A stretch of 61,945 bases of DNA from positions 1 through 61,945 of the forward strand of contig JAUMWC010000008.1 in the NCBI GenBank assembly GCA_030529855.1, written 5' to 3'. The translations under genes and the position numbers were made by a program. Of the stretch, positions 1 to 61,945 are shown in pieces. Position 1 is the first letter of the stretch. Each line of letters opens with the position of its first letter. The notes below the pieces were generated by a model. The model saw only the letters and a list, made by a program, of their open reading frames with translations, made no database searches and was not told where the DNA came from. This DNA comes from Gemella sp. Lineage in GTDB: Bacteria; Bacillota; Bacilli; Staphylococcales; Gemellaceae.

Positions 1-396
1 TTCAGCATCTACCGAACGACGAGAACGTGGTTTTGCTGTTTCTTCAGCTGATTTAGCTTCAGTTACTGCTGGTTGTGCTGTTGTTGTTACTGAAGCAGCT
101 TCTGGTGCTTTTTCAACTACTGGTGCTGGAGTAGTTTGAGTAGCTGGAGTTTCAGCTGGTGCTGGCGCTGCTGGGGTTGTAACCGGCGCAGTTGCCGCTA
201 GCTGTGGCGTGGCTACTGGTGTTTTCTCAACTACTGGTGCAGTAGCTGATGGTTGTGTTGATGCCGTTTCATTGGCACTTGCTACACCTGTACCTAGCGC
301 GAAAAACGTTCCTAATAATACTGATGCTGCACCGAAGTGATATTTACGAATTGTAAATCTTTGGCTTGTTTCAGTTGGTCTTCCTTTTTTGAACAT
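1..396 (-). CDS. YSIRK-type surface protein, N-terminal part (truncated by window edge)
   Basis: The first 132 codons of a cell-surface protein are present; the rest lies outside the window. The start ATG at 396 has a good ribosome-binding site (AAGGAG). The N-terminus carries a YSIRK-like export signal (FTIRKYHFGAASVLLG, about residues 14-29) followed by a hydrophobic stretch and an ANE cleavage-like site near residue 42. The remainder is a low-complexity Ala/Pro/Thr/Glu region ending in RSRRSVDAE, typical of the mature N-terminus of LPXTG-anchored adhesins. The binding target cannot be judged because the functional domains are missing. YSIRK signals are known to direct septal secretion in Gram-positive cocci. 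Confidence 0.85.
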   Translation of the reverse strand, partial: MFKKGRPTETSQRFTIRKYHFGAASVLLGTFFALGTGVASANETASTQPSATAPVVEKTPVATPQLAATAPVTTPAAPAPAETPATQTTPAPVVEKAPEAASVTTTAQPAVTEAKSAEETAKPRSRRSVDAE

Positions 397-818
397 AAAA
401 TTATGTCTCCTTAATATAATTATGATTAAAAATTAATTTAATTTTGAATTGAATTTTTTAGTTATACTTAACATTACGAACGCAGATTACGCCCATATTA
501 TTTGTATAATTAAATTATACTCCAAAAAATGCTTATATACAAATAATAAGATGTTTACGAAAAAAAAAAAAAAAAATAGCACTAAACATTGGAACTACGG
601 GGACATCACCATTATAATCAACCTATATTTTTCTAATTAAAATTATAACTCAATTATGGACGCAATTTCTCGAACATTTCAACAGAACTCTACATTACAT
701 TTAAGTTACTTTTAAGTACTTCTGAATTGTTTTAGTTAATTTTAAAGTTTCTTTCTATTAAAAATACCCCTAATTTGAAGTTTTATTTTTTCTAGATTAC
801 ACATCTTCACAAACAACA
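397..818. promoter_or_regulatory. Upstream region of the YSIRK gene with an A17 homopolymer
   Basis: This stretch has no convincing gene. Read on the minus strand it contains a TATAAT-like element near 512-517 upstream of the surface-protein start, and further upstream a run of 17 A (560-576 on the plus strand). The short ORF over the A tract is a poly-lysine artefact. A homopolymer upstream of a surface-protein promoter could vary in length, but that is inference. Confidence 0.4.
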
Positions 819-849
819 AAAAAGATATAGGTTTAGTTCCTATATCTTT
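819..849 (-). terminator. Rho-independent terminator of the amidase gene
   Basis: The arms AAAGATATAGG (821-831) and CCTATATCTTT (839-849) form an 11-bp stem. On the minus strand the hairpin is followed by TTTTTT. The hairpin overlaps the amidase stop codon. Confidence 0.85.
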
Positions 850-1546
850 CTCTTAGTATTTCATTCACTTTTCTCTGTACATCTTCATACTTATATCCTG
901 CTTTTTGCAAGTTTTCATACCTTGTTTTCCCATTCCCATAAAGTCCTCTTATTACATCTTGAGCAACTTCTTCTATATTAATACCTTTTTTTAGGGCTGA
1001 GGCGTTTGGCATTTCTTTCCTTTTATATTTGGCGTACATTGTATCCACATCTTTTCCTAGCGTCATAAAGTATTGTATTCTTTCTATAAAATATCTCTTA
1101 ACACTGGCTGTTGTTCCTCCGTGAAGTTTCATAGACCTATGCGGACAAGATGTTGGAACAAATTCGTGGTGCAAGCGTACTGTATTTTCGTTGACATCTA
1201 GACCGTAAAAGAGCATATTTTCAGCTACTTGCATTAGAGTTATGTCTTCATTAAGTAAGAAGTCTTGGTCACTAACCACCATCGACTGGCAGATTTCGTA
1301 ACCGATAGAATGGGTATTAGACCACCACTCTCCTGTGTGATAGGCTATATTATAGGTATCTACAACTCTAACTATCTCATCCTTATTTATATAGTAGTGG
1401 GCTATTCCTAGGGCTTTATTTCTTTTTTCTAACCAGCTTAGGTACTGGCTAGGTTTCATATATCCTGCATCGTTATGGATTACTACAAATTCTATAGAGT
1501 GCAATCTCCCTATATTCATTAGACTTTTATTAATTTTCTTTAGCAT
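833..1546 (-). CDS. N-acetylmuramoyl-L-alanine amidase with Cpl-7 wall-binding domain (phage-type endolysin)
   Basis: The 237-residue protein has an Amidase_2/PGRP fold: FVVIHNDAG with an early zinc-ligand histidine, then AHYYI, IGYEICQS and HHEFVPTSCPHR carrying the second histidine, a cysteine and the last histidine. It should cut the bond between muramic acid and the stem peptide. The last 45 residues (EEVAQDVIRGLYGNGKTR, then AGYKYEDVQRKVNEIL) match the Cpl-7/CW_7 wall-binding repeat of phage lysins. There is no signal peptide, so release would need a holin or lysis. The start is preceded by AGGAGG and overlaps the 3' end of the upstream regulator, indicating one operon. No capsid, tail or integrase genes are nearby. 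Confidence 0.88.
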   Translation of the reverse strand: MLKKINKSLMNIGRLHSIEFVVIHNDAGYMKPSQYLSWLEKRNKALGIAHYYINKDEIVRVVDTYNIAYHTGEWWSNTHSIGYEICQSMVVSDQDFLLNEDITLMQVAENMLFYGLDVNENTVRLHHEFVPTSCPHRSMKLHGGTTASVKRYFIERIQYFMTLGKDVDTMYAKYKRKEMPNASALKKGINIEEVAQDVIRGLYGNGKTRYENLQKAGYKYEDVQRKVNEILRERYRN

Positions 1547-1865
1547 ACTTACCTCCTATTTTTCCGTCTAGTTCTTCCTTAGCAGCTCTACAAATCTGCT
1601 TTACTCGTGTTTCTGAATAGTGCAATTTCTTAGCGACTTCTTTCACTAAAAGTCCTTTTATATATCTTAGTATAAGCACTTCTCTTCTTGCTATATCTGT
1701 GTTATTGTAGAGTTCTATTGTTGCTAAAACATCCTTTACTAGTATGACCTTTTCTTTGTTAGACATATGTTCTAATAGTGATGTTTTAGTATCATCTTGT
1801 AAAAACTCATCTTCTAATCTGAAAGCATTTTTCAGTAAATACTCAACGTATAGTTTTCTTTCCAT
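1530..1865 (-). CDS. Sigma-70 region-4-like / ArpU-type regulator
   Basis: This is a 111-residue protein beginning MERKLYVEYLL. A longer reading frame is open upstream, but only the ATG at 1865 has a ribosome-binding site (AAGGAG). The C-terminal part (REVLILRYIKGLLVKEVAKK, then HYSETRVKQICRAAKEEL) is a helix-turn-helix resembling sigma-70 region 4 and the phage late-gene regulators of the ArpU type. Its 3' end overlaps the amidase start by 17 bases, so it probably controls or is co-expressed with the lysin. Family assignment is by pattern only. Confidence 0.7.
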   Translation of the reverse strand: MERKLYVEYLLKNAFRLEDEFLQDDTKTSLLEHMSNKEKVILVKDVLATIELYNNTDIARREVLILRYIKGLLVKEVAKKLHYSETRVKQICRAAKEELDGKIGGKYAKEN

Positions 1866-1989
1866 ATTTCTCCTTGTGTGTATGTAGTATATTGTTCGTA
1901 ATTTTAAAATTTGTATCCTAAAAAGCGACAAAGGTTGCAAAAAATTTTGGGAAATAATTTTCCTCATATTTTTTATATTTTTAGTTTAA

Positions 1990-2140
1990 CTTAATATTTG
2001 TAACTTTTTAAGTGACATATAGACTAAAAAATTTTCCTGGTATCTTATTCCTATACTTAAAATATTAACAGTAGTTTTGTATCTTGTCAAGTTACTTTTT
2101 GTAATTTTGTTGCTTTTGAAGCGAAAATATTTTATAATTA
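1990..2140. promoter_or_regulatory. Divergent control region: repressor promoter and two operator-like repeats
   Basis: TTGCTT (2110-2115) and TATAAT (2133-2138) with a 17-base spacer form a promoter for the Xre gene. Two similar inverted repeats lie upstream: GTAACTT-ttt-AAGTGAC near 1997-2014 and AAGTTAC-ttttt-GTAA near 2089-2107. They are likely binding sites for the neighbouring repressor, arranged like a phage genetic switch (inference). Confidence 0.5.
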
Positions 2141-2150
2141 TTGCTAAGGA

Positions 2151-2519
2151 GTGATACAAATGAATGTCGGCTGCAAAATTAAAGAACTTAGACTAAGCAA
2201 AAATTATACACTTGATCATCTTGGAAAAATGGTTGATATCTCACGCCAGACCTTGCACAAGTATGAACAGGGAATTATTACTAATATACCGAAGGAAAAA
2301 ATAGAGGCTTTGGCCAAGGCTTTGGGGACTAACCCTGCCTATCTTTATGGCTGGGAGAGCGAGGAGCACTATTACCTTGATGATGAAACAAGGGAGATTG
2401 CCCAGGATATTTTTGATAACCCTGAACTTAGGGTCTTGTTTGACGCCAGTCGTAAGGCTTCTAGCAAGGACTTAAAATTGGTTACTGACCTCTTACTTAA
2501 CCTTAAAGAGAGGAACTAA
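2151..2519 (+). CDS. Xre-family repressor (phage CI-like)
   Basis: The reading frame gives 122 residues. The upstream AAGGAG (2145-2150) lies only a few bases before the first ATG (2151), so the ATG at 2160 (MNVGCKIKEL) may be the real start. The N-terminal helix-turn-helix (IKELRLSKNYTLDHLGKMV, SRQTLHKYEQG) is a classic HTH_3 domain, followed by PYLYGWE as in prophage repressors. The C-terminal half is a short helical region with no LexA-type autoprotease. The gene is immediately followed by an ImmA-like protease gene with no spacing, an arrangement known from ICEBs1 and many prophages where ImmA cleaves the repressor. It is divergent from the lysin operon, which it presumably silences. Confidence 0.85.
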   Translation: MIQMNVGCKIKELRLSKNYTLDHLGKMVDISRQTLHKYEQGIITNIPKEKIEALAKALGTNPAYLYGWESEEHYYLDDETREIAQDIFDNPELRVLFDASRKASSKDLKLVTDLLLNLKERN

Positions 2520-2768
2520 ATGCATACACACAATATACATACACACTTTGTTAATGGTATTTGCATAAATACTGTTATTATGGATTTAAAATCTTGTAGC
2601 GTTCGTGGTTGCACTGTCTCAAATGACGACGGTTCTTATACCATATTTTTAAATTCAAAATTTTCTGCTTATCAGCAAGAAAAGACTTATCTCCACGAGA
2701 TGAGTCATATTCTTAATGAAGATTTCAATAGGAAAAATGCCGATAAGATAGAGATTATTAGGCATTAA
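2520..2768 (+). CDS. Short ImmA/IrrE-type metallopeptidase (anti-repressor)
   Basis: This 82-residue protein has an HExxH zinc motif (YLHEMSHILNEDF, about residues 58-70). Its ATG starts at the base after the repressor stop codon, so the two are translationally coupled. ImmA proteases cleave Xre repressors to induce mobile elements. At 82 residues it is shorter than ImmA (about 130-170), lacking the usual C-terminal extension, but this length is common in prophage repressor operons. Activity is inferred from motif and context. Confidence 0.75.
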   Translation: MHTHNIHTHFVNGICINTVIMDLKSCSVRGCTVSNDDGSYTIFLNSKFSAYQQEKTYLHEMSHILNEDFNRKNADKIEIIRH

Positions 2769-2770
2769 AA

Positions 2771-2832
2771 CCACAAAAAAGACAGGTAACCGCCAAGTTA
2801 AGCCTGTCTTTTTTTCTTTGTCCATATTTATA
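2771..2832 (-). ncRNA. Putative solo antitoxin-like sRNA (family III) and terminator
   Basis: A minus-strand promoter (TTGGAA at 2866-2861, TAAAAT at 2843-2838, 17-base spacer) faces a strong bidirectional hairpin (AAAAAAGACAGG 2775-2786, CCTGTCTTTTTTT 2803-2815) just after the ImmA gene. The promoter is clearly homologous to the one at 3269-3297 that reads against the 38-residue peptide gene. No toxin ORF remains here. Confidence 0.5.
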
Positions 2833-3018
2833 ATTACATTTTATCGCATTAATTTAATAGTTCCAAGCGAGTTTGAAAATATCTAAGACTTCACTAGTTA
2901 AAATAATACTTCTCTCCCTTCTTTAGTTCTTTTTAAATTAATAATTTTATAGTTATATTTTAATGTTACTATGTACAATATATAGTGTTGGCAACTGCCT
3001 CTGAAAGGAGGTGAGCTT

Positions 3019-3135
3019 ATGATTCTATCATTCTTTTTAATCGTTGTTTTCCACTTTTTACAAAGTGTCGCTTTTCCTTTACTTAAAAGGTTAGGCGAAA
3101 AATGGCTCGATAAACATTTTAGAGATAACGAATAG
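3019..3135 (+). CDS. 38-residue hydrophobic peptide, probable type-I toxin (or small holin)
   Basis: The peptide starts MILSFFLIVVFHFLQSVAF and ends LDKHFRDNE: one membrane helix and a charged tail, the layout of Fst/Ldr-type toxins. A very strong ribosome-binding site (AAAGGAGGTGA) precedes the ATG. It ends before a hairpin terminator at 3174-3218, and an opposing promoter sits just beyond, giving the convergent arrangement of type-I toxin-antitoxin loci. Because a lysin gene without a holin lies 1.5 kb away, a holin role is an alternative. Confidence 0.65.
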   Translation: MILSFFLIVVFHFLQSVAFPLLKRLGEKWLDKHFRDNE

Positions 3136-3173
3136 TTGTCAATTCTATCGATAAGATTTTTAATATTTAAAAA

Positions 3174-3262
3174 TCAAAAAACCAGGGTTACTTTGGCGAG
3201 TCCCTGGTTTCTTTTTTTGCTTATGATTGTTCAATATGAACTACTATCATTCTTTTCGTTGT
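3174..3262 (-). ncRNA. Putative antisense antitoxin RNA with shared bidirectional terminator (family III)
   Basis: The minus-strand promoter is TTGATT (3297-3292) and TAGAAT (3274-3269) with 17-base spacing. Transcription would run to the hairpin AAACCAGGG...CCCTGGTTT (about 3177-3210), overlapping the 3' end of the 38-residue peptide mRNA. The loop contains TTTGGCGAG, similar to the loop of the copy at 2775-2815. Confidence 0.55.
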
Positions 3263-3331
3263 AATTAAATTCTATCATATTAATTTAACAGAATCAAGCG
3301 AAATTTCATTAATTAGCAAAACAACCTAGGT

Positions 3332-3490
3332 TTATATTTCCCTAGGTTGTTCTTTGTATTCTATTATAGTTTGGTTTAACTTGGCTAGGTTTTCGGCTAT
3401 GTTATTTAGACTCTTGTCCAGTTTCAGCAAAAAGTACAAGGCTACAAATATTGGGAAACCTACCGTGTTTATTACATTTACTATATCCAT
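3332..3490 (-). CDS. YvrJ family protein
   Basis: This 52-residue protein (MDIVNVINTVGFPIFVALYF, then LLKLDKSLNNIAENL) matches the YvrJ family: a short GFPI-containing membrane helix followed by a coiled amphipathic tail. Function is unknown in the family. It is the last gene of a three-gene minus-strand operon with DUF2922 and DUF1659 proteins, a combination recurrent in Firmicutes. The ATG lies about 34 bases from the AGGAG, but a small hairpin (CGGGA...TCCCG) between them could bring them together. The stop codon lies inside a hairpin (AACAACCTAGG arms, 3320-3351) that may be the terminator. Confidence 0.8.
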   Translation of the reverse strand: MDIVNVINTVGFPIFVALYFLLKLDKSLNNIAENLAKLNQTIIEYKEQPREI

Positions 3491-3533
3491 CTTAAATATA
3501 GCCCGGGAAATATATCCCGAGCTCTCCTTTCTA

Positions 3534-3746
3534 TTAGACTAAAGCATCTTCTTGACGAGTTACGTAGATAGCTTTTTCGAATGTTTTTACTACTCGCTTA
3601 GCGTTATCAAATACTTTTGATTCGATAATTTTATCAGCTAGGGTTTGCACTTGGTCTTTTGTTAGACCTTCTTTGGGAGCTGATAGGTTTAATCTGAATG
3701 TTTTTTTCTCTTCTGTTTTAAATATTAATACTAGTGTTTTTTCCAT
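3534..3746 (-). CDS. DUF2922 family protein
   Basis: This 70-residue protein (MEKTLVLIFKTEEKKTFRLN, LSAPKEGLTKDQVQTLADKI) matches the DUF2922 family: two beta strands followed by a helix, ending in a short strand. No catalytic motif is visible. The gene sits between the DUF1659 gene and yvrJ with short gaps and its own AAGGAG ribosome-binding site. Role unknown; the conserved neighbourhood suggests the three small proteins act together. Confidence 0.8.
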   Translation of the reverse strand: MEKTLVLIFKTEEKKTFRLNLSAPKEGLTKDQVQTLADKIIESKVFDNAKRVVKTFEKAIYVTRQEDALV

Positions 3747-3761
3747 TTTTTATTCTCCTTA

Positions 3762-3956
3762 TTATATTGTTTCTGTTGTTTGGACTGTTACGTTTTCGAT
3801 ATCTTCTGCGAAAAGTGGACTCATTAAGTCGGCGATTTCTCTAGCTTTTTCGTTAGCTAAGTCTAGACCTACTTCGTATGAGTAAGTTTTCTTAACTTCT
3901 TTCCCTTCTTTTTCTACTGAATAGTGTAATCTTAGTTCTTTTTTTACTACTGCCAT
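3762..3956 (-). CDS. DUF1659 family protein
   Basis: This 64-residue protein (MAVVKKELRLHYSVEKEGKE, then KTYSYEVGLDLANEKAREIA) matches the DUF1659 family, similar in predicted shape to DUF2922. It is the first gene of the DUF1659-DUF2922-YvrJ operon and has an AAGGAG ribosome-binding site. A TATAGT element near 3998-4003 on the minus strand may be its promoter. Function unknown. Confidence 0.8.
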   Translation of the reverse strand: MAVVKKELRLHYSVEKEGKEVKKTYSYEVGLDLANEKAREIADLMSPLFAEDIENVTVQTTETI

Positions 3957-4108
3957 TATTTTTCTCCTTATGTATTTTTTGTCTTAGGCCCTTGACACTA
4001 TATACATCGTAAATTGTTACTTAGTTTTCCATTTTTTCTTTAAATTTTATAATTTTTTTTTGTATGGTATAATTAGTAGTAATTAAATAATTTATGAAAG
4101 GAGTCTAT

Positions 4109-4915
4109 ATGTTAGCAAATTATTTCTCTGAGAATCTTTTTGTACAATCTTTGATATCTATTATTGATATTACATTGGTTTGGCTTGTTGTATATGTAGC
4201 TCTTACTTTATTAAAAGGTACTCGTGGAATCCAGCTTCTTAAAGGGGTTTTTATAATTTTCGCCTTGAAATTTATATTTAGCCTTATTGGATTCAAGACT
4301 ATGTCTTTTATTGTTGACCAAATCGTTACGTGGGGGGTTGTTGCTACGATAATTATCTTCCAACCTGAGATTAGGAGAACTCTAGAGCGTATGGGTAGGT
4401 TTGAAATGTCTAATCTTTTTTCTAGTAAGAAGGATACAGCTAATAAGACTACTATTATCAACGCTGTTGTTGAGGCATCTAGACACATGGCTAGGCGTCG
4501 TGTTGGTGCTTTGATAGTTTTAGAAAACACTACTGGGCTTGATGAGTATATTGAGTCTGGTATTAAACTTAATGCTGATATTTCTAATGAACTTTTAATA
4601 AATATATTCATTCCTAACTCTCCTCTTCACGATGGGGCTGTTATCATCAGAAATTCTACAATTCAAGCAGCGTCTTGTTTCTTACCATTGTCTGATTCTA
4701 ATACTATCTCGAATAAATTTGGTACTAGACATAGGGCTGCCATAGGTTTATCTGAACACACAGATGCTTTGGCTATTACTGTCTCTGAGGAAACTGGGCA
4801 TATTGCTCTTGCTATGAATGGTAGGTTACTTACTGAACTTGATAACGAGAAACTTGCTAGACTTCTTAATGAGCATTGGTCTATGGAATCTACAGTTTTA
4901 GGAGGTGTTGAGTAA
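4109..4915 (+). CDS. cdaA: Diadenylate cyclase CdaA
   Basis: CdaA makes cyclic di-AMP from two ATP at the membrane. The 268-residue protein has three N-terminal membrane helices and a DisA_N domain with the catalytic LHDGAVII motif and GTRHRAAIG. An in-frame ATG at 4094 exists, but the ribosome-binding site AAAGGAG lies between it and the ATG at 4109, which is therefore chosen. An extended -10 (TGGTATAAT, about 4063-4071) lies upstream. The stop overlaps the cdaR start (TAATG). c-di-AMP controls potassium and osmolyte transport and wall homeostasis in Firmicutes. Confidence 0.95.
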   Translation: MLANYFSENLFVQSLISIIDITLVWLVVYVALTLLKGTRGIQLLKGVFIIFALKFIFSLIGFKTMSFIVDQIVTWGVVATIIIFQPEIRRTLERMGRFEMSNLFSSKKDTANKTTIINAVVEASRHMARRRVGALIVLENTTGLDEYIESGIKLNADISNELLINIFIPNSPLHDGAVIIRNSTIQAASCFLPLSDSNTISNKFGTRHRAAIGLSEHTDALAITVSEETGHIALAMNGRLLTELDNEKLARLLNEHWSMESTVLGGVE

Positions 4916-5871
4916 TGGATAAGCAAAAAATTGGATTACATATTATTTCTTTGTTTACAGCTATATTTTTATTTTTATCTGTTAATGAGAATTTCCTAGG
5001 TAGGCTTTTCCCTGCTACTTCTGCTAATTATACTACTAACTGGGTTAGAGATATTCCTGTTGAAGTTAATTATGATAAGGAAAAATTATATGTACTGGGT
5101 ATTCCCGATAGCGTAGATGTTAAGTTAACTGGTCCTACAGCTATTGTTCAAAAGGAAGCTCTGGATAGAACCCTTAAAGCAAAACTTGATTTTTCTAATA
5201 TTTCGTCTGGGTCTGAGCAAAATATTAAGGTCGATATTTCTGATCTTGATTCTAATATTACTGCCGTAGCTAATCCAGAATTCATTTCGGTATCTGTTAG
5301 GGAGAAGATTTCTAAAGACTTTCCTGTTAAAACTTCTATTCGAGATGAAAGACTACTTGTAGGTACAGGTATCAACTCTGTAACTGCCGTTGACCAGACA
5401 ATTAAAATTTACGGTGCTGCTGAGTCTATTAATAATATCTATGAAGTTAGAGCCGAGTCTTCTGAAAGAACTAAGATTTCTGCTGATAAGAGCGAGGAAG
5501 CTACTCTCGTTGCTTATGACCGTAACTTTAATAGAATAGAAGATATTGAGTTTGAAAAAAATACAACTACTCTAAATATTAAAGTTGATAAGATAGAAAA
5601 ATCTCTTCCCATAAAGGCTAAGGAAATTGGTAATTTACCTGATAATCGACAACTAGAGTCTATTACTATCGAGCCTTCTACAGCTATTATCAAAGCTCAA
5701 AACAAGAGCGATTTAGATACTGTTAGGGAGATTTTTGTAGATGTGGAGCTTTCTAATATTAAGGAAGATACTGTTGAGTTGTCTAACTTGAAGGTTTATC
5801 ACAATCACAATAACTCTGCAATTATCGACCCTAATAATGTTAAGGTAACTATAAAAACAAAAGCTAAGTAA
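4915..5871 (+). CDS. cdaR: CdaA regulatory protein CdaR (YbbR domains)
   Basis: CdaR binds CdaA and modulates c-di-AMP synthesis. The 318-residue protein has an N-terminal membrane anchor (HIISLFTAIFLFLSVNE) followed by tandem YbbR beta-domains exposed outside the cell (for example VRDIPVEVNY, VDVKLTGP, FPVKTSI, LPIKAKEIG). Its start overlaps the cdaA stop by one base. In many Firmicutes glmM follows directly; here the operon ends with a hairpin and a small membrane protein gene comes next. Confidence 0.93.
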   Translation: MDKQKIGLHIISLFTAIFLFLSVNENFLGRLFPATSANYTTNWVRDIPVEVNYDKEKLYVLGIPDSVDVKLTGPTAIVQKEALDRTLKAKLDFSNISSGSEQNIKVDISDLDSNITAVANPEFISVSVREKISKDFPVKTSIRDERLLVGTGINSVTAVDQTIKIYGAAESINNIYEVRAESSERTKISADKSEEATLVAYDRNFNRIEDIEFEKNTTTLNIKVDKIEKSLPIKAKEIGNLPDNRQLESITIEPSTAIIKAQNKSDLDTVREIFVDVELSNIKEDTVELSNLKVYHNHNNSAIIDPNNVKVTIKTKAK

Positions 5872-5878
5872 TTTTAAT

Positions 5879-5907
5879 ACAGCAAGATCTTTTCTTGCTG
5901 TATTTTT
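5879..5907 (+). terminator. Terminator of cdaA-cdaR
   Basis: The perfect 9-bp arms ACAGCAAGA (5879-5887) and TCTTGCTGT (5893-5901) are followed by ATTTTTC. Confidence 0.9.
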
Positions 5908-5949
5908 CTTATGTGTTATAATTATAAAAAAGTATAAGGAGTATTCACT

Positions 5950-6192
5950 GTGAATCATAAGTTATCATTATTTTTAGTAATTTCTAATATTGTGTCTTTA
6001 GGATTACTTATTGGGAGTTTAGTTGTTGAAGATTTATTTGTAAAAAAAGTATTAGTACTTATCGCTTTAGCTATTATGATAGTTCAAAAGATTTTTGATT
6101 TTAGAGCACAAACTGAAAAATCTAAAAAAATATTTTCTGCTGTTATCCTAGCTTTCCTAGTAGGAGCTTTCGGTTTCTTTTTAACAGTATAA
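5950..6192 (+). CDS. Small three-helix membrane protein, unknown function
   Basis: This 80-residue protein starts at GTG (5950) with AAGGAG about 10 bases upstream. It has three hydrophobic segments (LFLVISNIVSLGLLIGSLVV, KVLVLIALAIMIV, FSAVILAFLVGAFGFFLTV). It has its own promoter-like TATAAT (5916-5921) after the cdaR terminator, and a hairpin terminator (6194-6226) follows. I do not recognise the family. Confidence 0.65.
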   Translation: MNHKLSLFLVISNIVSLGLLIGSLVVEDLFVKKVLVLIALAIMIVQKIFDFRAQTEKSKKIFSAVILAFLVGAFGFFLTV

Positions 6193-6193
6193 T

Positions 6194-6378
6194 AAAAAGG
6201 CTACACTTTGAGTGCAGCCTTTTTTGTTTGTTCTACGTGGAATTTTTTTGATGTTCCGTGTGGAACATTATTAGTCTTAACTTATCTTTTGGTGTTCAAG
6301 TTAGTAATAAAGAGTGGTGTGGCAGCCGCTCTTTTTCTATAGAAAAAAACAGGGGCATTTGTAGCAGACCCCTGTTTT
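6194..6378. terminator. Intergenic cluster of hairpins, with two parS-like palindromes
   Basis: Three hairpins are seen: AAAAGGCT...AGCCTTTTTT (6194-6226), AAAGAG...CTCTTT (6309-6336) and ACAGGGG...CCCCTGT followed by TTTTTA (about 6349-6380). TGTTCTACGTGGAATT (6229-6244) and TGTTCCGTGTGGAACA (6252-6267) are imperfect parS-like palindromes, the latter differing from the consensus at three positions. No gene is seen. Confidence 0.6.
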
Positions 6379-6441
6379 TATATCGACTTATTTTATAAAT
6401 CCAGTATATCACTATTTTTTCCCTAGTCAATATAAGTTATT

Positions 6442-7101
6442 TTACTTTTTCACTACTAGATTGTAGCTGTTTTTTATCAATTCTCTAATTTTGTCTTGGC
6501 TAATATTTTCATCTAAGACTATAGTTAACCAATGTTTTTTGTTCATATGATAGGCTGGAAGATAGTTTTTTCCATCTATCATTTTTTCTATCTCTTCTGG
6601 TTTTGCTTTTAGATTTATGGCTTCTACCCTTCCTTTTCCTACTAGACCTAACTTTTCCTTACTGATAGTCATTACTAAACCTATCCATTTTTGTTTTTCT
6701 TTGGTTCTTAGTACAGCAAATTCTGGATGTTTTTCCCATAGATAGACTGGTTCTATATCAAATTCTTCTTTTACATATTTTAGTATGCTATCTTTATATC
6801 CCTTGTTTTCATAACAAATTTCTGCAATATTTTCTAGCACCACTTTTATTTCTTCTCTAAGACTGTTTACAAATAATCCATCTGCTGCTTTTGAATGGAT
6901 TAAGGTATATTCTTCTCCCGATTCTTTTTCAAAGAGTCTTACTTTTATATTTTCTTCTTTTATAGAAATTTCCACGTGGAACTCTTTGTTTTCTAGGTTA
7001 TATTTTCGAGTAAATGTCCCCTTATTTTCTACAAAATTTTCTTTGATAAGTTTTTCTATATTTGCTTTTTTACTATGGAATATTCTTTCTATTTCTAGCA
7101 T
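6442..7101 (-). CDS. MmcQ/YjbR family protein
   Basis: The 219-residue protein ends in a YjbR/CyaY-like domain (about residues 105-215): FAVLRTKEKQKWIGLVMTI, AINLKAKPEEIEKMIDG, YLPAYHMNKKHWLTIVLDE. This family has a double-wing DNA-binding-like fold but no established biochemical role. The N-terminal 100 residues are an extra region not always present. The gene stands alone and has no strong ribosome-binding site (weak AAAGGATC). An imperfect parS-like core (TTCCACGTGGAA, about 6969-6981) lies inside the coding sequence. Confidence 0.8.
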   Translation of the reverse strand: MLEIERIFHSKKANIEKLIKENFVENKGTFTRKYNLENKEFHVEISIKEENIKVRLFEKESGEEYTLIHSKAADGLFVNSLREEIKVVLENIAEICYENKGYKDSILKYVKEEFDIEPVYLWEKHPEFAVLRTKEKQKWIGLVMTISKEKLGLVGKGRVEAINLKAKPEEIEKMIDGKNYLPAYHMNKKHWLTIVLDENISQDKIRELIKNSYNLVVKK

Positions 7102-7150
7102 TGTAGATCCTTTGTTTTTTGTTTTGTTCTAATTGAGGTTATCATTAATA

Positions 7151-7184
7151 AAAACAAGAGTCAATAAATTGACTCTTGTTTTAT
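7151..7184 (-). terminator. Terminator of the 7190 gene
   Basis: A 14-bp stem AAAACAAGAGTCAA/TTGACTCTTGTTTT encloses a TAAA loop. It lies just after the stop codon of the minus-strand gene. Confidence 0.85.
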
Positions 7185-7189
7185 ATTTA

Positions 7190-7579
7190 TTACAACTTAG
7201 GTGACTCTGGGGTAATTTCTCTAATTTCAAAATTTAAGTATTCTAATATTTCCGAATCTTCTAATGTGCTTAATTGTTCTACTGTTTTAAAGTAATCATA
7301 CCCATCAAATAAGTCTTGTTGATACTCTACACGGCAATAGTCTGCAAACTTTTCTTGTAACTCTATCAAATTTCTTCCATATGAGAAACCTTCAACTATA
7401 ACATCATCAACACCATTAAGATCATATGCTGCATAGTAAGTTGGTAGTGTTAATTTCCCATTTTCTTGCGTTGCCTTGACAACATCATTCATCTGTTCTT
7501 CTATTTTTGTTTCATAAATAAGTCTATTTTCTTCATCAAAAAGTTGAAATACTTCTATTTTTTTTACTTCTAATTTCAT
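7190..7579 (-). CDS. Conserved hypothetical protein, 129 residues
   Basis: The start at 7579 (MKLEVKKIEVFQLFDEEN) is chosen because AAGGGAGG lies just upstream; the frame is open further but without a site. The protein is acidic, soluble and mixed alpha/beta, with no signal peptide and no motif I recognise. It ends EIREITPESPKL. It is a single-gene unit downstream of ftsH, from which it is separated by the ftsH terminator. Function unknown. Confidence 0.6.
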   Translation of the reverse strand: MKLEVKKIEVFQLFDEENRLIYETKIEEQMNDVVKATQENGKLTLPTYYAAYDLNGVDDVIVEGFSYGRNLIELQEKFADYCRVEYQQDLFDGYDYFKTVEQLSTLEDSEILEYLNFEIREITPESPKL

Positions 7580-7655
7580 ATATCCTCCCTTAATTCTAAT
7601 ATATTTTAAGTTTTGCAATTAAATTTTATACTATCTATTCTTGATTGTCAATAAA

Positions 7656-7687
7656 AAATAAGAGGCACAGGCCTCTTATTTTTGGTC
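7656..7687 (-). terminator. Terminator of ftsH
   Basis: The arms AATAAGAGGC and GCCTCTTATT enclose ACAG, followed on the minus strand by TTTTTTATTG. The hairpin includes the ftsH stop codon. Confidence 0.88.
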
Positions 7688-9730
7688 TTTTTCTGTTGTG
7701 TTTTCTGATTCAGTTTCTTTCGATTCTTCTACTTTTTCAGTAGCTTCTGTTTCTTCAACTTCTTTTTCTGAATCTACAGCTTTTTCTGCTTCAGCTTCTG
7801 CTTTTTTAGCAGCTTCTTCTGCTTCTTTTTTAGCTAGTTCTTCATAGTGTTTTTTGTTTACTATTCTGTCTAGTTTTTCTGCTGTTTCTTCATCAAGTTC
7901 GTTTGGCATTTTACCGAATTCGTATAGTGATACGATTTCTTTTCTATCAATAGTTTCAACTTTGATAAGTGTTTCTGCGATTAGAATTAACTTCTCTCTG
8001 TTTTCTTCTATTAATTTAAGTACTGATTCGTAGTTTTCTTTTACGATTGTTCTTACTTCTGCATCAATTTCTTTTAATGTTTCTGGTGAGTAGTTACCAA
8101 TTGATGATAATTGACGTCCTGTGTATGGGTCGTTGTAAGGGAATTGTAAGTGTCCAATTCTTTCGCTCATACCGTATTCTGTAACCATTGCTCTTGCGAT
8201 AGCTGTTACTCTTTCTAGATCGTTGTGAGCTCCTGTTGAGATTTCTCCCATAAAGATTTCTTCTGCTGCACGTCCTCCTAGAAGCCCTGAGATTTTAGCT
8301 AGTAATTCAGTCTTAGTTCTGAAGTAAGTTTCTTCTTCTGGAATCATTAGGGCATAACCACCAGCGTCCCCACGAGGAATAATTGTTACTTTTTGTACCT
8401 TGTCTGCTGCATCTAATGCCATACCTACTACTGCGTGTCCCGCTTCGTGGTAAGCTACTAGTTTTTTCTCTCTTTCAGTGTAAACTCTAGATTTCTTAGC
8501 TGGTCCACCGATTACTCTGTCCATTGCTTCATCTAGGTCTGCTTTTTCAATCTTGTTTTTGTTTTCACGTGCTGCAAGTAATGCCGCTTCGTTTAGCACG
8601 TTAGCTAGGTCTGCCCCAGAGAATCCTGGAGTTTTTTCTGCTAAGGCTCTTAGTTCTACATCTTTTGCTAAAGGCTTGTTCTTAGCGTGAACTTTAAGAA
8701 TTTGCTCACGACCTTTAACGTCTGGTGTTGATACTTTGATTTGTCTATCAAAACGTCCTGGTCTTTTCAGAGCCGCATCTAGTACGTCTGCACGGTTAGT
8801 CGCAGCCATTACTATGATTCCTTTGTCTCCTTCGAATCCGTCCATTTCTACTAGTAATTGGTTAAGAGTTTGTTCACGTTCATCGTTTCCTCCACCAACT
8901 CCTGATCCACGCTTACGTCCTACTGCATCGATCTCATCGATGAAGATAATACATGGCGCTTCTTTTTTAGCTTCTTTGAATAGGTCACGTACACGACTTG
9001 CCCCAACCCCTACGAACATCTCTACGAAGTCCGAACCTGAGATTGAGAAGAATGGTACTTTGGCTTCTCCTGCTACTGCTTTAGCTAGTAATGTTTTCCC
9101 TGTACCTGGAGGTCCCTCAAGTAGAACCCCTTTAGGTATCTTCGCACCCATCTTAGTGAATTTACGGTGGTCTTTAAGGAATGATACCATCTCTGCTAAT
9201 TCTTGTTTTTCTTCGTCAGCTCCTGCTACGTCTTTGAATGTAACTTTGGCTTCGTCACCTTCTAATTTCTTAGCTTTTGATTTTTGGAAGTTCATCATCT
9301 TCCCTCCACCACCAGCTTGTTGGCTCATGAAGAAGAATAGTAATCCTATCATGATTAAGAATGGTAGTAGGTTAGCTAGGAATGACCAGATTACTCCAGT
9401 TTTTTCTGCTGGTTTAATCTCTAAGTTTCCAACTTGTTTTTCTTTGGCTTTGTTATAGAATGTTGACCAAATTTCTGAATCTCTTGTTGAGATGTTTGAT
9501 GTAAATGATTTGTCTGAGTCTGTGTACTTACCTTTAACTACGTATACGTCATCTGATTGTTGTACTGTTACATCTTTTACTTTATTTTCTTCTACACTTT
9601 GTACTAACTGTGAATAGTTAATCTTCTCTACTGCTGCTGGTAAGTCTCTTTGCCAGAATGAGAAAATCCCTATTGATAATAAAATCATAGCTAGTATGGC
9701 CAGAGTAGGTCTTTGTCTATTATTATTCAA
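7676..9730 (-). CDS. ftsH: ATP-dependent zinc metalloprotease FtsH
   Basis: FtsH is the membrane AAA+ protease that degrades misfolded membrane and regulatory proteins. The 684-residue protein has two N-terminal membrane helices (about residues 9-25 and 114-135), Walker A GPPGTGKT (206-213), Walker [12 protein letters not shown], the SRH region, and zinc motif HEAGH near 430. The last 60 residues are a highly charged Glu/Lys/Ala tail, longer than in many FtsH proteins. The gene is downstream of hpt, tilS and the S1-domain gene in the order seen in Bacillus. Confidence 0.98.
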
Positions 9731-9766
9731 TATCCTTGCCTCCTAAATTTTCCTACTTATGTTTTA

Positions 9767-10318
9767 TTAAGAGTACATCTCTTCTTTTAGGATTCCGATG
9801 TAAGGTAGGTTACGGTATCTTTCTGCGTAGTCTAGCCCAAATCCTACTAAGAATTCGTTTGGAGAAATTACTCCTACATACTTAGCTTTTACATCTACTA
9901 CCCTAGCTTCTGGTTTGTCTACAAGTGTTGCTACTTCTACTGACTTAACTCCGCGTTCTGTTAGGTGGCCTAGTAGGTGTTTGATTGTTCTTCCTGTATC
10001 TACGATATCTTCTACGATTATTACGTCTCTACCGTGTAAGTCCATTGTTACGTCTTTTCTAAGAATTAATTTTCCTGTTGATTCTGTTCCACCGTGGTAT
10101 GATGCTACATCAATAAAATCAATAATGATGTGTCTGTTAATGTGTTTGATTAACTCTGCACTAAATGGAAGTCCTCCTTTTAGTGTACATACTAACACAG
10201 GATCTTTTTCAGAATCTTTGTAGTCTTCTTCTATTCTTGCAGCTATTTTTTTACTAGCTTCTACAATATCTTCATGACTAAAAAATATTTCTTTAATTTC
10301 GTTATGTAAGTTTCCCAT
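9767..10318 (-). CDS. hpt: Hypoxanthine-guanine phosphoribosyltransferase
   Basis: This purine-salvage enzyme converts hypoxanthine or guanine to IMP or GMP with PRPP. The 183-residue protein has the PRPP-binding motif VIIVEDIVDTGRTI, the base-binding region VGFGLDY and the flexible-loop residues SYHGG. It sits 4 bases after tilS and 36 bases before ftsH, so the three form one operon. Confidence 0.96.
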   Translation of the reverse strand: MGNLHNEIKEIFFSHEDIVEASKKIAARIEEDYKDSEKDPVLVCTLKGGLPFSAELIKHINRHIIIDFIDVASYHGGTESTGKLILRKDVTMDLHGRDVIIVEDIVDTGRTIKHLLGHLTERGVKSVEVATLVDKPEARVVDVKAKYVGVISPNEFLVGFGLDYAERYRNLPYIGILKEEMYS

Positions 10319-10322
10319 TGTT

Positions 10323-11639
10323 TTATCCTCTCAATATTTTTATATAGTAGTCATATTTCTTTGTTTTACTTACCTTGTTACCTAGACCTAAGACTGCTTT
10401 TATATTGCCATCTTTATCTTCTATTACTGGTAACAGGTTTCTCTTTGATTTTTCTATCTTGTAATCTATAAATAGCCTCGATAGTTTTTTGCTTATAAGC
10501 CCTCTTTGAATTCTATCTCCCTCGCGTTTAGTTCTAATCACTAAAGGAAAGTCGGCTTCGTTAAAACCATATTCAGCTTCTTGATTATCTGTAGATAGTC
10601 CTATCTGATAGATTGTAAAATCATAAATATTTTCTAGATTTTCTTTATCTATGACTATCTTATCATTATAACATTTTTTTTGAATTTTAGATATATATAT
10701 ACTTTGATATTCTTTGATTATTTTTATGTCTTCTTTTAAATCTAAACTTAGGTTGTTAGTAGCCTGGTTTATTTTGTTTATAGCTGTTTTTATAGCTCCC
10801 CTTGTTACCCTGTATTGACCTAAATTTTCGTTCAAAATTTTGTTTATATAGAAGTTTTTCTCTAAGTCGCTGAAGTTAAAGTAGTCTTCTATATTGATAG
10901 TAACTTTGTCTGGCTCTATTTTTAGGTCTATAGCCGCTAATTTTTTCTCAAAAGTTTCTTTTGCATAGTCTTGCAGTTCTTTGTAGTGCTGGGCAAATTC
11001 TACCATATTGTCTTCAGCTGAAGGGTTTATCTGGTTGAAGTTAGGTACTAGTTCTTGTCTTATGTAATTTCTTGTATATTTGGTATCAAAATTAGTAAGG
11101 TCTTGTCTGTATTCTAACTTATTTTCTTTGGCATAGCTTTCTATTTCTTGCTTGCTTAAGCTTAGCATAGGTCTCAGCAAGATGAAGTTTTGCCTTGCTA
11201 CTTTTTCGGCTATATCTAGTTGGTGATTTACATTTCTTGATGAGAGTATTCTCATCAGAATGTTTTCTACGTTATCGTTTTTGTGGTGACCTGTCAGCAC
11301 TAGCTTTATATCTGATTGTTTGGCGAATTCTTCGAAGGCTTTGTACCTTGCTTCTCTTGCCAACATTTCCTGGGAAATATGCTGAGAATTTTGCACTTCA
11401 TTAAGGTTCAGGTCTTTTTTATAAAATTTTAGACCGTGACTTGCTGCTAAGTTTTGAGCAAAGACTGCTTCTTCTTCTGACTCTTCTCTAAAGCCGTGGT
11501 TTACGTGAAATATTACTAGTTCTTTATAAGTGTCCTTGTAGTCTGTTAGAAGCAGGTTTAGCAGAACTATAGAATCTACTCCTGTTGATAGGGTTAGGGC
11601 TAGTTTGTCTTCTTTTTTCCATAGAATATTAATCTTCAT
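10323..11639 (-). CDS. tilS: tRNA(Ile)-lysidine synthase TilS
   Basis: TilS attaches lysine to C34 of the CAU-anticodon tRNA-Ile so that it reads AUA. The 438-residue protein has the N-terminal PP-loop ATPase motif STGVDS (canonical SGGVDS; the Thr form is also found in staphylococci), FHVNHGFREES, LTGHHKNDNVENILMR, and a C-terminal TilS domain (IRTKREGDRIQRG). Its 5' end overlaps the S1-domain gene by 11 bases. AUA codons are frequent in this AT-rich genome, so the gene should be essential. Confidence 0.95.
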   Translation of the reverse strand: MKINILWKKEDKLALTLSTGVDSIVLLNLLLTDYKDTYKELVIFHVNHGFREESEEEAVFAQNLAASHGLKFYKKDLNLNEVQNSQHISQEMLAREARYKAFEEFAKQSDIKLVLTGHHKNDNVENILMRILSSRNVNHQLDIAEKVARQNFILLRPMLSLSKQEIESYAKENKLEYRQDLTNFDTKYTRNYIRQELVPNFNQINPSAEDNMVEFAQHYKELQDYAKETFEKKLAAIDLKIEPDKVTINIEDYFNFSDLEKNFYINKILNENLGQYRVTRGAIKTAINKINQATNNLSLDLKEDIKIIKEYQSIYISKIQKKCYNDKIVIDKENLENIYDFTIYQIGLSTDNQEAEYGFNEADFPLVIRTKREGDRIQRGLISKKLSRLFIDYKIEKSKRNLLPVIEDKDGNIKAVLGLGNKVSKTKKYDYYIKILRG

Positions 11640-12261
11640 CTAGGTAACCCTGCTCTCTTACTCTTTTTACTAGCTCATCAAATTTCTTAGAATTTTCTTC
11701 GTATGATTTTGTCAGATTTTCCATAAAATTCTCTGGCAAGTCTAGTAGTACTTTTTTCTCTTCTTCTTTTTTAGCTTTTTCTTCTGCTAGTTTTTTTATT
11801 GAATTTTTCTTTTGCACAGAAATCTTCATTGAACCAAAGGTTTTTAGTTTCTTTAAATCTTCTAATTTTACTGATTTTGGCTCATCTTCTTTAGGTTCTT
11901 CTTTTTTCTGAGCTGCTTTTGATTCTTTTGCTTTTTTATTAATTTTTTCTTTATCTACAGCTTGTTTTTTCTTGTTTTTCTTATTTTTGTCTGCTGATTT
12001 TTTTTCTGTTTTCTTTTCTTGTTTTGGAGCTGTTTCTTCCGCTTCCTTTTGAGTTAGTACATAGTAGTCTTTCTTTTTAGAAGACACCGTAGCACTTAGG
12101 TTATATCCTTCTGAAAAAATTTCACTTAGTTTTTTCTTCTTACCTACGTGCATATTTTGTTTGGGAAGGAAGGCTTTTACTCCGTTTATATCTAGCGTAA
12201 GTCCTTGGTTATCTACTTTTGTAACCTTTGCTTCTACTAATTGTCCTTTTGTTAATTCCAT
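11629..12261 (-). CDS. S1 RNA-binding domain protein (YabR-like)
   Basis: The 210-residue protein has an N-terminal S1 domain (KGQLVEAKVTKVDNQGLTLD, then AFLPKQNMHVG), a long Lys/Glu-rich central region (about residues 75-140), and a C-terminal segment (LPENFMENLTKSYEENSKKF). Its position before tilS matches yabR in Bacillus, but the basic/acidic extension is longer. It probably binds RNA on or near ribosomes; the precise role is not known. Confidence 0.85.
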   Translation of the reverse strand: MELTKGQLVEAKVTKVDNQGLTLDINGVKAFLPKQNMHVGKKKKLSEIFSEGYNLSATVSSKKKDYYVLTQKEAEETAPKQEKKTEKKSADKNKKNKKKQAVDKEKINKKAKESKAAQKKEEPKEDEPKSVKLEDLKKLKTFGSMKISVQKKNSIKKLAEEKAKKEEEKKVLLDLPENFMENLTKSYEENSKKFDELVKRVREQGYLDED

Positions 12262-12313
12262 AATTTCACCACCTAAAAATTATTTCTATTATACCATATT
12301 GCTTAAGCTTAGT

Positions 12314-12343
12314 AAAAAATAGCTAGAGAATTTCTCTAGCTAT
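12314..12343 (-). terminator. Terminator of the hexosaminidase gene
   Basis: AATAGCTAGAGAA and TTCTCTAGCTATT form a 13-bp stem, followed on the minus strand by TTTTTTACT. Confidence 0.88.
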
Positions 12344-12351
12344 TATATCTA

Positions 12352-15300
12352 TTACTTTTCTTTTCTTCTTACTAATAAACCTGCTGCAAACAAGACACTT
12401 ACTAAACCAATAGGTAAAGTTGTCGAGTAATTTGTCAAACCTGCTGAAGTTTTAGGTAATACTCTATCACCTTTTTTAGAAACTTGTTTCCATTCTGGAT
12501 AATTTTGTTTTACTTTTTCTGTCTGAAATCTCACTTTCGATGTTTCTATTGTTATTTCTGACTTAGCTCCTTGTACTAACCCTTCTCCTTTTTTGCTTTC
12601 GATAACAATTTCTGGTTTTTCTGCTGTTAGGTTTAGCAGTTTCCACTCTGGATAACTTGGTTTAGCTTCTTGTACTAACCCTTCTCCTTTTTTGCTTTCG
12701 ATAGTAATTTCTGGTTTTTCTGCTGTTAGGTTTAGTAGCTTCCATTCTGGATAACTTGGTTTAGCTTCTTGTACTAATCCTTCTCCTTTTTTGCTTTCGA
12801 TAGTAATTTCTGGTTTTTCTGCCGTTAGGTTTAATAGCTTCCACTCTGGATAACTTGGTTTAGCTTCTTGTACTAACCCTTCTCCCTTTTTACTTTCAAT
12901 AACAATTTCTGGTTTCACTTCTTCTATCAGTGAGCTTCCTTTTGATATTTCTATTGTTATTTCTGGTTTCACTTCTTGTACTAACCCTTCTCCCTTTTTA
13001 CTTTCAATAACAATTTCTGGTTTCACTTTTTCTGTCAGTGAGCTTCCTTTTGATGTTTCTATTGTTATTTCTGGTTTAGCTTCTTGTACTAGTCCTTCTC
13101 CTTTTTTACTTTCGATAACAATTTCTGGTTTTGTTTCTTCTGTTGGATAGTCACTAGGGATTTCTTGTTCTATTTTTATTAGTTTAGCAGATGCTTGTTC
13201 TAGTTTTTCTACATATTCATCTACTTTTGCTTGATCTAAAATTGTTAGATTTTCATCAATTTGTGATAAAATCTCTGCCAATTCACCTTTGTTTGGTTCC
13301 CAGTAATTTTCTAAGTCTGTAGGAAGATTTGCTTTTAGTTCATCTAGTTTTGTGTAATCTGCTTTTTTGTATTCTAGATTTTTTATAAGTTCCGTTAAAT
13401 CAGATAGTTTTTTGTTTATTTCTTCTTGTTTATCTGCACCCTCGTACCAATTTATAGAATTTAACAGTTCTTCTATTTTTACCAGACTTTCTTCTGTATA
13501 AACTGTTTTATCTATAGTTTTCGCTTCTTCCACCTTGTTTTTTAGGTCTGTATTGTCAGCTGGGAAGTAGGCTGCATTGGTTTTAGCGAATAATTTTGCC
13601 ATTTCTTGGAATTTTTCGTACTCAAATGTTGCGCTCGGCGTATCTGCCCAGATTGCTAGGATACTTCCAATTGTATCAATAAGACCATCTGCGTTACCAG
13701 CTACTTGTTTATATGGTGTTTCTGCTATATTTTTTAAACTATTTACATAGTTGTAATTCCCTGCATCATTGTTACCTATGATATTGTACCACTTGTCATT
13801 TGTGTTGATGATTTTGTGTCCTTTTTCTTCAAGAAGGGACGCTTTTGCAGGATAGTAACCCCACCAACCACTCGTCCAGTAAGATAATAGTATGTCCTTA
13901 TCAAATGTTCCTAAATCCGTTCTGTTATCGTAGTAGACTCCATCACTAAACGCCATAGGTCTTAGCCCTTTTTCTTTGATAAAGGCAGCTAGATCATTAG
14001 CGTAGGCAATAAATTCATCGTATAGCCCGTCTGATTGTAGGTATTCAAAACCTCTGGCATTTGTTGCATCGTTGGCATATTCATCAAGTCCTATATTAAA
14101 TATTTCTGCTTTATCAGCAAAGTAGGTTACATATTTTTTAACTAGATTTTTTGTGAATTCTACTGCTGTTTGATTTGTTAAATCAACAGTTCCTTTTGAT
14201 AATATTTGAGAGTACTGTTCATAGTATTCTGGATATTGAATACCCAAATTATACATAGCATTGATCAAAGCAGTCATGTGCCCAGGGCTATTTATTGTCG
14301 GAATTAGCCCTATGTTTTTTGATTTTGCATAAGCTGATATTTCATCAAGCTCTGCTTGTGTTAGGTAGTTACCATTAGGGTCATTGTAGTATTGTGTATT
14401 CCCTAGTCTAATGGCTTCTTTTACTTGATCACTTGAGTAAGTAATGCCACCTGCAGTGATTTCCATATCATCTAGTAAAAATCTAAATCCGTCATTCCCT
14501 AGAAGTAAGTGCAGGTCTGTAAATCCTAAAGCACTTATCTCATCAACAATCTTTTTGATAGTATCTTTGTCAAAGTATTTTCTTCCTGCATCTAGTGAGA
14601 ATACCCTTAAATCACGTAAATCAATAGGTGCCTCTTTTCCTAATAATCTCTGGATTTGTCTTACATATTCTTCAACTTTTTCTTGCTCATTTCTTGTTTT
14701 ATCCCACACTATTGTGTCTAATATTTTTTGTGCTTCTACTTTTTTGTCAGGGTTTTGGTCTAGAATCTTCACTAAATCATTTAGTTTTTTGTAATCAGCC
14801 TTGAAGTATTCTCCATTTCTATTAGCAAAGGTTTCAGCCAATTCTTTAACCAACTCTTCTCTATATTCATTAGCTGGATTATCAGCCCATACCGCAAGCA
14901 TTGCTCCTAGTACTGGGATTTCTCCTTTTTCTGCTCCTTGCAATTTATCATAAGCACTTCTTCCTATACCACCTTTTCCTTGGTCTAAGTTATACCAACC
15001 ACTGTTAGCATTATCTCTGCCAATAATGTAGTACCAGTCATCGTTTGTATTGATAATATCGTGACCTTTTTCTTTAAGAAGTTTTGGATTTGCAACTACA
15101 TATTGAGCCGTTTCTCCAGCCTCTTCAACAGGGAAACCAAGCGTCCAGTAAGATACAATAATATCCTTATCAAATGTTCCTTGATCTACAACATTTGCGT
15201 GATATATCCCGTCGTTAAACGCCATAGGTCTTAGTCCGTGTTTTTTCACAATAGCAGCTAAGTCATTAGCATAGTTTACAAACTTGTTATATTCTCCTTT

Positions 15301-16335
15301 TTCTTGAAGAATTTTAAATCCTAATTTTGGTCTTGTTGAGTCGTTGGCATACTCATCTAATCCAATATTGAATATTTCTGATTTATCAGCGAAGTAAGCA
15401 GCATACTTGTCAACAAGCGCCTTTGTTATTCCTACTGCTTGTTCATTATTTAGATCTACTGTTCCTGCCGATTCTTTTCCGTTGTTAGTGAAGGCTGCAT
15501 TGGCTACTCCTAATTCACCAATAGCCGATAGGATAGCATTCATATGCCCAGGAGAATTGATTGTCGCTATAAATCTAAGATTTTTAGACTCTGCGTGGGC
15601 TGTTATGTCATCCATTTCTGATTGTGTAAGTACTGCTCCATCTACACCTGTATAATTTTGTGATGCTTCATACTTTCTATTACCATTTTTAATAGCTTCT
15701 TTAACTGCATCACTTTCATATGTTTGTCCATTTACTTCTAGACTCATATCATCTAGTAAAAATCTAAGTCCATTGTTTCCTACTAATAAGTGAAAATCTG
15801 TATATCCCAAATCTGCCACATTAGTAATAGTAGTTTTTAAAGATTCTGGCGTGAAATATTTACGCCCCGCATCAAGAGAGAATACCATCATAGGCTTTGT
15901 AGCCTCTTCTTGGTGTAGTTCTTCTTCTGTAGGAGCTGCATTTCTTGCACTTGCTTCCGGAGTAACTACAGCCTCTTCTCCTATTTTCACTTCTTCTACA
16001 GTTACTTCTTGTGTTTTTTCCTCTTTAGTAGCCTCACTTGTTTCTACTGAAGCTCCCTCCTCTGCTACTTCTAAGACAACTGGCTGAATCACTTCATTTT
16101 TTACAACTTCTTTAGGTACATCTAAATTTTCTAAAGGTAATTTACTTGTAGAAATTGTTTCTACCGCGGAAACTTCCGTTAACTTAGCGTTCACATCTTT
16201 CAATTCGCTAGCATTCACCTGTTTACTATCTACTCCTAATAATGCAAAAAAACCCAATAAAGTAGAAACAGTCCCTACACTATACTTACGAATCGAGAAA
16301 GTTTGCTTATAATCTGTAATTCTTCTATTAAACAT
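12352..16335 (-). CDS. strH: Cell-wall-anchored tandem-GH20 beta-N-acetylhexosaminidase (StrH-like)
   Basis: This 1327-residue surface enzyme removes terminal beta-linked GlcNAc from host N-glycans. It has a YSIRK signal (FSIRKYSVGTVSTLLGFFAL), then two GH20 catalytic domains (roughly residues 145-520 and 575-950), each with the Asp-Glu pair in FNIGLDEYAND. Helical linkers follow each domain, then a repeat region (about 1085-1285) and a sorting signal. The sorting motif reads LPKTS rather than LPXTG, followed by a hydrophobic helix and RRKEK. Pneumococcal StrH has the same overall plan. A cre-like site and a shared palindrome upstream suggest catabolite and GlcNAc control. Confidence 0.95.
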   Translation of the reverse strand: MFNRRITDYKQTFSIRKYSVGTVSTLLGFFALLGVDSKQVNASELKDVNAKLTEVSAVETISTSKLPLENLDVPKEVVKNEVIQPVVLEVAEEGASVETSEATKEEKTQEVTVEEVKIGEEAVVTPEASARNAAPTEEELHQEEATKPMMVFSLDAGRKYFTPESLKTTITNVADLGYTDFHLLVGNNGLRFLLDDMSLEVNGQTYESDAVKEAIKNGNRKYEASQNYTGVDGAVLTQSEMDDITAHAESKNLRFIATINSPGHMNAILSAIGELGVANAAFTNNGKESAGTVDLNNEQAVGITKALVDKYAAYFADKSEIFNIGLDEYANDSTRPKLGFKILQEKGEYNKFVNYANDLAAIVKKHGLRPMAFNDGIYHANVVDQGTFDKDIIVSYWTLGFPVEEAGETAQYVVANPKLLKEKGHDIINTNDDWYYIIGRDNANSGWYNLDQGKGGIGRSAYDKLQGAEKGEIPVLGAMLAVWADNPANEYREELVKELAETFANRNGEYFKADYKKLNDLVKILDQNPDKKVEAQKILDTIVWDKTRNEQEKVEEYVRQIQRLLGKEAPIDLRDLRVFSLDAGRKYFDKDTIKKIVDEISALGFTDLHLLLGNDGFRFLLDDMEITAGGITYSSDQVKEAIRLGNTQYYNDPNGNYLTQAELDEISAYAKSKNIGLIPTINSPGHMTALINAMYNLGIQYPEYYEQYSQILSKGTVDLTNQTAVEFTKNLVKKYVTYFADKAEIFNIGLDEYANDATNARGFEYLQSDGLYDEFIAYANDLAAFIKEKGLRPMAFSDGVYYDNRTDLGTFDKDILLSYWTSGWWGYYPAKASLLEEKGHKIINTNDKWYNIIGNNDAGNYNYVNSLKNIAETPYKQVAGNADGLIDTIGSILAIWADTPSATFEYEKFQEMAKLFAKTNAAYFPADNTDLKNKVEEAKTIDKTVYTEESLVKIEELLNSINWYEGADKQEEINKKLSDLTELIKNLEYKKADYTKLDELKANLPTDLENYWEPNKGELAEILSQIDENLTILDQAKVDEYVEKLEQASAKLIKIEQEIPSDYPTEETKPEIVIESKKGEGLVQEAKPEITIETSKGSSLTEKVKPEIVIESKKGEGLVQEVKPEITIEISKGSSLIEEVKPEIVIESKKGEGLVQEAKPSYPEWKLLNLTAEKPEITIESKKGEGLVQEAKPSYPEWKLLNLTAEKPEITIESKKGEGLVQEAKPSYPEWKLLNLTAEKPEIVIESKKGEGLVQGAKSEITIETSKVRFQTEKVKQNYPEWKQVSKKGDRVLPKTSAGLTNYSTTLPIGLVSVLFAAGLLVRRKEK
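12580..13110 (-). repeat. Tandem repeats in the wall-proximal part of StrH
   Basis: Units of the type KPEIVIESKKGEGLVQEAK recur. Three of them include PSYPEWKLLNLTAE with an exact 99-bp period (for example GTACTA at 12672 and 12771). Others alternate with an ITIETSKGSSLTEKV unit. The near-identity of the DNA copies indicates recent expansion. Confidence 0.85.
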
Positions 16336-16390
16336 TGTTTTATCTCCTTAAATTTTATTTTATACTTCTCATGAAAGAGCTTACCATAAA

Positions 16391-16432
16391 ATGTAAGCGT
16401 TAGTCAATAGAAAGTTATTTAAAGTGTTAAAT
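16391..16432 (-). promoter_or_regulatory. strH promoter region: cre-like site and ATTTAA-N4-TTAAAT element
   Basis: TGTAAGCGTTAG (16392-16403) resembles the CcpA cre consensus and overlaps a minus-strand -35 (TTGACT, 16407-16402). The palindrome ATTTAAAGTGTTAAAT (16417-16432) lies just upstream of the -35. The same element occurs near nagE and nagA. Confidence 0.5.
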
Positions 16433-16574
16433 TTTAAAATTTATTACTTAATTATCTTCAGATTTTGTTACCATAGCTCGCCTTAAATCAGCTATTTGCA
16501 GTTATTTCAATAATATTACGTCTATTTTTACAAATAAACTCTCATAATATCAAGTTTGATGTAAAATAAATAAA

Positions 16575-16654
16575 ATTTAACACATTATTTTAAAGAAAAC
16601 CCTTGCATTTTGTTTTGTAATGGTATACAATATCAGTGTAAGGGTATTACAAAA
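16575..16654 (+). promoter_or_regulatory. nagE promoter with shared element and inverted repeat
   Basis: TTGCAT (16603-16608) and TACAAT (16626-16631) have a 17-base spacer. ATTTAACACATTATTT (16575-16590) upstream is the shared element. Perfect 9-bp arms TTTTGTAAT (16613-16621) and ATTACAAAA (16646-16654) flank the -10 and may be an operator of the nearby GntR regulator (inference). Confidence 0.6.
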
Positions 16655-16719
16655 ATATCAAAATAAATCATAGCATTTATTATAAAATAAAAATTTAATA
16701 TAAAAGGAGGATAATTTCT

Positions 16720-18309
16720 ATGATGAATTATTTACAAAGATTAGGTAAGTCACTTATGCTTCCTGTTGCGGTACTTCCTGTTGCTGCAATCCTAATGGGA
16801 ATTGGTTACTGGATTGACCCAACTGGTTGGGGAGCTAACAGCCAACTAGCAGCCTTCCTACTAACAGCAGGTGGAGCTATCGTTGATAACATGGCAATTC
16901 TATTTGCTATCGGGGTAGCTGTCGGGATGTCTAAAGACCAAAACGGAGCTGCTGGTCTTGCAGGTTTAGTTTCTTGGTTAACTGTTACTACTATTTTAAA
17001 ACCAGCTAAACTGGCTTTATTATGGGGATCATCAGCTGATGTATCTAAAGTTCTTGATGAAAAAGCTATCTCAGGTCTACACACAGCTGTTGAAGGAGCT
17101 ACTAACGCAGAAGGACTTACTGCCCTAAGCACTGCAATCACAAAACTTGCTCCAGCTTTAGCACCTACAAGTGCAATACCAGTAGCTTTCACTAAGATTG
17201 AAACTCAATTTACAGGTATTCTTTGCGGACTTATCGCTGCTGCTTGTTACAACAAGTTCAAAGATACTAAATTACCAGATTTCTTATCATTCTTTAGTGG
17301 TCGCCGTTCTGTTGCTATCGTAACAGCTTTAGTATCAGCTCTTGTCGCATTCATTTTAATGTACGCTTGGCCACCAATCTACTCTGGATTAGTTTCTTTC
17401 GGAGAAGGAATTGTTAGCCTTGGAGCTATCGGTGCTGGTATCTACGGATTCTTAAACAGATTATTAATCCCTATCGGATTACACCACGCTTTAAACTCAG
17501 TATTCTGGTTTGATGTTGCAGGAATTTCTGACATTAGCCGTTTCTGGGGAGCAACTCCATTATTAGAACAAACTATTAACGGTACTTCTGTAACTGGTAT
17601 CTACATGACTGGATTCTTCCCAGTAATGATGTTCGGTCTACCAGGTGCAGCTTTAGCGATGTACCACACAGCTAAGTCTAACAAGAAGAAAGTTGCAGCT
17701 GGTATCTTATTCTCAGCAGCCCTATCTTCATTCTTCACAGGGGTTACAGAACCAATTGAATTTGCATTCATGTTCTTAGCTCCAGCTCTATACCTAGTTC
17801 ACGCAATCTTAACTGGTATTTCTTTAGCAGTATTAGCTTTATTCCCAGTTCGTGCAGGATTTAACTTCTCTGCTGGATTCGTTGACTGGTTCCTATCATT
17901 CCAAGCTCCTGGAGCTAAGAATGGTTTAGCTTTACTAGCTATCGGATTAGTAGTATTCGTAATCTACTATGTAGTATTCAGATTCTTAATTACTAAATTC
18001 AACTTCAAAACACCAGGTCGTGAAGATGATGACATCGACCCAAGTGAATTAACTATCGCTCCATCAAACTCTAACTATGCAGACACAGCTTCTAAATTAA
18101 TGATTGCTGTTGGTGGAAAAGATAACGTATTAAGCATTGATAACTGTGTTACAAGATTACGTTTAGAAATCAAAGACTTATCTAAAGTTGATGAAAAAGC
18201 AATTAAAGCTACTGGTGTTGCTGGTGTAATTAGACCAGGTGGTAATGCTCTACAAATTATTGTAGGAACTACTGTTGAACACGTAGCAGAAGAATTCAAA
18301 AAAATTTAA
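16720..18309 (+). CDS. nagE: PTS N-acetylglucosamine permease, EIICB
   Basis: NagE imports and phosphorylates N-acetylglucosamine. The 529-residue protein has an EIIC domain with about ten membrane helices (MNYLQRLGKSLMLPVAVLPV; GLHHALNSVFWFD; GVTEPIEFAFMFLAP) and a C-terminal EIIB domain (LMIAVGGKDNVLSIDNCVTR) with the phosphorylated cysteine in DNCVTRLR. There is no EIIA domain, so EIIA must come from another protein. AAAGGAGG lies about 9 bases before the ATG. It is placed head-to-head with strH, so glycan trimming and sugar uptake are adjacent. Glucose specificity is an alternative, but the nag neighbours favour GlcNAc. Confidence 0.9.
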   Translation: MMNYLQRLGKSLMLPVAVLPVAAILMGIGYWIDPTGWGANSQLAAFLLTAGGAIVDNMAILFAIGVAVGMSKDQNGAAGLAGLVSWLTVTTILKPAKLALLWGSSADVSKVLDEKAISGLHTAVEGATNAEGLTALSTAITKLAPALAPTSAIPVAFTKIETQFTGILCGLIAAACYNKFKDTKLPDFLSFFSGRRSVAIVTALVSALVAFILMYAWPPIYSGLVSFGEGIVSLGAIGAGIYGFLNRLLIPIGLHHALNSVFWFDVAGISDISRFWGATPLLEQTINGTSVTGIYMTGFFPVMMFGLPGAALAMYHTAKSNKKKVAAGILFSAALSSFFTGVTEPIEFAFMFLAPALYLVHAILTGISLAVLALFPVRAGFNFSAGFVDWFLSFQAPGAKNGLALLAIGLVVFVIYYVVFRFLITKFNFKTPGREDDDIDPSELTIAPSNSNYADTASKLMIAVGGKDNVLSIDNCVTRLRLEIKDLSKVDEKAIKATGVAGVIRPGGNALQIIVGTTVEHVAEEFKKI

Positions 18310-18388
18310 TCATTTATAAATAAGATATAGGCAGAAGTTGTAAATAACTTTTGCCTATCTTTATAAATTTATTTATGGAGGTCCTACT

Positions 18389-19018
18389 ATGATAAAAGAA
18401 TTTTGCGGAGAAAATCTTAATAATTTTGAAAATTTAATAAAGTCAGATGTTGTACGTATAGAATTATGTGATAATATGGCTGTCGGTGGTACTACCCCTT
18501 CTTACGGAGTTATAAAAACTGCTTGTGATTTTTTACATAAACACGATATAGAAGTAGCTACTATGATAAGACCTAGGGGCGGAGATTTTGTTTATAAACC
18601 TTTAGAAATAGAAGCCATGGCTATAGATATACTACACGCATATTCTGCTGGCTCTGATTATCTAGTTTTGGGTATGCTAACAGCAGATAATAGAATAGAT
18701 AAGGAAAATCTGGAGAAAGTTTTGGCCGCTGCACCAAAAGCTAAATATGTTCATCATATGGCCTTTGATTTCATTAATAAAGAAGATCAATTTGAAGCTA
18801 TTGATTACCTTATTGAAAAAGGATTTGTTAGAATTTTACTTCACGGTAATGCAGAAAGACGTTCTATTTTTGAAAATGTTGAACACATAAAAAAACTTAT
18901 TACTTATGCTGATAATCGCATAGAAATTATGCTAGGCGGAGGCGTAAATAAGGATAATTACCAAGAACTAGCCAAACTTACCGGGGCTAAAATTTTCCAC
19001 GGTACTTCGATAATATAA
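18389..19018 (+). CDS. cutC: CutC family protein
   Basis: The 209-residue TIM-barrel protein has CutC signatures: RIELCDNMAVGGTTPSYGVI, VATMIRPRGGDFVY, ADNRIDKE and a C-terminal GGGVN segment. CutC was linked to copper homeostasis, but its biochemical activity is unsettled. It follows nagE after a weak hairpin (18321-18365) and has its own GGAGG. Family members are often beside amino-sugar or beta-glucoside genes, and a role in sugar metabolism is possible. Confidence 0.9.
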   Translation: MIKEFCGENLNNFENLIKSDVVRIELCDNMAVGGTTPSYGVIKTACDFLHKHDIEVATMIRPRGGDFVYKPLEIEAMAIDILHAYSAGSDYLVLGMLTADNRIDKENLEKVLAAAPKAKYVHHMAFDFINKEDQFEAIDYLIEKGFVRILLHGNAERRSIFENVEHIKKLITYADNRIEIMLGGGVNKDNYQELAKLTGAKIFHGTSII

Positions 19019-19062
19019 AAAGGATATGGTTTCCATGAATTTTGGAAACTATATCCTTTTTT
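19018..19062. terminator. Bidirectional terminator between cutC and nagR
   Basis: A long stem (AAAAGGATATGGTTTCCA pairing with TGGAAACTATATCCTTTT) has A/T runs on both sides. It serves both convergent genes. Confidence 0.9.
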
Positions 19063-19768
19063 AATCTTGAATTTTTATTCTGTAATACTTGTAGTTTATA
19101 TAAGTTTTTACATATTCAAAAACTTTTCCGTCTGGCAGTATTGTTCTTCTATCAAACTCAAAACAAGCTTCATTATCAGGTGCTATCAGTTCTTTTATTT
19201 TTGCTGGCACATCCATTGTTACACTTATTGTTTGCTTAACTTTTTCTTTGTGAATGTCTATTCGATATTTATTTCTAATCATCGTTGCTAATTCTGTAAA
19301 ATCTTCCATATTTTCTATGTCTAGATTAGGCAGATATTTGACTGGAATATAGTTGGTTTGATAGGCCCTGTTTATTTTTCCTATACTCTTCAATCTTTCT
19401 ACTTTCAGCAATTTCTGTTTTTTTATTTTTAGTTGTTTTGTACAAATTTCTTCATCTTCCACTATTTCTAAAGACATAACTTTAGCCACTTCTACTTCAT
19501 CTGGACTAAAGTATTTTTTCATATTGTTGTCCTCTGTGAAGTACATTTTTTTGTTTACTAGACTTTTAGATACGAAAGATCCTCTTCCTTGAACCCTATA
19601 TATATACCCCCCAGCAACTAATTCATTTAGTACTCTTACTGCTGTCGTTGAAGATACATTATAGATGTCTTTTATTTCTCTTTCTGTATATATTTGTTCT
19701 CCTTCTTTAAATATACCAGAACTTATTTTTAAAAGTATATCTTGTATTATTTTTTCATATTTTTTCAT
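19061..19768 (-). CDS. nagR: GntR/UTRA-family regulator, probable NagR
   Basis: The 235-residue protein has an N-terminal winged helix (ILLKISSGIFKEGEQIYTER, then VSSTTAVRVLNELVAGGYIYR, VQGRGSFVSK) and a C-terminal UTRA effector domain (ENMEDFTELATMIRNKYRID, ECFEFDRRTI-like FEFDRRTILPDG). Homologues such as NagR/YvoA repress GlcNAc genes and are released by amino-sugar phosphates. Its position between nagE/cutC and nagBA supports that role. Effector and operator are inferred. Confidence 0.82.
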   Translation of the reverse strand: MKKYEKIIQDILLKISSGIFKEGEQIYTEREIKDIYNVSSTTAVRVLNELVAGGYIYRVQGRGSFVSKSLVNKKMYFTEDNNMKKYFSPDEVEVAKVMSLEIVEDEEICTKQLKIKKQKLLKVERLKSIGKINRAYQTNYIPVKYLPNLDIENMEDFTELATMIRNKYRIDIHKEKVKQTISVTMDVPAKIKELIAPDNEACFEFDRRTILPDGKVFEYVKTYINYKYYRIKIQD

Positions 19769-19862
19769 ATAACCCTCTATTTATCTACTTATATTCTACC
19801 TAATATTATCATTTATGTATTATTTTGTAAATTCTTTTATAGTCCTAATTTGTACAAGAATA

Positions 19863-19896
19863 AAAAGCACCACAAGTATATTTGTGGCGCTCTTTA
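19863..19896 (-). terminator. Terminator of nagA-nagB
   Basis: AGCACCACAA and TTGTGGCGCT form a stem with one mismatch, followed on the minus strand by TTTTTATTC. It lies just after the nagB stop. Confidence 0.8.
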
Positions 19897-19897
19897 T

Positions 19898-20620
19898 TTA
19901 TTTTCTATAATCCGCTTCTTCATCAACGAATATATGTACGTCCGAATGTCCTTTTAATACGGTACAAGGTATAAGACTTGTCACTTCTAAGGAATCTACC
20001 AGATGCTTTATAGCTTCTTTTTTCGCTTTCCCAAAGGCTAACAAAATAATTGTCTTTGCTGATACAATATCTTGAATCCCCATTGTTACAGCTTGTTTAG
20101 GCACCTGGTTGATATCATTATCGAAAAACCTTGCATTCGCAGCTATTGTTTCTTCTTTTAAATCTACTACGTGAACTCTTGAGTCTAGAGGCGTTCCTGG
20201 TTCGTTAAATCCTATGTGCCCATTACCCCCAACTCCAAGGATTTGAATATCTATTTGAGAATTAGCTAGTAATTCTTGATAGTCAGCTACAGCTTTTTCT
20301 AAGTTCTCTGCTCCTGCATCAGGTATATGTATATTGTTTCTATCTATATCAATATAATTAAATAGGTTTATATCCATAAATTTATGGTATGATTCAGGGT
20401 GGTCATATGAAATACCTACATACTCATCTAAGTTGAAAGTCTTTATATTTTTATAAGAAATTTCTCCCTTTTTAAAATCTTCTACCATTATTTTATATAG
20501 GTCTGAAGGTGTTCCACCTGTGGCTAGCCCTAGCGTTGAATCTTCTTTTATTTTTGCTTTTATCAAGTCATACGCCGCTTGAGATGCTTCTTTTTTACTT
20601 TTATAAACATTGTACTTCAT
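19898..20620 (-). CDS. nagB: Glucosamine-6-phosphate deaminase
   Basis: NagB converts glucosamine-6-phosphate to fructose-6-phosphate and ammonia. The 240-residue protein shows GLATGGTPSDLYKIM, FNLDEYVGI, and ILGVGGNGHIGFNEPGTPLD, which carries the catalytic residues. It is the short, non-allosteric Firmicutes form. It lies 13 bases after nagA in the same operon. Confidence 0.97.
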   Translation of the reverse strand: MKYNVYKSKKEASQAAYDLIKAKIKEDSTLGLATGGTPSDLYKIMVEDFKKGEISYKNIKTFNLDEYVGISYDHPESYHKFMDINLFNYIDIDRNNIHIPDAGAENLEKAVADYQELLANSQIDIQILGVGGNGHIGFNEPGTPLDSRVHVVDLKEETIAANARFFDNDINQVPKQAVTMGIQDIVSAKTIILLAFGKAKKEAIKHLVDSLEVTSLIPCTVLKGHSDVHIFVDEEADYRK

Positions 20621-20633
20621 AAATTTAAACCTC

Positions 20634-21776
20634 CTATTTTTGGTAAATAACTTTTCCTTTAGCGAAACACATATCTACTTTGTAATCATCACTTATTACC
20701 GTGATATCTGCGTCGTAACCAACTTTAATTCTTCCTTTTTTATGTCCTATACCTAGCAAGTTAGCTGGATTTTTCGTACAAGCATTGATTGCGTAATTTA
20801 CAGGAACTAATGCTTCTTCTATAGCAATTTTTAATGAATTTATTATTGATGCTGTTGAACCTGCTAGACGTCCATCTTCTCTTGTTGCAGAGCCATCTTC
20901 TTTAACTATAACCTTCTCTCCTCCGAAAGAATACTGACCTGCACCTAGACCTTTAGCTAACATTGAGTCACTTATCATAATAGACCTGTCAGAACCCTTA
21001 CTTTTAAAGAAAATATTTAAAGCTTCTACCGAAGAATGAATTCCATCAGAAATTATTTCTCCATATGAATCATCAGAAAAGAAGGCATATCCTACTTGAC
21101 CTGGATCTCTGTGATGAAATTCTGTCATTCCGTTATAAACGTGGGTTTGCGAGTTTGCTCCATTAGCAAAAACCATAGCTGTTTCTTTATAATTTGCTGA
21201 TGAATGTCCTAGACTTACTTTTACTCCCTGTGATGCTAGGTATTTTGTTAGTTTGTAATCTTCATCTAAATCACTAGCCATAGTCACTATTCTTATATTA
21301 TTGTTACTTGCTTCTTGAAATCTTTTAAATTGGTCTACATCTGCTTTAGCTAAACAAGATAAGGGTTGAGCTCCTCTTTTACTCTCATCTAGATAGGGTC
21401 CTTCAAAGTGGATTCCTAGAATTTCTGCTCCCTCATAGTCTGATTCCATTACATCTGCCACGTTTTTCACTGCTGATATTAAGACTTCTTCTGTTTGAGT
21501 AATTGTTGTCGGGCAGAAGGCTGTAACTCCTTCTTGACCTAGGTTTTTAGCCCATTTTCTTAGTCCCTCACTATTAGCATCATTAGTATCGAAACCATAA
21601 GCTCCATGCGTGTGGATATCTATAAATCCTGGTAAAATTCTCTCTTTTCCAAAATCAAAATCTATTTTTTTATCAGTGTCGTATTCTAATATCGCTTGGA
21701 TTTTTCCAGCTTCAATCTCTATACATACTGGTAGAAATTGTCCAGATAACCAAACTTTTTTACTTCTAATTATCAT
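20634..21776 (-). CDS. nagA: N-acetylglucosamine-6-phosphate deacetylase
   Basis: NagA removes acetate from GlcNAc-6-phosphate delivered by the PTS permease. The 380-residue amidohydrolase shows the HTHGAYGFD metal site, IHFEGPYLDESKRGAQPLS, VSLGHSSANY, THVYNGMTEFHHRDPG and DGIHSS. It is the first gene of the nagA-nagB operon, with promoter and operator-like element upstream. Confidence 0.97.
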   Translation of the reverse strand: MIIRSKKVWLSGQFLPVCIEIEAGKIQAILEYDTDKKIDFDFGKERILPGFIDIHTHGAYGFDTNDANSEGLRKWAKNLGQEGVTAFCPTTITQTEEVLISAVKNVADVMESDYEGAEILGIHFEGPYLDESKRGAQPLSCLAKADVDQFKRFQEASNNNIRIVTMASDLDEDYKLTKYLASQGVKVSLGHSSANYKETAMVFANGANSQTHVYNGMTEFHHRDPGQVGYAFFSDDSYGEIISDGIHSSVEALNIFFKSKGSDRSIMISDSMLAKGLGAGQYSFGGEKVIVKEDGSATREDGRLAGSTASIINSLKIAIEEALVPVNYAINACTKNPANLLGIGHKKGRIKVGYDADITVISDDYKVDMCFAKGKVIYQK

Positions 21777-21821
21777 TTCTAAACTCCTGTATTCTTAGCT
21801 TTAGAATTTTTATTTTTCAAA

Positions 21822-21878
21822 ATTTAACACATTAAATATCTTTAATTATATTTTATAATTATTCTTGTAAATTGTCAA
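21822..21878 (-). promoter_or_regulatory. nagA promoter and ATTTAA-N4-TTAAAT element
   Basis: On the minus strand TTGACA (21878-21873) and TAAAAT (21855-21850) have a 17-base spacer. The perfect palindrome ATTTAACACATTAAAT (21822-21837) lies just downstream of the expected start site, a position suited to repression. Confidence 0.65.
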
Positions 21879-22019
21879 CTTCTAATTCTATATACAAAAG
21901 GATTGTAAACCTTTAACTGAAAATTGAAAATATATATTAAAATTCCCAACAATCTATAATAAAGTATTAATTTAATCTTAAATAACCTATATTAAAAACT
22001 ACATTTTTGTATAAAAACC

Positions 22020-22048
22020 TTGACTTTTATTCGCTTTTTGATTAAAAT
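22020..22048 (+). promoter_or_regulatory. Promoter of the glycine-riboswitch transcript
   Basis: TTGACT (22020-22025), a 17-base spacer and TAAAAT (22043-22048) lie about 25 bases before the riboswitch. Confidence 0.75.
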
Positions 22049-22074
22049 ACTAACTAATTTAATAATTTATATCC

Positions 22075-22247
22075 GTAAGACGTTTTTCAGGAGAGCAAAG
22101 ATTTTATATCTTTCACCGAAGGAGCAAAACTCTCAGGTATCTTTTTAGATGTAGACTGATTAATTGACGGAACTCTGGAGAGACCATTTTTGGCGCCGAA
22201 GGGGCAAGGCTTATGCTCAATCTCTCAGGCAAAAGGACAGAGCTCTA
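22075..22247 (+). ncRNA. Tandem glycine riboswitch
   Basis: Two gcvT-type aptamers are recognisable. The first has GGAGAGCAAAG, CACCGAAGGAGCAAA and CTCTCAGGTA. The second has CTCTGGAGAGACC, GCCGAAGGGGCAAG and CTCTCAGGCAAAAGGACAG, ending GAGCTC. The short linker between them is typical of the cooperative tandem form. A hairpin follows (AAAGTGATAG...CTATTACTTT, about 22247-22274) and may be the regulated terminator. The RNA controls the symporter gene that follows. Confidence 0.93.
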
Positions 22248-22397
22248 AAGTGATAGTTTTTTCTATTACTTTATTTGTGTATTTATTTTTTACACGTATG
22301 ATTTTTTAGGGATTTTTGTATCCTTATTTATATCTGACCAAATGGCTCTCCTTTCTAATAGATTATTAATATAATTTATTTTAAAGGAGATTTTTTT

Positions 22398-23726
22398 ATG
22401 CTTGATTTTTTTAATCAAATAAATTCTATTGTTTGGGGACCACCCCTGTTAATTTTACTGGTAGGTACTGGTATCTACCTTACTTTTAGGCTAGGTGCTT
22501 TACAAATTTTCAAATTACCTTTAGCCCTTAGGTTGATTTTCAAAAAGGATGAAAATGCAACTGGTGATGTATCTTCTTTTGCTTCTTTAGCTACTGCTTT
22601 AGCTGCAACTGTAGGTACTGGTAATATTGTTGGGGTTGCGACTGCCATCAAACTTGGGGGACCTGGTGCTTTATTCTGGATGCTTTTTGCAGCATTTTTC
22701 GGAATGGCTACTAAGTATGCCGAAGGGTTACTTGCCATCAAGTACCGTACTACTGATGCTAATGGTCAAGTAGCCGGGGGACCTATGTACTACATCCTTT
22801 TAGGTATGGGTGAAAAATGGAGACCACTTGCTTCTTTCTTTGCTTTTGCAGGTATTCTTGTTGCTTTATTCGGTATAGGTACTTTCTCTCAGGTAAATTC
22901 TATTACTGATTCTATGGAGACTAATTTTTCTTTATCTCCTAGTGTGGTTGGTCCTGTTTTAGCTGTTTTAGTTATGCTTATTACTTTCTTTGGTATTAAG
23001 TCTATTTCTAAGGTTGCGACTAAGGTTGTTCCTTTTATGGCTATCCTTTATATCTTAGCGACTTTCACTATTGTTATTACTAATTTTGATAAGTTAGGAC
23101 AAGTTATTTCTCTAGTTTTAACTTCTACCTTTACTCCTGTTGCTGCATCTGGAGCATTTGCTGGAGCTACTATCCAAATGGCTATTCAAAGCGGGATTGC
23201 TCGTGGGGTATTCTCTAACGAATCTGGTTTAGGTTCTGCTCCTATTGCAGCTGCTGCGGCTAAGACTGATAAGCCTGTTGAACAAGGATTAATTTCTATG
23301 ACTGGTACTTTTATTGATACGATTATTATCTGTAATCTTACTGGTTTGTCTATCCTTATTACTGGTTTATGGACAGGGGATTTAAATGGAGCTAAACTTA
23401 CATCAGCTTCTTTCCAAACTGTGTTTGGTGACCTAGGTTCTATTGTTTTAACTATCTGTCTTGCTTTATTTGCTTTCACTACTATTTTAGGGTGGAACTA
23501 CTACGGAGAGCGATGTGTTGAATTCTTATTTGGTGTTAAGGCAATTATTCCTTACCGTATTTTATTTGTAACTATGGTTCTTTTAGGAGCTTTCCTAAAA
23601 TTAGAACTTGTTTGGGTTATTGCCGATATCGTTAACGGACTTATGGCATTGCCTAACCTTATTGCTTTACTAGTATTATCACCAGTGATAATTACTGAAA
23701 CTAAGAAGTATTTTGATAAGAAATAA
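22398..23726 (+). CDS. AGCS-family sodium:glycine/alanine symporter
   Basis: The 442-residue membrane protein has the AGCS signature (GTGNIVGVATAIKLGGPGALF, written here in part as GTGNIVGVATAIKLGGPGA) and about ten membrane helices. The tandem glycine riboswitch directly upstream makes glycine the likely cargo or sensed metabolite. AAAGGAG precedes the ATG. A decayed copy of the last 16 codons of a close homologue lies at 30785-30836. Confidence 0.92.
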   Translation: MLDFFNQINSIVWGPPLLILLVGTGIYLTFRLGALQIFKLPLALRLIFKKDENATGDVSSFASLATALAATVGTGNIVGVATAIKLGGPGALFWMLFAAFFGMATKYAEGLLAIKYRTTDANGQVAGGPMYYILLGMGEKWRPLASFFAFAGILVALFGIGTFSQVNSITDSMETNFSLSPSVVGPVLAVLVMLITFFGIKSISKVATKVVPFMAILYILATFTIVITNFDKLGQVISLVLTSTFTPVAASGAFAGATIQMAIQSGIARGVFSNESGLGSAPIAAAAAKTDKPVEQGLISMTGTFIDTIIICNLTGLSILITGLWTGDLNGAKLTSASFQTVFGDLGSIVLTICLALFAFTTILGWNYYGERCVEFLFGVKAIIPYRILFVTMVLLGAFLKLELVWVIADIVNGLMALPNLIALLVLSPVIITETKKYFDKK

Positions 23727-23729
23727 AAA

Positions 23730-23761
23730 TAAAGCTGTAATCAAATGATTACAGCTTTTTC
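23730..23761 (+). terminator. Terminator of the AGCS gene
   Basis: AAAGCTGTAATC (23731-23742) pairs with GATTACAGCTTTTT (23747-23760). Confidence 0.9.
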
Positions 23762-23888
23762 TATATCACTCCAAGAAAACCCTAACAATATTATTATAAC
23801 ATAGTTTTTAAATAAATATAAGACTGTTTTTTTCGATATTTTTATGTTATGTTAACAATAATAAAACAAAGGAAAGGATTGATTACTA

Positions 23889-24152
23889 ATGTCTCTATAC
23901 GAATTCGCCTTATATATTTCTATTTATATAAATACCATAGCTTATCACCAAACAAGAAAGAATTTAAAAGAAGTATATACAATCCAAAGTTTACTTATAT
24001 CTATAGTTATCACTAGCTGTGCTTACTTCTTTGCTCACCCCACTGATATAATAGATTTCTTTATACCTACTTTTTTTGAAATTTTTCTAATCCTTTCTAC
24101 AATAAATATATTTTTAAAATATGATTTTATAGTAAAAAGAAAAGATGATTGA
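23889..24152 (+). CDS. Small membrane protein, unknown
   Basis: This 87-residue protein has three hydrophobic stretches (FALYISIYINTIAY, LLISIVITSCAYFFA, FFEIFLILSTINIFL) and a basic C-terminus. A GGAAAGGA sequence lies upstream of the ATG, somewhat far. It is flanked by terminators on both sides, so it is a single-gene unit. I do not recognise the family. Confidence 0.5.
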   Translation: MSLYEFALYISIYINTIAYHQTRKNLKEVYTIQSLLISIVITSCAYFFAHPTDIIDFFIPTFFEIFLILSTINIFLKYDFIVKRKDD

Positions 24153-24163
24153 TAAAAATAAAC

Positions 24164-24203
24164 AAAAGAGATGTAATCCTCATCTTGATTACATCTCTTT
24201 ATT
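24164..24203. terminator. Bidirectional terminator
   Basis: AAAGAGATGTAATC (24165-24178) pairs with GATTACATCTCTTT (24187-24200). It separates the plus-strand 87-residue gene from the minus-strand relBE pair. Confidence 0.88.
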
Positions 24204-24215
24204 TGTTCAAATAAT

Positions 24216-24479
24216 TTATTTATAAACTTCTTTTCTACGCCCTACTTCTAGTGCTAAAATAATCATCTTATTATCTTGGATATCACATATTAATCTATAG
24301 TCTCCAATACGATAACGCCATTCATTAGACCTATCTCCAACAAGCCCCTTACCGTGTTGTCTAGGATTTGCTGTTCCATCAAGATTTTTGTCAATCCAGG
24401 AAAATAATAATCGTTGAACCCCTCTATCTAATTTTTTTATTTGCTTTGGCGCTCTTTTAGAATAGTGAACTTGATACAT
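24216..24479 (-). CDS. relE: RelE/ParE-family toxin
   Basis: This 87-residue protein has the RelE fold (YSKRAPKQIKKLDRGVQRLL, then GLVGDRSNEWRYRIGDYRLI and ILALEVGRRKEVYK). Members cut mRNA in the ribosome. The conserved arginines and the C-terminal GRRKEVY are present, so it looks active. Its ATG abuts the antitoxin stop codon, giving translational coupling. Confidence 0.92.
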   Translation of the reverse strand: MYQVHYSKRAPKQIKKLDRGVQRLLFSWIDKNLDGTANPRQHGKGLVGDRSNEWRYRIGDYRLICDIQDNKMIILALEVGRRKEVYK

Positions 24480-24698
24480 TTAGAAACCTAACTCTTTCTT
24501 AAAATCAGCGTGTGAGATTGTTTCTGAATCTTCTTGATATTCTTTATAGGCTTCTTTATAAATTTTTAAATCATATTCATCTTGTATAGTACTTTCTAGT
24601 GCTTTTTTAAACAAACTCGATAAACTTTGCCCTGTTAATTCTGCATAACTTTTGAAGAATACTTCTTCTTGATTTAATCTAACTGTAACTGTACTCAT
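24480..24698 (-). CDS. relB: RelB-family antitoxin
   Basis: This 72-residue protein starts with a ribbon-helix-helix motif (STVTVRLNQEEVFFKSYAEL, TGQSLSSLFKKALESTI) that should bind DNA. Its C-terminal half (EAYKEYQEDSETISHADFKK) should wrap the RelE toxin. An inverted repeat at 24719-24737 just upstream of the start is the probable operator. Confidence 0.92.
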   Translation of the reverse strand: MSTVTVRLNQEEVFFKSYAELTGQSLSSLFKKALESTIQDEYDLKIYKEAYKEYQEDSETISHADFKKELGF

Positions 24699-24718
24699 TT
24701 TTATGTCCCTCCGCTTCT

Positions 24719-24737
24719 TGTGTTACATTGTAACACA
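24719..24737 (-). promoter_or_regulatory. Operator-like palindrome before relBE
   Basis: The perfect 9-bp arms TGTGTTACA and TGTAACACA are separated by one base. The repeat lies 21 bases before the relB start, overlapping the expected promoter or start site. It suits autoregulation by a RelB dimer. Confidence 0.7.
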
Positions 24738-24830
24738 TTTTTTGGAGATATCAATTTTTACACATTAGTTAAGAGTATTCTTATTAGTTTCTTGTAATTA
24801 TGTGTCAATATCGTATTATTATCCTAATAA

Positions 24831-24886
24831 TAAATTTATCGCTCAAAAAAACGAGCGATAAATGAGCGATAAACAGAGCGATAAAT
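24831..24886. repeat. Dispersed hairpin repeat (GAGCGATAAA family), copy 1
   Basis: TTTATCGCTC and GAGCGATAAA form a hairpin, followed by two more GAGCGATA units separated by 11-13 bases. A shorter version of the same element is at 31511-31552. It may act as terminator for the MFS gene. Confidence 0.7.
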
Positions 24887-26067
24887 TAAATCTCACTTTT
24901 TCTTAAAGAACTATAGTACGCAAAAATTCCAGATAGTAGTCTTATCAAACCTGCTAATAAAATAACAAGTTCTACTATCATTCCTTTATCTACTAAAAAA
25001 CCCCCTAGATATGCTCCTAAAGGAATTGTAGCATAGGAAATCATTCTTGTTACACTTACTACTCTTCCTAAAATTTCTTTGGGTACTACTTTTTGCCTAA
25101 GCGTAAAGTAACTTATAACATTTATATTTCCGCAAAAATTCATAACCAACATACTCAAACCAATAAAAGCAAGATTACTATTTAACATCAATATGATTGT
25201 CGCTACTCCTGCAATAATAGTGCTAACTACAATGATATTCCCCGATTTATATTTACCTAATATTCTAGGTGCACACAAGGATCCTAAAATCGCACCTAGC
25301 CCTCCGAGTGATAATATTATTCCATACTCTAGCGTGGAATAATTCAAAGTTTTTGTAATATAGTAAACAAATATCCCTTGAAACATATGTATCCCTAAAT
25401 TTGTTCCTAAGAATAATAAAGAACCTGACAATATAATCTTACTTTCTTTAACATATGCTAAACCTTCAAGTAAGGATTTTAATATATTTTGTTCAAAGTT
25501 TTTATCTGTATCTTTTACTTTAATAAAGATAAGTAGAATTGCTGCTACTAAAAAAGTAAGTGTATTTGCAAATAAAAGTAATACCGGATTTATCCATAGT
25601 AATAATATTCCGCTTAAAAGTGGTGCGAGTAAATTCAAGGTATTATCTACCAATTGCAGATTAGAATTTGCCTTGGCTAAGTTTTCTTTATTTACAATTT
25701 TAGGAATTAAACTATTGAATGATGGGTGACTAATAGGTTCTACCGAACTTAATAAAAATGTTAGTATATAAACATACACTAAGTTAGGAGTATCCTGTAA
25801 AAACGAAAATCCTAAAACTAAAGAAAACACTGTTGCTAAAGCATATCCAGTTACCAGTACTTTTATTTTATTATATCTATCAGCAAATATCCCGCCCAGC
25901 AAAGAAAATAACAGCCATGGTAAAAATGAAACTCCATATAAAGAAGCTGCGTGAAAAACTGAGCCTGTTTTATTTAAAACAAGTATAGGCAAAGCTATTC
26001 TCTGTAACCAATCTCCTACATCTGACACAAAAAAAGCTGACCATAATAACTTATAATTCTTATTCAT
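24886..26067 (-). CDS. MFS drug exporter (MefA/MDR-like)
   Basis: The 393-residue protein has twelve predicted membrane helices, beginning NYKLLWSAFFVSDVGDWLQR with the MFS loop motif GGIFADRYNKIKVL. It resembles the MFS_3 group that includes macrolide efflux proteins and enterobactin exporters. It is divergent from an Rgg-like regulator 93 bases away, which may control it. Substrate unknown. Confidence 0.85.
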   Translation of the reverse strand: MNKNYKLLWSAFFVSDVGDWLQRIALPILVLNKTGSVFHAASLYGVSFLPWLLFSLLGGIFADRYNKIKVLVTGYALATVFSLVLGFSFLQDTPNLVYVYILTFLLSSVEPISHPSFNSLIPKIVNKENLAKANSNLQLVDNTLNLLAPLLSGILLLWINPVLLLFANTLTFLVAAILLIFIKVKDTDKNFEQNILKSLLEGLAYVKESKIILSGSLLFLGTNLGIHMFQGIFVYYITKTLNYSTLEYGIILSLGGLGAILGSLCAPRILGKYKSGNIIVVSTIIAGVATIILMLNSNLAFIGLSMLVMNFCGNINVISYFTLRQKVVPKEILGRVVSVTRMISYATIPLGAYLGGFLVDKGMIVELVILLAGLIRLLSGIFAYYSSLRKSEI

Positions 26068-26160
26068 TTTCTCCCCCTATAATTTGTATTTACTTCAGTA
26101 TAGACCTATAATTATATTTAATTATAAATTTGTCATATAGTATAAAATTAGGAGTGTTTT

Positions 26161-27018
26161 ATGATAGGAAAAACTTTACGTTATTTTAGAAAATCTAAAA
26201 ATTTATCTCTTGAATATGTTTGTCAGGATATTCTAACCGTTTCTTTTTTATCAAAAGTAGAAAGGGATATGTCCGATATTTCTGCCAAAAATTTACTTTT
26301 AGTTTTAGAAAAATTAGGTGTAGATATGCTTGAATTTATGCATATTTATACTTTATTCCAAGAAAATGCAGATATTGATTTTGTAGAACTTCATAGACTC
26401 TATACTGATAAAGAAACAGAGAAAATAAAGCATATTTTTAAAACAAATAAATCCCTTTATGGTAATAAAAAACTTGATAAAATTCTATTAAAAATTTTAC
26501 TAAGTAAAATAGAAAATTCTGATGTCAGTAGAGATGATATAGACTATATTCACGACTACTTAATGTCTTTAAACTCGTGGACATATCGCGATTTATATCT
26601 ATATTGCCATTCTTTACACCTATACGAGCATAAAATTATGCTGAATTTATCAAAAATCGCCTTAAAAATTTGTACTCGATATTATAACAATATCAATTAC
26701 GGTTTCTCTATATTATATATGCTATTAAACAATACTATCCTGCAATGTTTGATAAACAATGATATTAAAAATGCAGATTACTTTTTACAGACTCTTTTAG
26801 AAAGAAAGATAAATAGTCGTGACTACTATCACAAATTAAAAACTAAAAATTTAGTGACCTTAGTTGATTATAAAAAAGGCCTGACTTCTCTTACAGAATT
26901 AAAATTTTTAATAGATACCCTGCGTTTTATCGATTCATCTGAAGCAAATTATAAACAAACGAAATTATTATTAAAAGAAATATTAAGCCAGCAAGATTTC
27001 AAAAAACTTTTTGAATAA
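26161..27018 (+). CDS. Rgg/GadR/MutR-like transcriptional regulator
   Basis: The 285-residue protein has an N-terminal Xre helix-turn-helix (IGKTLRYFRKSKNLSLEYVC, VSFLSKVERDMSDISAKNLL) and a long helical C-terminal domain rich in TPR-like helices. Rgg proteins bind short hydrophobic peptides. No peptide gene is evident in the flanks, although short ORFs would be hard to see. It is divergent from the MFS exporter. Confidence 0.78.
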   Translation: MIGKTLRYFRKSKNLSLEYVCQDILTVSFLSKVERDMSDISAKNLLLVLEKLGVDMLEFMHIYTLFQENADIDFVELHRLYTDKETEKIKHIFKTNKSLYGNKKLDKILLKILLSKIENSDVSRDDIDYIHDYLMSLNSWTYRDLYLYCHSLHLYEHKIMLNLSKIALKICTRYYNNINYGFSILYMLLNNTILQCLINNDIKNADYFLQTLLERKINSRDYYHKLKTKNLVTLVDYKKGLTSLTELKFLIDTLRFIDSSEANYKQTKLLLKEILSQQDFKKLFE

Positions 27019-27023
27019 ATAAT

Positions 27024-27059
27024 AAAAATGACTAGTGATTAAAATTCCCTAGTCATTTT
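27024..27059 (+). terminator. Terminator of the Rgg-like gene
   Basis: AAAATGACTAG (27025-27035) pairs with CTAGTCATTTT (27049-27059). Confidence 0.8.
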
Positions 27060-27182
27060 AAATTTATTTGTGCTATAATTTAGGAGTAGAATAAAAGTGT
27101 ATAGATGGTGGCTGACTTCTTAACGAGAGGAGTGATGCTTTATGCAAGTATCATGTAAAACTTACGAAAGGAGTACACAGCT

Positions 27183-27293
27183 TTGTCAACAGCAGAAGCA
27201 CTTGGCTTAATGATTTCTTTTGGAAGTTTTTCAATTTCCTTAATTAGTCTTATTGTCATGATTGTGCTAGCTATCAATAAAAATGACAAATAA
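27183..27293 (+). CDS. Hol_Tox-type holin-like toxin (type-I toxin), TTG start
   Basis: This 36-residue peptide (MSTAEALGLMISFGSFSISL, then ISLIVMIVLAINKNDK) matches the putative holin-like toxin family: one membrane helix and a lysine-rich end. It starts at TTG with AAAGGAG about 10 bases upstream. A long 5' leader (from about 27090) is conserved with the copy at 52 kb (GATGGTGGCTGACT, then GCTTTATGCAAGTATCA). A bidirectional hairpin (CCGTCT...AGACGG, 27296-27341) ends the mRNA, and an antisense RNA converges on it. Confidence 0.85.
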   Translation: MSTAEALGLMISFGSFSISLISLIVMIVLAINKNDK

Positions 27294-27416
27294 AAAAACC
27301 GTCTGAAACTTTTTTGGCAATTAGCTAAGACGGAGTTTTTTATTAAATTCTTCTAGCAGCCACCGTTTTACGGTTCTACTTGAGTCGTGTTAGTCGCACG
27401 GCTCTTTTTATTTATA
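27291..27416 (-). ncRNA. Antitoxin RNA of the Hol_Tox locus (family I)
   Basis: A minus-strand promoter TTGATT (27450-27445), 17-base spacer and TAAAAT (27427-27422) drive an RNA beginning with a hairpin AAAGAGCCGTGC...CACGACTC, a hallmark shared with loci at 30.6, 45.9 and 51.8 kb. It would end at the hairpin shared with the toxin mRNA. Confidence 0.75.
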
Positions 27417-27474
27417 CTTGTATTTTATCATAGGAATTGCACATAATCAATAAATATTTACTAATATTCCCTTA

Positions 27475-28365
27475 CTACACAGACAACTCTCGTCTCAAAA
27501 TTTCTAGGAATTTTTCTGAGGCACGGTTTAATTTTTGATGTTTTTTCCAAGTTATCCCCATAGTTGCCTTCAGATTGGGTGCTAAAGGAACAAACCTTAG
27601 GTCACTATTCTCACTTGTATTAATTATTTTATCAAAGGTTACGGCATAACCTAGTCCTTCTTCTACCATTATAGATGCGTTAAAGATAAGATTGTAGGTA
27701 GCCACGATATTAAGACTTTGCAAATCTTTTTTAAACCAGTTGCTTAGCACACTATTTTTTAAAGTTTCTCTTGAAAATATAAGTGGCAATTCATATAAAT
27801 CTTCTGGGGAAATTTCTTTTTTACTCGCCAGTGGGTCATCTTTTCTCACAAGTATCCCCCAAGTATCGTATAGATTAAGAGACACATGCTCATATCTATC
27901 ACTATCTATCTCTTTAAATACTAAGCCAAAATCTATAAATCCTTTTTCCATATCTCCCACTATATCTTTAGAGTCTCCACTTGATATATGAAATTGAATA
28001 TGGGGATATTCTTTCTGAATTTTTGAAAATAGTTTCGCTAAGACTCTTATACTATGACTTTCTCCGGCTCCTATATAGACATTTCCAGAAATAATTTCAT
28101 CATCTTGTCCTAGTTCTTTCTCCGTTATTTCTATAAGGGATAAGATTTCTTCAGCCCGTCTTTTCAGCAAAAGCCCTTCTTCTGTTAGACTTATCTTTCT
28201 AGTTCCCTTACTTCCCCTTATGAGCAATTGTTTACCTATCTCTTCTTCTAAATTTTTTAATTGTGTGGATAGGGTTGGTTGTGATAAATGTAAAATTTTC
28301 GCAGCTCCTGTAATAGATTCTTCTCTTGCTACTGTTAAAAAATATTCTAATACTCTAAGTTCCAT
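27475..28365 (-). CDS. LysR-family transcriptional regulator
   Basis: The 296-residue protein has an N-terminal winged helix (MELRVLEYFLTVAREESITG, AAKILHLSQPTLSTQLKNLE) and a LysR substrate-binding domain. The start at 28365 is chosen because AAGGAG precedes it; the frame is open upstream without a site. It is divergent from the acetyltransferase-hydrolase-cyclophilin-like operon and probably regulates it. Effector unknown. Confidence 0.93.
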   Translation of the reverse strand: MELRVLEYFLTVAREESITGAAKILHLSQPTLSTQLKNLEEEIGKQLLIRGSKGTRKISLTEEGLLLKRRAEEILSLIEITEKELGQDDEIISGNVYIGAGESHSIRVLAKLFSKIQKEYPHIQFHISSGDSKDIVGDMEKGFIDFGLVFKEIDSDRYEHVSLNLYDTWGILVRKDDPLASKKEISPEDLYELPLIFSRETLKNSVLSNWFKKDLQSLNIVATYNLIFNASIMVEEGLGYAVTFDKIINTSENSDLRFVPLAPNLKATMGITWKKHQKLNRASEKFLEILRRELSV

Positions 28366-28505
28366 AATTATTCTCCTTGTTAATATTTTATAAAAATTTT
28401 GCATAGCTTTCAACTATGCAAATGTATTATGGATAGGTATTTGATATTCGAGAAAATCAGATTTATAATTATTTTATACTAATGATTTTGATAGGAGATG
28501 ATTTT

Positions 28506-29060
28506 ATGTTGAACTTTCCGCAAAATGAAATAATAGAAAAAGGCTCAGATACCTTTATTGAGATTCATAAAATTACAGCAGAAACCTTACCGAAAATTAA
28601 TAAACTTAACACAAGTGTTCTTACTGACCAAGAAAAGAGAGATTTACTAGCAGAGATAATGGGGACTAGACTTGATGAAACAACTGAAATCAGCTTGCCT
28701 TTTAGGTCAGATTTTGGAAGGAATATTCAAATCGGAAAAGAAGTTTTTATAAATACAGATGTTATGTTCACAGATTTGGGTGGTATAAAGATTGAAGACA
28801 ATGTACTGATAGGACCTAGAGCAAATCTTATTAGTGTAAATCACCCTAGCGACATAGGAAAAAGACGCGGGCTAATTCTTAAGTCTGTTCATATAAAGAA
28901 AAACGCTTGGATAGGAGCTGGAGCTATTATCTTACCAGGAGTTACAGTGGGAGAAAATTCTATTGTTGCTGCTGGTTCGGTAGTTACAAAAAACGTTCCT
29001 GCTAATGTCATAATAGCTGGAAATCCAGCAAGAATAATTAAAGAAATAGGAGATAAATAA
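28506..29060 (+). CDS. Hexapeptide-repeat O-acetyltransferase (LacA/Maa-like)
   Basis: The 184-residue protein has an N-terminal Mac domain and left-handed beta-helix repeats (IQIGKEVFINTDVMFTDLGG; VLIGPRANLISVNHP; AWIGAGAIILPGVTVGENSI; VVTKNVPANVIIAGNPARII). It would transfer acetyl from acetyl-CoA to a sugar or similar acceptor. The start at 28506 has AGGAG; an upstream ATG lacks one. It is one base from the hydrolase gene that follows. Confidence 0.9.
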   Translation: MLNFPQNEIIEKGSDTFIEIHKITAETLPKINKLNTSVLTDQEKRDLLAEIMGTRLDETTEISLPFRSDFGRNIQIGKEVFINTDVMFTDLGGIKIEDNVLIGPRANLISVNHPSDIGKRRGLILKSVHIKKNAWIGAGAIILPGVTVGENSIVAAGSVVTKNVPANVIIAGNPARIIKEIGDK

Positions 29061-29061
29061 A

Positions 29062-30060
29062 ATGACAAACAATTATACATTTGAATTAAATACTGGAGTA
29101 AAAAGAAGTAAGGTAAGATTTAAAAATCGCTACGGCATCGAACTTGTAGGAGATTTATATGTTCCAGAAAATATCCAAGGGAAACTAGCAGCTATACCTG
29201 TATCGGGACCTTTTGGTGCAGTTAAGGAACAATCTTCTGGATTTTATGCCAATGAACTAGCACGTAGGGGCTTCGTTGCTTTAGCTTTTGATAATTCATT
29301 CACTGGAGAGAGCGGCGGAGAAAGTCGTGACCTAGCATCACCTGAAATCTTTACAGAAGATTATTCAGCTGCAGTAGACTTTTTAGGAACATTAGAATAT
29401 GTTGACCGCGAAAAAATTGGAGCTCTGGCTATTTGCGGACTTAGTGGAATGGCTATTACTGCAGCTATAAATGATGTAAGAATCAAAGCTGTCGCGACAA
29501 CTTCTATGTACGATATGTCTCGTAGTATTTCTAAAGGATACAATGATTTTTACACAACTGAAGATAAAGACAGAATTCGTATATATTTAGCTGAGCAACG
29601 CTGGGCTGATGTAGATTCAGGAAGCAAGGCAAAAGGACCACACGAAATTTCCTTTAGCGAAGACGGTCAAGTTGTGGTATCAAACATCTTACCAGATGTA
29701 ATACCTGATTTCCTAAAAGATAATGAGGTTTTAGTAGCCTTCCACAATTACTACAAAACTAAGCGTGGTTTCCACGAGCGTTCTGTAAACTCAACTTCTG
29801 CTTGGTTATCAACGACTCCGCAATCTTTCTTTAACTTCTCACTTATGAGAGATTTAGAAAATATGAAAACTCCACTTCTTCTAGTTGCGGGTGAAAAAGC
29901 ACATTCTCGTTACTACTCAGAAGACGTAGCCAAAGAAGCTGGAGATAATGCTGAATTAGTAATTATACCTGATTCTGACCACGTTGATTTATATGATCAA
30001 AAAGAAAAAATCCCATTCGATAAATTAGAAAACTTCTTTAGAAGTAATCTTAAAGCATAA
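29062..30060 (+). CDS. Alpha/beta hydrolase
   Basis: The 332-residue protein has an alpha/beta-hydrolase core: FDNSFTGESGGESR, the nucleophile region LAICGLSGMAITAA (Ser in GLSGM, a variant of the elbow) and LVAGEKAHSRYYSED plus DSDHVDLYD carrying the acid and His. It resembles YcjY/dienelactone-hydrolase-type proteins in which the elbow reads GxGG. It is co-transcribed with the acetyltransferase upstream and overlaps the next gene by one base. Confidence 0.85.
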   Translation: MTNNYTFELNTGVKRSKVRFKNRYGIELVGDLYVPENIQGKLAAIPVSGPFGAVKEQSSGFYANELARRGFVALAFDNSFTGESGGESRDLASPEIFTEDYSAAVDFLGTLEYVDREKIGALAICGLSGMAITAAINDVRIKAVATTSMYDMSRSISKGYNDFYTTEDKDRIRIYLAEQRWADVDSGSKAKGPHEISFSEDGQVVVSNILPDVIPDFLKDNEVLVAFHNYYKTKRGFHERSVNSTSAWLSTTPQSFFNFSLMRDLENMKTPLLLVAGEKAHSRYYSEDVAKEAGDNAELVIIPDSDHVDLYDQKEKIPFDKLENFFRSNLKA

Positions 30061-30530
30061 TGAATTTTAAAAGAATATTTTTAGTAAGTTCTGTCTTACT
30101 TTTATTAGGAACGACCCTTTGGATTCGTCCTATTACAGTTGCTGAAAAAAATACTTCAAAGGAGACTCTTAGCGTGAATATAATTAAACTAGTAATAAAT
30201 AATAAGGAATTAGACTTAAAGTTAGAAAATAACACTACTACAAAAGACTTAATAGAAAAGCTGGATAAGGGAACTATCGAACTTCAAGTAGATGATTATG
30301 GCGGATTTGAAAAAGTAGGAACTCTTCCCCTAGCATTGACTAGAGAAGATAAAAATCAAACCAGTAAAAATGGGGACGTAATGCTATATCAAGGGAATAA
30401 GTTAGTTATTTTTACAGATTCTAATACTTGGTCTTACAGTAAAATTGGTGAACTTGATTTGAGTAATATAGAAAACTTAGAAGAAACCTTGGGTGCTGGT
30501 GAGCAAAAGGTGATATTGAAAAAAAGCTAG
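30060..30530 (+). CDS. Exported cyclophilin-like fold protein
   Basis: The 156-residue protein has a signal peptide or anchor (FLVSSVLLLLGTTLWI) and a cyclophilin_like2 domain (IKLVINNKELDLKLENNTTT, FEKVGTLPLALTRED, GDVMLYQGNKLVIFTDS, YSKIGELD). The family is often near flavodoxins and LysR-controlled genes. Function is unknown and prolyl-isomerase residues are not conserved. It is the last gene of the LysR-divergent operon; a hairpin (AAAAGCTA...TAGCTTTT, 30524-30549) follows. Confidence 0.82.
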   Translation: MNFKRIFLVSSVLLLLGTTLWIRPITVAEKNTSKETLSVNIIKLVINNKELDLKLENNTTTKDLIEKLDKGTIELQVDDYGGFEKVGTLPLALTREDKNQTSKNGDVMLYQGNKLVIFTDSNTWSYSKIGELDLSNIENLEETLGAGEQKVILKKS

Positions 30531-30589
30531 TCTATATAGATTAGCTTTTAGTGTTGATTTTAATTCACACTCTACGATAAAATACAAGT

Positions 30590-30719
30590 ATAAATAAAAA
30601 GAGCCCAGTTGGTAGCTAGGCTCAAGTAGAATACTGTTTAAGACAGTAACTCTGTAATATTTGATTAAAGTAATCTGTCTATCACTCGGCTAAAAGTATC
30701 AAGACAGGTTACTTTTATT
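30590..30719 (+). ncRNA. Orphan family-I antitoxin-like RNA; toxin gene deleted
   Basis: The promoter is TTGATT (30554-30559) and TAAAAT (30578-30583). The RNA has AAAGAGCC...GGCTCAAGTAGAATACTG like the other family-I RNAs, and the hairpin AAAGTAATCTGTCT...AGACAGGTTACTTT (30667-30714). On the opposite strand the toxin promoter-proximal sequence GATGTAGAATAAAAGTA (30726-30710) runs straight into the hairpin. No toxin ORF is left. Confidence 0.65.
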
Positions 30720-30784
30720 CTACATCTAGATTATTACACAAATTTATTATTTTATAAAAAATATTTCTATCGTGTATTTATCAA

Positions 30785-30836
30785 TACTATCACCAGTGAT
30801 AATTACTGAAAGTAAGAAGTTTTTTGATAAGAAATA
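30785..30836 (+). pseudogene. Relic: last 16 codons of an AGCS symporter gene
   Basis: The frame LSPVIITESKKFFDKK-stop is nearly identical in DNA to the end of the intact AGCS gene (23674-23726). It is followed by a hairpin (AAAAAGAC...GTCTTTTT). Nothing of the rest of the gene is seen upstream. Confidence 0.75.
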
Positions 30837-30999
30837 ATAATTTTAAAAAGACTTAATCTCTATGATCAGGTCTTTTTCATCACTTGTTATAAATTACTAT
30901 CTAACTAATAAAAAGATCAAGATTTTTTTATTGACAGCTATTTAATGCAGGAATATAATGAAATTAATAAAGATTAATAGTATTAAGGAGGAAGTTTTT

Positions 31000-31428
31000 A
31001 TGACTAAAGATTTTGGAAAAGATCCATTCGTAGTAAATATAGAAGAGGAGACTCTTGCTAATAATAACTATCGCAGAGCACTTTGGACTGGAGAATTACT
31101 ACAAGTTACATTAATGAGTATTCCTGTTGGTGGAGACATTGGGGCTGAAGTTCACAATGAAAATGACCAATTTTTACGTGTAGAGCAAGGACAAGGTCGT
31201 GTTATTATGGGACCAGCAGAAGATAATATTACCCTTGATAGAGAAGTTGGTCCTGAAGATGCTATCCTTATTCCAAAAGGAGCTTTCCATAACGTTATTA
31301 ATATTGGACAAGAAGACTTAAAATTATATTCAATCTATGGTCCAGCACACCACGAACATGGTACAGTCCACGAAACTCAAGCAATCGCTATTGCTGCTGA
31401 AGAGGCAGAAGGACATCACCACCACTAA
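31000..31428 (+). CDS. Cupin-domain protein
   Basis: The 142-residue protein has a single cupin barrel (VTLMSIPVGGDIGAEVHNEN, EQGQGRVIMG, AILIPKGAFHNVINIG), with metal ligands in EVHNENDQ and FHNV. The C-terminus is histidine-rich (PAHHEHGTVH and a final HHHH), which may bind metal. AAGGAGG fixes the start at 31000. It is a single-gene unit with terminator AGTAGAATG...CATTCTACTTTTTT (31436-31463). Substrate unknown. Confidence 0.9.
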   Translation: MTKDFGKDPFVVNIEEETLANNNYRRALWTGELLQVTLMSIPVGGDIGAEVHNENDQFLRVEQGQGRVIMGPAEDNITLDREVGPEDAILIPKGAFHNVINIGQEDLKLYSIYGPAHHEHGTVHETQAIAIAAEEAEGHHHH

Positions 31429-31510
31429 TATAGAAGTAGAATGAAATTTCATTCTACTTTTTTATTTGTATCTTACATTCAAAGAATTATGAATCCTTTT
31501 GTTATTCTTT

Positions 31511-31552
31511 ATAAATTTATCGCTCAAAAAAACGAGCGATAAACAGAGCGAT
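31511..31552. repeat. Dispersed hairpin repeat (GAGCGATAAA family), copy 2
   Basis: ATAAATTTATCGCTC, seven A, then CGAGCGATAAA and CAGAGCGATA. It matches the element at 24831-24886 but lacks one 11-base unit. Confidence 0.7.
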
Positions 31553-31611
31553 ATTTTTTCATAATATACAAAAAAGACTGCTGATTTTGTATCAGCAGTC
31601 TTTTCTATTAT

Positions 31612-32319
31612 CTATTCTTCATTTCTATTCATATTTAATAGAATCATTACAAATCGTACTAATTCCATTAGGGCTACGGCTGCTGCTGCTACATAAGTTA
31701 AGGCTGCTGCCGTAAGTACTTTTTTACTGTGTCTTCTTTCTTGCTCGTTAACTATACCTAGTTCTGTAATTTGTTCTAAGGCACGTTTTGAAGCATCAAA
31801 TTCTACCGGTAGTGTTACTACTTGGAACATTACCGCAAATAGCATAAAGGCAACCCCTATCCATGCTATTGTAACTCCAAAAGTACCTACCATATAAGTT
31901 AATCCCATACCTACCATAATTATAATCATAGATAGGTTTCCTCCTAGATTTGCTAGTGGTACTAGGGCGTGACGCCATCTCATAGGCTTGTAGTCTGCTA
32001 CCTTATCTTGAATAACGTGTCCAATTTCATGAGCTGCAATTGCTACAGAAGCAACTGTTGCTTGGTCGTGTACTATTGGTGATAATACTACTAGATTTTC
32101 AGTTGGATTGTAGTGGTCTGATAATTCTACATCTCCTCTTGCTATACGTACATCTGTTATTCCGTTAGCTTTTAGCATTATTTCTGCAACTTCTCTTCCT
32201 GTTAAACCAGATAGTGTTCTTACCTGCTTGTATCTATTGTAGGCACTCTTTACTTTCCACTGTGCTAGAAGCGGTAATAACATTACTAGGGCAAAATAAA
32301 TTAAAGTTGATCCTCCCAT
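31612..32319 (-). CDS. YugP-like zinc metallopeptidase
   Basis: The 235-residue membrane protein has the zinc motif AAHEIGHVIQD (near residue 112) and several hydrophobic helices (ALVMLLPLLA, MIIIMVGMGLTYMVG, AWIGVAFMLFAVMFQVV). It belongs to the YugP/Zn_protease_2 family, whose substrates are not known. AGGAGG precedes the ATG. A hairpin (AAAGACTGCTGA...TCAGCAGTCTTTT, 31571-31604) follows the gene. Confidence 0.9.
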   Translation of the reverse strand: MGGSTLIYFALVMLLPLLAQWKVKSAYNRYKQVRTLSGLTGREVAEIMLKANGITDVRIARGDVELSDHYNPTENLVVLSPIVHDQATVASVAIAAHEIGHVIQDKVADYKPMRWRHALVPLANLGGNLSMIIIMVGMGLTYMVGTFGVTIAWIGVAFMLFAVMFQVVTLPVEFDASKRALEQITELGIVNEQERRHSKKVLTAAALTYVAAAAVALMELVRFVMILLNMNRNEE

Positions 32320-32430
32320 TATCTCTTCCTCCTATTTACATTTTTCACTTGTTTATTTTTCATAATAGTTTTCTCCTAAAATTATTATTGTAATACACTT
32401 TAACATATCTATTTTAGTAAATCAAGAAAA

Positions 32431-32502
32431 ATACTTCTCATACGAACTATTTTCCTTGACATTGAATATCTCTAATAGTAAAATAGTTCTCATGCTAACT
32501 AT
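32431..32502 (+). promoter_or_regulatory. marR promoter with two MarR-type palindromes
   Basis: TTGACA (32456-32461), 17-base spacer and TAAAAT (32479-32484). ATAGTTCTCATGCTAACTAT (32483-32502) is a palindrome with arms ATAGTT/AACTAT around CATG and overlaps the start site. ATACTTCTCATACGAACTAT (32431-32450) is a second copy upstream of the -35. Both suit autorepression by the MarR protein. Confidence 0.75.
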
Positions 32503-32515
32503 TGGAGGTGATATT

Positions 32516-32962
32516 GTGACAAACCCAGTTAAGAGAATGAAAAAGACCTTAGATTCTCTTGAAAAATATGCTGTAAGTCTTGCTAAGGATTATGATTTAG
32601 AATCTCTTGCAGGGCCACAAGGTGAAGTTGTATATTTCTTAAATGAAAACAAGGAAAAAGCTGTTTTCATCAAAGATATTGAAAAACATTTTGATATATC
32701 TAAATCTGTGGCTTCTAGTCTTATCAAGCGTATGGAAAAGAATGGTTTTGTTGAGATTCTAAGTAGGGAAAATGACAAACGCTATAAAGAACTTGTTCTT
32801 ACCCCCTTAGCTGAGTCTAAGATTCCCTCCCTTATTTCCTTTTATAATGAAATTATAGCAACAGCTTGCCATGGAATTAGTAAGGAAGACTTTGATACTT
32901 GTCAAAAAGTTTTTAGCACATTAGAAAATAATATAAAATTTAAGGAGGAAAAAAATGTTTGA
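32516..32962 (+). CDS. MarR-family regulator of the ABC exporter
   Basis: The 148-residue winged-helix protein (VFIKDIEKHFDISKSVASSL, IKRMEKNGFVEILSRENDKR) starts at GTG 32516, preceded by GGAGG; the frame is open upstream but that part contains the promoter and operators. It overlaps the first exporter gene by 8 bases. MarR proteins release DNA on binding small molecules, so the pump is probably drug- or metabolite-inducible. Confidence 0.9.
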   Translation: MTNPVKRMKKTLDSLEKYAVSLAKDYDLESLAGPQGEVVYFLNENKEKAVFIKDIEKHFDISKSVASSLIKRMEKNGFVEILSRENDKRYKELVLTPLAESKIPSLISFYNEIIATACHGISKEDFDTCQKVFSTLENNIKFKEEKNV

Positions 32963-34769
32963 TTTACTTAAACGTTTATCTAAGAAAGAACTTAGTCTAT
33001 CTTTCTTGGCAGTAATTTTCATTTTCATAAATGTTTGGCTAGAATTAGAAATTCCATCATTTATGTCTGAAATTACTAATAAACTAGGAACTCCCGGAAC
33101 GCAGTCTAGCGACATTTTTGCTTTCAATATGGATGCTCCTGGTATGAAGATGATTTACTACTCATTCCTGAGTCTTTTATCTTCTATTGTAGTTGCCTTT
33201 ATTTCTACAAGGGTAGCCGCTTCATTCACTCACAGACTTAGAAGTGATATTTTCAACAGAACTTTAGATTTTTCTGAAGCTGAAGTTAAGAAATTTGGTA
33301 TTCCTAGTCTTTTAACTAGAACTACTAACGATATCACTCAAATCCAAATGCTTATTACTATGGGACTACAAGTTGTTATCAAGGGTCCTATTATGGCAGT
33401 TTGGGCTATGACTAAGATTTATGGTAAAGATTCTGGTTGGATGTGGGCTACTGGTACTGCTGTTTTTGTATTACTAATGATGATTACAGCTATTATTACC
33501 CTAGCTTTCCCTAGAGAAAAGATTATTCAAAAAATGACTGATAAGTTAAACCTTATTTCTAGAGAATCTCTAACTGGTATCCGTGTAGTTCGTGCTTATA
33601 ATGCTGAAAAATATCAAGAAGATAAATTTGCTGAGGTTAATGATGACCTTACTAAGCTAAACTTATTCACTGGTAGATTATACTCATTATTCGGTCCAGT
33701 TATGACTGCTATCTCTTCTGGTTTATCTCTTGCTATCTACTACATCGGAGCATTTATCATCAATGATATTAAGATTCCAAATGACCCAACTCAAATTGAG
33801 GGGGCTATAAGAGCAAGACTTGCAGTTTTCTCTGATATGATCGTATTCTCATCTTATGCTATGTTAGTTGTTTTCGGGTTTATGATGATGATGATGGTAT
33901 TTATGATCCTGCCTCGTGCTCTTGTTTCTGCAAGACGTATTAACGAAGTTTTAGATACTGCTACTTCTGTTATTTACCCTGAAACAAGTAAAGAACGTAA
34001 AGCTGATGAACCAATCTTAGAATTTAGGGATGTATCATTCAGATACTCTAAAAATTCTGCAGCAGTTTTAGAGCACGTTTCTTTCAAGGCTGAAAAAGGA
34101 CAAACTATTGCCTTTATCGGATCTACTGGTTCTGGTAAGTCTACACTTGTTAACCTTGTAGCTAGATTCTACGATGCTACTGAAGGAAAAATTAAAATCA
34201 ATGGTAGAAATATAAAAGAATTTACTAAGGAAGATTTAGCTAAAATCGTAGCTTACATTCCGCAAAAAGCTGTATTATTCTCAGGTGATATTAAAAATAA
34301 TGTTGACATGGGGATTTCTAATGCAGGAAAGATGACTGAAGATGATATCTGGTCAGCTTTAGAACTTGCTCAGGCTAAGGATTTTGTTCAGTCTAAAGAA
34401 GATGGTCTAGCGTCACACGTTGCCCAAGGAGGAACTAACTTCTCTGGTGGTCAAAGACAAAGACTTGCGATTTCTCGTGCTTTAGCTCGTAAGGCTGAAA
34501 TCTTAATCTTCGATGATTCATTCTCAGCACTTGATTATAGAACTGATAAGATTTTACGTGCAGCCTTAAATGAAAACTTAGGTGACACTACTAAATTAAT
34601 AGTTGCTCAGCGTATTTCTACTATTATGGACGCTGATTTAATTGTTGTTTTAGATGAAGGACATGTTGCCGGAATGGGTACTCACTCTGAGCTTCTAAAT
34701 TCTAACGAAGTTTACCAAGAGATTGCCTACTCACAATTATCTAAGGAGGAATTAGAAAATGGAAAATAA
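32955..34769 (+). CDS. ABC exporter half-transporter 1 (degenerate-site subunit)
   Basis: The 604-residue protein has a six-helix ABC membrane domain and an ATPase domain: Walker A GSTGSGKST, signature FSGGQRQR, Walker B ILIFDDSFSALD. The residue after the Walker B Asp is Asp instead of catalytic Glu, as in the non-hydrolysing site of heterodimeric exporters such as TM287/288 or LmrCD. It pairs with the next gene, which it overlaps by 11 bases. Substrate is likely a drug or peptide. Confidence 0.93.
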   Translation: MFDLLKRLSKKELSLSFLAVIFIFINVWLELEIPSFMSEITNKLGTPGTQSSDIFAFNMDAPGMKMIYYSFLSLLSSIVVAFISTRVAASFTHRLRSDIFNRTLDFSEAEVKKFGIPSLLTRTTNDITQIQMLITMGLQVVIKGPIMAVWAMTKIYGKDSGWMWATGTAVFVLLMMITAIITLAFPREKIIQKMTDKLNLISRESLTGIRVVRAYNAEKYQEDKFAEVNDDLTKLNLFTGRLYSLFGPVMTAISSGLSLAIYYIGAFIINDIKIPNDPTQIEGAIRARLAVFSDMIVFSSYAMLVVFGFMMMMMVFMILPRALVSARRINEVLDTATSVIYPETSKERKADEPILEFRDVSFRYSKNSAAVLEHVSFKAEKGQTIAFIGSTGSGKSTLVNLVARFYDATEGKIKINGRNIKEFTKEDLAKIVAYIPQKAVLFSGDIKNNVDMGISNAGKMTEDDIWSALELAQAKDFVQSKEDGLASHVAQGGTNFSGGQRQRLAISRALARKAEILIFDDSFSALDYRTDKILRAALNENLGDTTKLIVAQRISTIMDADLIVVLDEGHVAGMGTHSELLNSNEVYQEIAYSQLSKEELENGK

Positions 34770-36537
34770 TAAAAAACCTTTCTTTAGAGAATTAAGTAAA
34801 TATACTAAAGGTTTTGGATTACCTTTTGGAATTGCTGTTATTTTAGGTATTTTCGCCTCTGTTATTACTGTTATTGGTCCAGAGTATTTGAAAGATATTA
34901 CTAATATCATTGCTGATTCTTTCAAAATTTCTGAACAAGGTATCATTGCTGAAATGGATACTGAAAGACTAATTGATTTAGCTTCTTTCATTGGTATTTT
35001 ATATACTATATCTGCTATCGGTGGATATATTGAAGGTATCTTAATTATCGGAGTTGTTCAAAAGTTATCTCAAAGATTAAGACGTGCTATTTCTAAGAAA
35101 ATTAACCGTCTACCTCTTAACTATTTTGATACTCACTCTCAAGGTGATACTCTATCAAGAATTACTAACGATGTTACTACAGCCAGCCAAGCACTGAGCC
35201 AGTCATTAACTACTCTGATTTCTTCAGTTATACTAGTTATCGGTTCTGTGATTATGATGTTTAGTTCAAATGTCACTATGGCAGCAACAGCAATCGGATC
35301 TACTCTAATAGGATTTGTATTTGTTGGGGTTCTTATGGGATTCTCTCAACCTATTTTCAAAAAACAACAAGAAAACCTTGCTAATGTTAATGGATATGTT
35401 GAAGAAATCTACTCTGGTCACAATGTTGTATCTTCTTACAATGCTATTAGTGAATCTAGAGAAGAATTTGCTAAACTGAACGACAAACTTTACAACACTA
35501 TTTGGAAATCACAATTCATTTCTGGAATTATGATGCCAATGATGATTTTCATCGGTAACTTCGGTTACGTTATGATCTGTGTTGTAGGGGCTATACTTGT
35601 TATTGATGGGAAAATTACAATAGGGGACGTTGTTGCCTTTATGACTTATGTTAGAATTTTCCAACAACCACTTGGACAATTAGCCCAAGTAGGTACTCAA
35701 ATGCAATCTGCTTCTGCTGCAATGGGACGTATCTTCGAATTCCTTGGTGAAAAAGAAATGTCAGAAGAAACTTCTACTGCTACTAAGGCTGAAAATGTTA
35801 AAGGAAACATTGAATTTAAAGATGTTAACTTCTCATATGTTGCTGATAAACCAATTATCAAAAACTTCTCAGCTAAGGCCGAAGCTGGACAAAAAATTGC
35901 CATTGTTGGACCTACTGGAGCAGGGAAAACTACCATCATTAACTTATTAATGAAATTCTATGATATCAATTCTGGATCAATTATTATTGATGGAAAAGAT
36001 ATTAAAGATATGACTAGAGCTGAAGTTCACGATGCTTTCGCTATGGTACTTCAAGATACTTGGTTATTCGAAGGAACTGTTCGTGATAACCTAGTCTACA
36101 ACCAAAAAGATATTTCTGATGAAGAAATAGAAAAAGCAACTAAAGCAGTTGGTGTTCACCACTATATCAAGACTTTAGAAAATGGTTATGATACAGTTAT
36201 TGATGATACAAACAGTTTATCAGTAGGGCAAAGACAGCTTGTAACGATCGCTCGTGCCTTACTGAAAAACTCACCACTTCTTATCCTTGATGAGGCTACT
36301 TCATCAGTAGATACTCGTACAGAGCAACTTATCCAAAAAGCTATGGATACTCTGATGAAAGGTCGTACATCTTTCGTAATCGCCCACAGATTATCAACTA
36401 TTAAAAATGCTGATTTAATCTTGGTAATGAAAGAAGGGAACATTATTGAGCAAGGTAACCACGATGAGTTATTAGCACAAAATGGATTCTACGCCGACCT
36501 ATACAACTCTCAATTTGAAGAGGGAGAAGAGGAATAA
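34759..36537 (+). CDS. ABC exporter half-transporter 2 (catalytic subunit)
   Basis: The 592-residue protein has a six-helix membrane domain and an ATPase domain: Walker A GPTGAGKTT, Walker B LLILDEATSSVD with intact Glu, signature LSVGQRQL where the second Gly of LSGGQ is replaced by Val. The degenerate signature here and the degenerate Walker B in the partner would meet in the same composite site, which fits an asymmetric heterodimer. Confidence 0.93.
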   Translation: MENNKKPFFRELSKYTKGFGLPFGIAVILGIFASVITVIGPEYLKDITNIIADSFKISEQGIIAEMDTERLIDLASFIGILYTISAIGGYIEGILIIGVVQKLSQRLRRAISKKINRLPLNYFDTHSQGDTLSRITNDVTTASQALSQSLTTLISSVILVIGSVIMMFSSNVTMAATAIGSTLIGFVFVGVLMGFSQPIFKKQQENLANVNGYVEEIYSGHNVVSSYNAISESREEFAKLNDKLYNTIWKSQFISGIMMPMMIFIGNFGYVMICVVGAILVIDGKITIGDVVAFMTYVRIFQQPLGQLAQVGTQMQSASAAMGRIFEFLGEKEMSEETSTATKAENVKGNIEFKDVNFSYVADKPIIKNFSAKAEAGQKIAIVGPTGAGKTTIINLLMKFYDINSGSIIIDGKDIKDMTRAEVHDAFAMVLQDTWLFEGTVRDNLVYNQKDISDEEIEKATKAVGVHHYIKTLENGYDTVIDDTNSLSVGQRQLVTIARALLKNSPLLILDEATSSVDTRTEQLIQKAMDTLMKGRTSFVIAHRLSTIKNADLILVMKEGNIIEQGNHDELLAQNGFYADLYNSQFEEGEEE

Positions 36538-36548
36538 TATTTCCTTGG

Positions 36549-36583
36549 AAATAAAAAAGCAGCCGCAAGGCTGTCTTTTTTAT
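36549..36583 (+). terminator. Terminator of the marR-ABC operon
   Basis: AAAAAGCAGCC and GGCTGTCTTTTTT form the stem around GCAA. Confidence 0.88.
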
Positions 36584-36623
36584 TGAATTGACTTTATATA
36601 CTTAGAAATGGTATAATTTATTT

Positions 36624-36692
36624 AGCAAGAAGTAGGGAAATGTTTTTGCATAATAATAAAACACAATCTCGTCCAAAGATTGTGTTTTTTAT
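36624..36692 (+). ncRNA. Family-II antitoxin-like RNA, toxin decayed
   Basis: The promoter is TTGACT (36588-36593) and TATAAT (36612-36617). The RNA starts TTAGCAAGAAGTAGGGAAA, resembling the RNA at 41561, and ends at ACACAATCT...AGATTGTGTTTTTT (36661-36690). Confidence 0.55.
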
Positions 36693-36945
36693 TTTTAGCG
36701 AAAATTAAAGAAAGGTAGCCTTGTCCAAGGGCTACCTTTTGTATCTTAAGCAAGTTAGATACTCAGGTTATAAAGAAACACTTAGAAAAAAGACGTTCAA
36801 TAAAGAACGTACTTTTTGTTTAGTGCTTTCTTATGCAAATAAAAACTCACGGTGTGAGATTTTATTGCGAACTTGTATTTTGATAAATAATATCGCTAGT
36901 ATGGTGTGGCGACACTATAAGTATAACATAAATTTTTATTAATGA
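36693..36945 (-). pseudogene. Decayed Fst-type toxin locus
   Basis: On the minus strand a promoter (TTTATGTTATACT, near 36932-36920, followed by GTGTCGC) matches the promoter of the intact toxin gene at 41.8 kb. No toxin ORF follows, only hairpins (ACGTTC...GAACGT near 36795; GGTAGCC...GGCTACC at 36715-36740). No other gene is seen in this stretch. Confidence 0.45.
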
Positions 36946-36949
36946 AACA

Positions 36950-36981
36950 AACACCTCAGAGACTATCCTCTGAGATGTTTT
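36950..36981 (-). terminator. Terminator of the phosphatase-PspC operon
   Basis: AAACACCTCAGAG and CTCTGAGATGTTT form the stem, just after the PspC stop. Confidence 0.8.
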
Positions 36982-36982
36982 C

Positions 36983-37294
36983 TTATTTTCTAGAATTTTC
37001 TATTTTCAATTCTTGATTTTTCTTTTCAGTAAACTCTACATCAATATAGTCTGGTTCTGTTGCTTCTTTTTTAGGTAATAACCAAGCTAATATTAGATAG
37101 AAAACTAGGGCTAATCCTAAACTGAACATATTTATCAGTACAAAAAATAATCTAACTAGACTAGTTTTCAATACAAATTTTTCTGCAATCATCTTGCAAA
37201 TACCTGCAAAAATAGCTCCTTTTTTTATTCTATAAATTTTAAATCGCTTGGCTAAATTATGAGCTTTTTCTCTAAATTTTTTCAATCTATCCAT
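36983..37294 (-). CDS. PspC-domain membrane protein
   Basis: The 103-residue protein has a PspC core (KGAIFAGICKMIAEKFVLKT, SLVRLFFVLINMFSLGLALV, FYLILAWLLP) with two membrane helices. Residues about 20-50 precede the helices and a charged tail follows. PspC proteins sense or stabilise membranes under stress. Its start overlaps the end of the phosphatase gene by 8 bases, so they are one operon. Confidence 0.88.
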   Translation of the reverse strand: MDRLKKFREKAHNLAKRFKIYRIKKGAIFAGICKMIAEKFVLKTSLVRLFFVLINMFSLGLALVFYLILAWLLPKKEATEPDYIDVEFTEKKNQELKIENSRK

Positions 37295-37751
37295 TTGCTA
37301 AATCTTTCTTGATAATTTCTAATAAAGCTTTTGTTCCACGTGTAACATCATCATACGTTGTATCAAAATCACCTGTATACCAAGGATCTGCGATTCCACG
37401 TTTTTCTCCTGCGTATTCTAAAAGCATTTGAACCTGTCCACTCGGTCTTCCGGCGATAAATTTCTTAATATTTACAATATTTGATTCATCCATTCCTACT
37501 ATGTAGTCATTGCTTAAATCTTTATCTTCTAAAGTTCTTGAGTACATTCCTTGAGTAGAAATATTTTCTTTAGCTAATCTTTCTACTGTTCCGTGGTGGA
37601 CTGGATTTCCTTGTTCCCAAGTACTAGTAGCAGCTGAATCTATCTGAATTTTATCAGCTAGACCTTCTTTTTCTACCATTTCTCTAAATACTGCTTCTGC
37701 CATAGGTGATCTACAAATATTACCTAAGCATACAAATAATACTTTTACCAT
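37287..37751 (-). CDS. Low-molecular-weight protein tyrosine phosphatase
   Basis: The 154-residue protein begins with the P-loop CLGNICRSPMAE (catalytic Cys near residue 8) and carries the general-acid loop DPWYTGDFD. It would dephosphorylate tyrosine or arginine residues. The coding sequence contains a near-perfect parS site (37332-37347). Confidence 0.94.
   Translation of the reverse strand: MVKVLFVCLGNICRSPMAEAVFREMVEKEGLADKIQIDSAATSTWEQGNPVHHGTVERLAKENISTQGMYSRTLEDKDLSNDYIVGMDESNIVNIKKFIAGRPSGQVQMLLEYAGEKRGIADPWYTGDFDTTYDDVTRGTKALLEIIKKDLANG
37332..37347. promoter_or_regulatory. parS-like site (one mismatch)
   Basis: TGTTCCACGTGTAACA differs from the Firmicutes parS consensus TGTTNCACGTGAAACA at one position. 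It lies inside the phosphatase gene about 20 kb from dnaA. Confidence 0.8.
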
Positions 37752-37782
37752 TTTTCATACTCCTTTTTTTCTTTTCTTAATT

Positions 37783-37826
37783 ATAACAAAAAAAGCAGAT
37801 AAATTTTAAGAATTTACCTGCTTTTT
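37783..37826 (-). terminator. Terminator of ccpA
   Basis: AAAAGCAG...CTGCTTTTT with inner pairing TAAATT/AATTTA, following the ccpA stop. Confidence 0.85.
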
Positions 37827-37830
37827 AATC

Positions 37831-38868
37831 TTATCTTGTTGTTTGTCTATGAACTATTCTGTGTGGTAAGTTTACTTCTTTACCGTTTCTTTCTAGTTCT
37901 GCTAATTCTTCATCGATTTCTTGATCTTTAGATTTAGCTTTTTCAATTTCAATAACCTTAGTTAAGATTCTCATAGCTACAGCTCCAACGTCAAAGATAG
38001 GGTGGAATACAGATGAAATCTTAGGTCTTGTAATATCTAATAATTTTGTATTTTCGAATGAAACAATTTCAAAATCAGATGGAACATTTAGATCCTTATC
38101 TTGAGCCTGGTGAAGTACTGAAATAGCTACTTCATCGAACATAGTTAATACAACATCAGCCTTGTTCTTTTGAAGTGTTGTTAATAAACCAGCTGCTTCT
38201 TTGTATGTTCTGTATCCTTCGATAATTAAATTAGAATCTAATTTTTTCTTATTATCAGCATATGCTTTTTTGTATCCTGCAATAATCCTTTGTGCTCTTG
38301 GTGATTCAAAAGATGAAATTACAATTGAAACTTTTTCTCTTCCACCTTGTAACAATTCAGCTGTTATATCATAAGACGCTTTTTCATAATCAATATTTAC
38401 TGAATAGAAAGTGTCTTCTCCTAAATTACCTGATAGTACTACAGGAATATTTAATTTTTTAAGTTGAGTTCTAGATTCTTCTGACATAGAATGCCCTAGA
38501 TATAAAATACCATCAACTTGTTTAGATTGAAAAGATTGAAAAACTTCTTTTTCTATATCCTTATCATTAGATGAGTTAGCTAAGATAATATTATATTTGT
38601 ACATATGAGCTACTGATTCTATACCAGATACAGCTTCTGCTGATGCTAAATCTGCAATATCAGGCAATACAATCCCTATTGTTGTAGTCTTTTTACTCGC
38701 TAAACCTCTTGCTACGGCATTAGGTGTATATTTTAATCTTTCAATAACTTCTTGAACTCTTTCTCTTGTCGCAGCCTTTACATTAGGATTATTATTTACA
38801 ACCCTAGAAACTGTTGCCATTGAGACTCTGGCTTCTCTTGCTACATCATATATAGTTGCTGTTGACAT
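37831..38868 (-). CDS. ccpA: Catabolite control protein A
   Basis: CcpA is the LacI-family master regulator of carbon catabolite control. The 345-residue protein starts ATIYDVAREARVSMATVSRV, then ARGLASKKTTTIGIVLPDIA, and has the sugar-binding-protein-like core with the HPr-Ser-P contact region near KVSIVISSFESPRAQRI. The 12-15 residue tail after LELERNGKEV-like LAELERNGKEVNLPHRIVHR is slightly longer than in Bacillus. It is divergent from ldh, a typical CcpA target. Confidence 0.93.
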   Translation of the reverse strand: MSTATIYDVAREARVSMATVSRVVNNNPNVKAATRERVQEVIERLKYTPNAVARGLASKKTTTIGIVLPDIADLASAEAVSGIESVAHMYKYNIILANSSNDKDIEKEVFQSFQSKQVDGILYLGHSMSEESRTQLKKLNIPVVLSGNLGEDTFYSVNIDYEKASYDITAELLQGGREKVSIVISSFESPRAQRIIAGYKKAYADNKKKLDSNLIIEGYRTYKEAAGLLTTLQKNKADVVLTMFDEVAISVLHQAQDKDLNVPSDFEIVSFENTKLLDITRPKISSVFHPIFDVGAVAMRILTKVIEIEKAKSKDQEIDEELAELERNGKEVNLPHRIVHRQTTR

Positions 38869-39197
38869 TTTTTTATCACTCCTTACATTTAACCTTCTAT
38901 ATTACTTTAATTAAAACCTTTACAATACAAAAATATTTTACCAAACTTTTTAAATAATGTAAAGGGTTTTATATTTCAAAAATCCATTTTTATTTTCTTT
39001 CTTTTTCCTTTCATTTTTAAATATTTATTTTAATAAACTCCTACTTATAGAAGAAAAAATTTTTAAAAACTTTTTTCTTGATTTCGCTTTCTTTTTTTCT
39101 AAAACTGTGCTACAATATTATACGTAAGTTATTAAGACAGTTATTGTTCTAATACAAAATAAAATTTTATATTAAAATATTATGGAGGGTTTTCAAT
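38869..39197. promoter_or_regulatory. ccpA-ldh divergent intergenic region with cre-like site
   Basis: No gene is seen. TTGATTTCGCTTTC (39078-39091), read on the other strand as GAAAGCGAAATCAA, matches the cre consensus at 12 of 14 positions. An extended -10 (TGCTACAAT, 39108-39116) lies downstream and would serve ldh. The cre upstream of the promoter would suit activation by CcpA (inference). Confidence 0.55.
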
Positions 39198-40154
39198 ATG
39201 AAAGCTAAAAATAGAAAAGTTGTTTTAATCGGTGCAGGTTTTGTAGGTATGTCATTTGCTTACCAACTATATTCAAGTGGTCTAGTTGAAGAACTAGGAC
39301 TAATCGACTTCTTCCCAGAAAAAGCTGAAGGAGAAGCAATGGACTTAAACCACGCTGGAGCATTAGTTCCACCTATCAAAGTAACTTCTGGTGGATATGA
39401 GCAATGTTCTGATGCAGACGTTATCGTTATCTGTGGTGGACTTCCACAAGCACCAGGTGAGACTCGTCTTGACTTAGTAGATAAAAACATGAAAGCTGTT
39501 AAAGATATGTCTGACCAAATCGTAGCTTCAGGATTTGACGGAGTTATCGTTATCGCTTCTAACCCAGTAGACGTGTTAACTAACGCTCTACAAAAATTCA
39601 CTGGATTCCCTAAAAACAAAATTGTTGGATCTGGAACAACTCTTGATACATCAAGATTCCGTTACATGTTAGGAGATATCTTAGATGTAGCTCCAAACGC
39701 AGTTCGTGGATACATCATTGGAGAGCACGGAGATACTCAATTAGCAGCATGGTCTAACGTATACGTATACGGAAAACAATTCCACAGATTCTTAGAAACT
39801 TCTGATAAATTCAAATGGGAAGATTTCGCTCAAGTTGAAGAAAGAGTTATGCGTGCAGCTTACGAAGTAATTAACCGTAAACGTGCTACTTACTACGCAA
39901 TCGGTATTGCATTATTCACAATCGTTAAAGCTATCTTACGTGACGAAAACACTGAATTAGCTGTATCTGGATACTTAGAAGGTCAATACGGTGTTGATGG
40001 ATTATACATCGGTACTCCAGCTATCATCGGACGTGAAGGAGTTCGTGAAATCGTTGAGTTAGAATTAACTGAAGAAGAAACAGCTAAGATGCAACACTCA
40101 GCTAAAGTATTAAAAGAAACTTTAGAAACTGCTTACGAAAAATTAGGACTATAA
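39198..40154 (+). CDS. ldh: L-lactate dehydrogenase
   Basis: The enzyme reduces pyruvate to L-lactate and regenerates NAD. The 318-residue protein has the NAD site VVLIGAGFVGMSFAYQL, VIVICGGLPQAPGETRLDLV, the substrate Arg in LDTSRFRYMLG and catalytic His in GEHGDTQLAAWS. GGAGGG precedes the ATG. Codons are strongly biased towards preferred ones, as expected of a highly expressed glycolytic gene. Confidence 0.98.
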   Translation: MKAKNRKVVLIGAGFVGMSFAYQLYSSGLVEELGLIDFFPEKAEGEAMDLNHAGALVPPIKVTSGGYEQCSDADVIVICGGLPQAPGETRLDLVDKNMKAVKDMSDQIVASGFDGVIVIASNPVDVLTNALQKFTGFPKNKIVGSGTTLDTSRFRYMLGDILDVAPNAVRGYIIGEHGDTQLAAWSNVYVYGKQFHRFLETSDKFKWEDFAQVEERVMRAAYEVINRKRATYYAIGIALFTIVKAILRDENTELAVSGYLEGQYGVDGLYIGTPAIIGREGVREIVELELTEEETAKMQHSAKVLKETLETAYEKLGL

Positions 40155-40158
40155 TTTA

Positions 40159-40192
40159 AGCAAAAAGACAGGTTTAAACCTGTCTTTTTTAT
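40159..40192 (+). terminator. Terminator of ldh
   Basis: AAAAAGACAGG and CCTGTCTTTTTT enclose TTTAAA. Confidence 0.9.
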
Positions 40193-40237
40193 TTCCTTTA
40201 TTTCCCTGGAAATACTGTAACAATAAAAAAGAGAAGA

Positions 40238-40402
40238 CTATTTTTTAGTCTTCCCTTTGATTAATTTGTAAATAATATATATTATTATGGCTTTTATCCC
40301 TAAAACTAGCAGTGTTAGTAGAGTAACGGTCAATATTCCTACCATTACGTCTCTAAATGAAAAGCTTATGATGTTATACAAGTAAAATAATAAATCTCTC
40401 AT
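40238..40402 (-). CDS. 54-residue membrane peptide, unknown
   Basis: The peptide MRDLLFYLYNIISFSFRDVM, then VGILTVTLLTLLVLGIKAII, ends in a basic tail KLIKGKTKK. AGAGGTG precedes the ATG. The stop codon lies in a hairpin (GGAAGACTA...TAGTCTTC) followed on the minus strand by TTTTTT. The size, strong hydrophobicity and stand-alone unit resemble a small toxin or membrane-regulatory peptide; no antisense RNA is evident. Confidence 0.55.
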   Translation of the reverse strand: MRDLLFYLYNIISFSFRDVMVGILTVTLLTLLVLGIKAIIIYIIYKLIKGKTKK

Positions 40403-40577
40403 AACTATCACCTCTTATAAGATATATATACCTAATTATTTATCAACCGTCACCTTATAAAAGTCTGCTCATCTATTATATATTATTTCTACTTTTAATA
40501 TATCACAAATTAATAAAAAAATACAATTTAAAAACTTATATCTACAAGGTTGTTAACCTTTACAAGGATGTTTGATT

Positions 40578-41426
40578 TTATTTTTCAAATTCTAATCTAG
40601 TTCTAATTCCGTCTTGATCTTCGAACAGATAGTAGCTCTCTGTTTCTTCTACTAGGTATAATTTTTCCTTAGCCTTGCTTATAGATTCTTGGTAGACTTC
40701 TTGATCCTCAAAAATCATTGTAAAGTAGGCTAATCCTGGTTCTTTATCTTGTCTCTTGGCTAGGTTATGCCCTGCCCAGTGGTTAAAGGCTAGGTGATGG
40801 TGGTATCCTCCTGATGCTATCCAAGAACCTGTTGGCATTGATGACTTATCTTCTAATGGGAATAGTTCTCTGTATAATTCAGAGCTTTCTAGAGCATATC
40901 TAGATTGCAAGTGGACATGTCCCATAGTCGTGTATTTATTGAATCTAAATCCTTCTCTTGTGTCTACGTGAGTTAGCAGTTCATCTGCTTGTAGTTCTTC
41001 TGTTACTCCCTCGATTTTCCCATCTTCCCTAATATCCCAAACTGATTCATCTCTATCACAGTATATCTCTATACCATTATTTTCTGGGTCTCTTACATAT
41101 AGGGCTTCACTATATCCGTGGTCTGATGCTCCTTCGATTATAGCCTTGTTTTTTATTAAATGATATAGGCTATTTGCTAATTGCACCCTATCATTTACTA
41201 AGATTGCAATGTGATATAGACCGTAGTTTTTTACTCTTTCTTTGTCTGTTTTTATTAATCTTAAAATTTCTTGGTCAGAACCTTCAAATCCTAGCAAGAC
41301 TTCTTCTGGGCTTGATTTTTTCACAGTAAAACCAATGGCTTCTGTATAGTATTTTGTTTGTAGTTCTAGGTTATTTACATATAGGGCTACTTGCCCGAGT
41401 TTTATTTTTGATTTATATGGGTACAT
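40578..41426 (-). CDS. VOC-family ring-cleavage/glyoxalase-like protein (CatE type)
   Basis: The 282-residue protein has two tandem vicinal-oxygen-chelate modules. Motifs are LGQVALYVNNLELQTKYYTE, GLYHIAILV, HGYSEALYVRDPENNGIEIY, then MGHVHLQSR and GYHHHLAFNHWAG in the second. Bacillus CatE is a catechol 2,3-dioxygenase, but this family also includes quinone-detoxifying proteins. The gene stands alone. Confidence 0.88.
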   Translation of the reverse strand: MYPYKSKIKLGQVALYVNNLELQTKYYTEAIGFTVKKSSPEEVLLGFEGSDQEILRLIKTDKERVKNYGLYHIAILVNDRVQLANSLYHLIKNKAIIEGASDHGYSEALYVRDPENNGIEIYCDRDESVWDIREDGKIEGVTEELQADELLTHVDTREGFRFNKYTTMGHVHLQSRYALESSELYRELFPLEDKSSMPTGSWIASGGYHHHLAFNHWAGHNLAKRQDKEPGLAYFTMIFEDQEVYQESISKAKEKLYLVEETESYYLFEDQDGIRTRLEFEK

Positions 41427-41560
41427 AAGATGTCTCCTTTTTTATTTCTTGTTCTCTAATCATAGTCCTATTTAAATCAAAATTCAAATGATTGGTTTGA
41501 GATAAAAGATTAGTTGAAAAATTTTTTGACATCTTTTTTTATTTCTGATATACTTTATTT

Positions 41561-41629
41561 ATAGCAAGAACGTGAAAATACTTTGCATAATAACACAAAA
41601 AGACAGGACGGCACTCCTGTCTTTTTTAT
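41561..41629 (+). ncRNA. Antitoxin RNA of the Fst-type locus (family II)
   Basis: The promoter is consensus TTGACA (41526-41531), 17-base spacer, TATACT (41549-41554). The RNA (TAGCAAGAACGTGAAAATAC, then TTTGCATAATAACAC) ends at AAAAGACAGGA...TCCTGTCTTTTTT. It converges on the toxin gene, and two relatives lie at 36624 and 49023. Confidence 0.72.
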
Positions 41630-41654
41630 TGTTTCCAGCAAGTAGAAACTCAAG

Positions 41655-41771
41655 TTATTTTTTATTGTCGCTTTTATCATACATTTTTCTGGATAACCAA
41701 CCAGAAACGAGATTACTCACCACATTCACAAGAAAGGGAATGATGATAAACGTGAAAATACTATAAAACAT
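41655..41771 (-). CDS. Fst-like type-I toxin, 38 residues
   Basis: The peptide MFYSIFTFIIIPFLVNVVSN, then LVSGWLSRKMYDKSDNKK, has one membrane helix with an internal proline and a charged tail, as in Fst/Par toxins. The ribosome-binding site AAGGAGG is partly enclosed in a hairpin (CCTTAAT/ATTAAGG, 41783-41799), like the translation-blocking leader hairpin of fst. The promoter is TATAAT (41818-41813) followed by GTGTCGC. Confidence 0.8.
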   Translation of the reverse strand: MFYSIFTFIIIPFLVNVVSNLVSGWLSRKMYDKSDNKK

Positions 41772-41840
41772 TAATAACACCTCCTTAATTATATTAAGGT
41801 AGCGACACCTAGATTATAACATAAATAACTAAAAATAAAA

Positions 41841-41874
41841 AAAAGAGATTTGAAAATTTTCAAATCTCTTTTTG
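41841..41874 (-). terminator. Terminator of the first BceAB-type operon
   Basis: AAAGAGATTTGAAAA pairs with TTTTCAAATCTCTTT. A shorter related hairpin ends the second copy at 46015-46045. Confidence 0.9.
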
Positions 41875-41875
41875 T

Positions 41876-41977
41876 CTATTTTCTTGTAACGTAGGCTAGT
41901 GATTCAAAGATTATTGACACTAGTAATCCTGTCGCCAGTAAGCTAACTACAGCTATTGTTAATAGTATGTCTTTCAT
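41876..41977 (-). CDS. 33-residue membrane peptide in the first BceAB operon
   Basis: The peptide is MKDILLTIAVVSLLATGLLV followed by SIIFESLAYVTRK, a single hydrophobic helix. AAAGGAG precedes the ATG. It follows the 53-residue peptide below by 14 bases and shares its MKD start, suggesting an old duplication. The second transporter copy has no such genes. Confidence 0.6.
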   Translation of the reverse strand: MKDILLTIAVVSLLATGLLVSIIFESLAYVTRK

Positions 41978-41991
41978 CACTTATGCTCCTT

Positions 41992-42153
41992 TTACTTCTT
42001 CCCTTTGTAGTATATTCTAGTTATTCCTGCTCCTATAACCATACCTACTAGTAATTTAGTTGTTTCTATATCTGTTTTTAGAAACGCCCCTAAAAAGTAT
42101 AGGGCTGTTATAGCAAGGAGCATAACTACTAGAGAAATTATAACGTCTTTCAT
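41992..42153 (-). CDS. 53-residue membrane peptide in the first BceAB operon
   Basis: The peptide is MKDVIISLVVMLLAITALYF, then LGAFLKTDIETTKLLVGMVI, ending RIYYKGKK, with two hydrophobic segments. It lies 21 bases downstream of the permease gene. Its ribosome-binding site is weak (GGAG about 10 bases upstream). It may be an accessory subunit of the transporter or a separate stress peptide; function unknown. Confidence 0.6.
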   Translation of the reverse strand: MKDVIISLVVMLLAITALYFLGAFLKTDIETTKLLVGMVIGAGITRIYYKGKK

Positions 42154-42174
42154 TGTTTTTTCTCCAAAGTAATT

Positions 42175-44208
42175 TTATCTTTCTCTAACTATATTGTAGT
42201 ATAGTCTTGATGTTAGTTTGTAAATTATGAAGTATCCTAGTGCGAATACTGCTACTGTTAGTAACATTGTATTTACAAATATTTCGTTTTTTCCAAATGA
42301 TAGTAGTTTTAATATTTTTTCTATCATTGGTGATGCGAATAGAGTATGTGTTAAGGCTACAACTAGTGGTAGGAAGAATACTAGTAATATCTGACTTGAT
42401 ATTGATGCTTTTATTTCTTTCTTCTCTAGTCCTAGTCTTTGCATTGTTTGGAATTTATCTCTGTCTTCATTCCCTTCTGCTAGTTGTTTGTAGTACATAA
42501 TTACAACCTGCATTACTAGGAAGATTGTTGATATAATAAGCCCAATAAATAAGAATGAACCATACATAGCCGTCATAAATGATTTTATTTCATTTTTAGC
42601 GACAACATTAGTCATAAATCCAATTCCATCTGACCAAGGTGCGTCTACACTATCTGGTCTGAAAATATCTTCAGCAATTTTGTTAAATTTCTCTGCGACA
42701 AAAGCTTCCTTAGATTTGTCTTTTAAGTTAAATCCAAAATTTTCTATCGTTGCCCTGTCCTTAGCTTTATTCTGATAAATATCCACTATTCTATTCAGTT
42801 CTGCTATGTCTTTTACTACTATATAGCTATTATCTGTTTCTCCTGTAGTTACTCCTTCTGACCAAGATGTATTGATATCTTGGTCACTATCTTTTATCTT
42901 GTAAATAGTCTCATCTAATTTGAAACTTGATTTTTTCACTACATTTTTCTTGTCTGTTTTAAAGAAAATCTCTCCGTCATTTAGACTTCTATTTTCTTCT
43001 GTCATTTTATTATACTGTTCTAAATCTATTAGATAGGTTGTATTAAAATCTTCTATATTCTCTATATCTGGCCCTGCTTCGTGGAACTTAACTCCATCTT
43101 GAGTTACTTCAGCCATCATTCTAGCAAATTTATATCCCCATCTATCTTGAGTTTCTATATTATTTTCTTTCAAGATTTCTTCTGCTTTTGTTTTGTAGAT
43201 TTCTGTAAATTTATCATTACCACCAATTTGAACAACTATATCTCTTGCAGCAAGGGTATCAATCCTGTCTTTAGTACCAAAGTATAGGGTAGACGTCGCA
43301 CCTACTGTTACTAGTATCATAGATGATAGGACTGCTATATTTGCTAAGGATACTGCATTTCTTTTCATTCTGAATAATAAATTTGAAATTGAGATAAAGT
43401 TTTTTGTTTTGTAATATACAGACTTGTTGTTTTTTAATAGTTTTAAAAGAGCTATTATTACAGATGTAAATAAGAAATATGTTCCCACAATTACCGCTAA
43501 AACTGCATAGAAGAAATCCGTCATTGCTTCAATAGGTGATACTATTCTTAGTGATGTGTAGTATCCATATCCAATTAAGGCTAAGGCTACTAGAACCATA
43601 AGTATTCTTGCTTTAGGTTCTTTTTCTGCCGATGATGAGTCTTGTAATAAACCGATAACTGATAATTTCTTAATTTTTACAGCTATAAATAATAGGATTA
43701 TCAAGTAAATAAGGGCTAATATTGCTATATTTAATAAGATTGCAAAACTTGATATGTGGAAACCTAATTTAATCTCTCCACCTAATAGTTTTACATAAAT
43801 TAAGTAAAATAGTTTATCAAATAATATTCCTGTTAAAATACCTGACCCTACTGTGATTAAGGCAATATAAATTGTTTCTAATGATAGTATTTTTAAAATG
43901 TTAAATTTATTTATACCTAGAACTGAATATAGTCCCATTTCCTTACTTCTTTGTTTTAATAGGAATGTGTAGGTAGACATTGTGAAAATTGCTAAAAATG
44001 TTGCTACTACTACCTGTCCCGAAACTAAAACCTGCGCAATTTTTGCTCCTTCACGTATATTACTTGTAACATCAGGATTATTAGCTAGTGATGTCAGAAT
44101 ATAGAATAGGGCAATAATTATTACTGATGAAATAATATAGGGTACGATTGTTTTCTTGTTATTTTTTAAATTTTGTAAGGCTAATTTGTTAGTGATTGAA
44201 CTAGTCAT
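42175..44208 (-). CDS. BceB-type ABC permease, copy 1
   Basis: The 677-residue FtsX-fold permease has about ten membrane helices and a large extracellular domain (about residues 310-530), the layout of antimicrobial-peptide resistance transporters such as BceB. The ATG at 44208 overlaps the ATPase stop (ATGACTAG) and has AAGGTGG upstream; an in-frame GTG at 44220 is less likely. Copy 2 (46049-48073) is conserved in the membrane parts but much diverged in the extracellular domain, which in this family determines the peptide recognised. Confidence 0.93.
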   Translation of the reverse strand: MTSSITNKLALQNLKNNKKTIVPYIISSVIIIALFYILTSLANNPDVTSNIREGAKIAQVLVSGQVVVATFLAIFTMSTYTFLLKQRSKEMGLYSVLGINKFNILKILSLETIYIALITVGSGILTGILFDKLFYLIYVKLLGGEIKLGFHISSFAILLNIAILALIYLIILLFIAVKIKKLSVIGLLQDSSSAEKEPKARILMVLVALALIGYGYYTSLRIVSPIEAMTDFFYAVLAVIVGTYFLFTSVIIALLKLLKNNKSVYYKTKNFISISNLLFRMKRNAVSLANIAVLSSMILVTVGATSTLYFGTKDRIDTLAARDIVVQIGGNDKFTEIYKTKAEEILKENNIETQDRWGYKFARMMAEVTQDGVKFHEAGPDIENIEDFNTTYLIDLEQYNKMTEENRSLNDGEIFFKTDKKNVVKKSSFKLDETIYKIKDSDQDINTSWSEGVTTGETDNSYIVVKDIAELNRIVDIYQNKAKDRATIENFGFNLKDKSKEAFVAEKFNKIAEDIFRPDSVDAPWSDGIGFMTNVVAKNEIKSFMTAMYGSFLFIGLIISTIFLVMQVVIMYYKQLAEGNEDRDKFQTMQRLGLEKKEIKASISSQILLVFFLPLVVALTHTLFASPMIEKILKLLSFGKNEIFVNTMLLTVAVFALGYFIIYKLTSRLYYNIVRER

Positions 44209-44959
44209 TGTTGTCACCACCTTGCAGTAGGCTTAGGGTTTCAGAAATTTTTTGGTACATTTCTGTGTTAGTAGAATCCCCCTTGTACAGTTCGTGGAAT
44301 ACCATACCGTCCTTAATAAATAGTACCCTCTTAGCTCTTGATGCTGATTTGATAGAGTGGGTTACCATTATAATAGTTTGCCCAGTCTTATTGATAGCTT
44401 CAAATATGTTTAGTAAGCTGTCTGTTGACTTAGAGTCTAAGGCTCCAGTTGGCTCATCTGCCAAGATAATTTTTGGATTTGAGATTAAGGCTCTTGCCAC
44501 TGCTACCCTTTGTTTTTGCCCACCAGAGATTTGGTAAGGGTACTTATTTAGTAACTTATCAATTCCCAGTGGTTTTGTTAATCTATCTAGTTTTTCCTGC
44601 ATTTTTTTGTAAGGTACTTTAGCTAAAACTAGGGGAAGCAGGATATTATCTTTGATTGATAGTGTGTCTAGTAGGTTAAAATCTTGGAAAACAAATCCTA
44701 GATTTTCTTTTCTAAACGTTGCTAAATCTTTATCTTTTAATGAAGAAATGTCAATATTGTCTAGTTTGATTGTTCCACTTGTCGCCCTGTCAAATGATGC
44801 GATAATGTTTAGTAGGGTAGTTTTACCTGACCCTGACTCTCCCATAATCGCAAGGTATTCTCCCTTGTCTACATTGAAATTCACATCGCTTAGTGCTTGT
44901 GTTTGGTTACCACCAAATTTACTTGTATATATTTTCTTTAGATTTCTAACTTCTAACAT
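44201..44959 (-). CDS. BceA-type ABC ATPase, copy 1
   Basis: The 252-residue ATPase has Walker A GESGSGKTT, Q-loop VFQDFNLLD, signature ISGGQKQR, Walker B ILADEPTGALD and H-loop MVTHS. It is almost identical to copy 2 (48066-48824), also at the DNA level, whereas the permeases differ. A BceR-type operator lies about 100 bases upstream. It powers the removal or release of wall-targeting peptides from lipid II-cycle intermediates, as known for BceAB. Confidence 0.95.
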   Translation of the reverse strand: MLEVRNLKKIYTSKFGGNQTQALSDVNFNVDKGEYLAIMGESGSGKTTLLNIIASFDRATSGTIKLDNIDISSLKDKDLATFRKENLGFVFQDFNLLDTLSIKDNILLPLVLAKVPYKKMQEKLDRLTKPLGIDKLLNKYPYQISGGQKQRVAVARALISNPKIILADEPTGALDSKSTDSLLNIFEAINKTGQTIIMVTHSIKSASRAKRVLFIKDGMVFHELYKGDSTNTEMYQKISETLSLLQGGDNND

Positions 44960-45055
44960 TTTCTTACTCCTTTTCTGTCTTTATTTAACTTTATATTTAT
45001 ATTGTAATATCAAAAAGAAAGTCTTTCCATAGCTTTATCTTACAAAATCAGCTCT

Positions 45056-45077
45056 AATCTTACATTTTTGTAAGATT
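45056..45077 (-). promoter_or_regulatory. BceR-type operator, copy 1
   Basis: AATCTTACA, four T, TGTAAGATT: a perfect 9-bp inverted repeat with 4-base spacer, containing the TNACA-N4-TGTAA pattern known for BceR-like regulators. A further half site (ATCTTACAAAA) lies at 45038-45048. The minus-strand promoter follows (ATTACAATAT, about 45010-45000). Confidence 0.82.
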
Positions 45078-45156
45078 GGGAGTTTTTCTACAATTTTTAT
45101 ATGTAGAAGTTAATCTAAAATGTAGTTTCTTATTAATGATAATATATATAAAAGTC

Positions 45157-45843
45157 GTGACATTTTGTCACAGGTTGAAATTAAAAGCTCAAGATGGAAA
45201 AATGAGACTGACTGACGTTTCTGATATACAAGGAATTTTTCGTATAATTCAATCTGTTCCTTCACCAAAAGCAGAGCCATTTAAAATGTGGCTTGCTGAA
45301 GTAGCTAAAGAAAGAATTGATGAAATTATAGACCCTGAACTTACTATTGATAGAGCCTTAGAAACTTATGCAAAAAAAGGTTATTCTAGAGAATGGATTA
45401 ATCAAAGACTTCAAGCCATTCAAGTAAGAAAAGAACTTACTGATACTTGGCAAGACCACGGTGTAAAAGCAGGGAGAGAATTTGCAATCCTTACTAATGA
45501 AATTTCTAAAGCCTGGACAGGTATGACTACTAGAGCGTACAAAGATTTAAAGGGACTGAAGAAAGAAAGCCTTAGAGATAATATGTCTTCTACTGAGTTA
45601 ATATTAAATATGCTTGCAGAGACAGCGACAAAAGATATTGCCAAAACTTCTAATCCGCACGGTTTAGAAGAAAATAAAAAGGTTGCTAAAAGGGGCGGTA
45701 ATATTGCTAAAATTGCAAGAGAAAATCTTGAAGAAGAAACAGGTCAACCTGTCATCACTTCCAAAAATGCAATTGATTTCTCTAAATTAATTAACGACGT
45801 GGTAAAAGAAATTCCAAATATAGTAGATGAAGATACTGAATAA
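45157..45843 (+). pseudogene. DinD/BRO-N family gene, 5' truncated
   Basis: The frame from VTFCHRLKLKAQDGKMRLTD, then IIQSVPSPKAEPFKMWLAEV, to the end (NAIDFSKLIND) matches DNA-damage-inducible protein D. The N-terminal about 75 residues of the BRO domain are missing. The upstream in-frame codons are unrelated and have no ribosome-binding site. The break lies about 80 bases after the BceR operator of copy 1, and the gene ends 12 bases before a parS site. It probably arrived with mobile DNA. An internal ATG at 45202 could still give a shorter protein. Confidence 0.75.
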
Positions 45844-45855
45844 AATATTTAGAGT

Positions 45856-45871
45856 TGTTTCACGTGGAACA
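45856..45871. promoter_or_regulatory. parS site
   Basis: TGTTTCACGTGGAACA on the plus strand is TGTTCCACGTGAAACA on the minus strand, a perfect match to the Bacillus parS consensus. ParB would load here. It is about 12 kb from dnaA. Confidence 0.9.
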
Positions 45872-45922
45872 AAAGGGGAGTAATACCTTGAAAGTAACTT
45901 AATCATATGATATTATAAAGAC

Positions 45923-46045
45923 ATATAAAAAGAGCCGAGCTACGAACTCGACTCAATGTAGGTACTGTTTGACAGTAGCTTAAAAATATTTAGATTAAAT
46001 AACTAAAAATAAAAAAAGAGATTTGATGTTTCAAATCTCTTTTCT
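45923..46045 (+). ncRNA. Orphan family-I antitoxin-like RNA
   Basis: The promoter is TTGAAA (45888-45893), 17-base spacer, TATTAT (45911-45916). The RNA has AAAGAGCCGAGC...GCTCGACTC-like stem and GTACTGTTTGACAGTAGCT as in the other family-I RNAs. It may end at the hairpin AAAGAGATTTG...CAAATCTCTTTT shared with the second permease gene. No toxin ORF is on the other strand. Confidence 0.6.
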
Positions 46046-46048
46046 TGT

Positions 46049-48073
46049 CTATCTTTCCCTTACTATATTATAGTATAGTCTTGATGTTAGTTTGTAGATT
46101 ATGAAGTAGAATATTACAAAAACTACTAGTGTTATTCCCATTGAATATATAAATATACTTGTGTTTCCTAATGAGAATAGTTTTAAGATTTTTTCTATTA
46201 ATGGGTAAGCTACTAGAACGTGTAATCCTGCTAATAATAGCGGAGTGAAGAAGATTAGTAAAACCTGACTTCTTATTGATGATTTAATTTCCTTATCTTC
46301 TAATCCTACTTTTTTCATAATTTGGAATTTGTCCCTGTCATCGTATCCTTCTGATAACTGTTTGTAGTACATAATCAAAATTTGAGATACTAAAAAGATT
46401 GACGAGATAACTATTCCTAGGAATAAGAATGATGCAAACATATTGTCAACTTCACTTCTTACATTTTGTTCGCTTTCTGAATTTAGATAAGTAAATGCTG
46501 GACCTAAATCAATTTGTCTTGTATGTATTTTTTGTGCATAGTCTTCTATTTCCTTGGCAATAGCTTCTTCCTTACTTCTATCATCTATATCAAAACCATA
46601 TACAGTTTGATATAGCGAATCTAAAGAAATTTTATTATTAAATTCCTTACTAGAAAATTCTTTGATTATTTTATCTATCTCATTTTTATCTTTTACTACT
46701 ATGTAATATGTGTCTGTAATAAGAGCAACTTGTCCTGGTAAGACAATGTCTTTATCTATTCTTTCTTTTACATTGTAGTCTAAAGTATCAATATTATAGT
46801 TCTTAGGTAAGTAGTCATTTCTAGGGTCTTTGAATAAAATTTCTCCATTTTCTAGCGTTTGATTTGAACCAGTAGTATATTTATAATTTTCTAAATCTGT
46901 TACTACTATTGTTGCAATTTTATCAAAATTTCCCCCGCTTGGGTCTACAAAATGAACACCATCTCCTATTTTTTCAGCAGTTATTGGAAGATACACTGAG
47001 TTTAATTCATTTTGAATTTTCACACCTTTTTCAGTTGCAATATTTTTTACTTCTTCTTTAATTTTTCCTATTGCTTCTTCATTTTTCATTCCATTAATTG
47101 TTAATGTTAAATGTCTAAGGGCTGTGTTTCTTACTATATCATTAGCTCCAAAGTATAAACTTGTTGTTGAACCCATAGTTACTAATATCATGGCTGATAG
47201 GATACAAATATTAGCTAATGATACTGCATTTCTCTTAATCCTAAATAATAGGTTAGATACTGAAATAAAGTTTTTAGTTTTGTAGTAGTATGCCGTATTC
47301 TTTTTCAAAGTTTTTAAAACAAATACTGATAGGGCTGTGAATAGTAAATATGTTCCAAGCATTACCGCTAACACTGCATAAAAGAATTCTGTTAATGCCT
47401 TTAAGGGGCTAACTATACTTAGAGCTTGGTAATAACCATATCCTATTGCAACTAGTGCTAAAATAGCGAATATGATATTTCCTTTCGGTTCTTTTTCTCC
47501 AGTTTGAGAATCTTTTAGTAGTCTTATGATAGATAATCTTTTTACTCTTATAATAAGACTTAATAATATTAATAAGTATATTAGACCAAAAATAATTATT
47601 GAACCTTTTATTGCTTCAACTGAAATATGGAAACCTAATTTTACTTCACCTGCCACCATCTTCATTAGTAGTAGGTAGGCTAATTTATCAAAGATTATTC
47701 CAAGGATTAGACCTAATCCAGTTGATGCTAGATAAACAAGGATTGTTTCTAGTGATAATATTCTTATAATTTTGTTTTTATCTATTCCTAAAACTGAATA
47801 TAGACCTATTTCTTTACTTCTATTTTTTATCAGTGATGAATAAGTTGTGAATAGGAAGATAGTTACAAATATTGCTACTATAATTTGTCCATATCCTAGC
47901 ACTTGTTTTAAGGCATCAGCTCCACGCATCCCGTCTAAATCTGGATTATTTACTATTGATATTAGAATATAGAATAGGGCTGTTATTATTGATGTTGCTA
48001 TTATATATGGAAATAATACCTTCTTATTATTTTTTATATTACTTATGGCTAATTTGCCGTAAATACTAGTCAT
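46049..48073 (-). CDS. BceB-type ABC permease, copy 2
   Basis: The 674-residue permease is a paralogue of copy 1 with the same start overlap (ATG at 48073). The first 290 and last 130 residues are closely similar (for example NKNFISVSNLLFRIKRNAVS-like KTKNFISVSNLLFRIKRNAV, and the shared end YKLTSRLYYNIVRER), but the extracellular domain differs strongly. The two systems therefore probably recognise different peptides. Confidence 0.93.
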   Translation of the reverse strand: MTSIYGKLAISNIKNNKKVLFPYIIATSIITALFYILISIVNNPDLDGMRGADALKQVLGYGQIIVAIFVTIFLFTTYSSLIKNRSKEIGLYSVLGIDKNKIIRILSLETILVYLASTGLGLILGIIFDKLAYLLLMKMVAGEVKLGFHISVEAIKGSIIIFGLIYLLILLSLIIRVKRLSIIRLLKDSQTGEKEPKGNIIFAILALVAIGYGYYQALSIVSPLKALTEFFYAVLAVMLGTYLLFTALSVFVLKTLKKNTAYYYKTKNFISVSNLLFRIKRNAVSLANICILSAMILVTMGSTTSLYFGANDIVRNTALRHLTLTINGMKNEEAIGKIKEEVKNIATEKGVKIQNELNSVYLPITAEKIGDGVHFVDPSGGNFDKIATIVVTDLENYKYTTGSNQTLENGEILFKDPRNDYLPKNYNIDTLDYNVKERIDKDIVLPGQVALITDTYYIVVKDKNEIDKIIKEFSSKEFNNKISLDSLYQTVYGFDIDDRSKEEAIAKEIEDYAQKIHTRQIDLGPAFTYLNSESEQNVRSEVDNMFASFLFLGIVISSIFLVSQILIMYYKQLSEGYDDRDKFQIMKKVGLEDKEIKSSIRSQVLLIFFTPLLLAGLHVLVAYPLIEKILKLFSLGNTSIFIYSMGITLVVFVIFYFIIYKLTSRLYYNIVRER

Positions 48074-48824
48074 TGTTGTCACCACCTTGCAGTAGGCTTA
48101 GGGTTTCAGAAATTTTTTGGTACATTTCTGTATTAGTAGAATCCCCTTTGTATAGTTCGTGGAAGACTATACCATCTTTGATGAATAGTACTCTCTTAGC
48201 TCTTGATGCTGATTTGATAGAGTGGGTTACCATTATAATAGTTTGTCCTGCTCTGTTAATAGCTTCAAATATGTTAAGTAAACTGTCTGTTGACTTAGAG
48301 TCTAGAGCTCCTGTTGGCTCATCTGCTAAGATAATTTTTGGATTTGAGATTAGGGCTCTTGCCACTGCTACCCTTTGTTTTTGTCCACCAGATATTTGGT
48401 AAGGGTACTTATTTAGTAACTTATCAATTCCTAGTGGTTTAGTTAATTGATCCAATTTTTCCTGCATTTTTTTGTAAGGTACTTTAGCTAAAACTAGGGG
48501 AAGCAGGATATTATCTTTGATTGACAGGGTATCTAGTAGGTTAAAATCTTGGAAAACAAATCCTAGATTTTCTTTTCTAAATGATGCTAAATCTTTATCT
48601 TTTAATGAAGAAATGTCAATATTATCAAGTTTGATTGTTCCACTTGTCGCCCTGTCGAATGATGCGATAATATTTAGTAGGGTAGTCTTACCTGACCCTG
48701 ACTCTCCCATTATTGCAAGGTATTCTCCCTTGTCTACATTGAAATTTACATCGCTTAGTGCTTGTGTTTGATTGCCACCAAATTTACTTGTATATATTTT
48801 CTTTAGATTTCTAACTTCTAACAT
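48066..48824 (-). CDS. BceA-type ABC ATPase, copy 2
   Basis: The 252-residue ATPase differs from copy 1 at only a few residues (for example ASFRKEN for ATFRKEN, DQLTKPL for DRLTKPL). GGGAGTG supports the ATG at 48824; an in-frame ATG at 48839 is less likely. The recent ATPase similarity compared with the diverged permeases suggests gene conversion or selection on the permease only. Confidence 0.95.
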   Translation of the reverse strand: MLEVRNLKKIYTSKFGGNQTQALSDVNFNVDKGEYLAIMGESGSGKTTLLNIIASFDRATSGTIKLDNIDISSLKDKDLASFRKENLGFVFQDFNLLDTLSIKDNILLPLVLAKVPYKKMQEKLDQLTKPLGIDKLLNKYPYQISGGQKQRVAVARALISNPKIILADEPTGALDSKSTDSLLNIFEAINRAGQTIIMVTHSIKSASRAKRVLFIKDGIVFHELYKGDSTNTEMYQKISETLSLLQGGDNND

Positions 48825-48924
48825 TGCTTTCACTCCCATTTTTTTCTTTTCATTTATCTTTATATTTATATTGTAATATCAAAAAGAAAGTCTTTCCATA
48901 GCTTTATCTTACAAAATCAGCTCT

Positions 48925-48946
48925 AATCTTACATTTTTGTAAGATT
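48925..48946 (-). promoter_or_regulatory. BceR-type operator, copy 2
   Basis: AATCTTACA, four T, TGTAAGATT, identical to the operator at 45056-45077, with the same extra half site upstream of the -10. Identity between the copies ends at the base after this repeat. Confidence 0.82.
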
Positions 48947-48949
48947 AGA

Positions 48950-48965
48950 CGTTTCACGTAGAACA
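48950..48965. promoter_or_regulatory. Degraded parS-like site
   Basis: CGTTTCACGTAGAACA differs from the parS at 45856 at two positions and is followed by the same AAAGGGGAG. It appears to be a duplicated copy that came with the transporter. Confidence 0.55.
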
Positions 48966-49022
48966 AAAGGGGAGTTGAAAAAAATTTTTGATATCTATTT
49001 TTATTTCTGATATGTTCTATCA

Positions 49023-49096
49023 GTAGCAAAAACGCGAAAATACTTTACATAGTAACACAAAAAAACAGAGAGTCTCGACCACTCTCTGTTTTTTAT
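49023..49096 (+). ncRNA. Family-II antitoxin-like RNA, toxin decayed
   Basis: The promoter is TTGATA (48988-48993), 17-base spacer, TATGTT (49011-49016). The RNA (TAGCAAAAACGCGAAAATAC, then TTTACATAGTAACAC) is closely similar to the one at 41561 and ends at AACAGAGAGT...ACTCTCTGTTTTTT. Opposite, a minus-strand promoter (TTGACT, TAGAAT near 49175-49145) leads to no toxin ORF. Confidence 0.6.
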
Positions 49097-49181
49097 TATT
49101 CAATGATAAGCAAATCTTTTTACCCTTCTTGCTTACCTACATTCTATCAATTATACTATTTTTAGTCAATATTTGAATTTT

Positions 49182-49400
49182 TTATTCCCTATTTTCTTTT
49201 GCTTTTTTATTTCTTATAATTAGTTCCGGTATAAACACAAGTAGGCTAGCTATAAGTGGAGCGAATGACCTAAGTGTTTTAAATATTCCTTGGTCTGGAT
49301 ATTTTTCCCATAGATAGCCAAAACCATACCACATAACAAATGCTAATACAAAGCAAATCCCCACTAAAATAAAGGCTAATTTTACTCTGCTTTTTTCCAT
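49182..49400 (-). CDS. Small membrane protein 1 of the cluster (72 residues)
   Basis: The protein has two membrane helices (LAFILVGICFVLAFVMWYGF and APLIASLLVFIPELII) and charged ends. GGGGGAG precedes the ATG. It is the last gene in the row of small membrane-protein genes between the Bce transporter copies and the two-component system. I do not recognise the family. Confidence 0.65.
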   Translation of the reverse strand: MEKSRVKLAFILVGICFVLAFVMWYGFGYLWEKYPDQGIFKTLRSFAPLIASLLVFIPELIIRNKKAKENRE

Positions 49401-49430
49401 AAGAACTCCCCCTTGGTTAATATTGTTACT

Positions 49431-49787
49431 TTATTTATTATTCTCTGTATTTCTTCGTATATCTTTTAAAAGTTTTGCCCATAGAATTAGAAATATTCCA
49501 AATCCTGCCATGTTACAAGCAAGTAGTAGGGGCGATAAATCTTTTGTAAAATTATTCAATCCTACTGCTAGGGCTCCTGTAATTAATATTAGTGCAACAG
49601 CCCTTTGTAAATTCTTATCACTTCTACGAATATCTCTTAAAAGTTTCGCCCACAGGATTAGAAATATTCCAAATCCTGCCGTGTTACAAGCAAGTAGTAG
49701 GGGCGATAAATCTTTTGTAAAATTATTCAATCCTACTGCTAGAGCTCCTGTAATTAATATTAGTGAAACAGCTCTTTGTTTATTCAT
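49431..49787 (-). CDS. Small membrane protein 2: in-frame tandem duplication
   Basis: The 118-residue protein consists of two almost identical 57-residue units. Residues 5-55 (RAVSLILITGALAVGLNNFT...AKLLRDIRR) and 62-112 differ at only about three positions. Each unit has two membrane helices, so the protein would span the membrane four times. The DNA copies (49452-49604 and 49623-49775) are about 171 bases apart and nearly identical, so the event is recent. AAGGAG precedes the ATG. Confidence 0.75.
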   Translation of the reverse strand: MNKQRAVSLILITGALAVGLNNFTKDLSPLLLACNTAGFGIFLILWAKLLRDIRRSDKNLQRAVALILITGALAVGLNNFTKDLSPLLLACNMAGFGIFLILWAKLLKDIRRNTENNK

Positions 49788-49799
49788 AATTCTTCTCCT

Positions 49800-50213
49800 T
49801 TAACTTCTCAATGAATCTCTTATATCTGCATATTCAATATAGTCAAAAACACAAGATACTAAAAATAGTACTATAAAAAATATCACAAGTGGATAGTGTG
49901 TTTTAAACAGAAAGGACATTACAAATATTACCCCTATCGTCATTAAATTACGTGTGATTTTATCTTTTTTATAATTTTTTAGTCCTTCTTCATCTCCAAC
50001 GATGTATTTTAATTCTTTTTTTTCATAAAAGTAACCTATTTTTTTTAAGTGCCTGTATCCACCTATTATTCCATAAGCCATCGCTCCCACTGATAATATC
50101 ATAATTATTGGTCCTAGTTTGTTAGACATTACTATATCAAGTTGAGTTAGGGGCAAAATAATCATCCCTAGTAACAAAGCACCATTTTTAATTATAAAAT
50201 TTCTCTCTGTCAT
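49800..50213 (-). CDS. Small membrane protein 3 (137 residues)
   Basis: The protein has four membrane helices in two pairs (NGALLLGMIILPLTQLDIV, IIMILSVGAMAYGIIGGY, LMTIGVIFVMSFLF, YPLVIFFIVLFLVSCVF) with a charged cytoplasmic loop between. AAGGAAG supports the ATG at 50213 over an in-frame GTG at 50222. It lies 12 bases upstream of gene 2. Family not recognised. Confidence 0.68.
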   Translation of the reverse strand: MTERNFIIKNGALLLGMIILPLTQLDIVMSNKLGPIIMILSVGAMAYGIIGGYRHLKKIGYFYEKKELKYIVGDEEGLKNYKKDKITRNLMTIGVIFVMSFLFKTHYPLVIFFIVLFLVSCVFDYIEYADIRDSLRS

Positions 50214-50231
50214 AATAATCACTTCCTTAAT

Positions 50232-50606
50232 CTAGACTTTCAATTCTCTTTTTAACTTTTTCAAAAATACTAAATCAAATGTTTGTAGTATTGCTATTAA
50301 GAATAGACCTAAAACTAAAATTATTAAATTATTTCCTAGGAAATATAATTTATAAGCGTGCATAATTAAAAATATTGCCAACATTATATTTAAAATTGGT
50401 AGTAAATATTTTCCTTCTTTATAAAATCTAATTTGCTTTTCAAGACTTCTAAATTTCATAAAAAATGGTACTGTCAGTATCGCTAGGGTAGATACAGAGT
50501 TAATCATATTAGTATAAGTCATTCTAGAAAATTCTTCTGATAGGAAATATATAAATATTCCATAAACTACAACTCTTATAATGAATTCTATACTTCTTTT
50601 TATCAT
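50232..50606 (-). CDS. Small membrane protein 4 (124 residues)
   Basis: The protein has four membrane helices and the end LGLFLIAILQTFDLVFLKKL. It is a paralogue of gene 5 (50742-51092), which ends LGIFLIAILQIFDSIFLKNL. AAGGAGTG supports the ATG at 50606. Its promoter region contains an A17 tract (50654-50670) directly beside a TATAAT. Confidence 0.7.
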   Translation of the reverse strand: MIKRSIEFIIRVVVYGIFIYFLSEEFSRMTYTNMINSVSTLAILTVPFFMKFRSLEKQIRFYKEGKYLLPILNIMLAIFLIMHAYKLYFLGNNLIILVLGLFLIAILQTFDLVFLKKLKRELKV

Positions 50607-50643
50607 AAAAATCACTCCTTTTTTTATTTTATCTTCACCTTTA

Positions 50644-50680
50644 TTATATCACGAAAAAAAAAAAAAAAAAGCGCTACCTT
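50644..50680 (-). promoter_or_regulatory. Promoter with A17/T17 homopolymer before gene 4
   Basis: On the minus strand seventeen T (50670-50654) are followed by CGTGA and TATAAT (about 50648-50643). The run fills the spacer region, so length change by slippage would alter promoter spacing. AAGGTAGCGC before it may belong to a hairpin. Confidence 0.55.
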
Positions 50681-50741
50681 TTCGTTAAATAAAGGATTTT
50701 TTTATAAAAAAGACAGGCTAGACCTGTCTTAATTTTGTATT

Positions 50742-51092
50742 CTAATTATGCAATTTTCTTTTTAAATTTTTTAGGAATATTGAATCAAATATTTGTAGTA
50801 TTGCTATTAGGAATATACCTAAAAACACTATTTCTAATTTTACTCCTTGGAAAGCTAAGATAATAAATATTACCACCAACATTATATTCTCTAAGGGATG
50901 TAAGTATTTTATATTTGAATAATTTCCAATAAGATATTCATCATCTCTAAATTTTACCAAAAAGGGAATAACTACTCCTATTGTAATTCCTACCCAACCA
51001 ATAATCCACTGTATAATAGAACTGTCGCCACTACTATAGAATAGTATCACTAACACTGCTAATCTAACTATAAATTCTAAAAATTTTTTCAT
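50742..51092 (-). CDS. Small membrane protein 5 (116 residues)
   Basis: Paralogue of gene 4: four membrane helices (FIVRLAVLVILFYSS, IIGWVGITIGVVIPFLV, ENIMLVVIFIILAF, IVFLGIFLIAILQIF). A hairpin (AAGACAGG...CCTGTCTT, 50709-50731) follows its stop, so it ends one transcription unit and gene 4 starts another. Function unknown. Confidence 0.7.
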   Translation of the reverse strand: MKKFLEFIVRLAVLVILFYSSGDSSIIQWIIGWVGITIGVVIPFLVKFRDDEYLIGNYSNIKYLHPLENIMLVVIFIILAFQGVKLEIVFLGIFLIAILQIFDSIFLKNLKRKLHN

Positions 51093-51104
51093 AGTCTCTA
51101 CACT

Positions 51105-51371
51105 CTACTTTTGAGATACTGCTAGTTTACTTTTTTCTTTTTTTAAGAAGTAGAAACCTAAAGTAACTATAGCTACACTTACTGCATATTTACCAATTAA
51201 TATAGGGAAACTTGGTACTATTAAATCCTTAGCTGCTGTATCTATTAAGAAACCAGCATTCGTGTCAATTAGTGTATTATTTGTCCACAGTAATTCTATT
51301 ACTATTCCTACAACAATCATACCTACGAAAAATATATTTGCGTTTAAAAATTCTTTAAATAATCTGTTCAT
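51105..51371 (-). CDS. Small membrane protein 6 (88 residues)
   Basis: The protein has two membrane helices (IFFVGMIVVGIVIELLW and KYAVSVAIVTLGFYFL) separated by an outside-type loop with TAAKDLIVPSF, and a lysine-rich end. AAGGAG lies before the ATG. It is 12 bases upstream of gene 5. Family not recognised. Confidence 0.65.
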   Translation of the reverse strand: MNRLFKEFLNANIFFVGMIVVGIVIELLWTNNTLIDTNAGFLIDTAAKDLIVPSFPILIGKYAVSVAIVTLGFYFLKKEKSKLAVSQK

Positions 51372-51407
51372 AATCTTTTCTCCTTTTGTATAATTTATAA
51401 ACTTTAA

Positions 51408-51584
51408 CTAAATTACATATTTTTTATAAAGAAATTCGTTTAGGCTCCATCCGAAAAATAATCCTACTGTAAACCAGTGTTGAATTGAGTCTGACCCAAA
51501 AATTCCACCTGAAGCTCCTACTAAAATTCCACCTATAGCAATTGGGACATATCTATTAGTTAATATTTTATCTAACTTTTTCAT
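51408..51584 (-). CDS. Small membrane protein 7 (58 residues)
   Basis: The start at 51584 (MKKLDKILTNRYVPIAIGGI) has AAAGGAG; the frame is open upstream with no site. One or two glycine-rich membrane segments (PIAIGGILVGASGGIFGS, HWFTVGLFFGWSLNEF) follow. It is the first gene of the row. No BceR-type operator is seen upstream. Confidence 0.62.
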   Translation of the reverse strand: MKKLDKILTNRYVPIAIGGILVGASGGIFGSDSIQHWFTVGLFFGWSLNEFLYKKYVI

Positions 51585-51813
51585 AATTCTTTCTCCTTTG
51601 GTTTTTTTGTATACCTTTTCTTTAAATTCATTATACATTATCTTATATTTCTTTTTCAATACTTTTCTATTGTTTTTCGATATATTTTTGTTATGTATAG
51701 TGTAGTTATAATTTAAACATATAAAAAAACTAGTCTCCTTCTAAATATTAACTTAACTCTTTTGTAAATTTTTAAATATTGAAAAATATATATCATTATG
51801 ATAGAATACAAGT

Positions 51814-51945
51814 ATAATAAAAAGAGCCGTGCTAGTAACACGACTCAAGTAGAATACTGTTTAGACAGTAGCTGCTGATATATTTAGATTAAAAAATAAT
51901 CCATCAGACTTTGCCAAAAGAATTAAGATGGATTATTTTTATTTG
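51814..51945 (+). ncRNA. Antitoxin RNA of the second Hol_Tox locus (family I)
   Basis: The promoter is TTGAAA (51779-51784), 17-base spacer, TAGAAT (51802-51807). The RNA has AAAGAGCCGTGC...CACGACTCAAGTAGAATACTG, and ends at the hairpin AATAATCCATC...GATGGATTATTTTT (51897-51938) shared with the toxin mRNA. Confidence 0.78.
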
Positions 51946-52049
51946 TCTTTTTTTATAATAGCAAGAACAATCATAACCATCAAAGTGATTAAGGAAATTA
52001 ATAAACTTCCAAAAGCAATCATCAAGTTAAGTATATCTGCTGTAGACAC
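51939..52049 (-). CDS. Hol_Tox-type holin-like toxin, GTG start
   Basis: The 36-residue peptide MSTADILNLMIAFGSLLISL, then ITLMVMIVLAIIKKDK, is a close homologue of the one at 27183. GTG start with AAAGGAG about 9 bases upstream. The leader (GATGGTGGCTGACT, then GCTTTATGCAAGTATCA) is conserved between the two. Promoter TTGAAT (52182-52177) and TATAAT (52160-52155). Confidence 0.85.
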   Translation of the reverse strand: MSTADILNLMIAFGSLLISLITLMVMIVLAIIKKDK

Positions 52050-52214
52050 CTTCGCTTTCTCCTTTCATAAGTTTTTGTTGATACTTGCATAAAGCACCAC
52101 TCCCTTACTTTAAGAGTCAGCCACCATCTTTTTTACTTTTATTCTACATCACTCATTATAACACAGCTATATAATTATTCAAGACTAGTCCACTTAATAT
52201 TTGTCTTAAATAAA

Positions 52215-52257
52215 AAAGAAATTCTTCTCTATTTAAGTGAAAAATTTCTTTTTTTTA
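52215..52257 (-). terminator. Terminator of the two-component operon
   Basis: AAAAGAAATT...AATTTCTTTTTTT stem just after the kinase stop. Confidence 0.75.
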
Positions 52258-52258
52258 T

Positions 52259-53236
52259 CTACACCACATTCTCTTCTTGAAATTTTATCCTAACCTTTGT
52301 TCCGACTCCTACTTGTGAGCTGATTTCTAAGTGGCAAGATATTTTATCTGCTGCTTTCTTGGCTAGGTAGAGTCCTAAACCAGATGATTTTTGTCCAGCT
52401 CTTCCGTTAAATCCTGTGAAACCTTGGTCAAATATTCTTGGAAGATTGTCGCTAGATATTCCTATTCCTTGGTCTTCTATAACAAGAGAATTTTCTTCTT
52501 GGTATATTTTTATTCTAGTTTTGTCCTTACTATACTTTATCGCATTGGATAAAATCTGCTCTATTATAAAGGATAACCACTTTTTATCACTTATAGTTAT
52601 CAGATTAAGCTGACCGTAGTCTATGCTTATATTTTTGGCGAAGATTAGGCTAGAGTATTTTTTCAGCAAGGCATTAGTTTCTTTTTTCAGGTCTACCTTT
52701 TCCGCCAGTAGGTCTGATTGCCCTTTGTCTAGTCTTATGTAAGATAGGACTAGTTCTACATATTGTTCTATTTTGAAAAGTTCTATTTCTAACTTTTTCT
52801 TGTTTTCATCTTGAGTGTTTTCTATCAGGAATGATAGGGCAGAAATAGGCGTTTTTATTTGATGAACCCACATAGAGTAGTAGTCGTGAATGTTTTTTGT
52901 TTCTATCTTACTTTCTTCTATTATATTTTTATTTCTAGAATTTTCTATTTTTACTAGGTCTAGAATTTTATTTTCTATCTGATTAAAGGCTTCTTCTATT
53001 GATAAATCTTCTAAATATCCTTCTTTTTTTATGTTTTCTATTACTTCTTTTTTATTTTTGTATTTAGAATAATCATTTATAAAGTAGATACTTAGTAAAA
53101 TTATTTGCAGTAGAATAGGGTAGACGACTGGCTCGTAGGCTGATTTGTATAGAAATACTGAGACTAGTATTATGGCTAGGTTTGTCAGTAGGATACTTGT
53201 TATTATGAATATTTTTTCTTTTAAATACTCTTTCAT
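52259..53236 (-). CDS. BceS-type sensor histidine kinase
   Basis: The 325-residue kinase has two N-terminal membrane helices with almost no loop (IIVSVFLYKSAYEPVVYPIL region), the hallmark of intramembrane-sensing BceS-like kinases that read the flux of a BceAB transporter. The H-box is YYSMWVHQIKTPISAL, and the ATPase boxes are IEQILSNAIKYS, VIEDQGIGI and KSSGLGLYLAK. It overlaps the regulator stop by one base (TAATG). It probably serves both BceAB copies, since they share one operator sequence. Confidence 0.93.
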   Translation of the reverse strand: MKEYLKEKIFIITSILLTNLAIILVSVFLYKSAYEPVVYPILLQIILLSIYFINDYSKYKNKKEVIENIKKEGYLEDLSIEEAFNQIENKILDLVKIENSRNKNIIEESKIETKNIHDYYSMWVHQIKTPISALSFLIENTQDENKKKLEIELFKIEQYVELVLSYIRLDKGQSDLLAEKVDLKKETNALLKKYSSLIFAKNISIDYGQLNLITISDKKWLSFIIEQILSNAIKYSKDKTRIKIYQEENSLVIEDQGIGISSDNLPRIFDQGFTGFNGRAGQKSSGLGLYLAKKAADKISCHLEISSQVGVGTKVRIKFQEENVV

Positions 53237-53904
53237 TAGACTATATAACCCCTACCTTTCTTGGTTTTGATAAAGTCTTCTAGTCCTACTTCTTCTAGCT
53301 TTCTTCTTAGTCTATTGACGTTTACTGATAGGGTGTTTTCGTCAACGAAGGAATCGTTATCCCACAGTTCTTTCATAAGGTCTTCTCTAGATACTATATT
53401 TTCTCTGTGTTCTAGGAGTAGGGCTAGGATTTTTGCTTCGTTTTTTGTAAGGATTTCTTCTTTTCCTTGGTAGTTTATCTTGTCTTTGCTTGAGTCAAAG
53501 ATTAATCCCTTGTAGGTTACTAGACTCGTTTCTGTGTTGAAAGAGTAGACTCTTCGTAAAATTGCATCTATCTTTGCTTTTAGTACTACTAGTTTGAAGG
53601 GCTTTGCGATAAAGTCGTCTGCTCCCATAGATACTGCCATTACTATGTTCATATCGTCTGATGCTGATGATATAAAGACTATTGGCGTTTTACTTATCTT
53701 TCTTATTTCTTCGCAGTAGTGATAGCCGTTATAGTAAGGTAGGTTAATGTCCATTAGAACTAAGTCAGGAGCAAAACTTACGAAGTCGTCGATGACTTTT
53801 GAAAAGTCTTCTACTTTTTTTGTTTCGAATCCCCATTTTTCAAGATAATCAGCTATTGATGTCGCTATGATTTCATCATCTTCTACTATCATTATTTTGT
53901 ACAT
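53236..53904 (-). CDS. BceR-type response regulator
   Basis: The 222-residue OmpR-family regulator has a receiver domain (VEDDEIIATSIADYL, phosphorylation Asp in PDLVLMDINLP, SSASDD, KPF) and a winged helix (LTKNEAKILALLLEHRENIV, DENTLSVNVNRLRRKLEEVG). It should bind the AATCTTACA-N4-TGTAAGATT operators at the two ABC operons. AAGGAG precedes the ATG. Confidence 0.94.
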   Translation of the reverse strand: MYKIMIVEDDEIIATSIADYLEKWGFETKKVEDFSKVIDDFVSFAPDLVLMDINLPYYNGYHYCEEIRKISKTPIVFISSASDDMNIVMAVSMGADDFIAKPFKLVVLKAKIDAILRRVYSFNTETSLVTYKGLIFDSSKDKINYQGKEEILTKNEAKILALLLEHRENIVSREDLMKELWDNDSFVDENTLSVNVNRLRRKLEEVGLEDFIKTKKGRGYIV

Positions 53905-53922
53905 AAGTTTTCTCCTTTATTT

Positions 53923-53938
53923 TGTTCTGTGTGAAACA
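53923..53938. promoter_or_regulatory. Degraded parS-like site
   Basis: TGTTCTGTGTGAAACA between mnmE and the regulator gene differs from the parS consensus at three adjacent positions, all transitions. Confidence 0.45.
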
Positions 53939-53942
53939 TTTT

Positions 53943-55325
53943 TTATTTTCCAAGACAGAATCTTGAGAATAATTCGTTGATTAGCTCTTCGCTTGTGTCT
54001 TCTCCGATTACTTCTCCTAATAGTTTGAAGGTGTTAGTGTAGTCGATTAGAACCATGTCTACTTCCAGTCCAAGCTCTGCTGCTGAAATTGCTTCGTTTA
54101 GGCTTGTTAGGGCTTGTTTTATTAGGTTTATTTGTCTTGAGTTTGATAGGTAAGTAGCATCTTTTTGTCTGATTTTTCCGTCAAAGAACATGTCTCTAAT
54201 GTTTTTCTCTAGGTCTTCTATTCCTAGGTAAGATGTCATTGATGTTCTGATGATAGGGTGACCGAAAGATAGTTTTTCTACTTCTTCTAAGTCAATTTTT
54301 GTTTCTAAGTCTAGTTTGTTTAAAATTATTATTGTTTGTTTATTTTCTGTTAGTTTTAATAATTCTCTGTCTACATCGTTTAGCTCATCTGCAGAGTTTA
54401 GTAGGAATAGGATTAGGTCTGCTTGTTCTAAGGCTTTTCTTGAACGTTCTATACCGATTGATTCTACGACGTCATCAGTTTCCCTAATTCCTGCTGTGTC
54501 TATAAGTTTGATAGGTACTCCTTTGATGTTTACGTGTTCTTCTAAAACGTCACGTGTTGTCCCAGCGATGTCTGTTACGATTGCCTTGTTTTCTTGTAGT
54601 AGGTTGTTTAGTAGTGATGATTTCCCTACGTTTGGACGTCCGATAATGGCTGTTGATAATCCTTCTTTTATGATTTTCCCTTGTTTAGATGTTTCTAATA
54701 GATTCTCTAAGGCTTCTTTGATTGCTGTTGATTTTGATAGGATTGTAGATGTTGTTTCTACTTCTAAATCGTCGTATTCTGGGTAATCAATGTTTACTTC
54801 TACTACTGCTAGGATATCTAGAATCTCGGCTCTTAGGCGTTTGATAAGTTCTGATAGTCTTCCTTGCATTTGGTCGTTGGCTATTAATGATGCTTCGTCT
54901 GTTTTTGACTTGATAAAGTCGATTACAGCTTCTGCTTGTGATAGGTCGATTCTGCCGTTTAGGAAGGCACGTTTTGTAAATTCTCCAGCTTCTGCCATTC
55001 TAGCTCCGTTGTCTAGACATAGTTGCAGGATTTTTTGGATTGTTATGATTCCACCGTGGCAGTTTATTTCTACTATATCTTCACACGTATATGTTCTTGG
55101 AGCTGCCATTTTTACTGCCATAATTTCTTCTACGATTTGGTCAGTTTCTGGGTCAAACGCGTGTCCGTAGTTGATAGTGTGAGTGTCTACACTTGCGATT
55201 GTTTTTCCTTTTGGTAATTTTAGTATTTTATCTGCTATTTCAAAGGCTTCTGGTCCACTAAGTCTTACTATACCAATGGCTCCTTCTCCCATAGCAGTCG
55301 ATATGGCTGCGATTGTTTCTGTCAT
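53943..55325 (-). CDS. mnmE: tRNA modification GTPase MnmE
   Basis: MnmE, with MnmG, modifies the wobble uridine (cmnm5U34) of certain tRNAs. The 460-residue protein has the N-terminal folate-binding domain, an inserted Ras-like G domain ([30 protein letters not shown]) and the conserved C-terminal FSRFCLGK. It sits downstream of rnpA and jag as in other Firmicutes, though mnmG does not follow. Confidence 0.97.
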
Positions 55326-55447
55326 TATTTTTCTCTTCTTTCTTTAATTTATTCTTTTCTATTATAAACTATTTTGAGATAAATAAAAAGAAGTGCAATT
55401 TATACACTTCTTCTTTCATTTTTATAAACAAAAAGAAATGTAGTAAA

Positions 55448-55810
55448 CTACATTTCTTTTATTAAATCTAATTCATATAGAGCTGCTTTGAAGTCATATT
55501 CATCGTATTCTTTTTTTAGAATATACTGAGCTCCGTTTTTATAGGCTTGATTTTTGTAGATATGTCCAGCACTTGAACAAATCATTATTATAGCATTCGG
55601 ATCGTCTTTTACTATTTCTTTAGTTGCATCTAATCCGTCTAAATTTGGCATACATATATCCATAGTTACTACATCTGGCTTAACTCTTCTGTATTCTGCG
55701 ATTGCTTCGTAACCATCTTTGGCGAAGAATACTTCGTTACCTAAATCCCTTTGGATATCGGCTCCTCTTTCTCTGTAGTATCCTGAGTCATCTACTATTA
55801 ATACTTTCAT
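55448..55810 (-). CDS. Orphan CheY-like single-domain response regulator
   Basis: The 120-residue receiver has acidic pair VDDS, phosphorylation Asp in VVTMDICMPNLDG, Ser in IMICSSAGH and Lys in YILKKEYDE. There is no output domain. AGGAGG supports the ATG at 55810; the frame is open further upstream. It lies between jag and mnmE, 6 or more bases after jag, with no histidine kinase beside it. No chemotaxis genes are seen. A hairpin with arms AAGAAATGTAGT/ACTACATTTCTT (55431-55460) overlaps its stop. Confidence 0.85.
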   Translation of the reverse strand: MKVLIVDDSGYYRERGADIQRDLGNEVFFAKDGYEAIAEYRRVKPDVVTMDICMPNLDGLDATKEIVKDDPNAIIMICSSAGHIYKNQAYKNGAQYILKKEYDEYDFKAALYELDLIKEM

Positions 55811-55821
55811 AAATATACCTC

Positions 55822-56712
55822 CTACCAAGCTGTTATTATTAGATATCTGTGTGGTTCTTTCCCTTCTGATAGGGTTTCTACGTTTTTAATACCACTTAAG
55901 GCTCCGTGAATTATTTTTCTTTCTTCACTTGTCATTGGCTCAAGTTCCACTGGACGTCCTAGTTTTTTAGATTTTTTAGCCATATTTAGAGCTAATTCTT
56001 CTAGGGTTGCTTTTCTGTTTTCTCTGTAGTCTTCACAATCTACTATAATCTTGAAGAAGTGATTTGTGAATTTTTTAGCATAGTTATTCGCTAGGTATTG
56101 TAATGAGTTTAACGTGTTTCCTCTTTTTCCTATCAGTAGGCTAGAGTTTTCAACATCGTTTATTCTTAGTACATAAGTTTTACTTGCTTCTACTTGAAAT
56201 TCTACAGTAGCTGTTTTGAATCCCATTGAGTGAACGATATCTCTTATATAAGTTACGATAGCTTCTTTGTTTTCTACTATCTTGTCTACTTTTTTGACTT
56301 TTACTTCTTCTACTGCGACTTCTTTAGTTTCTTCTGCAGTTTCAGTAGTATCAGTTTCCTTAACTTCTTCTTGTTTAGGTGCATTTTCTGTTTGCTCTGA
56401 TTTTTCTTCAGTTTTTTCTAATACAGCTGCTTCTTTTTCTACTTTTTCTTCTGTAGTAGAGCTTTCTGTAAATTTTTCTTCTTTATTAATAGCTTGTGTT
56501 TCCACTTCTGCACTTACTTGTTCTGTAAGAGAGTAGTCAGCATCTAGGGGAGTAAGTCTTACTAGGGCTTCTTTTTTGAATAGCCCGAAGATTCCTGCTG
56601 AACCTGCTTCTACTACTTCTATTTTTACTTTATCTTCTGATAGGTTAAGTTCTTTTAGTCCTTGTTTTATTGCTTCATCAACTGAATTCGCCTTATATTC
56701 ATAGTTACGCAT
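55822..56712 (-). CDS. khpB: RNA-binding protein KhpB/Jag
   Basis: The 296-residue protein has a Jag N-domain (YEYKANSVDEAIKQGLKELN, AGIFGLFKKEALVRL), a long Glu/Thr-rich linker (about residues 55-140), a KH domain (SLLIGKRGNTLNSLQYLANN) and an R3H domain (LEPMTSEERKIIHGALSGI). KhpB binds RNA with KhpA and affects cell division and elongation in cocci. It overlaps rnpA by 8 bases; yidC, normally between them, is absent. Confidence 0.95.
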   Translation of the reverse strand: MRNYEYKANSVDEAIKQGLKELNLSEDKVKIEVVEAGSAGIFGLFKKEALVRLTPLDADYSLTEQVSAEVETQAINKEEKFTESSTTEEKVEKEAAVLEKTEEKSEQTENAPKQEEVKETDTTETAEETKEVAVEEVKVKKVDKIVENKEAIVTYIRDIVHSMGFKTATVEFQVEASKTYVLRINDVENSSLLIGKRGNTLNSLQYLANNYAKKFTNHFFKIIVDCEDYRENRKATLEELALNMAKKSKKLGRPVELEPMTSEERKIIHGALSGIKNVETLSEGKEPHRYLIITAW

Positions 56713-57064
56713 TCTTTTTTCCTCTGTTTTTCATTTTCAATAATTTAGTATTTCTTAAAATATGATTTATTGATTTTACAAAATCTTCAAAAGGTATGTC
56801 TACAGCTCCAGCTCTTACGATTATTATTAAGTCTCTGGCTACTATTTTATCCTTATGTTGTGTAATTGCTTCTCTTACGTAACGTTTTAACTTGTTTCTT
56901 TTGTGAGCTTTACCTAATTTTTTACTAACAGAGATACCTAATCTAAAATGGTCTTCTGTGTTAGGTGAGTGATAGATAACAAATTGCCTGTTCGCAAAAG
57001 ATTTTTTTTCTTTTATTATTTTGTGGAAATCTTGTTCCTTTTTTATACGATATTCTTTTTTCAT
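56705..57064 (-). CDS. rnpA: Ribonuclease P protein component
   Basis: RnpA helps the RNase P RNA bind precursor tRNA. The 119-residue basic protein has the family pattern MKKEYRIKKEQDFHKIIKEK, RLGISVSKKLGKAHKRNKLK, RYVREAI. It lies 148 bases from rpmH and is separated from it by a hairpin (57157-57195). Confidence 0.96.
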   Translation of the reverse strand: MKKEYRIKKEQDFHKIIKEKKSFANRQFVIYHSPNTEDHFRLGISVSKKLGKAHKRNKLKRYVREAITQHKDKIVARDLIIIVRAGAVDIPFEDFVKSINHILRNTKLLKMKNRGKKNA

Positions 57065-57155
57065 TTGTAAACCTTTCTATCACTTTATTCTATCAGTTTA
57101 AGTGCTTTTTTACAACAATTTATGGTACTTTTCTCTACAGATTATATTTTAATAA

Positions 57156-57196
57156 TAAAAAATAGACCTTAGAAAATTAATCCCAAGATCTATTAT
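57156..57196 (-). terminator. Terminator or attenuator after rpmH
   Basis: AATAGACCTTAG and TAAGATCTATT-like arms form a stem followed on the minus strand by TTTTTTATT. It may only partly stop transcription into rnpA. Confidence 0.7.
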
Positions 57197-57211
57197 TATT
57201 TACGTTGCTAA

Positions 57212-57346
57212 TTAAGCTGAAAGAACTTTTCTTCCTTTAGCTCTACGTCTTGCTAAAACATTTCTTCCGTTTTTAGTACTCATACGAGCTCTAAATCCGT
57301 GAACTTTAGAATGTTTTCTTTTGTTTGGTTGATACGTACGTTTCAT
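57212..57346 (-). CDS. rpmH: 50S ribosomal protein L34
   Basis: The 44-residue protein [20 protein letters not shown], then [20 protein letters not shown], ending VLSA, is unmistakable L34. GAGGAGG precedes the ATG. It is the first gene leftwards from oriC, as in most bacteria. Confidence 0.99.
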
Positions 57347-57439
57347 TTTAGTCCTCCTCGAGTTTTTTCTTTATACGATAGATGTAATAACTATAAAATA
57401 ATACCACACTACATCCCAAAAATCAACCCCTAGCCTTAT

Positions 57440-57800
57440 TTTTTGCATTTTTTAGTTTTCCACAGTTTTTTCTATTTTTTGTTAATAAGTCTGTTTATAA
57501 CTTTTGGATTTTTTTGATAATTTTTTATATTTTTAACAGATATCCACAGTTTTAAAAAGATTCCACACACTTTCCCAAGAAAAGTTTTCCACAGGTTTTT
57601 AAAACTTTTTAAAAACTCACGTATTGTTTTTATAGAGCCTTCCACAGCTTTTAAAAACTTGTGGATATCTTGTAGGTTGGGGGACATGTTTTAGTCTTTT
57701 TAACAGTTTTTTGTTAGTTTTTAAATAGAGTTTTCAACATTTTTAAGAGTTTTTTCCACAGTTTGTTAAAAACTTGCTTATATGCTATAATGTTTATACT
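57440..57800. other. oriC, DnaA-box cluster upstream of dnaA
   Basis: No gene is present. DnaA-box-like nonamers: TTTTCCACA at 57456-57464, 57585-57593 and 57752-57760; ATATCCACA at 57540-57548 and inverted at 57660-57668; GATTCCACA 57560-57568; CCTTCCACA 57638-57646. The dnaA promoter probably overlaps the last boxes (TATGCTATAATG, about 57780-57791). Confidence 0.9.
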
Positions 57801-57817
57801 AAAATTAGGAGGTTTTT

Positions 57818-59293
57818 ATGAGTAATTCTAATTTTCTTTGGGAAATTATATTGAAAAAATTAAAAGAAGATCTTAATTCTGAAGTTTATTCTACTTGGAT
57901 TGAGCCTAATACTATTGATTCTGTGGATATGAAACATAAGACTATCACTATCACTAGTTCTAATCCTCTTATTTCCGACTATCTTCAGAATGTTTTTGAT
58001 GCTAAGTTTAAGGAAATATTAAAAACTTTTACAAACCTTGATTTTCAGATTTATTATACTTATGTTGGTGGTAATAATTTTATGAGTAATAACCTTGTTT
58101 CACCACAAGTTATTGCTGAAGAGCCTGTTGAAAATACTTTTGAGTCTAATATTTTGAAAAAGTTCAATTCTTCAAGTGAGCCTGCTAAACAATCATTTCC
58201 CAAGAAATATGTTAATGATTTTTATACAGCTCCGCAGCCAACTGAAAGCTTAAGAGCTTCTAAACAAAATCCTAGTCTTAAGAAGCATTTTACTTTTGAT
58301 AATTTCGTCGTTGGTGAAGGAAGTGCTCACGCTTTTAACCTTGCTTATTCTACTACTGTAGCTCCTGGTGAGCATAATCCTGTATTTATTTACGGGGGAG
58401 TAGGTCTTGGTAAAACTCACTTGCTTCACGCTATTGGGAATGAAATGGAGGCTAATTATCCGCACTTTAAAATCATTTGTGTTACTTCTGAACAGTTTTT
58501 AAATGATTATCTTAATTCTATGGGGACAGGGAAACAGCACCAGACTTCTTCTGAGGAGTTTAGACAAAAGTATAGATCTGTTGATGTCTTACTTATTGAT
58601 GATATTCAGTTCTTTACTGGTAAGAAGGGAATGCAAGATGCTTTTTTCCATACTTTTAATGAGTTATATATGAATCAAAAGCAAATTGTTCTTATAAGTG
58701 ATAGGGAACCTAGTGAGCTTGATGGTCTTGATGATAGGCTTGTTTCTAGGTTCGACTCTGGGGTTATTGCTGATATTACGCCGCCTGATTATGAGACACG
58801 TATGGCTATCATCAAGTTTAAGTGCGAAGGTATGAATCTTGATGATTCTATTATTTCTTATATTGCTGGAAATATTTCTGGGAATATTAGACAAATCGAG
58901 GGTGTTCTTAAGGATATTAAATTTAAGATTGATAAGGGGGCTCCTGCTTCTCTTGCTATGGTTGAAGATATTATTAAGCGTAGGGTTAAGACTATTAAGA
59001 AGACTATTCTTCCAGATGATATTATAAATATCACTTCTGACTTCTATGATATTTCTGTTGATGATATTCTTTCTTCTAAACGTGTTAAGGAAGTTGTTAC
59101 AGCAAGGATGGTTGCTATTTACTTATGCCGTGAACTTACTGATCTTTCTTTACCTGCTATTGGTACTATTTTTAATAAGGATCACTCGTCTATCCATTAT
59201 GCAAACTCTAAAGTTGCATCGATGATAGTAGAAAATAAGAATAATATTGTTGAACATATAGAAAGCATTAAGGATAAATTGAAGTCTATCTAA
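57818..59293 (+). CDS. dnaA: Chromosomal replication initiator DnaA
   Basis: DnaA binds the boxes and unwinds oriC. The 491-residue protein has domain I (NFLWEIILKKLKEDLNSEVY), a variable linker, the AAA+ domain (IYGGVGLGKTHLLHAIGNEM; VLLIDDIQFF; DRLVSRF) and domain IV helix-turn-helix with DHSSIHYA. AGGAGG precedes the ATG. Confidence 0.99.
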   Translation: MSNSNFLWEIILKKLKEDLNSEVYSTWIEPNTIDSVDMKHKTITITSSNPLISDYLQNVFDAKFKEILKTFTNLDFQIYYTYVGGNNFMSNNLVSPQVIAEEPVENTFESNILKKFNSSSEPAKQSFPKKYVNDFYTAPQPTESLRASKQNPSLKKHFTFDNFVVGEGSAHAFNLAYSTTVAPGEHNPVFIYGGVGLGKTHLLHAIGNEMEANYPHFKIICVTSEQFLNDYLNSMGTGKQHQTSSEEFRQKYRSVDVLLIDDIQFFTGKKGMQDAFFHTFNELYMNQKQIVLISDREPSELDGLDDRLVSRFDSGVIADITPPDYETRMAIIKFKCEGMNLDDSIISYIAGNISGNIRQIEGVLKDIKFKIDKGAPASLAMVEDIIKRRVKTIKKTILPDDIINITSDFYDISVDDILSSKRVKEVVTARMVAIYLCRELTDLSLPAIGTIFNKDHSSIHYANSKVASMIVENKNNIVEHIESIKDKLKSI

Positions 59294-59437
59294 TTTTAAC
59301 AGCAAGGATTATATTTATTAAAAAGTTTTCCACAGGCTAATTTTTTAGATTTTAATAGTTTTCCACAGTTTTCCACAGTTTTAACAGGACTTATTATTAT
59401 TAATTATTAATATATATTATATATATAAGGAGCAAAT
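59294..59437 (+). other. oriC, downstream DnaA boxes and AT-rich unwinding region
   Basis: TTTTCCACA occurs at 59326-59334, 59359-59367 and 59369-59377. A stretch of almost only A/T (59391-59425) with repeated TTA triplets follows, resembling the DnaA-trio region in the dnaA-dnaN gap of Bacillus. This is the likely unwinding site. Confidence 0.82.
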
Positions 59438-60577
59438 ATGAAATTTACGATATTAAAAAACAATTTTTTAGATGCATTGAATACTGTTGCTAGAGTTATA
59501 GCACCAACTCCTGCATTTGATATTTTAAAAGGGATAAAAATAGAATTATTAGAAGATAAGATGGTTCTTACTGCGAGTGACTCTCTTGTTTCTATGGAAT
59601 ATACTATAGATTCATATATTGATGATAAGGAAGTAATCACTATTGATGAAACGGGTCAAGCTGTTATTCCTTCTAAGAATTTTATAGAAATTATAAAAAA
59701 AGCACCTACTGATGAGATCTTCATAGAAGTAATTAATCAACAAATTAAAATTAAATCTGGTAATAGTGAATTTAATTTATTAGTTTATGATGCAGATGAG
59801 TATCCAGAATTACCTTTAGTAGCTAAGGAGAATAACTTTAAGATTCCTTCTACTGTTTTTAACTCTATAGTAAAAGAAACTTTATTCTGTACTGCTATTA
59901 ATGATCAAAGACCTATTTTAGAAGGGGTTAACTTTGTTTTAGAAAACAAGACTTTAACTGCTACATCTACTGACTCTCACAGAATGAGTAAGAGAAAGTT
60001 AGTTTTAGAAGATATAGATCTAGATAAGGAATTTAATATGATAGTTCCTAGAAAGGCTCTTCAATATATCCAAAGAATTGCTGAAGGACAAGATAATATT
60101 TTAGAAATCTACTATGAAGAGAATAGAATTCTATTTGTTTTAGATCATATTCTATACAATGTATCTTTAATAAGTGGTAAGTATCCAAATACTGATAAAT
60201 TAATTCCACAAAATTATGAATGTTCTATTGATGTAAACAGTAAGGAACTTTATGATGGAGTTGATAGGGTATCATTAGTAAGTAGAAGTGATAAAGATGA
60301 TATTGTAAAATTACAAATAAGTAATGGAAAATTAAACTTATCTTCTAATTCTAAGGAATTAGGAAGTGCTGAAGAAGAAGTTGATGTTATGAATATTGAT
60401 GAGACTAATGATTTTGAGATTGCAGTTTCTGCTAAGTTCTTAAAAGACGCTATTAGTGCAGTAGCATCTGAAAATGTACTTGTTAAGTTTTCTGGAGAGC
60501 TTACAGCATTTACAATTCAACCAAGTGACAACCACAGAGATATTATTCAAGTATTACTACCAGTTAGAACATACTAG
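59438..60577 (+). CDS. dnaN: DNA polymerase III beta sliding clamp
   Basis: The 379-residue protein has the three clamp domains (MKFTILKNNFLDALNTVARV at the start, ATSTDSHRMSKRKL in the second domain, and the C-terminal FTIQPSDNHRDIIQVLLPVR). AAGGAG precedes the ATG. It forms the ring that tethers polymerase to DNA. Confidence 0.98.
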   Translation: MKFTILKNNFLDALNTVARVIAPTPAFDILKGIKIELLEDKMVLTASDSLVSMEYTIDSYIDDKEVITIDETGQAVIPSKNFIEIIKKAPTDEIFIEVINQQIKIKSGNSEFNLLVYDADEYPELPLVAKENNFKIPSTVFNSIVKETLFCTAINDQRPILEGVNFVLENKTLTATSTDSHRMSKRKLVLEDIDLDKEFNMIVPRKALQYIQRIAEGQDNILEIYYEENRILFVLDHILYNVSLISGKYPNTDKLIPQNYECSIDVNSKELYDGVDRVSLVSRSDKDDIVKLQISNGKLNLSSNSKELGSAEEEVDVMNIDETNDFEIAVSAKFLKDAISAVASENVLVKFSGELTAFTIQPSDNHRDIIQVLLPVRTY

Positions 60578-60591
60578 GAGCAAATTTATCA

Positions 60592-61782
60592 ATGAAAAAT
60601 AAAAATTTAATAATAATTTTATCTGTAATATTAATAGCCTTAGTACTAAGAACTCCATTAACAGGTGTTGGTGCTGTAATGGCTACGATAAAGGAAAGTT
60701 TAGGTATTAATAATACAGTAGCAGGATTTATTACAACCTTGCCATTAATAGCATTTGCTGTAGTAAGTCCATTTGTTACAGTATTTTCTAGGAAATATGG
60801 TTTAGAGAAGATTTTACTATTTTCAACAGTGTTAATATCTATTGCATTGTTATTAAGATTTTATATAAGTATACCTGTTATGTTTATAACAACATTTTTA
60901 ATTGGAGTAGGTATAGCAGTAGGGAATGTACTGATGCCAGCCTTTGTTAAAAAATACTATCCTGAGAAAATGGGAGTAATGACCGGAGTATATACGGTTC
61001 TAATGACATTAGGTGCTGCAATTTCATCAGCAGTAGCTTATCCAATAGTAATGTCTAACATCAATGGAAAAGAATTTTCATTAGGGTTAGCACTTAATAT
61101 AGCAGTGGTATTATCAGTTCTAGCAGCCATATTGCTACTGGTTCTAAGTAAGTCATCTAAAGTTGACAAAGACCAAGAGACTGAAGAAAAAGTTAAGAAA
61201 GTAACAAATATATTTTCAAATCCCAAATTATATTCAATAACAATATTTTTTGGATTACAGTCAGCATTTTTCTATTCAAGTGTAGCTTGGTTTGGGGAAA
61301 TAATGATAGACAAGGGATTTTCTAACACAGAAGCGGGATTATTGCTATCAGTAAGTCAATTCGCCCAATTCCCTGCAACATTTGCTATGCCAATCCTTGC
61401 TGAAAAAATAAAAAATAGATTAGCAATACCTTTATTTATATTTATTTGCTATTTTGTATCAAGTATAGGATTAATATTTGTAGATAAAAATCTAACAATG
61501 ATACTTATTTGTATAGTATTATTTGCATTTGCAGGTGGGGGATCATTTTCATATGTAATGTATCTATTTTCAGCAAAAACAAATAATATAGAAGAAGCAT
61601 CGCTTGTTTCAGGTGTTGCACAATCAGGAGGATATCTACTAGCAGCTATATACCCACCAGTATTGGGGTACATTGCGGATGTAAGTTCGTGGTCAGCAGC
61701 TCTAGTATTATTTGTAATTACATCTATAGTATTACTATTTGCTATGATACATATATCAAGTAAAGGTAATATTTTGAAATAA
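60592..61782 (+). CDS. CynX/NimT-type MFS transporter
   Basis: The 396-residue protein has twelve membrane helices. Its start (LIIILSVILIALVLRTPLTG, GAVMATIKESLGIN) is typical of the CynX/NimT/YycB group linked to cyanate and nitroimidazole transport; the substrate here is unknown. It lies 14 bases after dnaN with AGGAG about 11 bases before the ATG, so it may be expressed with dnaN, an unusual neighbour for the clamp gene. Confidence 0.88.
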   Translation: MKNKNLIIILSVILIALVLRTPLTGVGAVMATIKESLGINNTVAGFITTLPLIAFAVVSPFVTVFSRKYGLEKILLFSTVLISIALLLRFYISIPVMFITTFLIGVGIAVGNVLMPAFVKKYYPEKMGVMTGVYTVLMTLGAAISSAVAYPIVMSNINGKEFSLGLALNIAVVLSVLAAILLLVLSKSSKVDKDQETEEKVKKVTNIFSNPKLYSITIFFGLQSAFFYSSVAWFGEIMIDKGFSNTEAGLLLSVSQFAQFPATFAMPILAEKIKNRLAIPLFIFICYFVSSIGLIFVDKNLTMILICIVLFAFAGGGSFSYVMYLFSAKTNNIEEASLVSGVAQSGGYLLAAIYPPVLGYIADVSSWSAALVLFVITSIVLLFAMIHISSKGNILK

Positions 61783-61785
61783 AGC

Positions 61786-61819
61786 AAAACAACACCGAGA
61801 TTTTCCGGTGTTGTTTTTT
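61786..61819 (+). terminator. Terminator of the MFS gene
   Basis: AAAACAACACCG and CGGTGTTGTTTTTT form a strong stem. Confidence 0.92.
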
Positions 61820-61891
61820 AGTTTCTTTTATAAAATGAAAACTTCTGAAATAACTTTGAAAAAGAAATGAAAAGAAAAATTAAAAATTATC

Positions 61892-61920
61892 TTGACAAGT
61901 AGAGGTATATACTATATAAT
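61892..61920 (+). promoter_or_regulatory. Near-consensus sigma-A promoter at the window end
   Basis: TTGACA (61892-61897), 17-base spacer and TATAAT (61915-61920) are both perfect. Such strength suggests a stable-RNA operon or highly expressed gene beyond the window. Confidence 0.8.
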
Positions 61921-61945
61921 AAATAAAGTCTTAAGCAAGACGAAC

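Follow-up and report, generated by a model that had tools for sequence, protein, structure and literature searches.

What are seven consecutive genes for small membrane proteins doing inside a Bce detoxification module? The question is raised by a Gemella-family genome (G000), in which a seven-gene island occupies 49182-51584 on the minus strand of the window, the whole 61,945-nucleotide stretch of DNA analysed here. The original prediction described a row of seven small genes of 58-137 codons, nearly all membrane-spanning, and likened it to immunity clusters for bacteriocins. All seven were found where the prediction had placed them, on the minus strand:

49182..49400, minus strand: gene 1, 72 aa, two predicted transmembrane (TM) segments, orphan
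49431..49787, minus strand: gene 2, 118 aa, four predicted TM segments; a two-TM unit has recently been duplicated within it
49800..50213, minus strand: gene 3, 137 aa, three predicted TM segments, paralogue on contig C1 of the same genome (G000:C1, L012:6286-6696)
50232..50606, minus strand: gene 4, 124 aa, 3-4 TM segments, in one family with gene 5, the G000:C1 copy and a copy in Gemella sp. GL1
50742..51092, minus strand: gene 5, 116 aa, four TM segments, paralogue of gene 4 (40%)
51105..51371, minus strand: gene 6, 88 aa, two predicted TM segments, orphan
51408..51584, minus strand: gene 7, 58 aa, orphan with one clear hydrophobic segment; the cluster starts with this gene

When scored with a codon model built from 72 genes of this genome, each of the seven open reading frames does best in its own frame among the six, and a good ribosome-binding site precedes six of them, gene 5 being the exception. 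Every product contains one to four predicted hydrophobic segments of membrane-spanning length. Such a segment occurs in about 37% of the ORFs picked in the window (24 of 64), and the chance of seven in a row is about 0.1% if genes are treated as independent, which genes of one operon are not.

The surrounding Bce module is composed of a two-component system and two transporter copies:

53236..53904, minus strand: BceR-type response regulator
52259..53236, minus strand: BceS-type histidine kinase
48929..48942, minus strand: BceR box TTACAAAAATGTAA, 118 bp before bceA1
48066..48824, minus strand: bceA1, ATPase
46049..48085, minus strand: bceB1, permease
45060..45073, minus strand: BceR box before bceA2
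44201..44959, minus strand: bceA2, ATPase, 98% identical to bceA1
42175..44220, minus strand: bceB2, permease, 49% identical to bceB1

Read along the minus strand, the order is mnmE, response regulator, kinase, a small Hol_Tox gene, a hairpin, genes 7 to 1, a likely terminator and bceA1B1, followed by a plus-strand gene of 255 aa and bceA2B2. The island had been placed between two BceAB copies and their two-component system; it does lie between the kinase and the first BceAB copy, but both copies are on the same side of it. The catalogue of small genes also needs one addition, the 36-aa Hol_Tox gene between the kinase and gene 7, which had been overlooked. The two BceAB copies (42175-44959 and about 46049-48839) combine nearly identical ATPases with diverged permeases, the latter sharing 24-40% identity in aligned blocks 301-550, a pattern that would fit a recent duplication or gene conversion of bceA. 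The 255-aa gene between them (45076-45843, plus strand), on the opposite strand, has weak similarity to BRO-N, below the cut-off. Elsewhere in the window, a glycine riboswitch is found at 22165-22250 (plus strand).

With mnmE as a landmark, the orthologous place was located in 14 relatives of the same family, 12 of which allowed the bceS-bceA slot to be measured. The mnmE-linked Bce module is conserved among these relatives; the slot is variable. In five genomes (G012, G009, G008, G007 and G011) the gap is 153-228 bp, in two (G002 and G014) it is 524 and 701 bp without a called gene, and in the other five (G013, G003, G004, G005 and G010) it holds different cargo. G013 has a DegV-like gene there, and G003, G004 and G005 have an ABC exporter. 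The closest relative is G010 (Gemella sp. GL1; mnmE 95%), whose slot contains a gene for a 182-aa secreted protein together with an overlapping gene for a 126-aa, internally duplicated membrane protein. The 182-aa protein has a hydrophobic, Gly-rich C-terminus bounded by two Cys residues. In none of these 12 relatives does the slot contain the seven genes. Because the module is conserved, the slot variable and the seven genes missing there in relatives, the island is, on this genomic comparison, accessory cargo inserted into the Bce module and not a part of it.

The promoter regions of the transporter genes point in the same direction. The published box for BceR-class regulators is TNACA-N4-TGTAA (PMC9020739). 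It precedes bceA in all 14 copies, at a distance of 109-194 bp and including both copies of the window; 13 of the 14 boxes match TTACA-N4-TGTAA exactly and one has a single mismatch. Within the 3437-bp slot there is no BceR box except the one before bceA1, and none precedes the seven genes. Since this sole box belongs to bceA1, the sequence gives no indication that BceR controls the seven genes directly.

These data bear on the idea that the seven proteins belong to the Bce module itself, as accessory subunits or additional effectors that are co-expressed with it upon envelope stress, such as small proteins modulating flux sensing by BceAB. The genes share one strand and sit between bceRS and bceAB, and accessory membrane proteins exist in other Bce-like systems. 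One example is GraX for GraRS (PMC3128592). Such a role is nevertheless improbable: the seven genes are missing from this place in each of the 12 relatives that have the same Bce module, the only BceR box of the 3.4-kb slot lies at -118 of bceA1, terminators and an independent promoter set the island apart from both neighbours, and a second copy of families 3 and 4 resides at an unrelated locus. The functional tie to BceAB suggested by the original prediction thus did not hold up, given the variable slot, the absence of the genes there in relatives and the lack of a BceR box before them; a link with BceAB beyond the common location is unlikely.

The signals that delimit the island, and the small toxin locus next to it, are as follows:

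51980-52170, minus strand: rli28-like RNA with the Hol_Tox gene
51939..52049, minus strand: Hol_Tox type I toxin-like gene, 36 aa, GTG start, Pfam E 1.9e-10, between kinase and gene 7
51824..51846, minus strand: terminator-like hairpin downstream of the Hol_Tox gene and ahead of gene 7, which insulates the cluster from the kinase operon
51668..51683, minus strand: ATATCGAAAAACAATA, imperfect palindrome TATYG-N5-CRATA, just upstream of the -35 element of the cluster
51630..51659, minus strand: promoter-like site TTGAAA-18-TATAAT before gene 7, 11/12, called strong
50710..50730, minus strand: intrinsic terminator after gene 5, leaving gene 4 with its own upstream region
49065..49089, minus strand: inverted repeat ACAGAGAGT..ACTCTCTGT with a T-run, likely terminator after gene 1, read by eye and absent from the scan list

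With a promoter-like site ahead of gene 7 and an intrinsic terminator behind gene 5, the genes are probably organized in two transcription units, 7-6-5 and 4-3-2-1. A second rli28-like RNA is present in the window at 27064-27253 (plus strand). Furthermore, the Hol_Tox hairpin forms part of a 111-bp repeat that occurs before each BceAB copy (45902-46006 and 51792-51899; 80% identical), which suggests tandem duplication of a unit composed of toxin locus and BceAB, with different cargo acquired later.

A candidate for the control of the island is the palindrome upstream of its -35 element. The only other exact copy of ATATCGAAAAACAATA in the genome precedes an operon on contig C17 (L010:4336-7838), which encodes a DUF2975 membrane protein, an XRE regulator and a MacB-like ABC transporter and is conserved in G010. 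The two upstream regions share exactly the 18-mer ATATATCGAAAAACAATA, which in the island lies just upstream of the -35 element, and the 16-bp core is also found before the orthologous DUF2975-XRE-ABC operon of G010. Two exact 16-mers were observed in the own genome versus 0.006 expected under a second-order Markov model. The XRE protein of C17 presumably binds this operator-like sequence upstream of the island.

Comparison of the seven proteins with one another bore out the predicted paralogy of genes 4 and 5 (40% identity, E 8e-22 in the alignment). The internally duplicated gene that had been noted is gene 2, which consists of two copies of a 52-aa two-TM unit with 93% DNA identity, the copies differing by seven synonymous and four non-synonymous codons. 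The seven genes occur almost exclusively in one Gemella lineage. The family of genes 4 and 5 has a third copy on contig C1 of the own genome and one in G010; two further, weak members come from other Gemella-family genomes, and only that in G009, next to an AuxB/DUF4064-like gene, is clearly above decoys. Gene 3 has a single distant copy, adjoining the C1 copy of gene 4. In the scan of genome contigs, gene 3 alone gave no match and the gene 4/5 family matched only in Gemella sp. GL1; a class-wide search with this family retrieved nothing else convincing, one further weak match having an internal stop and being taken as chance. For genes 1, 2, 6 and 7 no reliable homologue was obtained (with genes 1, 6 and 7 combined into a single query), and these are considered orphans. 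Single island genes had no tblastn match among plasmids and phages. Short DNA matches of the region to contigs C36, C40, C33 and C9 were ignored, the first two lying in an A-run.

Profile searches agree with the earlier statement that no known immunity family is recognizable, as Pfam, NCBIfam, PHROGs and PADLOC yielded no convincing match for any of the seven proteins. None corresponds to a curated immunity-family model of Pfam or NCBIfam, and no PADLOC model of anti-phage defence matches an island gene. The nearest profiles of gene 2, DUF6358 (Pfam, E 2.7e-5, under the cut-off) and phrog_37737, are both below a usable level, and the nearest profile of gene 3, DUF3784 (Pfam, 0.0047), is under the curated cut-off. 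The AlphaFold model of gene 4 has low confidence (pLDDT 68.5, pTM 0.44) and found no Foldseek match in the PDB with E below 1. The protein families of the island appear to be undescribed.

A link to bacteriocins is suggested by the places where families 3 and 4/5 recur. On contig C1 they are paired, and immediately upstream of the pair lies an RRNPP-type HTH-TPR regulator; a paralogue of this regulator precedes a bacteriocin-like operon on contig C9 (L134:4470-9470). In this row the RRNPP-type regulator is followed by genes for a 42-aa peptide, a secreted precursor of 160 aa and a membrane protein of 126 aa, and then by a permease with a sub-cut-off match to 'bacteriocin-associated integral membrane protein' and an ABC ATPase close to a bacteriocin-export model. 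It is a candidate quorum-controlled bacteriocin operon, with the 42-aa product as candidate signal peptide. The GL1 copy of family 4/5 is located two genes before a complete ABC exporter with a C39 peptidase.

The precursor in the orthologous slot of G010 belongs to a family of its own, with up to eleven matches in G012, some of them over the signal peptide only, and single members in Staphylococcales relatives. Its loci are L072:14257-15166, L129-L133 and L136-L139 (G010, G012, G113, G114, G124, G006 and G037). Members share the signal peptide and vary at the C-terminus, no Pfam or NCBIfam model covers them, and six have C(S/G)...GPxG...C in common over about 45-50 residues. In most clear members, a gene for a small membrane protein follows within a few bases or overlaps; in G011 a putative lipoprotein follows instead. 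A precursor coupled to a membrane protein looks like a secreted peptide toxin paired with the protein that confers immunity to it, and would represent an undescribed bacteriocin family.

The seven proteins show no homology above shuffled decoys to the putative immunity proteins beside these precursors. Nor is gene 2 homologous to the duplicated membrane protein of the G010 slot; the two resemble each other only in being internally duplicated. A cognate toxin was found for none of the seven genes, and the region 48800-52300 contains no precursor-like ORF with a ribosome-binding site besides the seven genes and the Hol_Tox gene. The own genome encodes no C39 peptidase, and gene 7 was rejected as a double-glycine bacteriocin on account of this and of the position of its GG inside the hydrophobic segment. 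The proposed likeness to a bacteriocin immunity cluster is upheld by context, namely the precursor pair in the G010 slot, the RRNPP-type regulator and the C39 exporter, and by the lack of a known family, but not by a toxin neighbour.

The same evidence must be weighed against a more neutral explanation, in which lineage-specific small membrane proteins with other roles, such as stress-response modulators, type I toxin-like peptides or envelope housekeeping, have gathered in a permissive slot and have no common function. Most island proteins are orphans, the slot of relatives accepts unrelated cargo such as the DegV-like gene and the ABC exporters, a type I toxin gene adjoins the island, and the G009 member of family 4/5 neighbours an AuxB/DUF4064-like gene. 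Even so, seven consecutive membrane proteins that include two paralogues and one recent internal duplication argue for one kind of selection, and families 3 and 4/5 recur in bacteriocin-like contexts; this neutral explanation is somewhat unlikely.

The island is plausibly an orphan immunity array against peptide toxins, outside the Bce regulon, and this reading is ranked, with medium confidence, as the best of the explanations considered. As no homologue of the seven genes was found directly beside a toxin gene, their immunity function is deduced from genomic context. What resembles an orphan immunity array is the row of diverse or paralogous immunity-like genes, variable among relatives and without a toxin, their identity as immunity genes being part of that deduction. 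For genes 1, 2, 6 and 7, which have no reliable homologue, co-location is the sole argument for immunity. The array would have been acquired into the variable bceS-bceA slot, the rest of the Bce module being conserved, and each small polytopic membrane protein would protect against one membrane-active peptide toxin (bacteriocin) of relatives or other bacteria, by binding either the toxin or its membrane target. Expression would start from the promoter before gene 7 for genes 7-6-5 and from a second start before gene 4 for genes 4-3-2-1, in both cases without BceR drive and probably under the same XRE/DUF2975-type regulator as the ABC transporter operon elsewhere in the genome. Both the toxin class and the regulator are presumed here.

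A bolder and rather doubtful extension is that the BceS-BceA gap of Gemella-family genomes could be a hotspot for competition cargo, exchanging toxin-immunity pairs or orphan immunity genes that arrive with control elements of their own, namely an operator shared with a DUF2975 membrane protein/XRE repressor pair sensing membrane-active peptides. If so, a general peptide pump would be coupled with swappable, specific immunity proteins of families not described before. Gemella is a common oral and upper-airway genus, for which a literature search found no dedicated study of bacteriocin immunity. If the island is an immunity array, it would offer undescribed protein families and handles on undescribed Gemella bacteriocins. 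The secreted bacteriocin-like precursor family and its coupled small membrane proteins, common to Gemella relatives and Staphylococcales, are directly testable.

Several known systems invite comparison. The Bce-type module (BceRS-BceAB) physically surrounds the island and is regulated via its usual TNACA-N4-TGTAA box (PMC9020739), but the seven genes are not conserved within that module and have no such box before them. Operons of the lactococcin 972 type (TIGR03608/TIGR01654) resemble the C9 locus in precursor, small membrane protein, permease and ABC ATPase; the 735-aa permease of C9 has a sub-cut-off match to TIGR01654 and its ATPase is near TIGR03608, both with scores below the curated cut-offs. 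However, the C9 precursor is not lactococcin 972 by profile, and the island contains no genes of this type.

In Staphylococcus aureus, orphan immunity strings of the type VII secretion system (esaG, tsaI) are kept without a cognate toxin, as tandem paralogues and, in the case of TsaI, as polytopic proteins (PMC9484751). The island resembles these strings in its immunity-like genes without cognate toxin, its paralogues and its polytopic membrane proteins, and such toxin-less strings are known in the same bacterial order (PMC9484751), which raises the alternative that the array is directed, like the tsaI strings, against type VII-secreted membrane-depolarising toxins rather than peptide bacteriocins. 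This is very unlikely, since the island proteins are much smaller (58-137 aa), do not match DUF443 (TsaI) in Pfam and lack the TsaI combination of this domain with about five TM segments; only genes 4 and 5 are paralogous, most of the seven being unrelated to one another, and related loci encode short secreted precursors as their toxins instead of LXG proteins.

The blp immunity region of Streptococcus pneumoniae (BlpL, BlpX, BlpZ, PncG, PncM and others) consists of putative immunity genes for short membrane proteins in a row, which have no one-to-one relation to bacteriocins (PMC4860687). The island is likewise a row of short, diverse membrane proteins; it differs from blp in having no CAAX protease, double-glycine bacteriocin or BlpRH system and no detectable sequence relation. 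Rows of immunity genes are thus already known as a kind, from pneumococcal blp and from the orphan strings of S. aureus, while the protein families that make up the Gemella row appear to be new.
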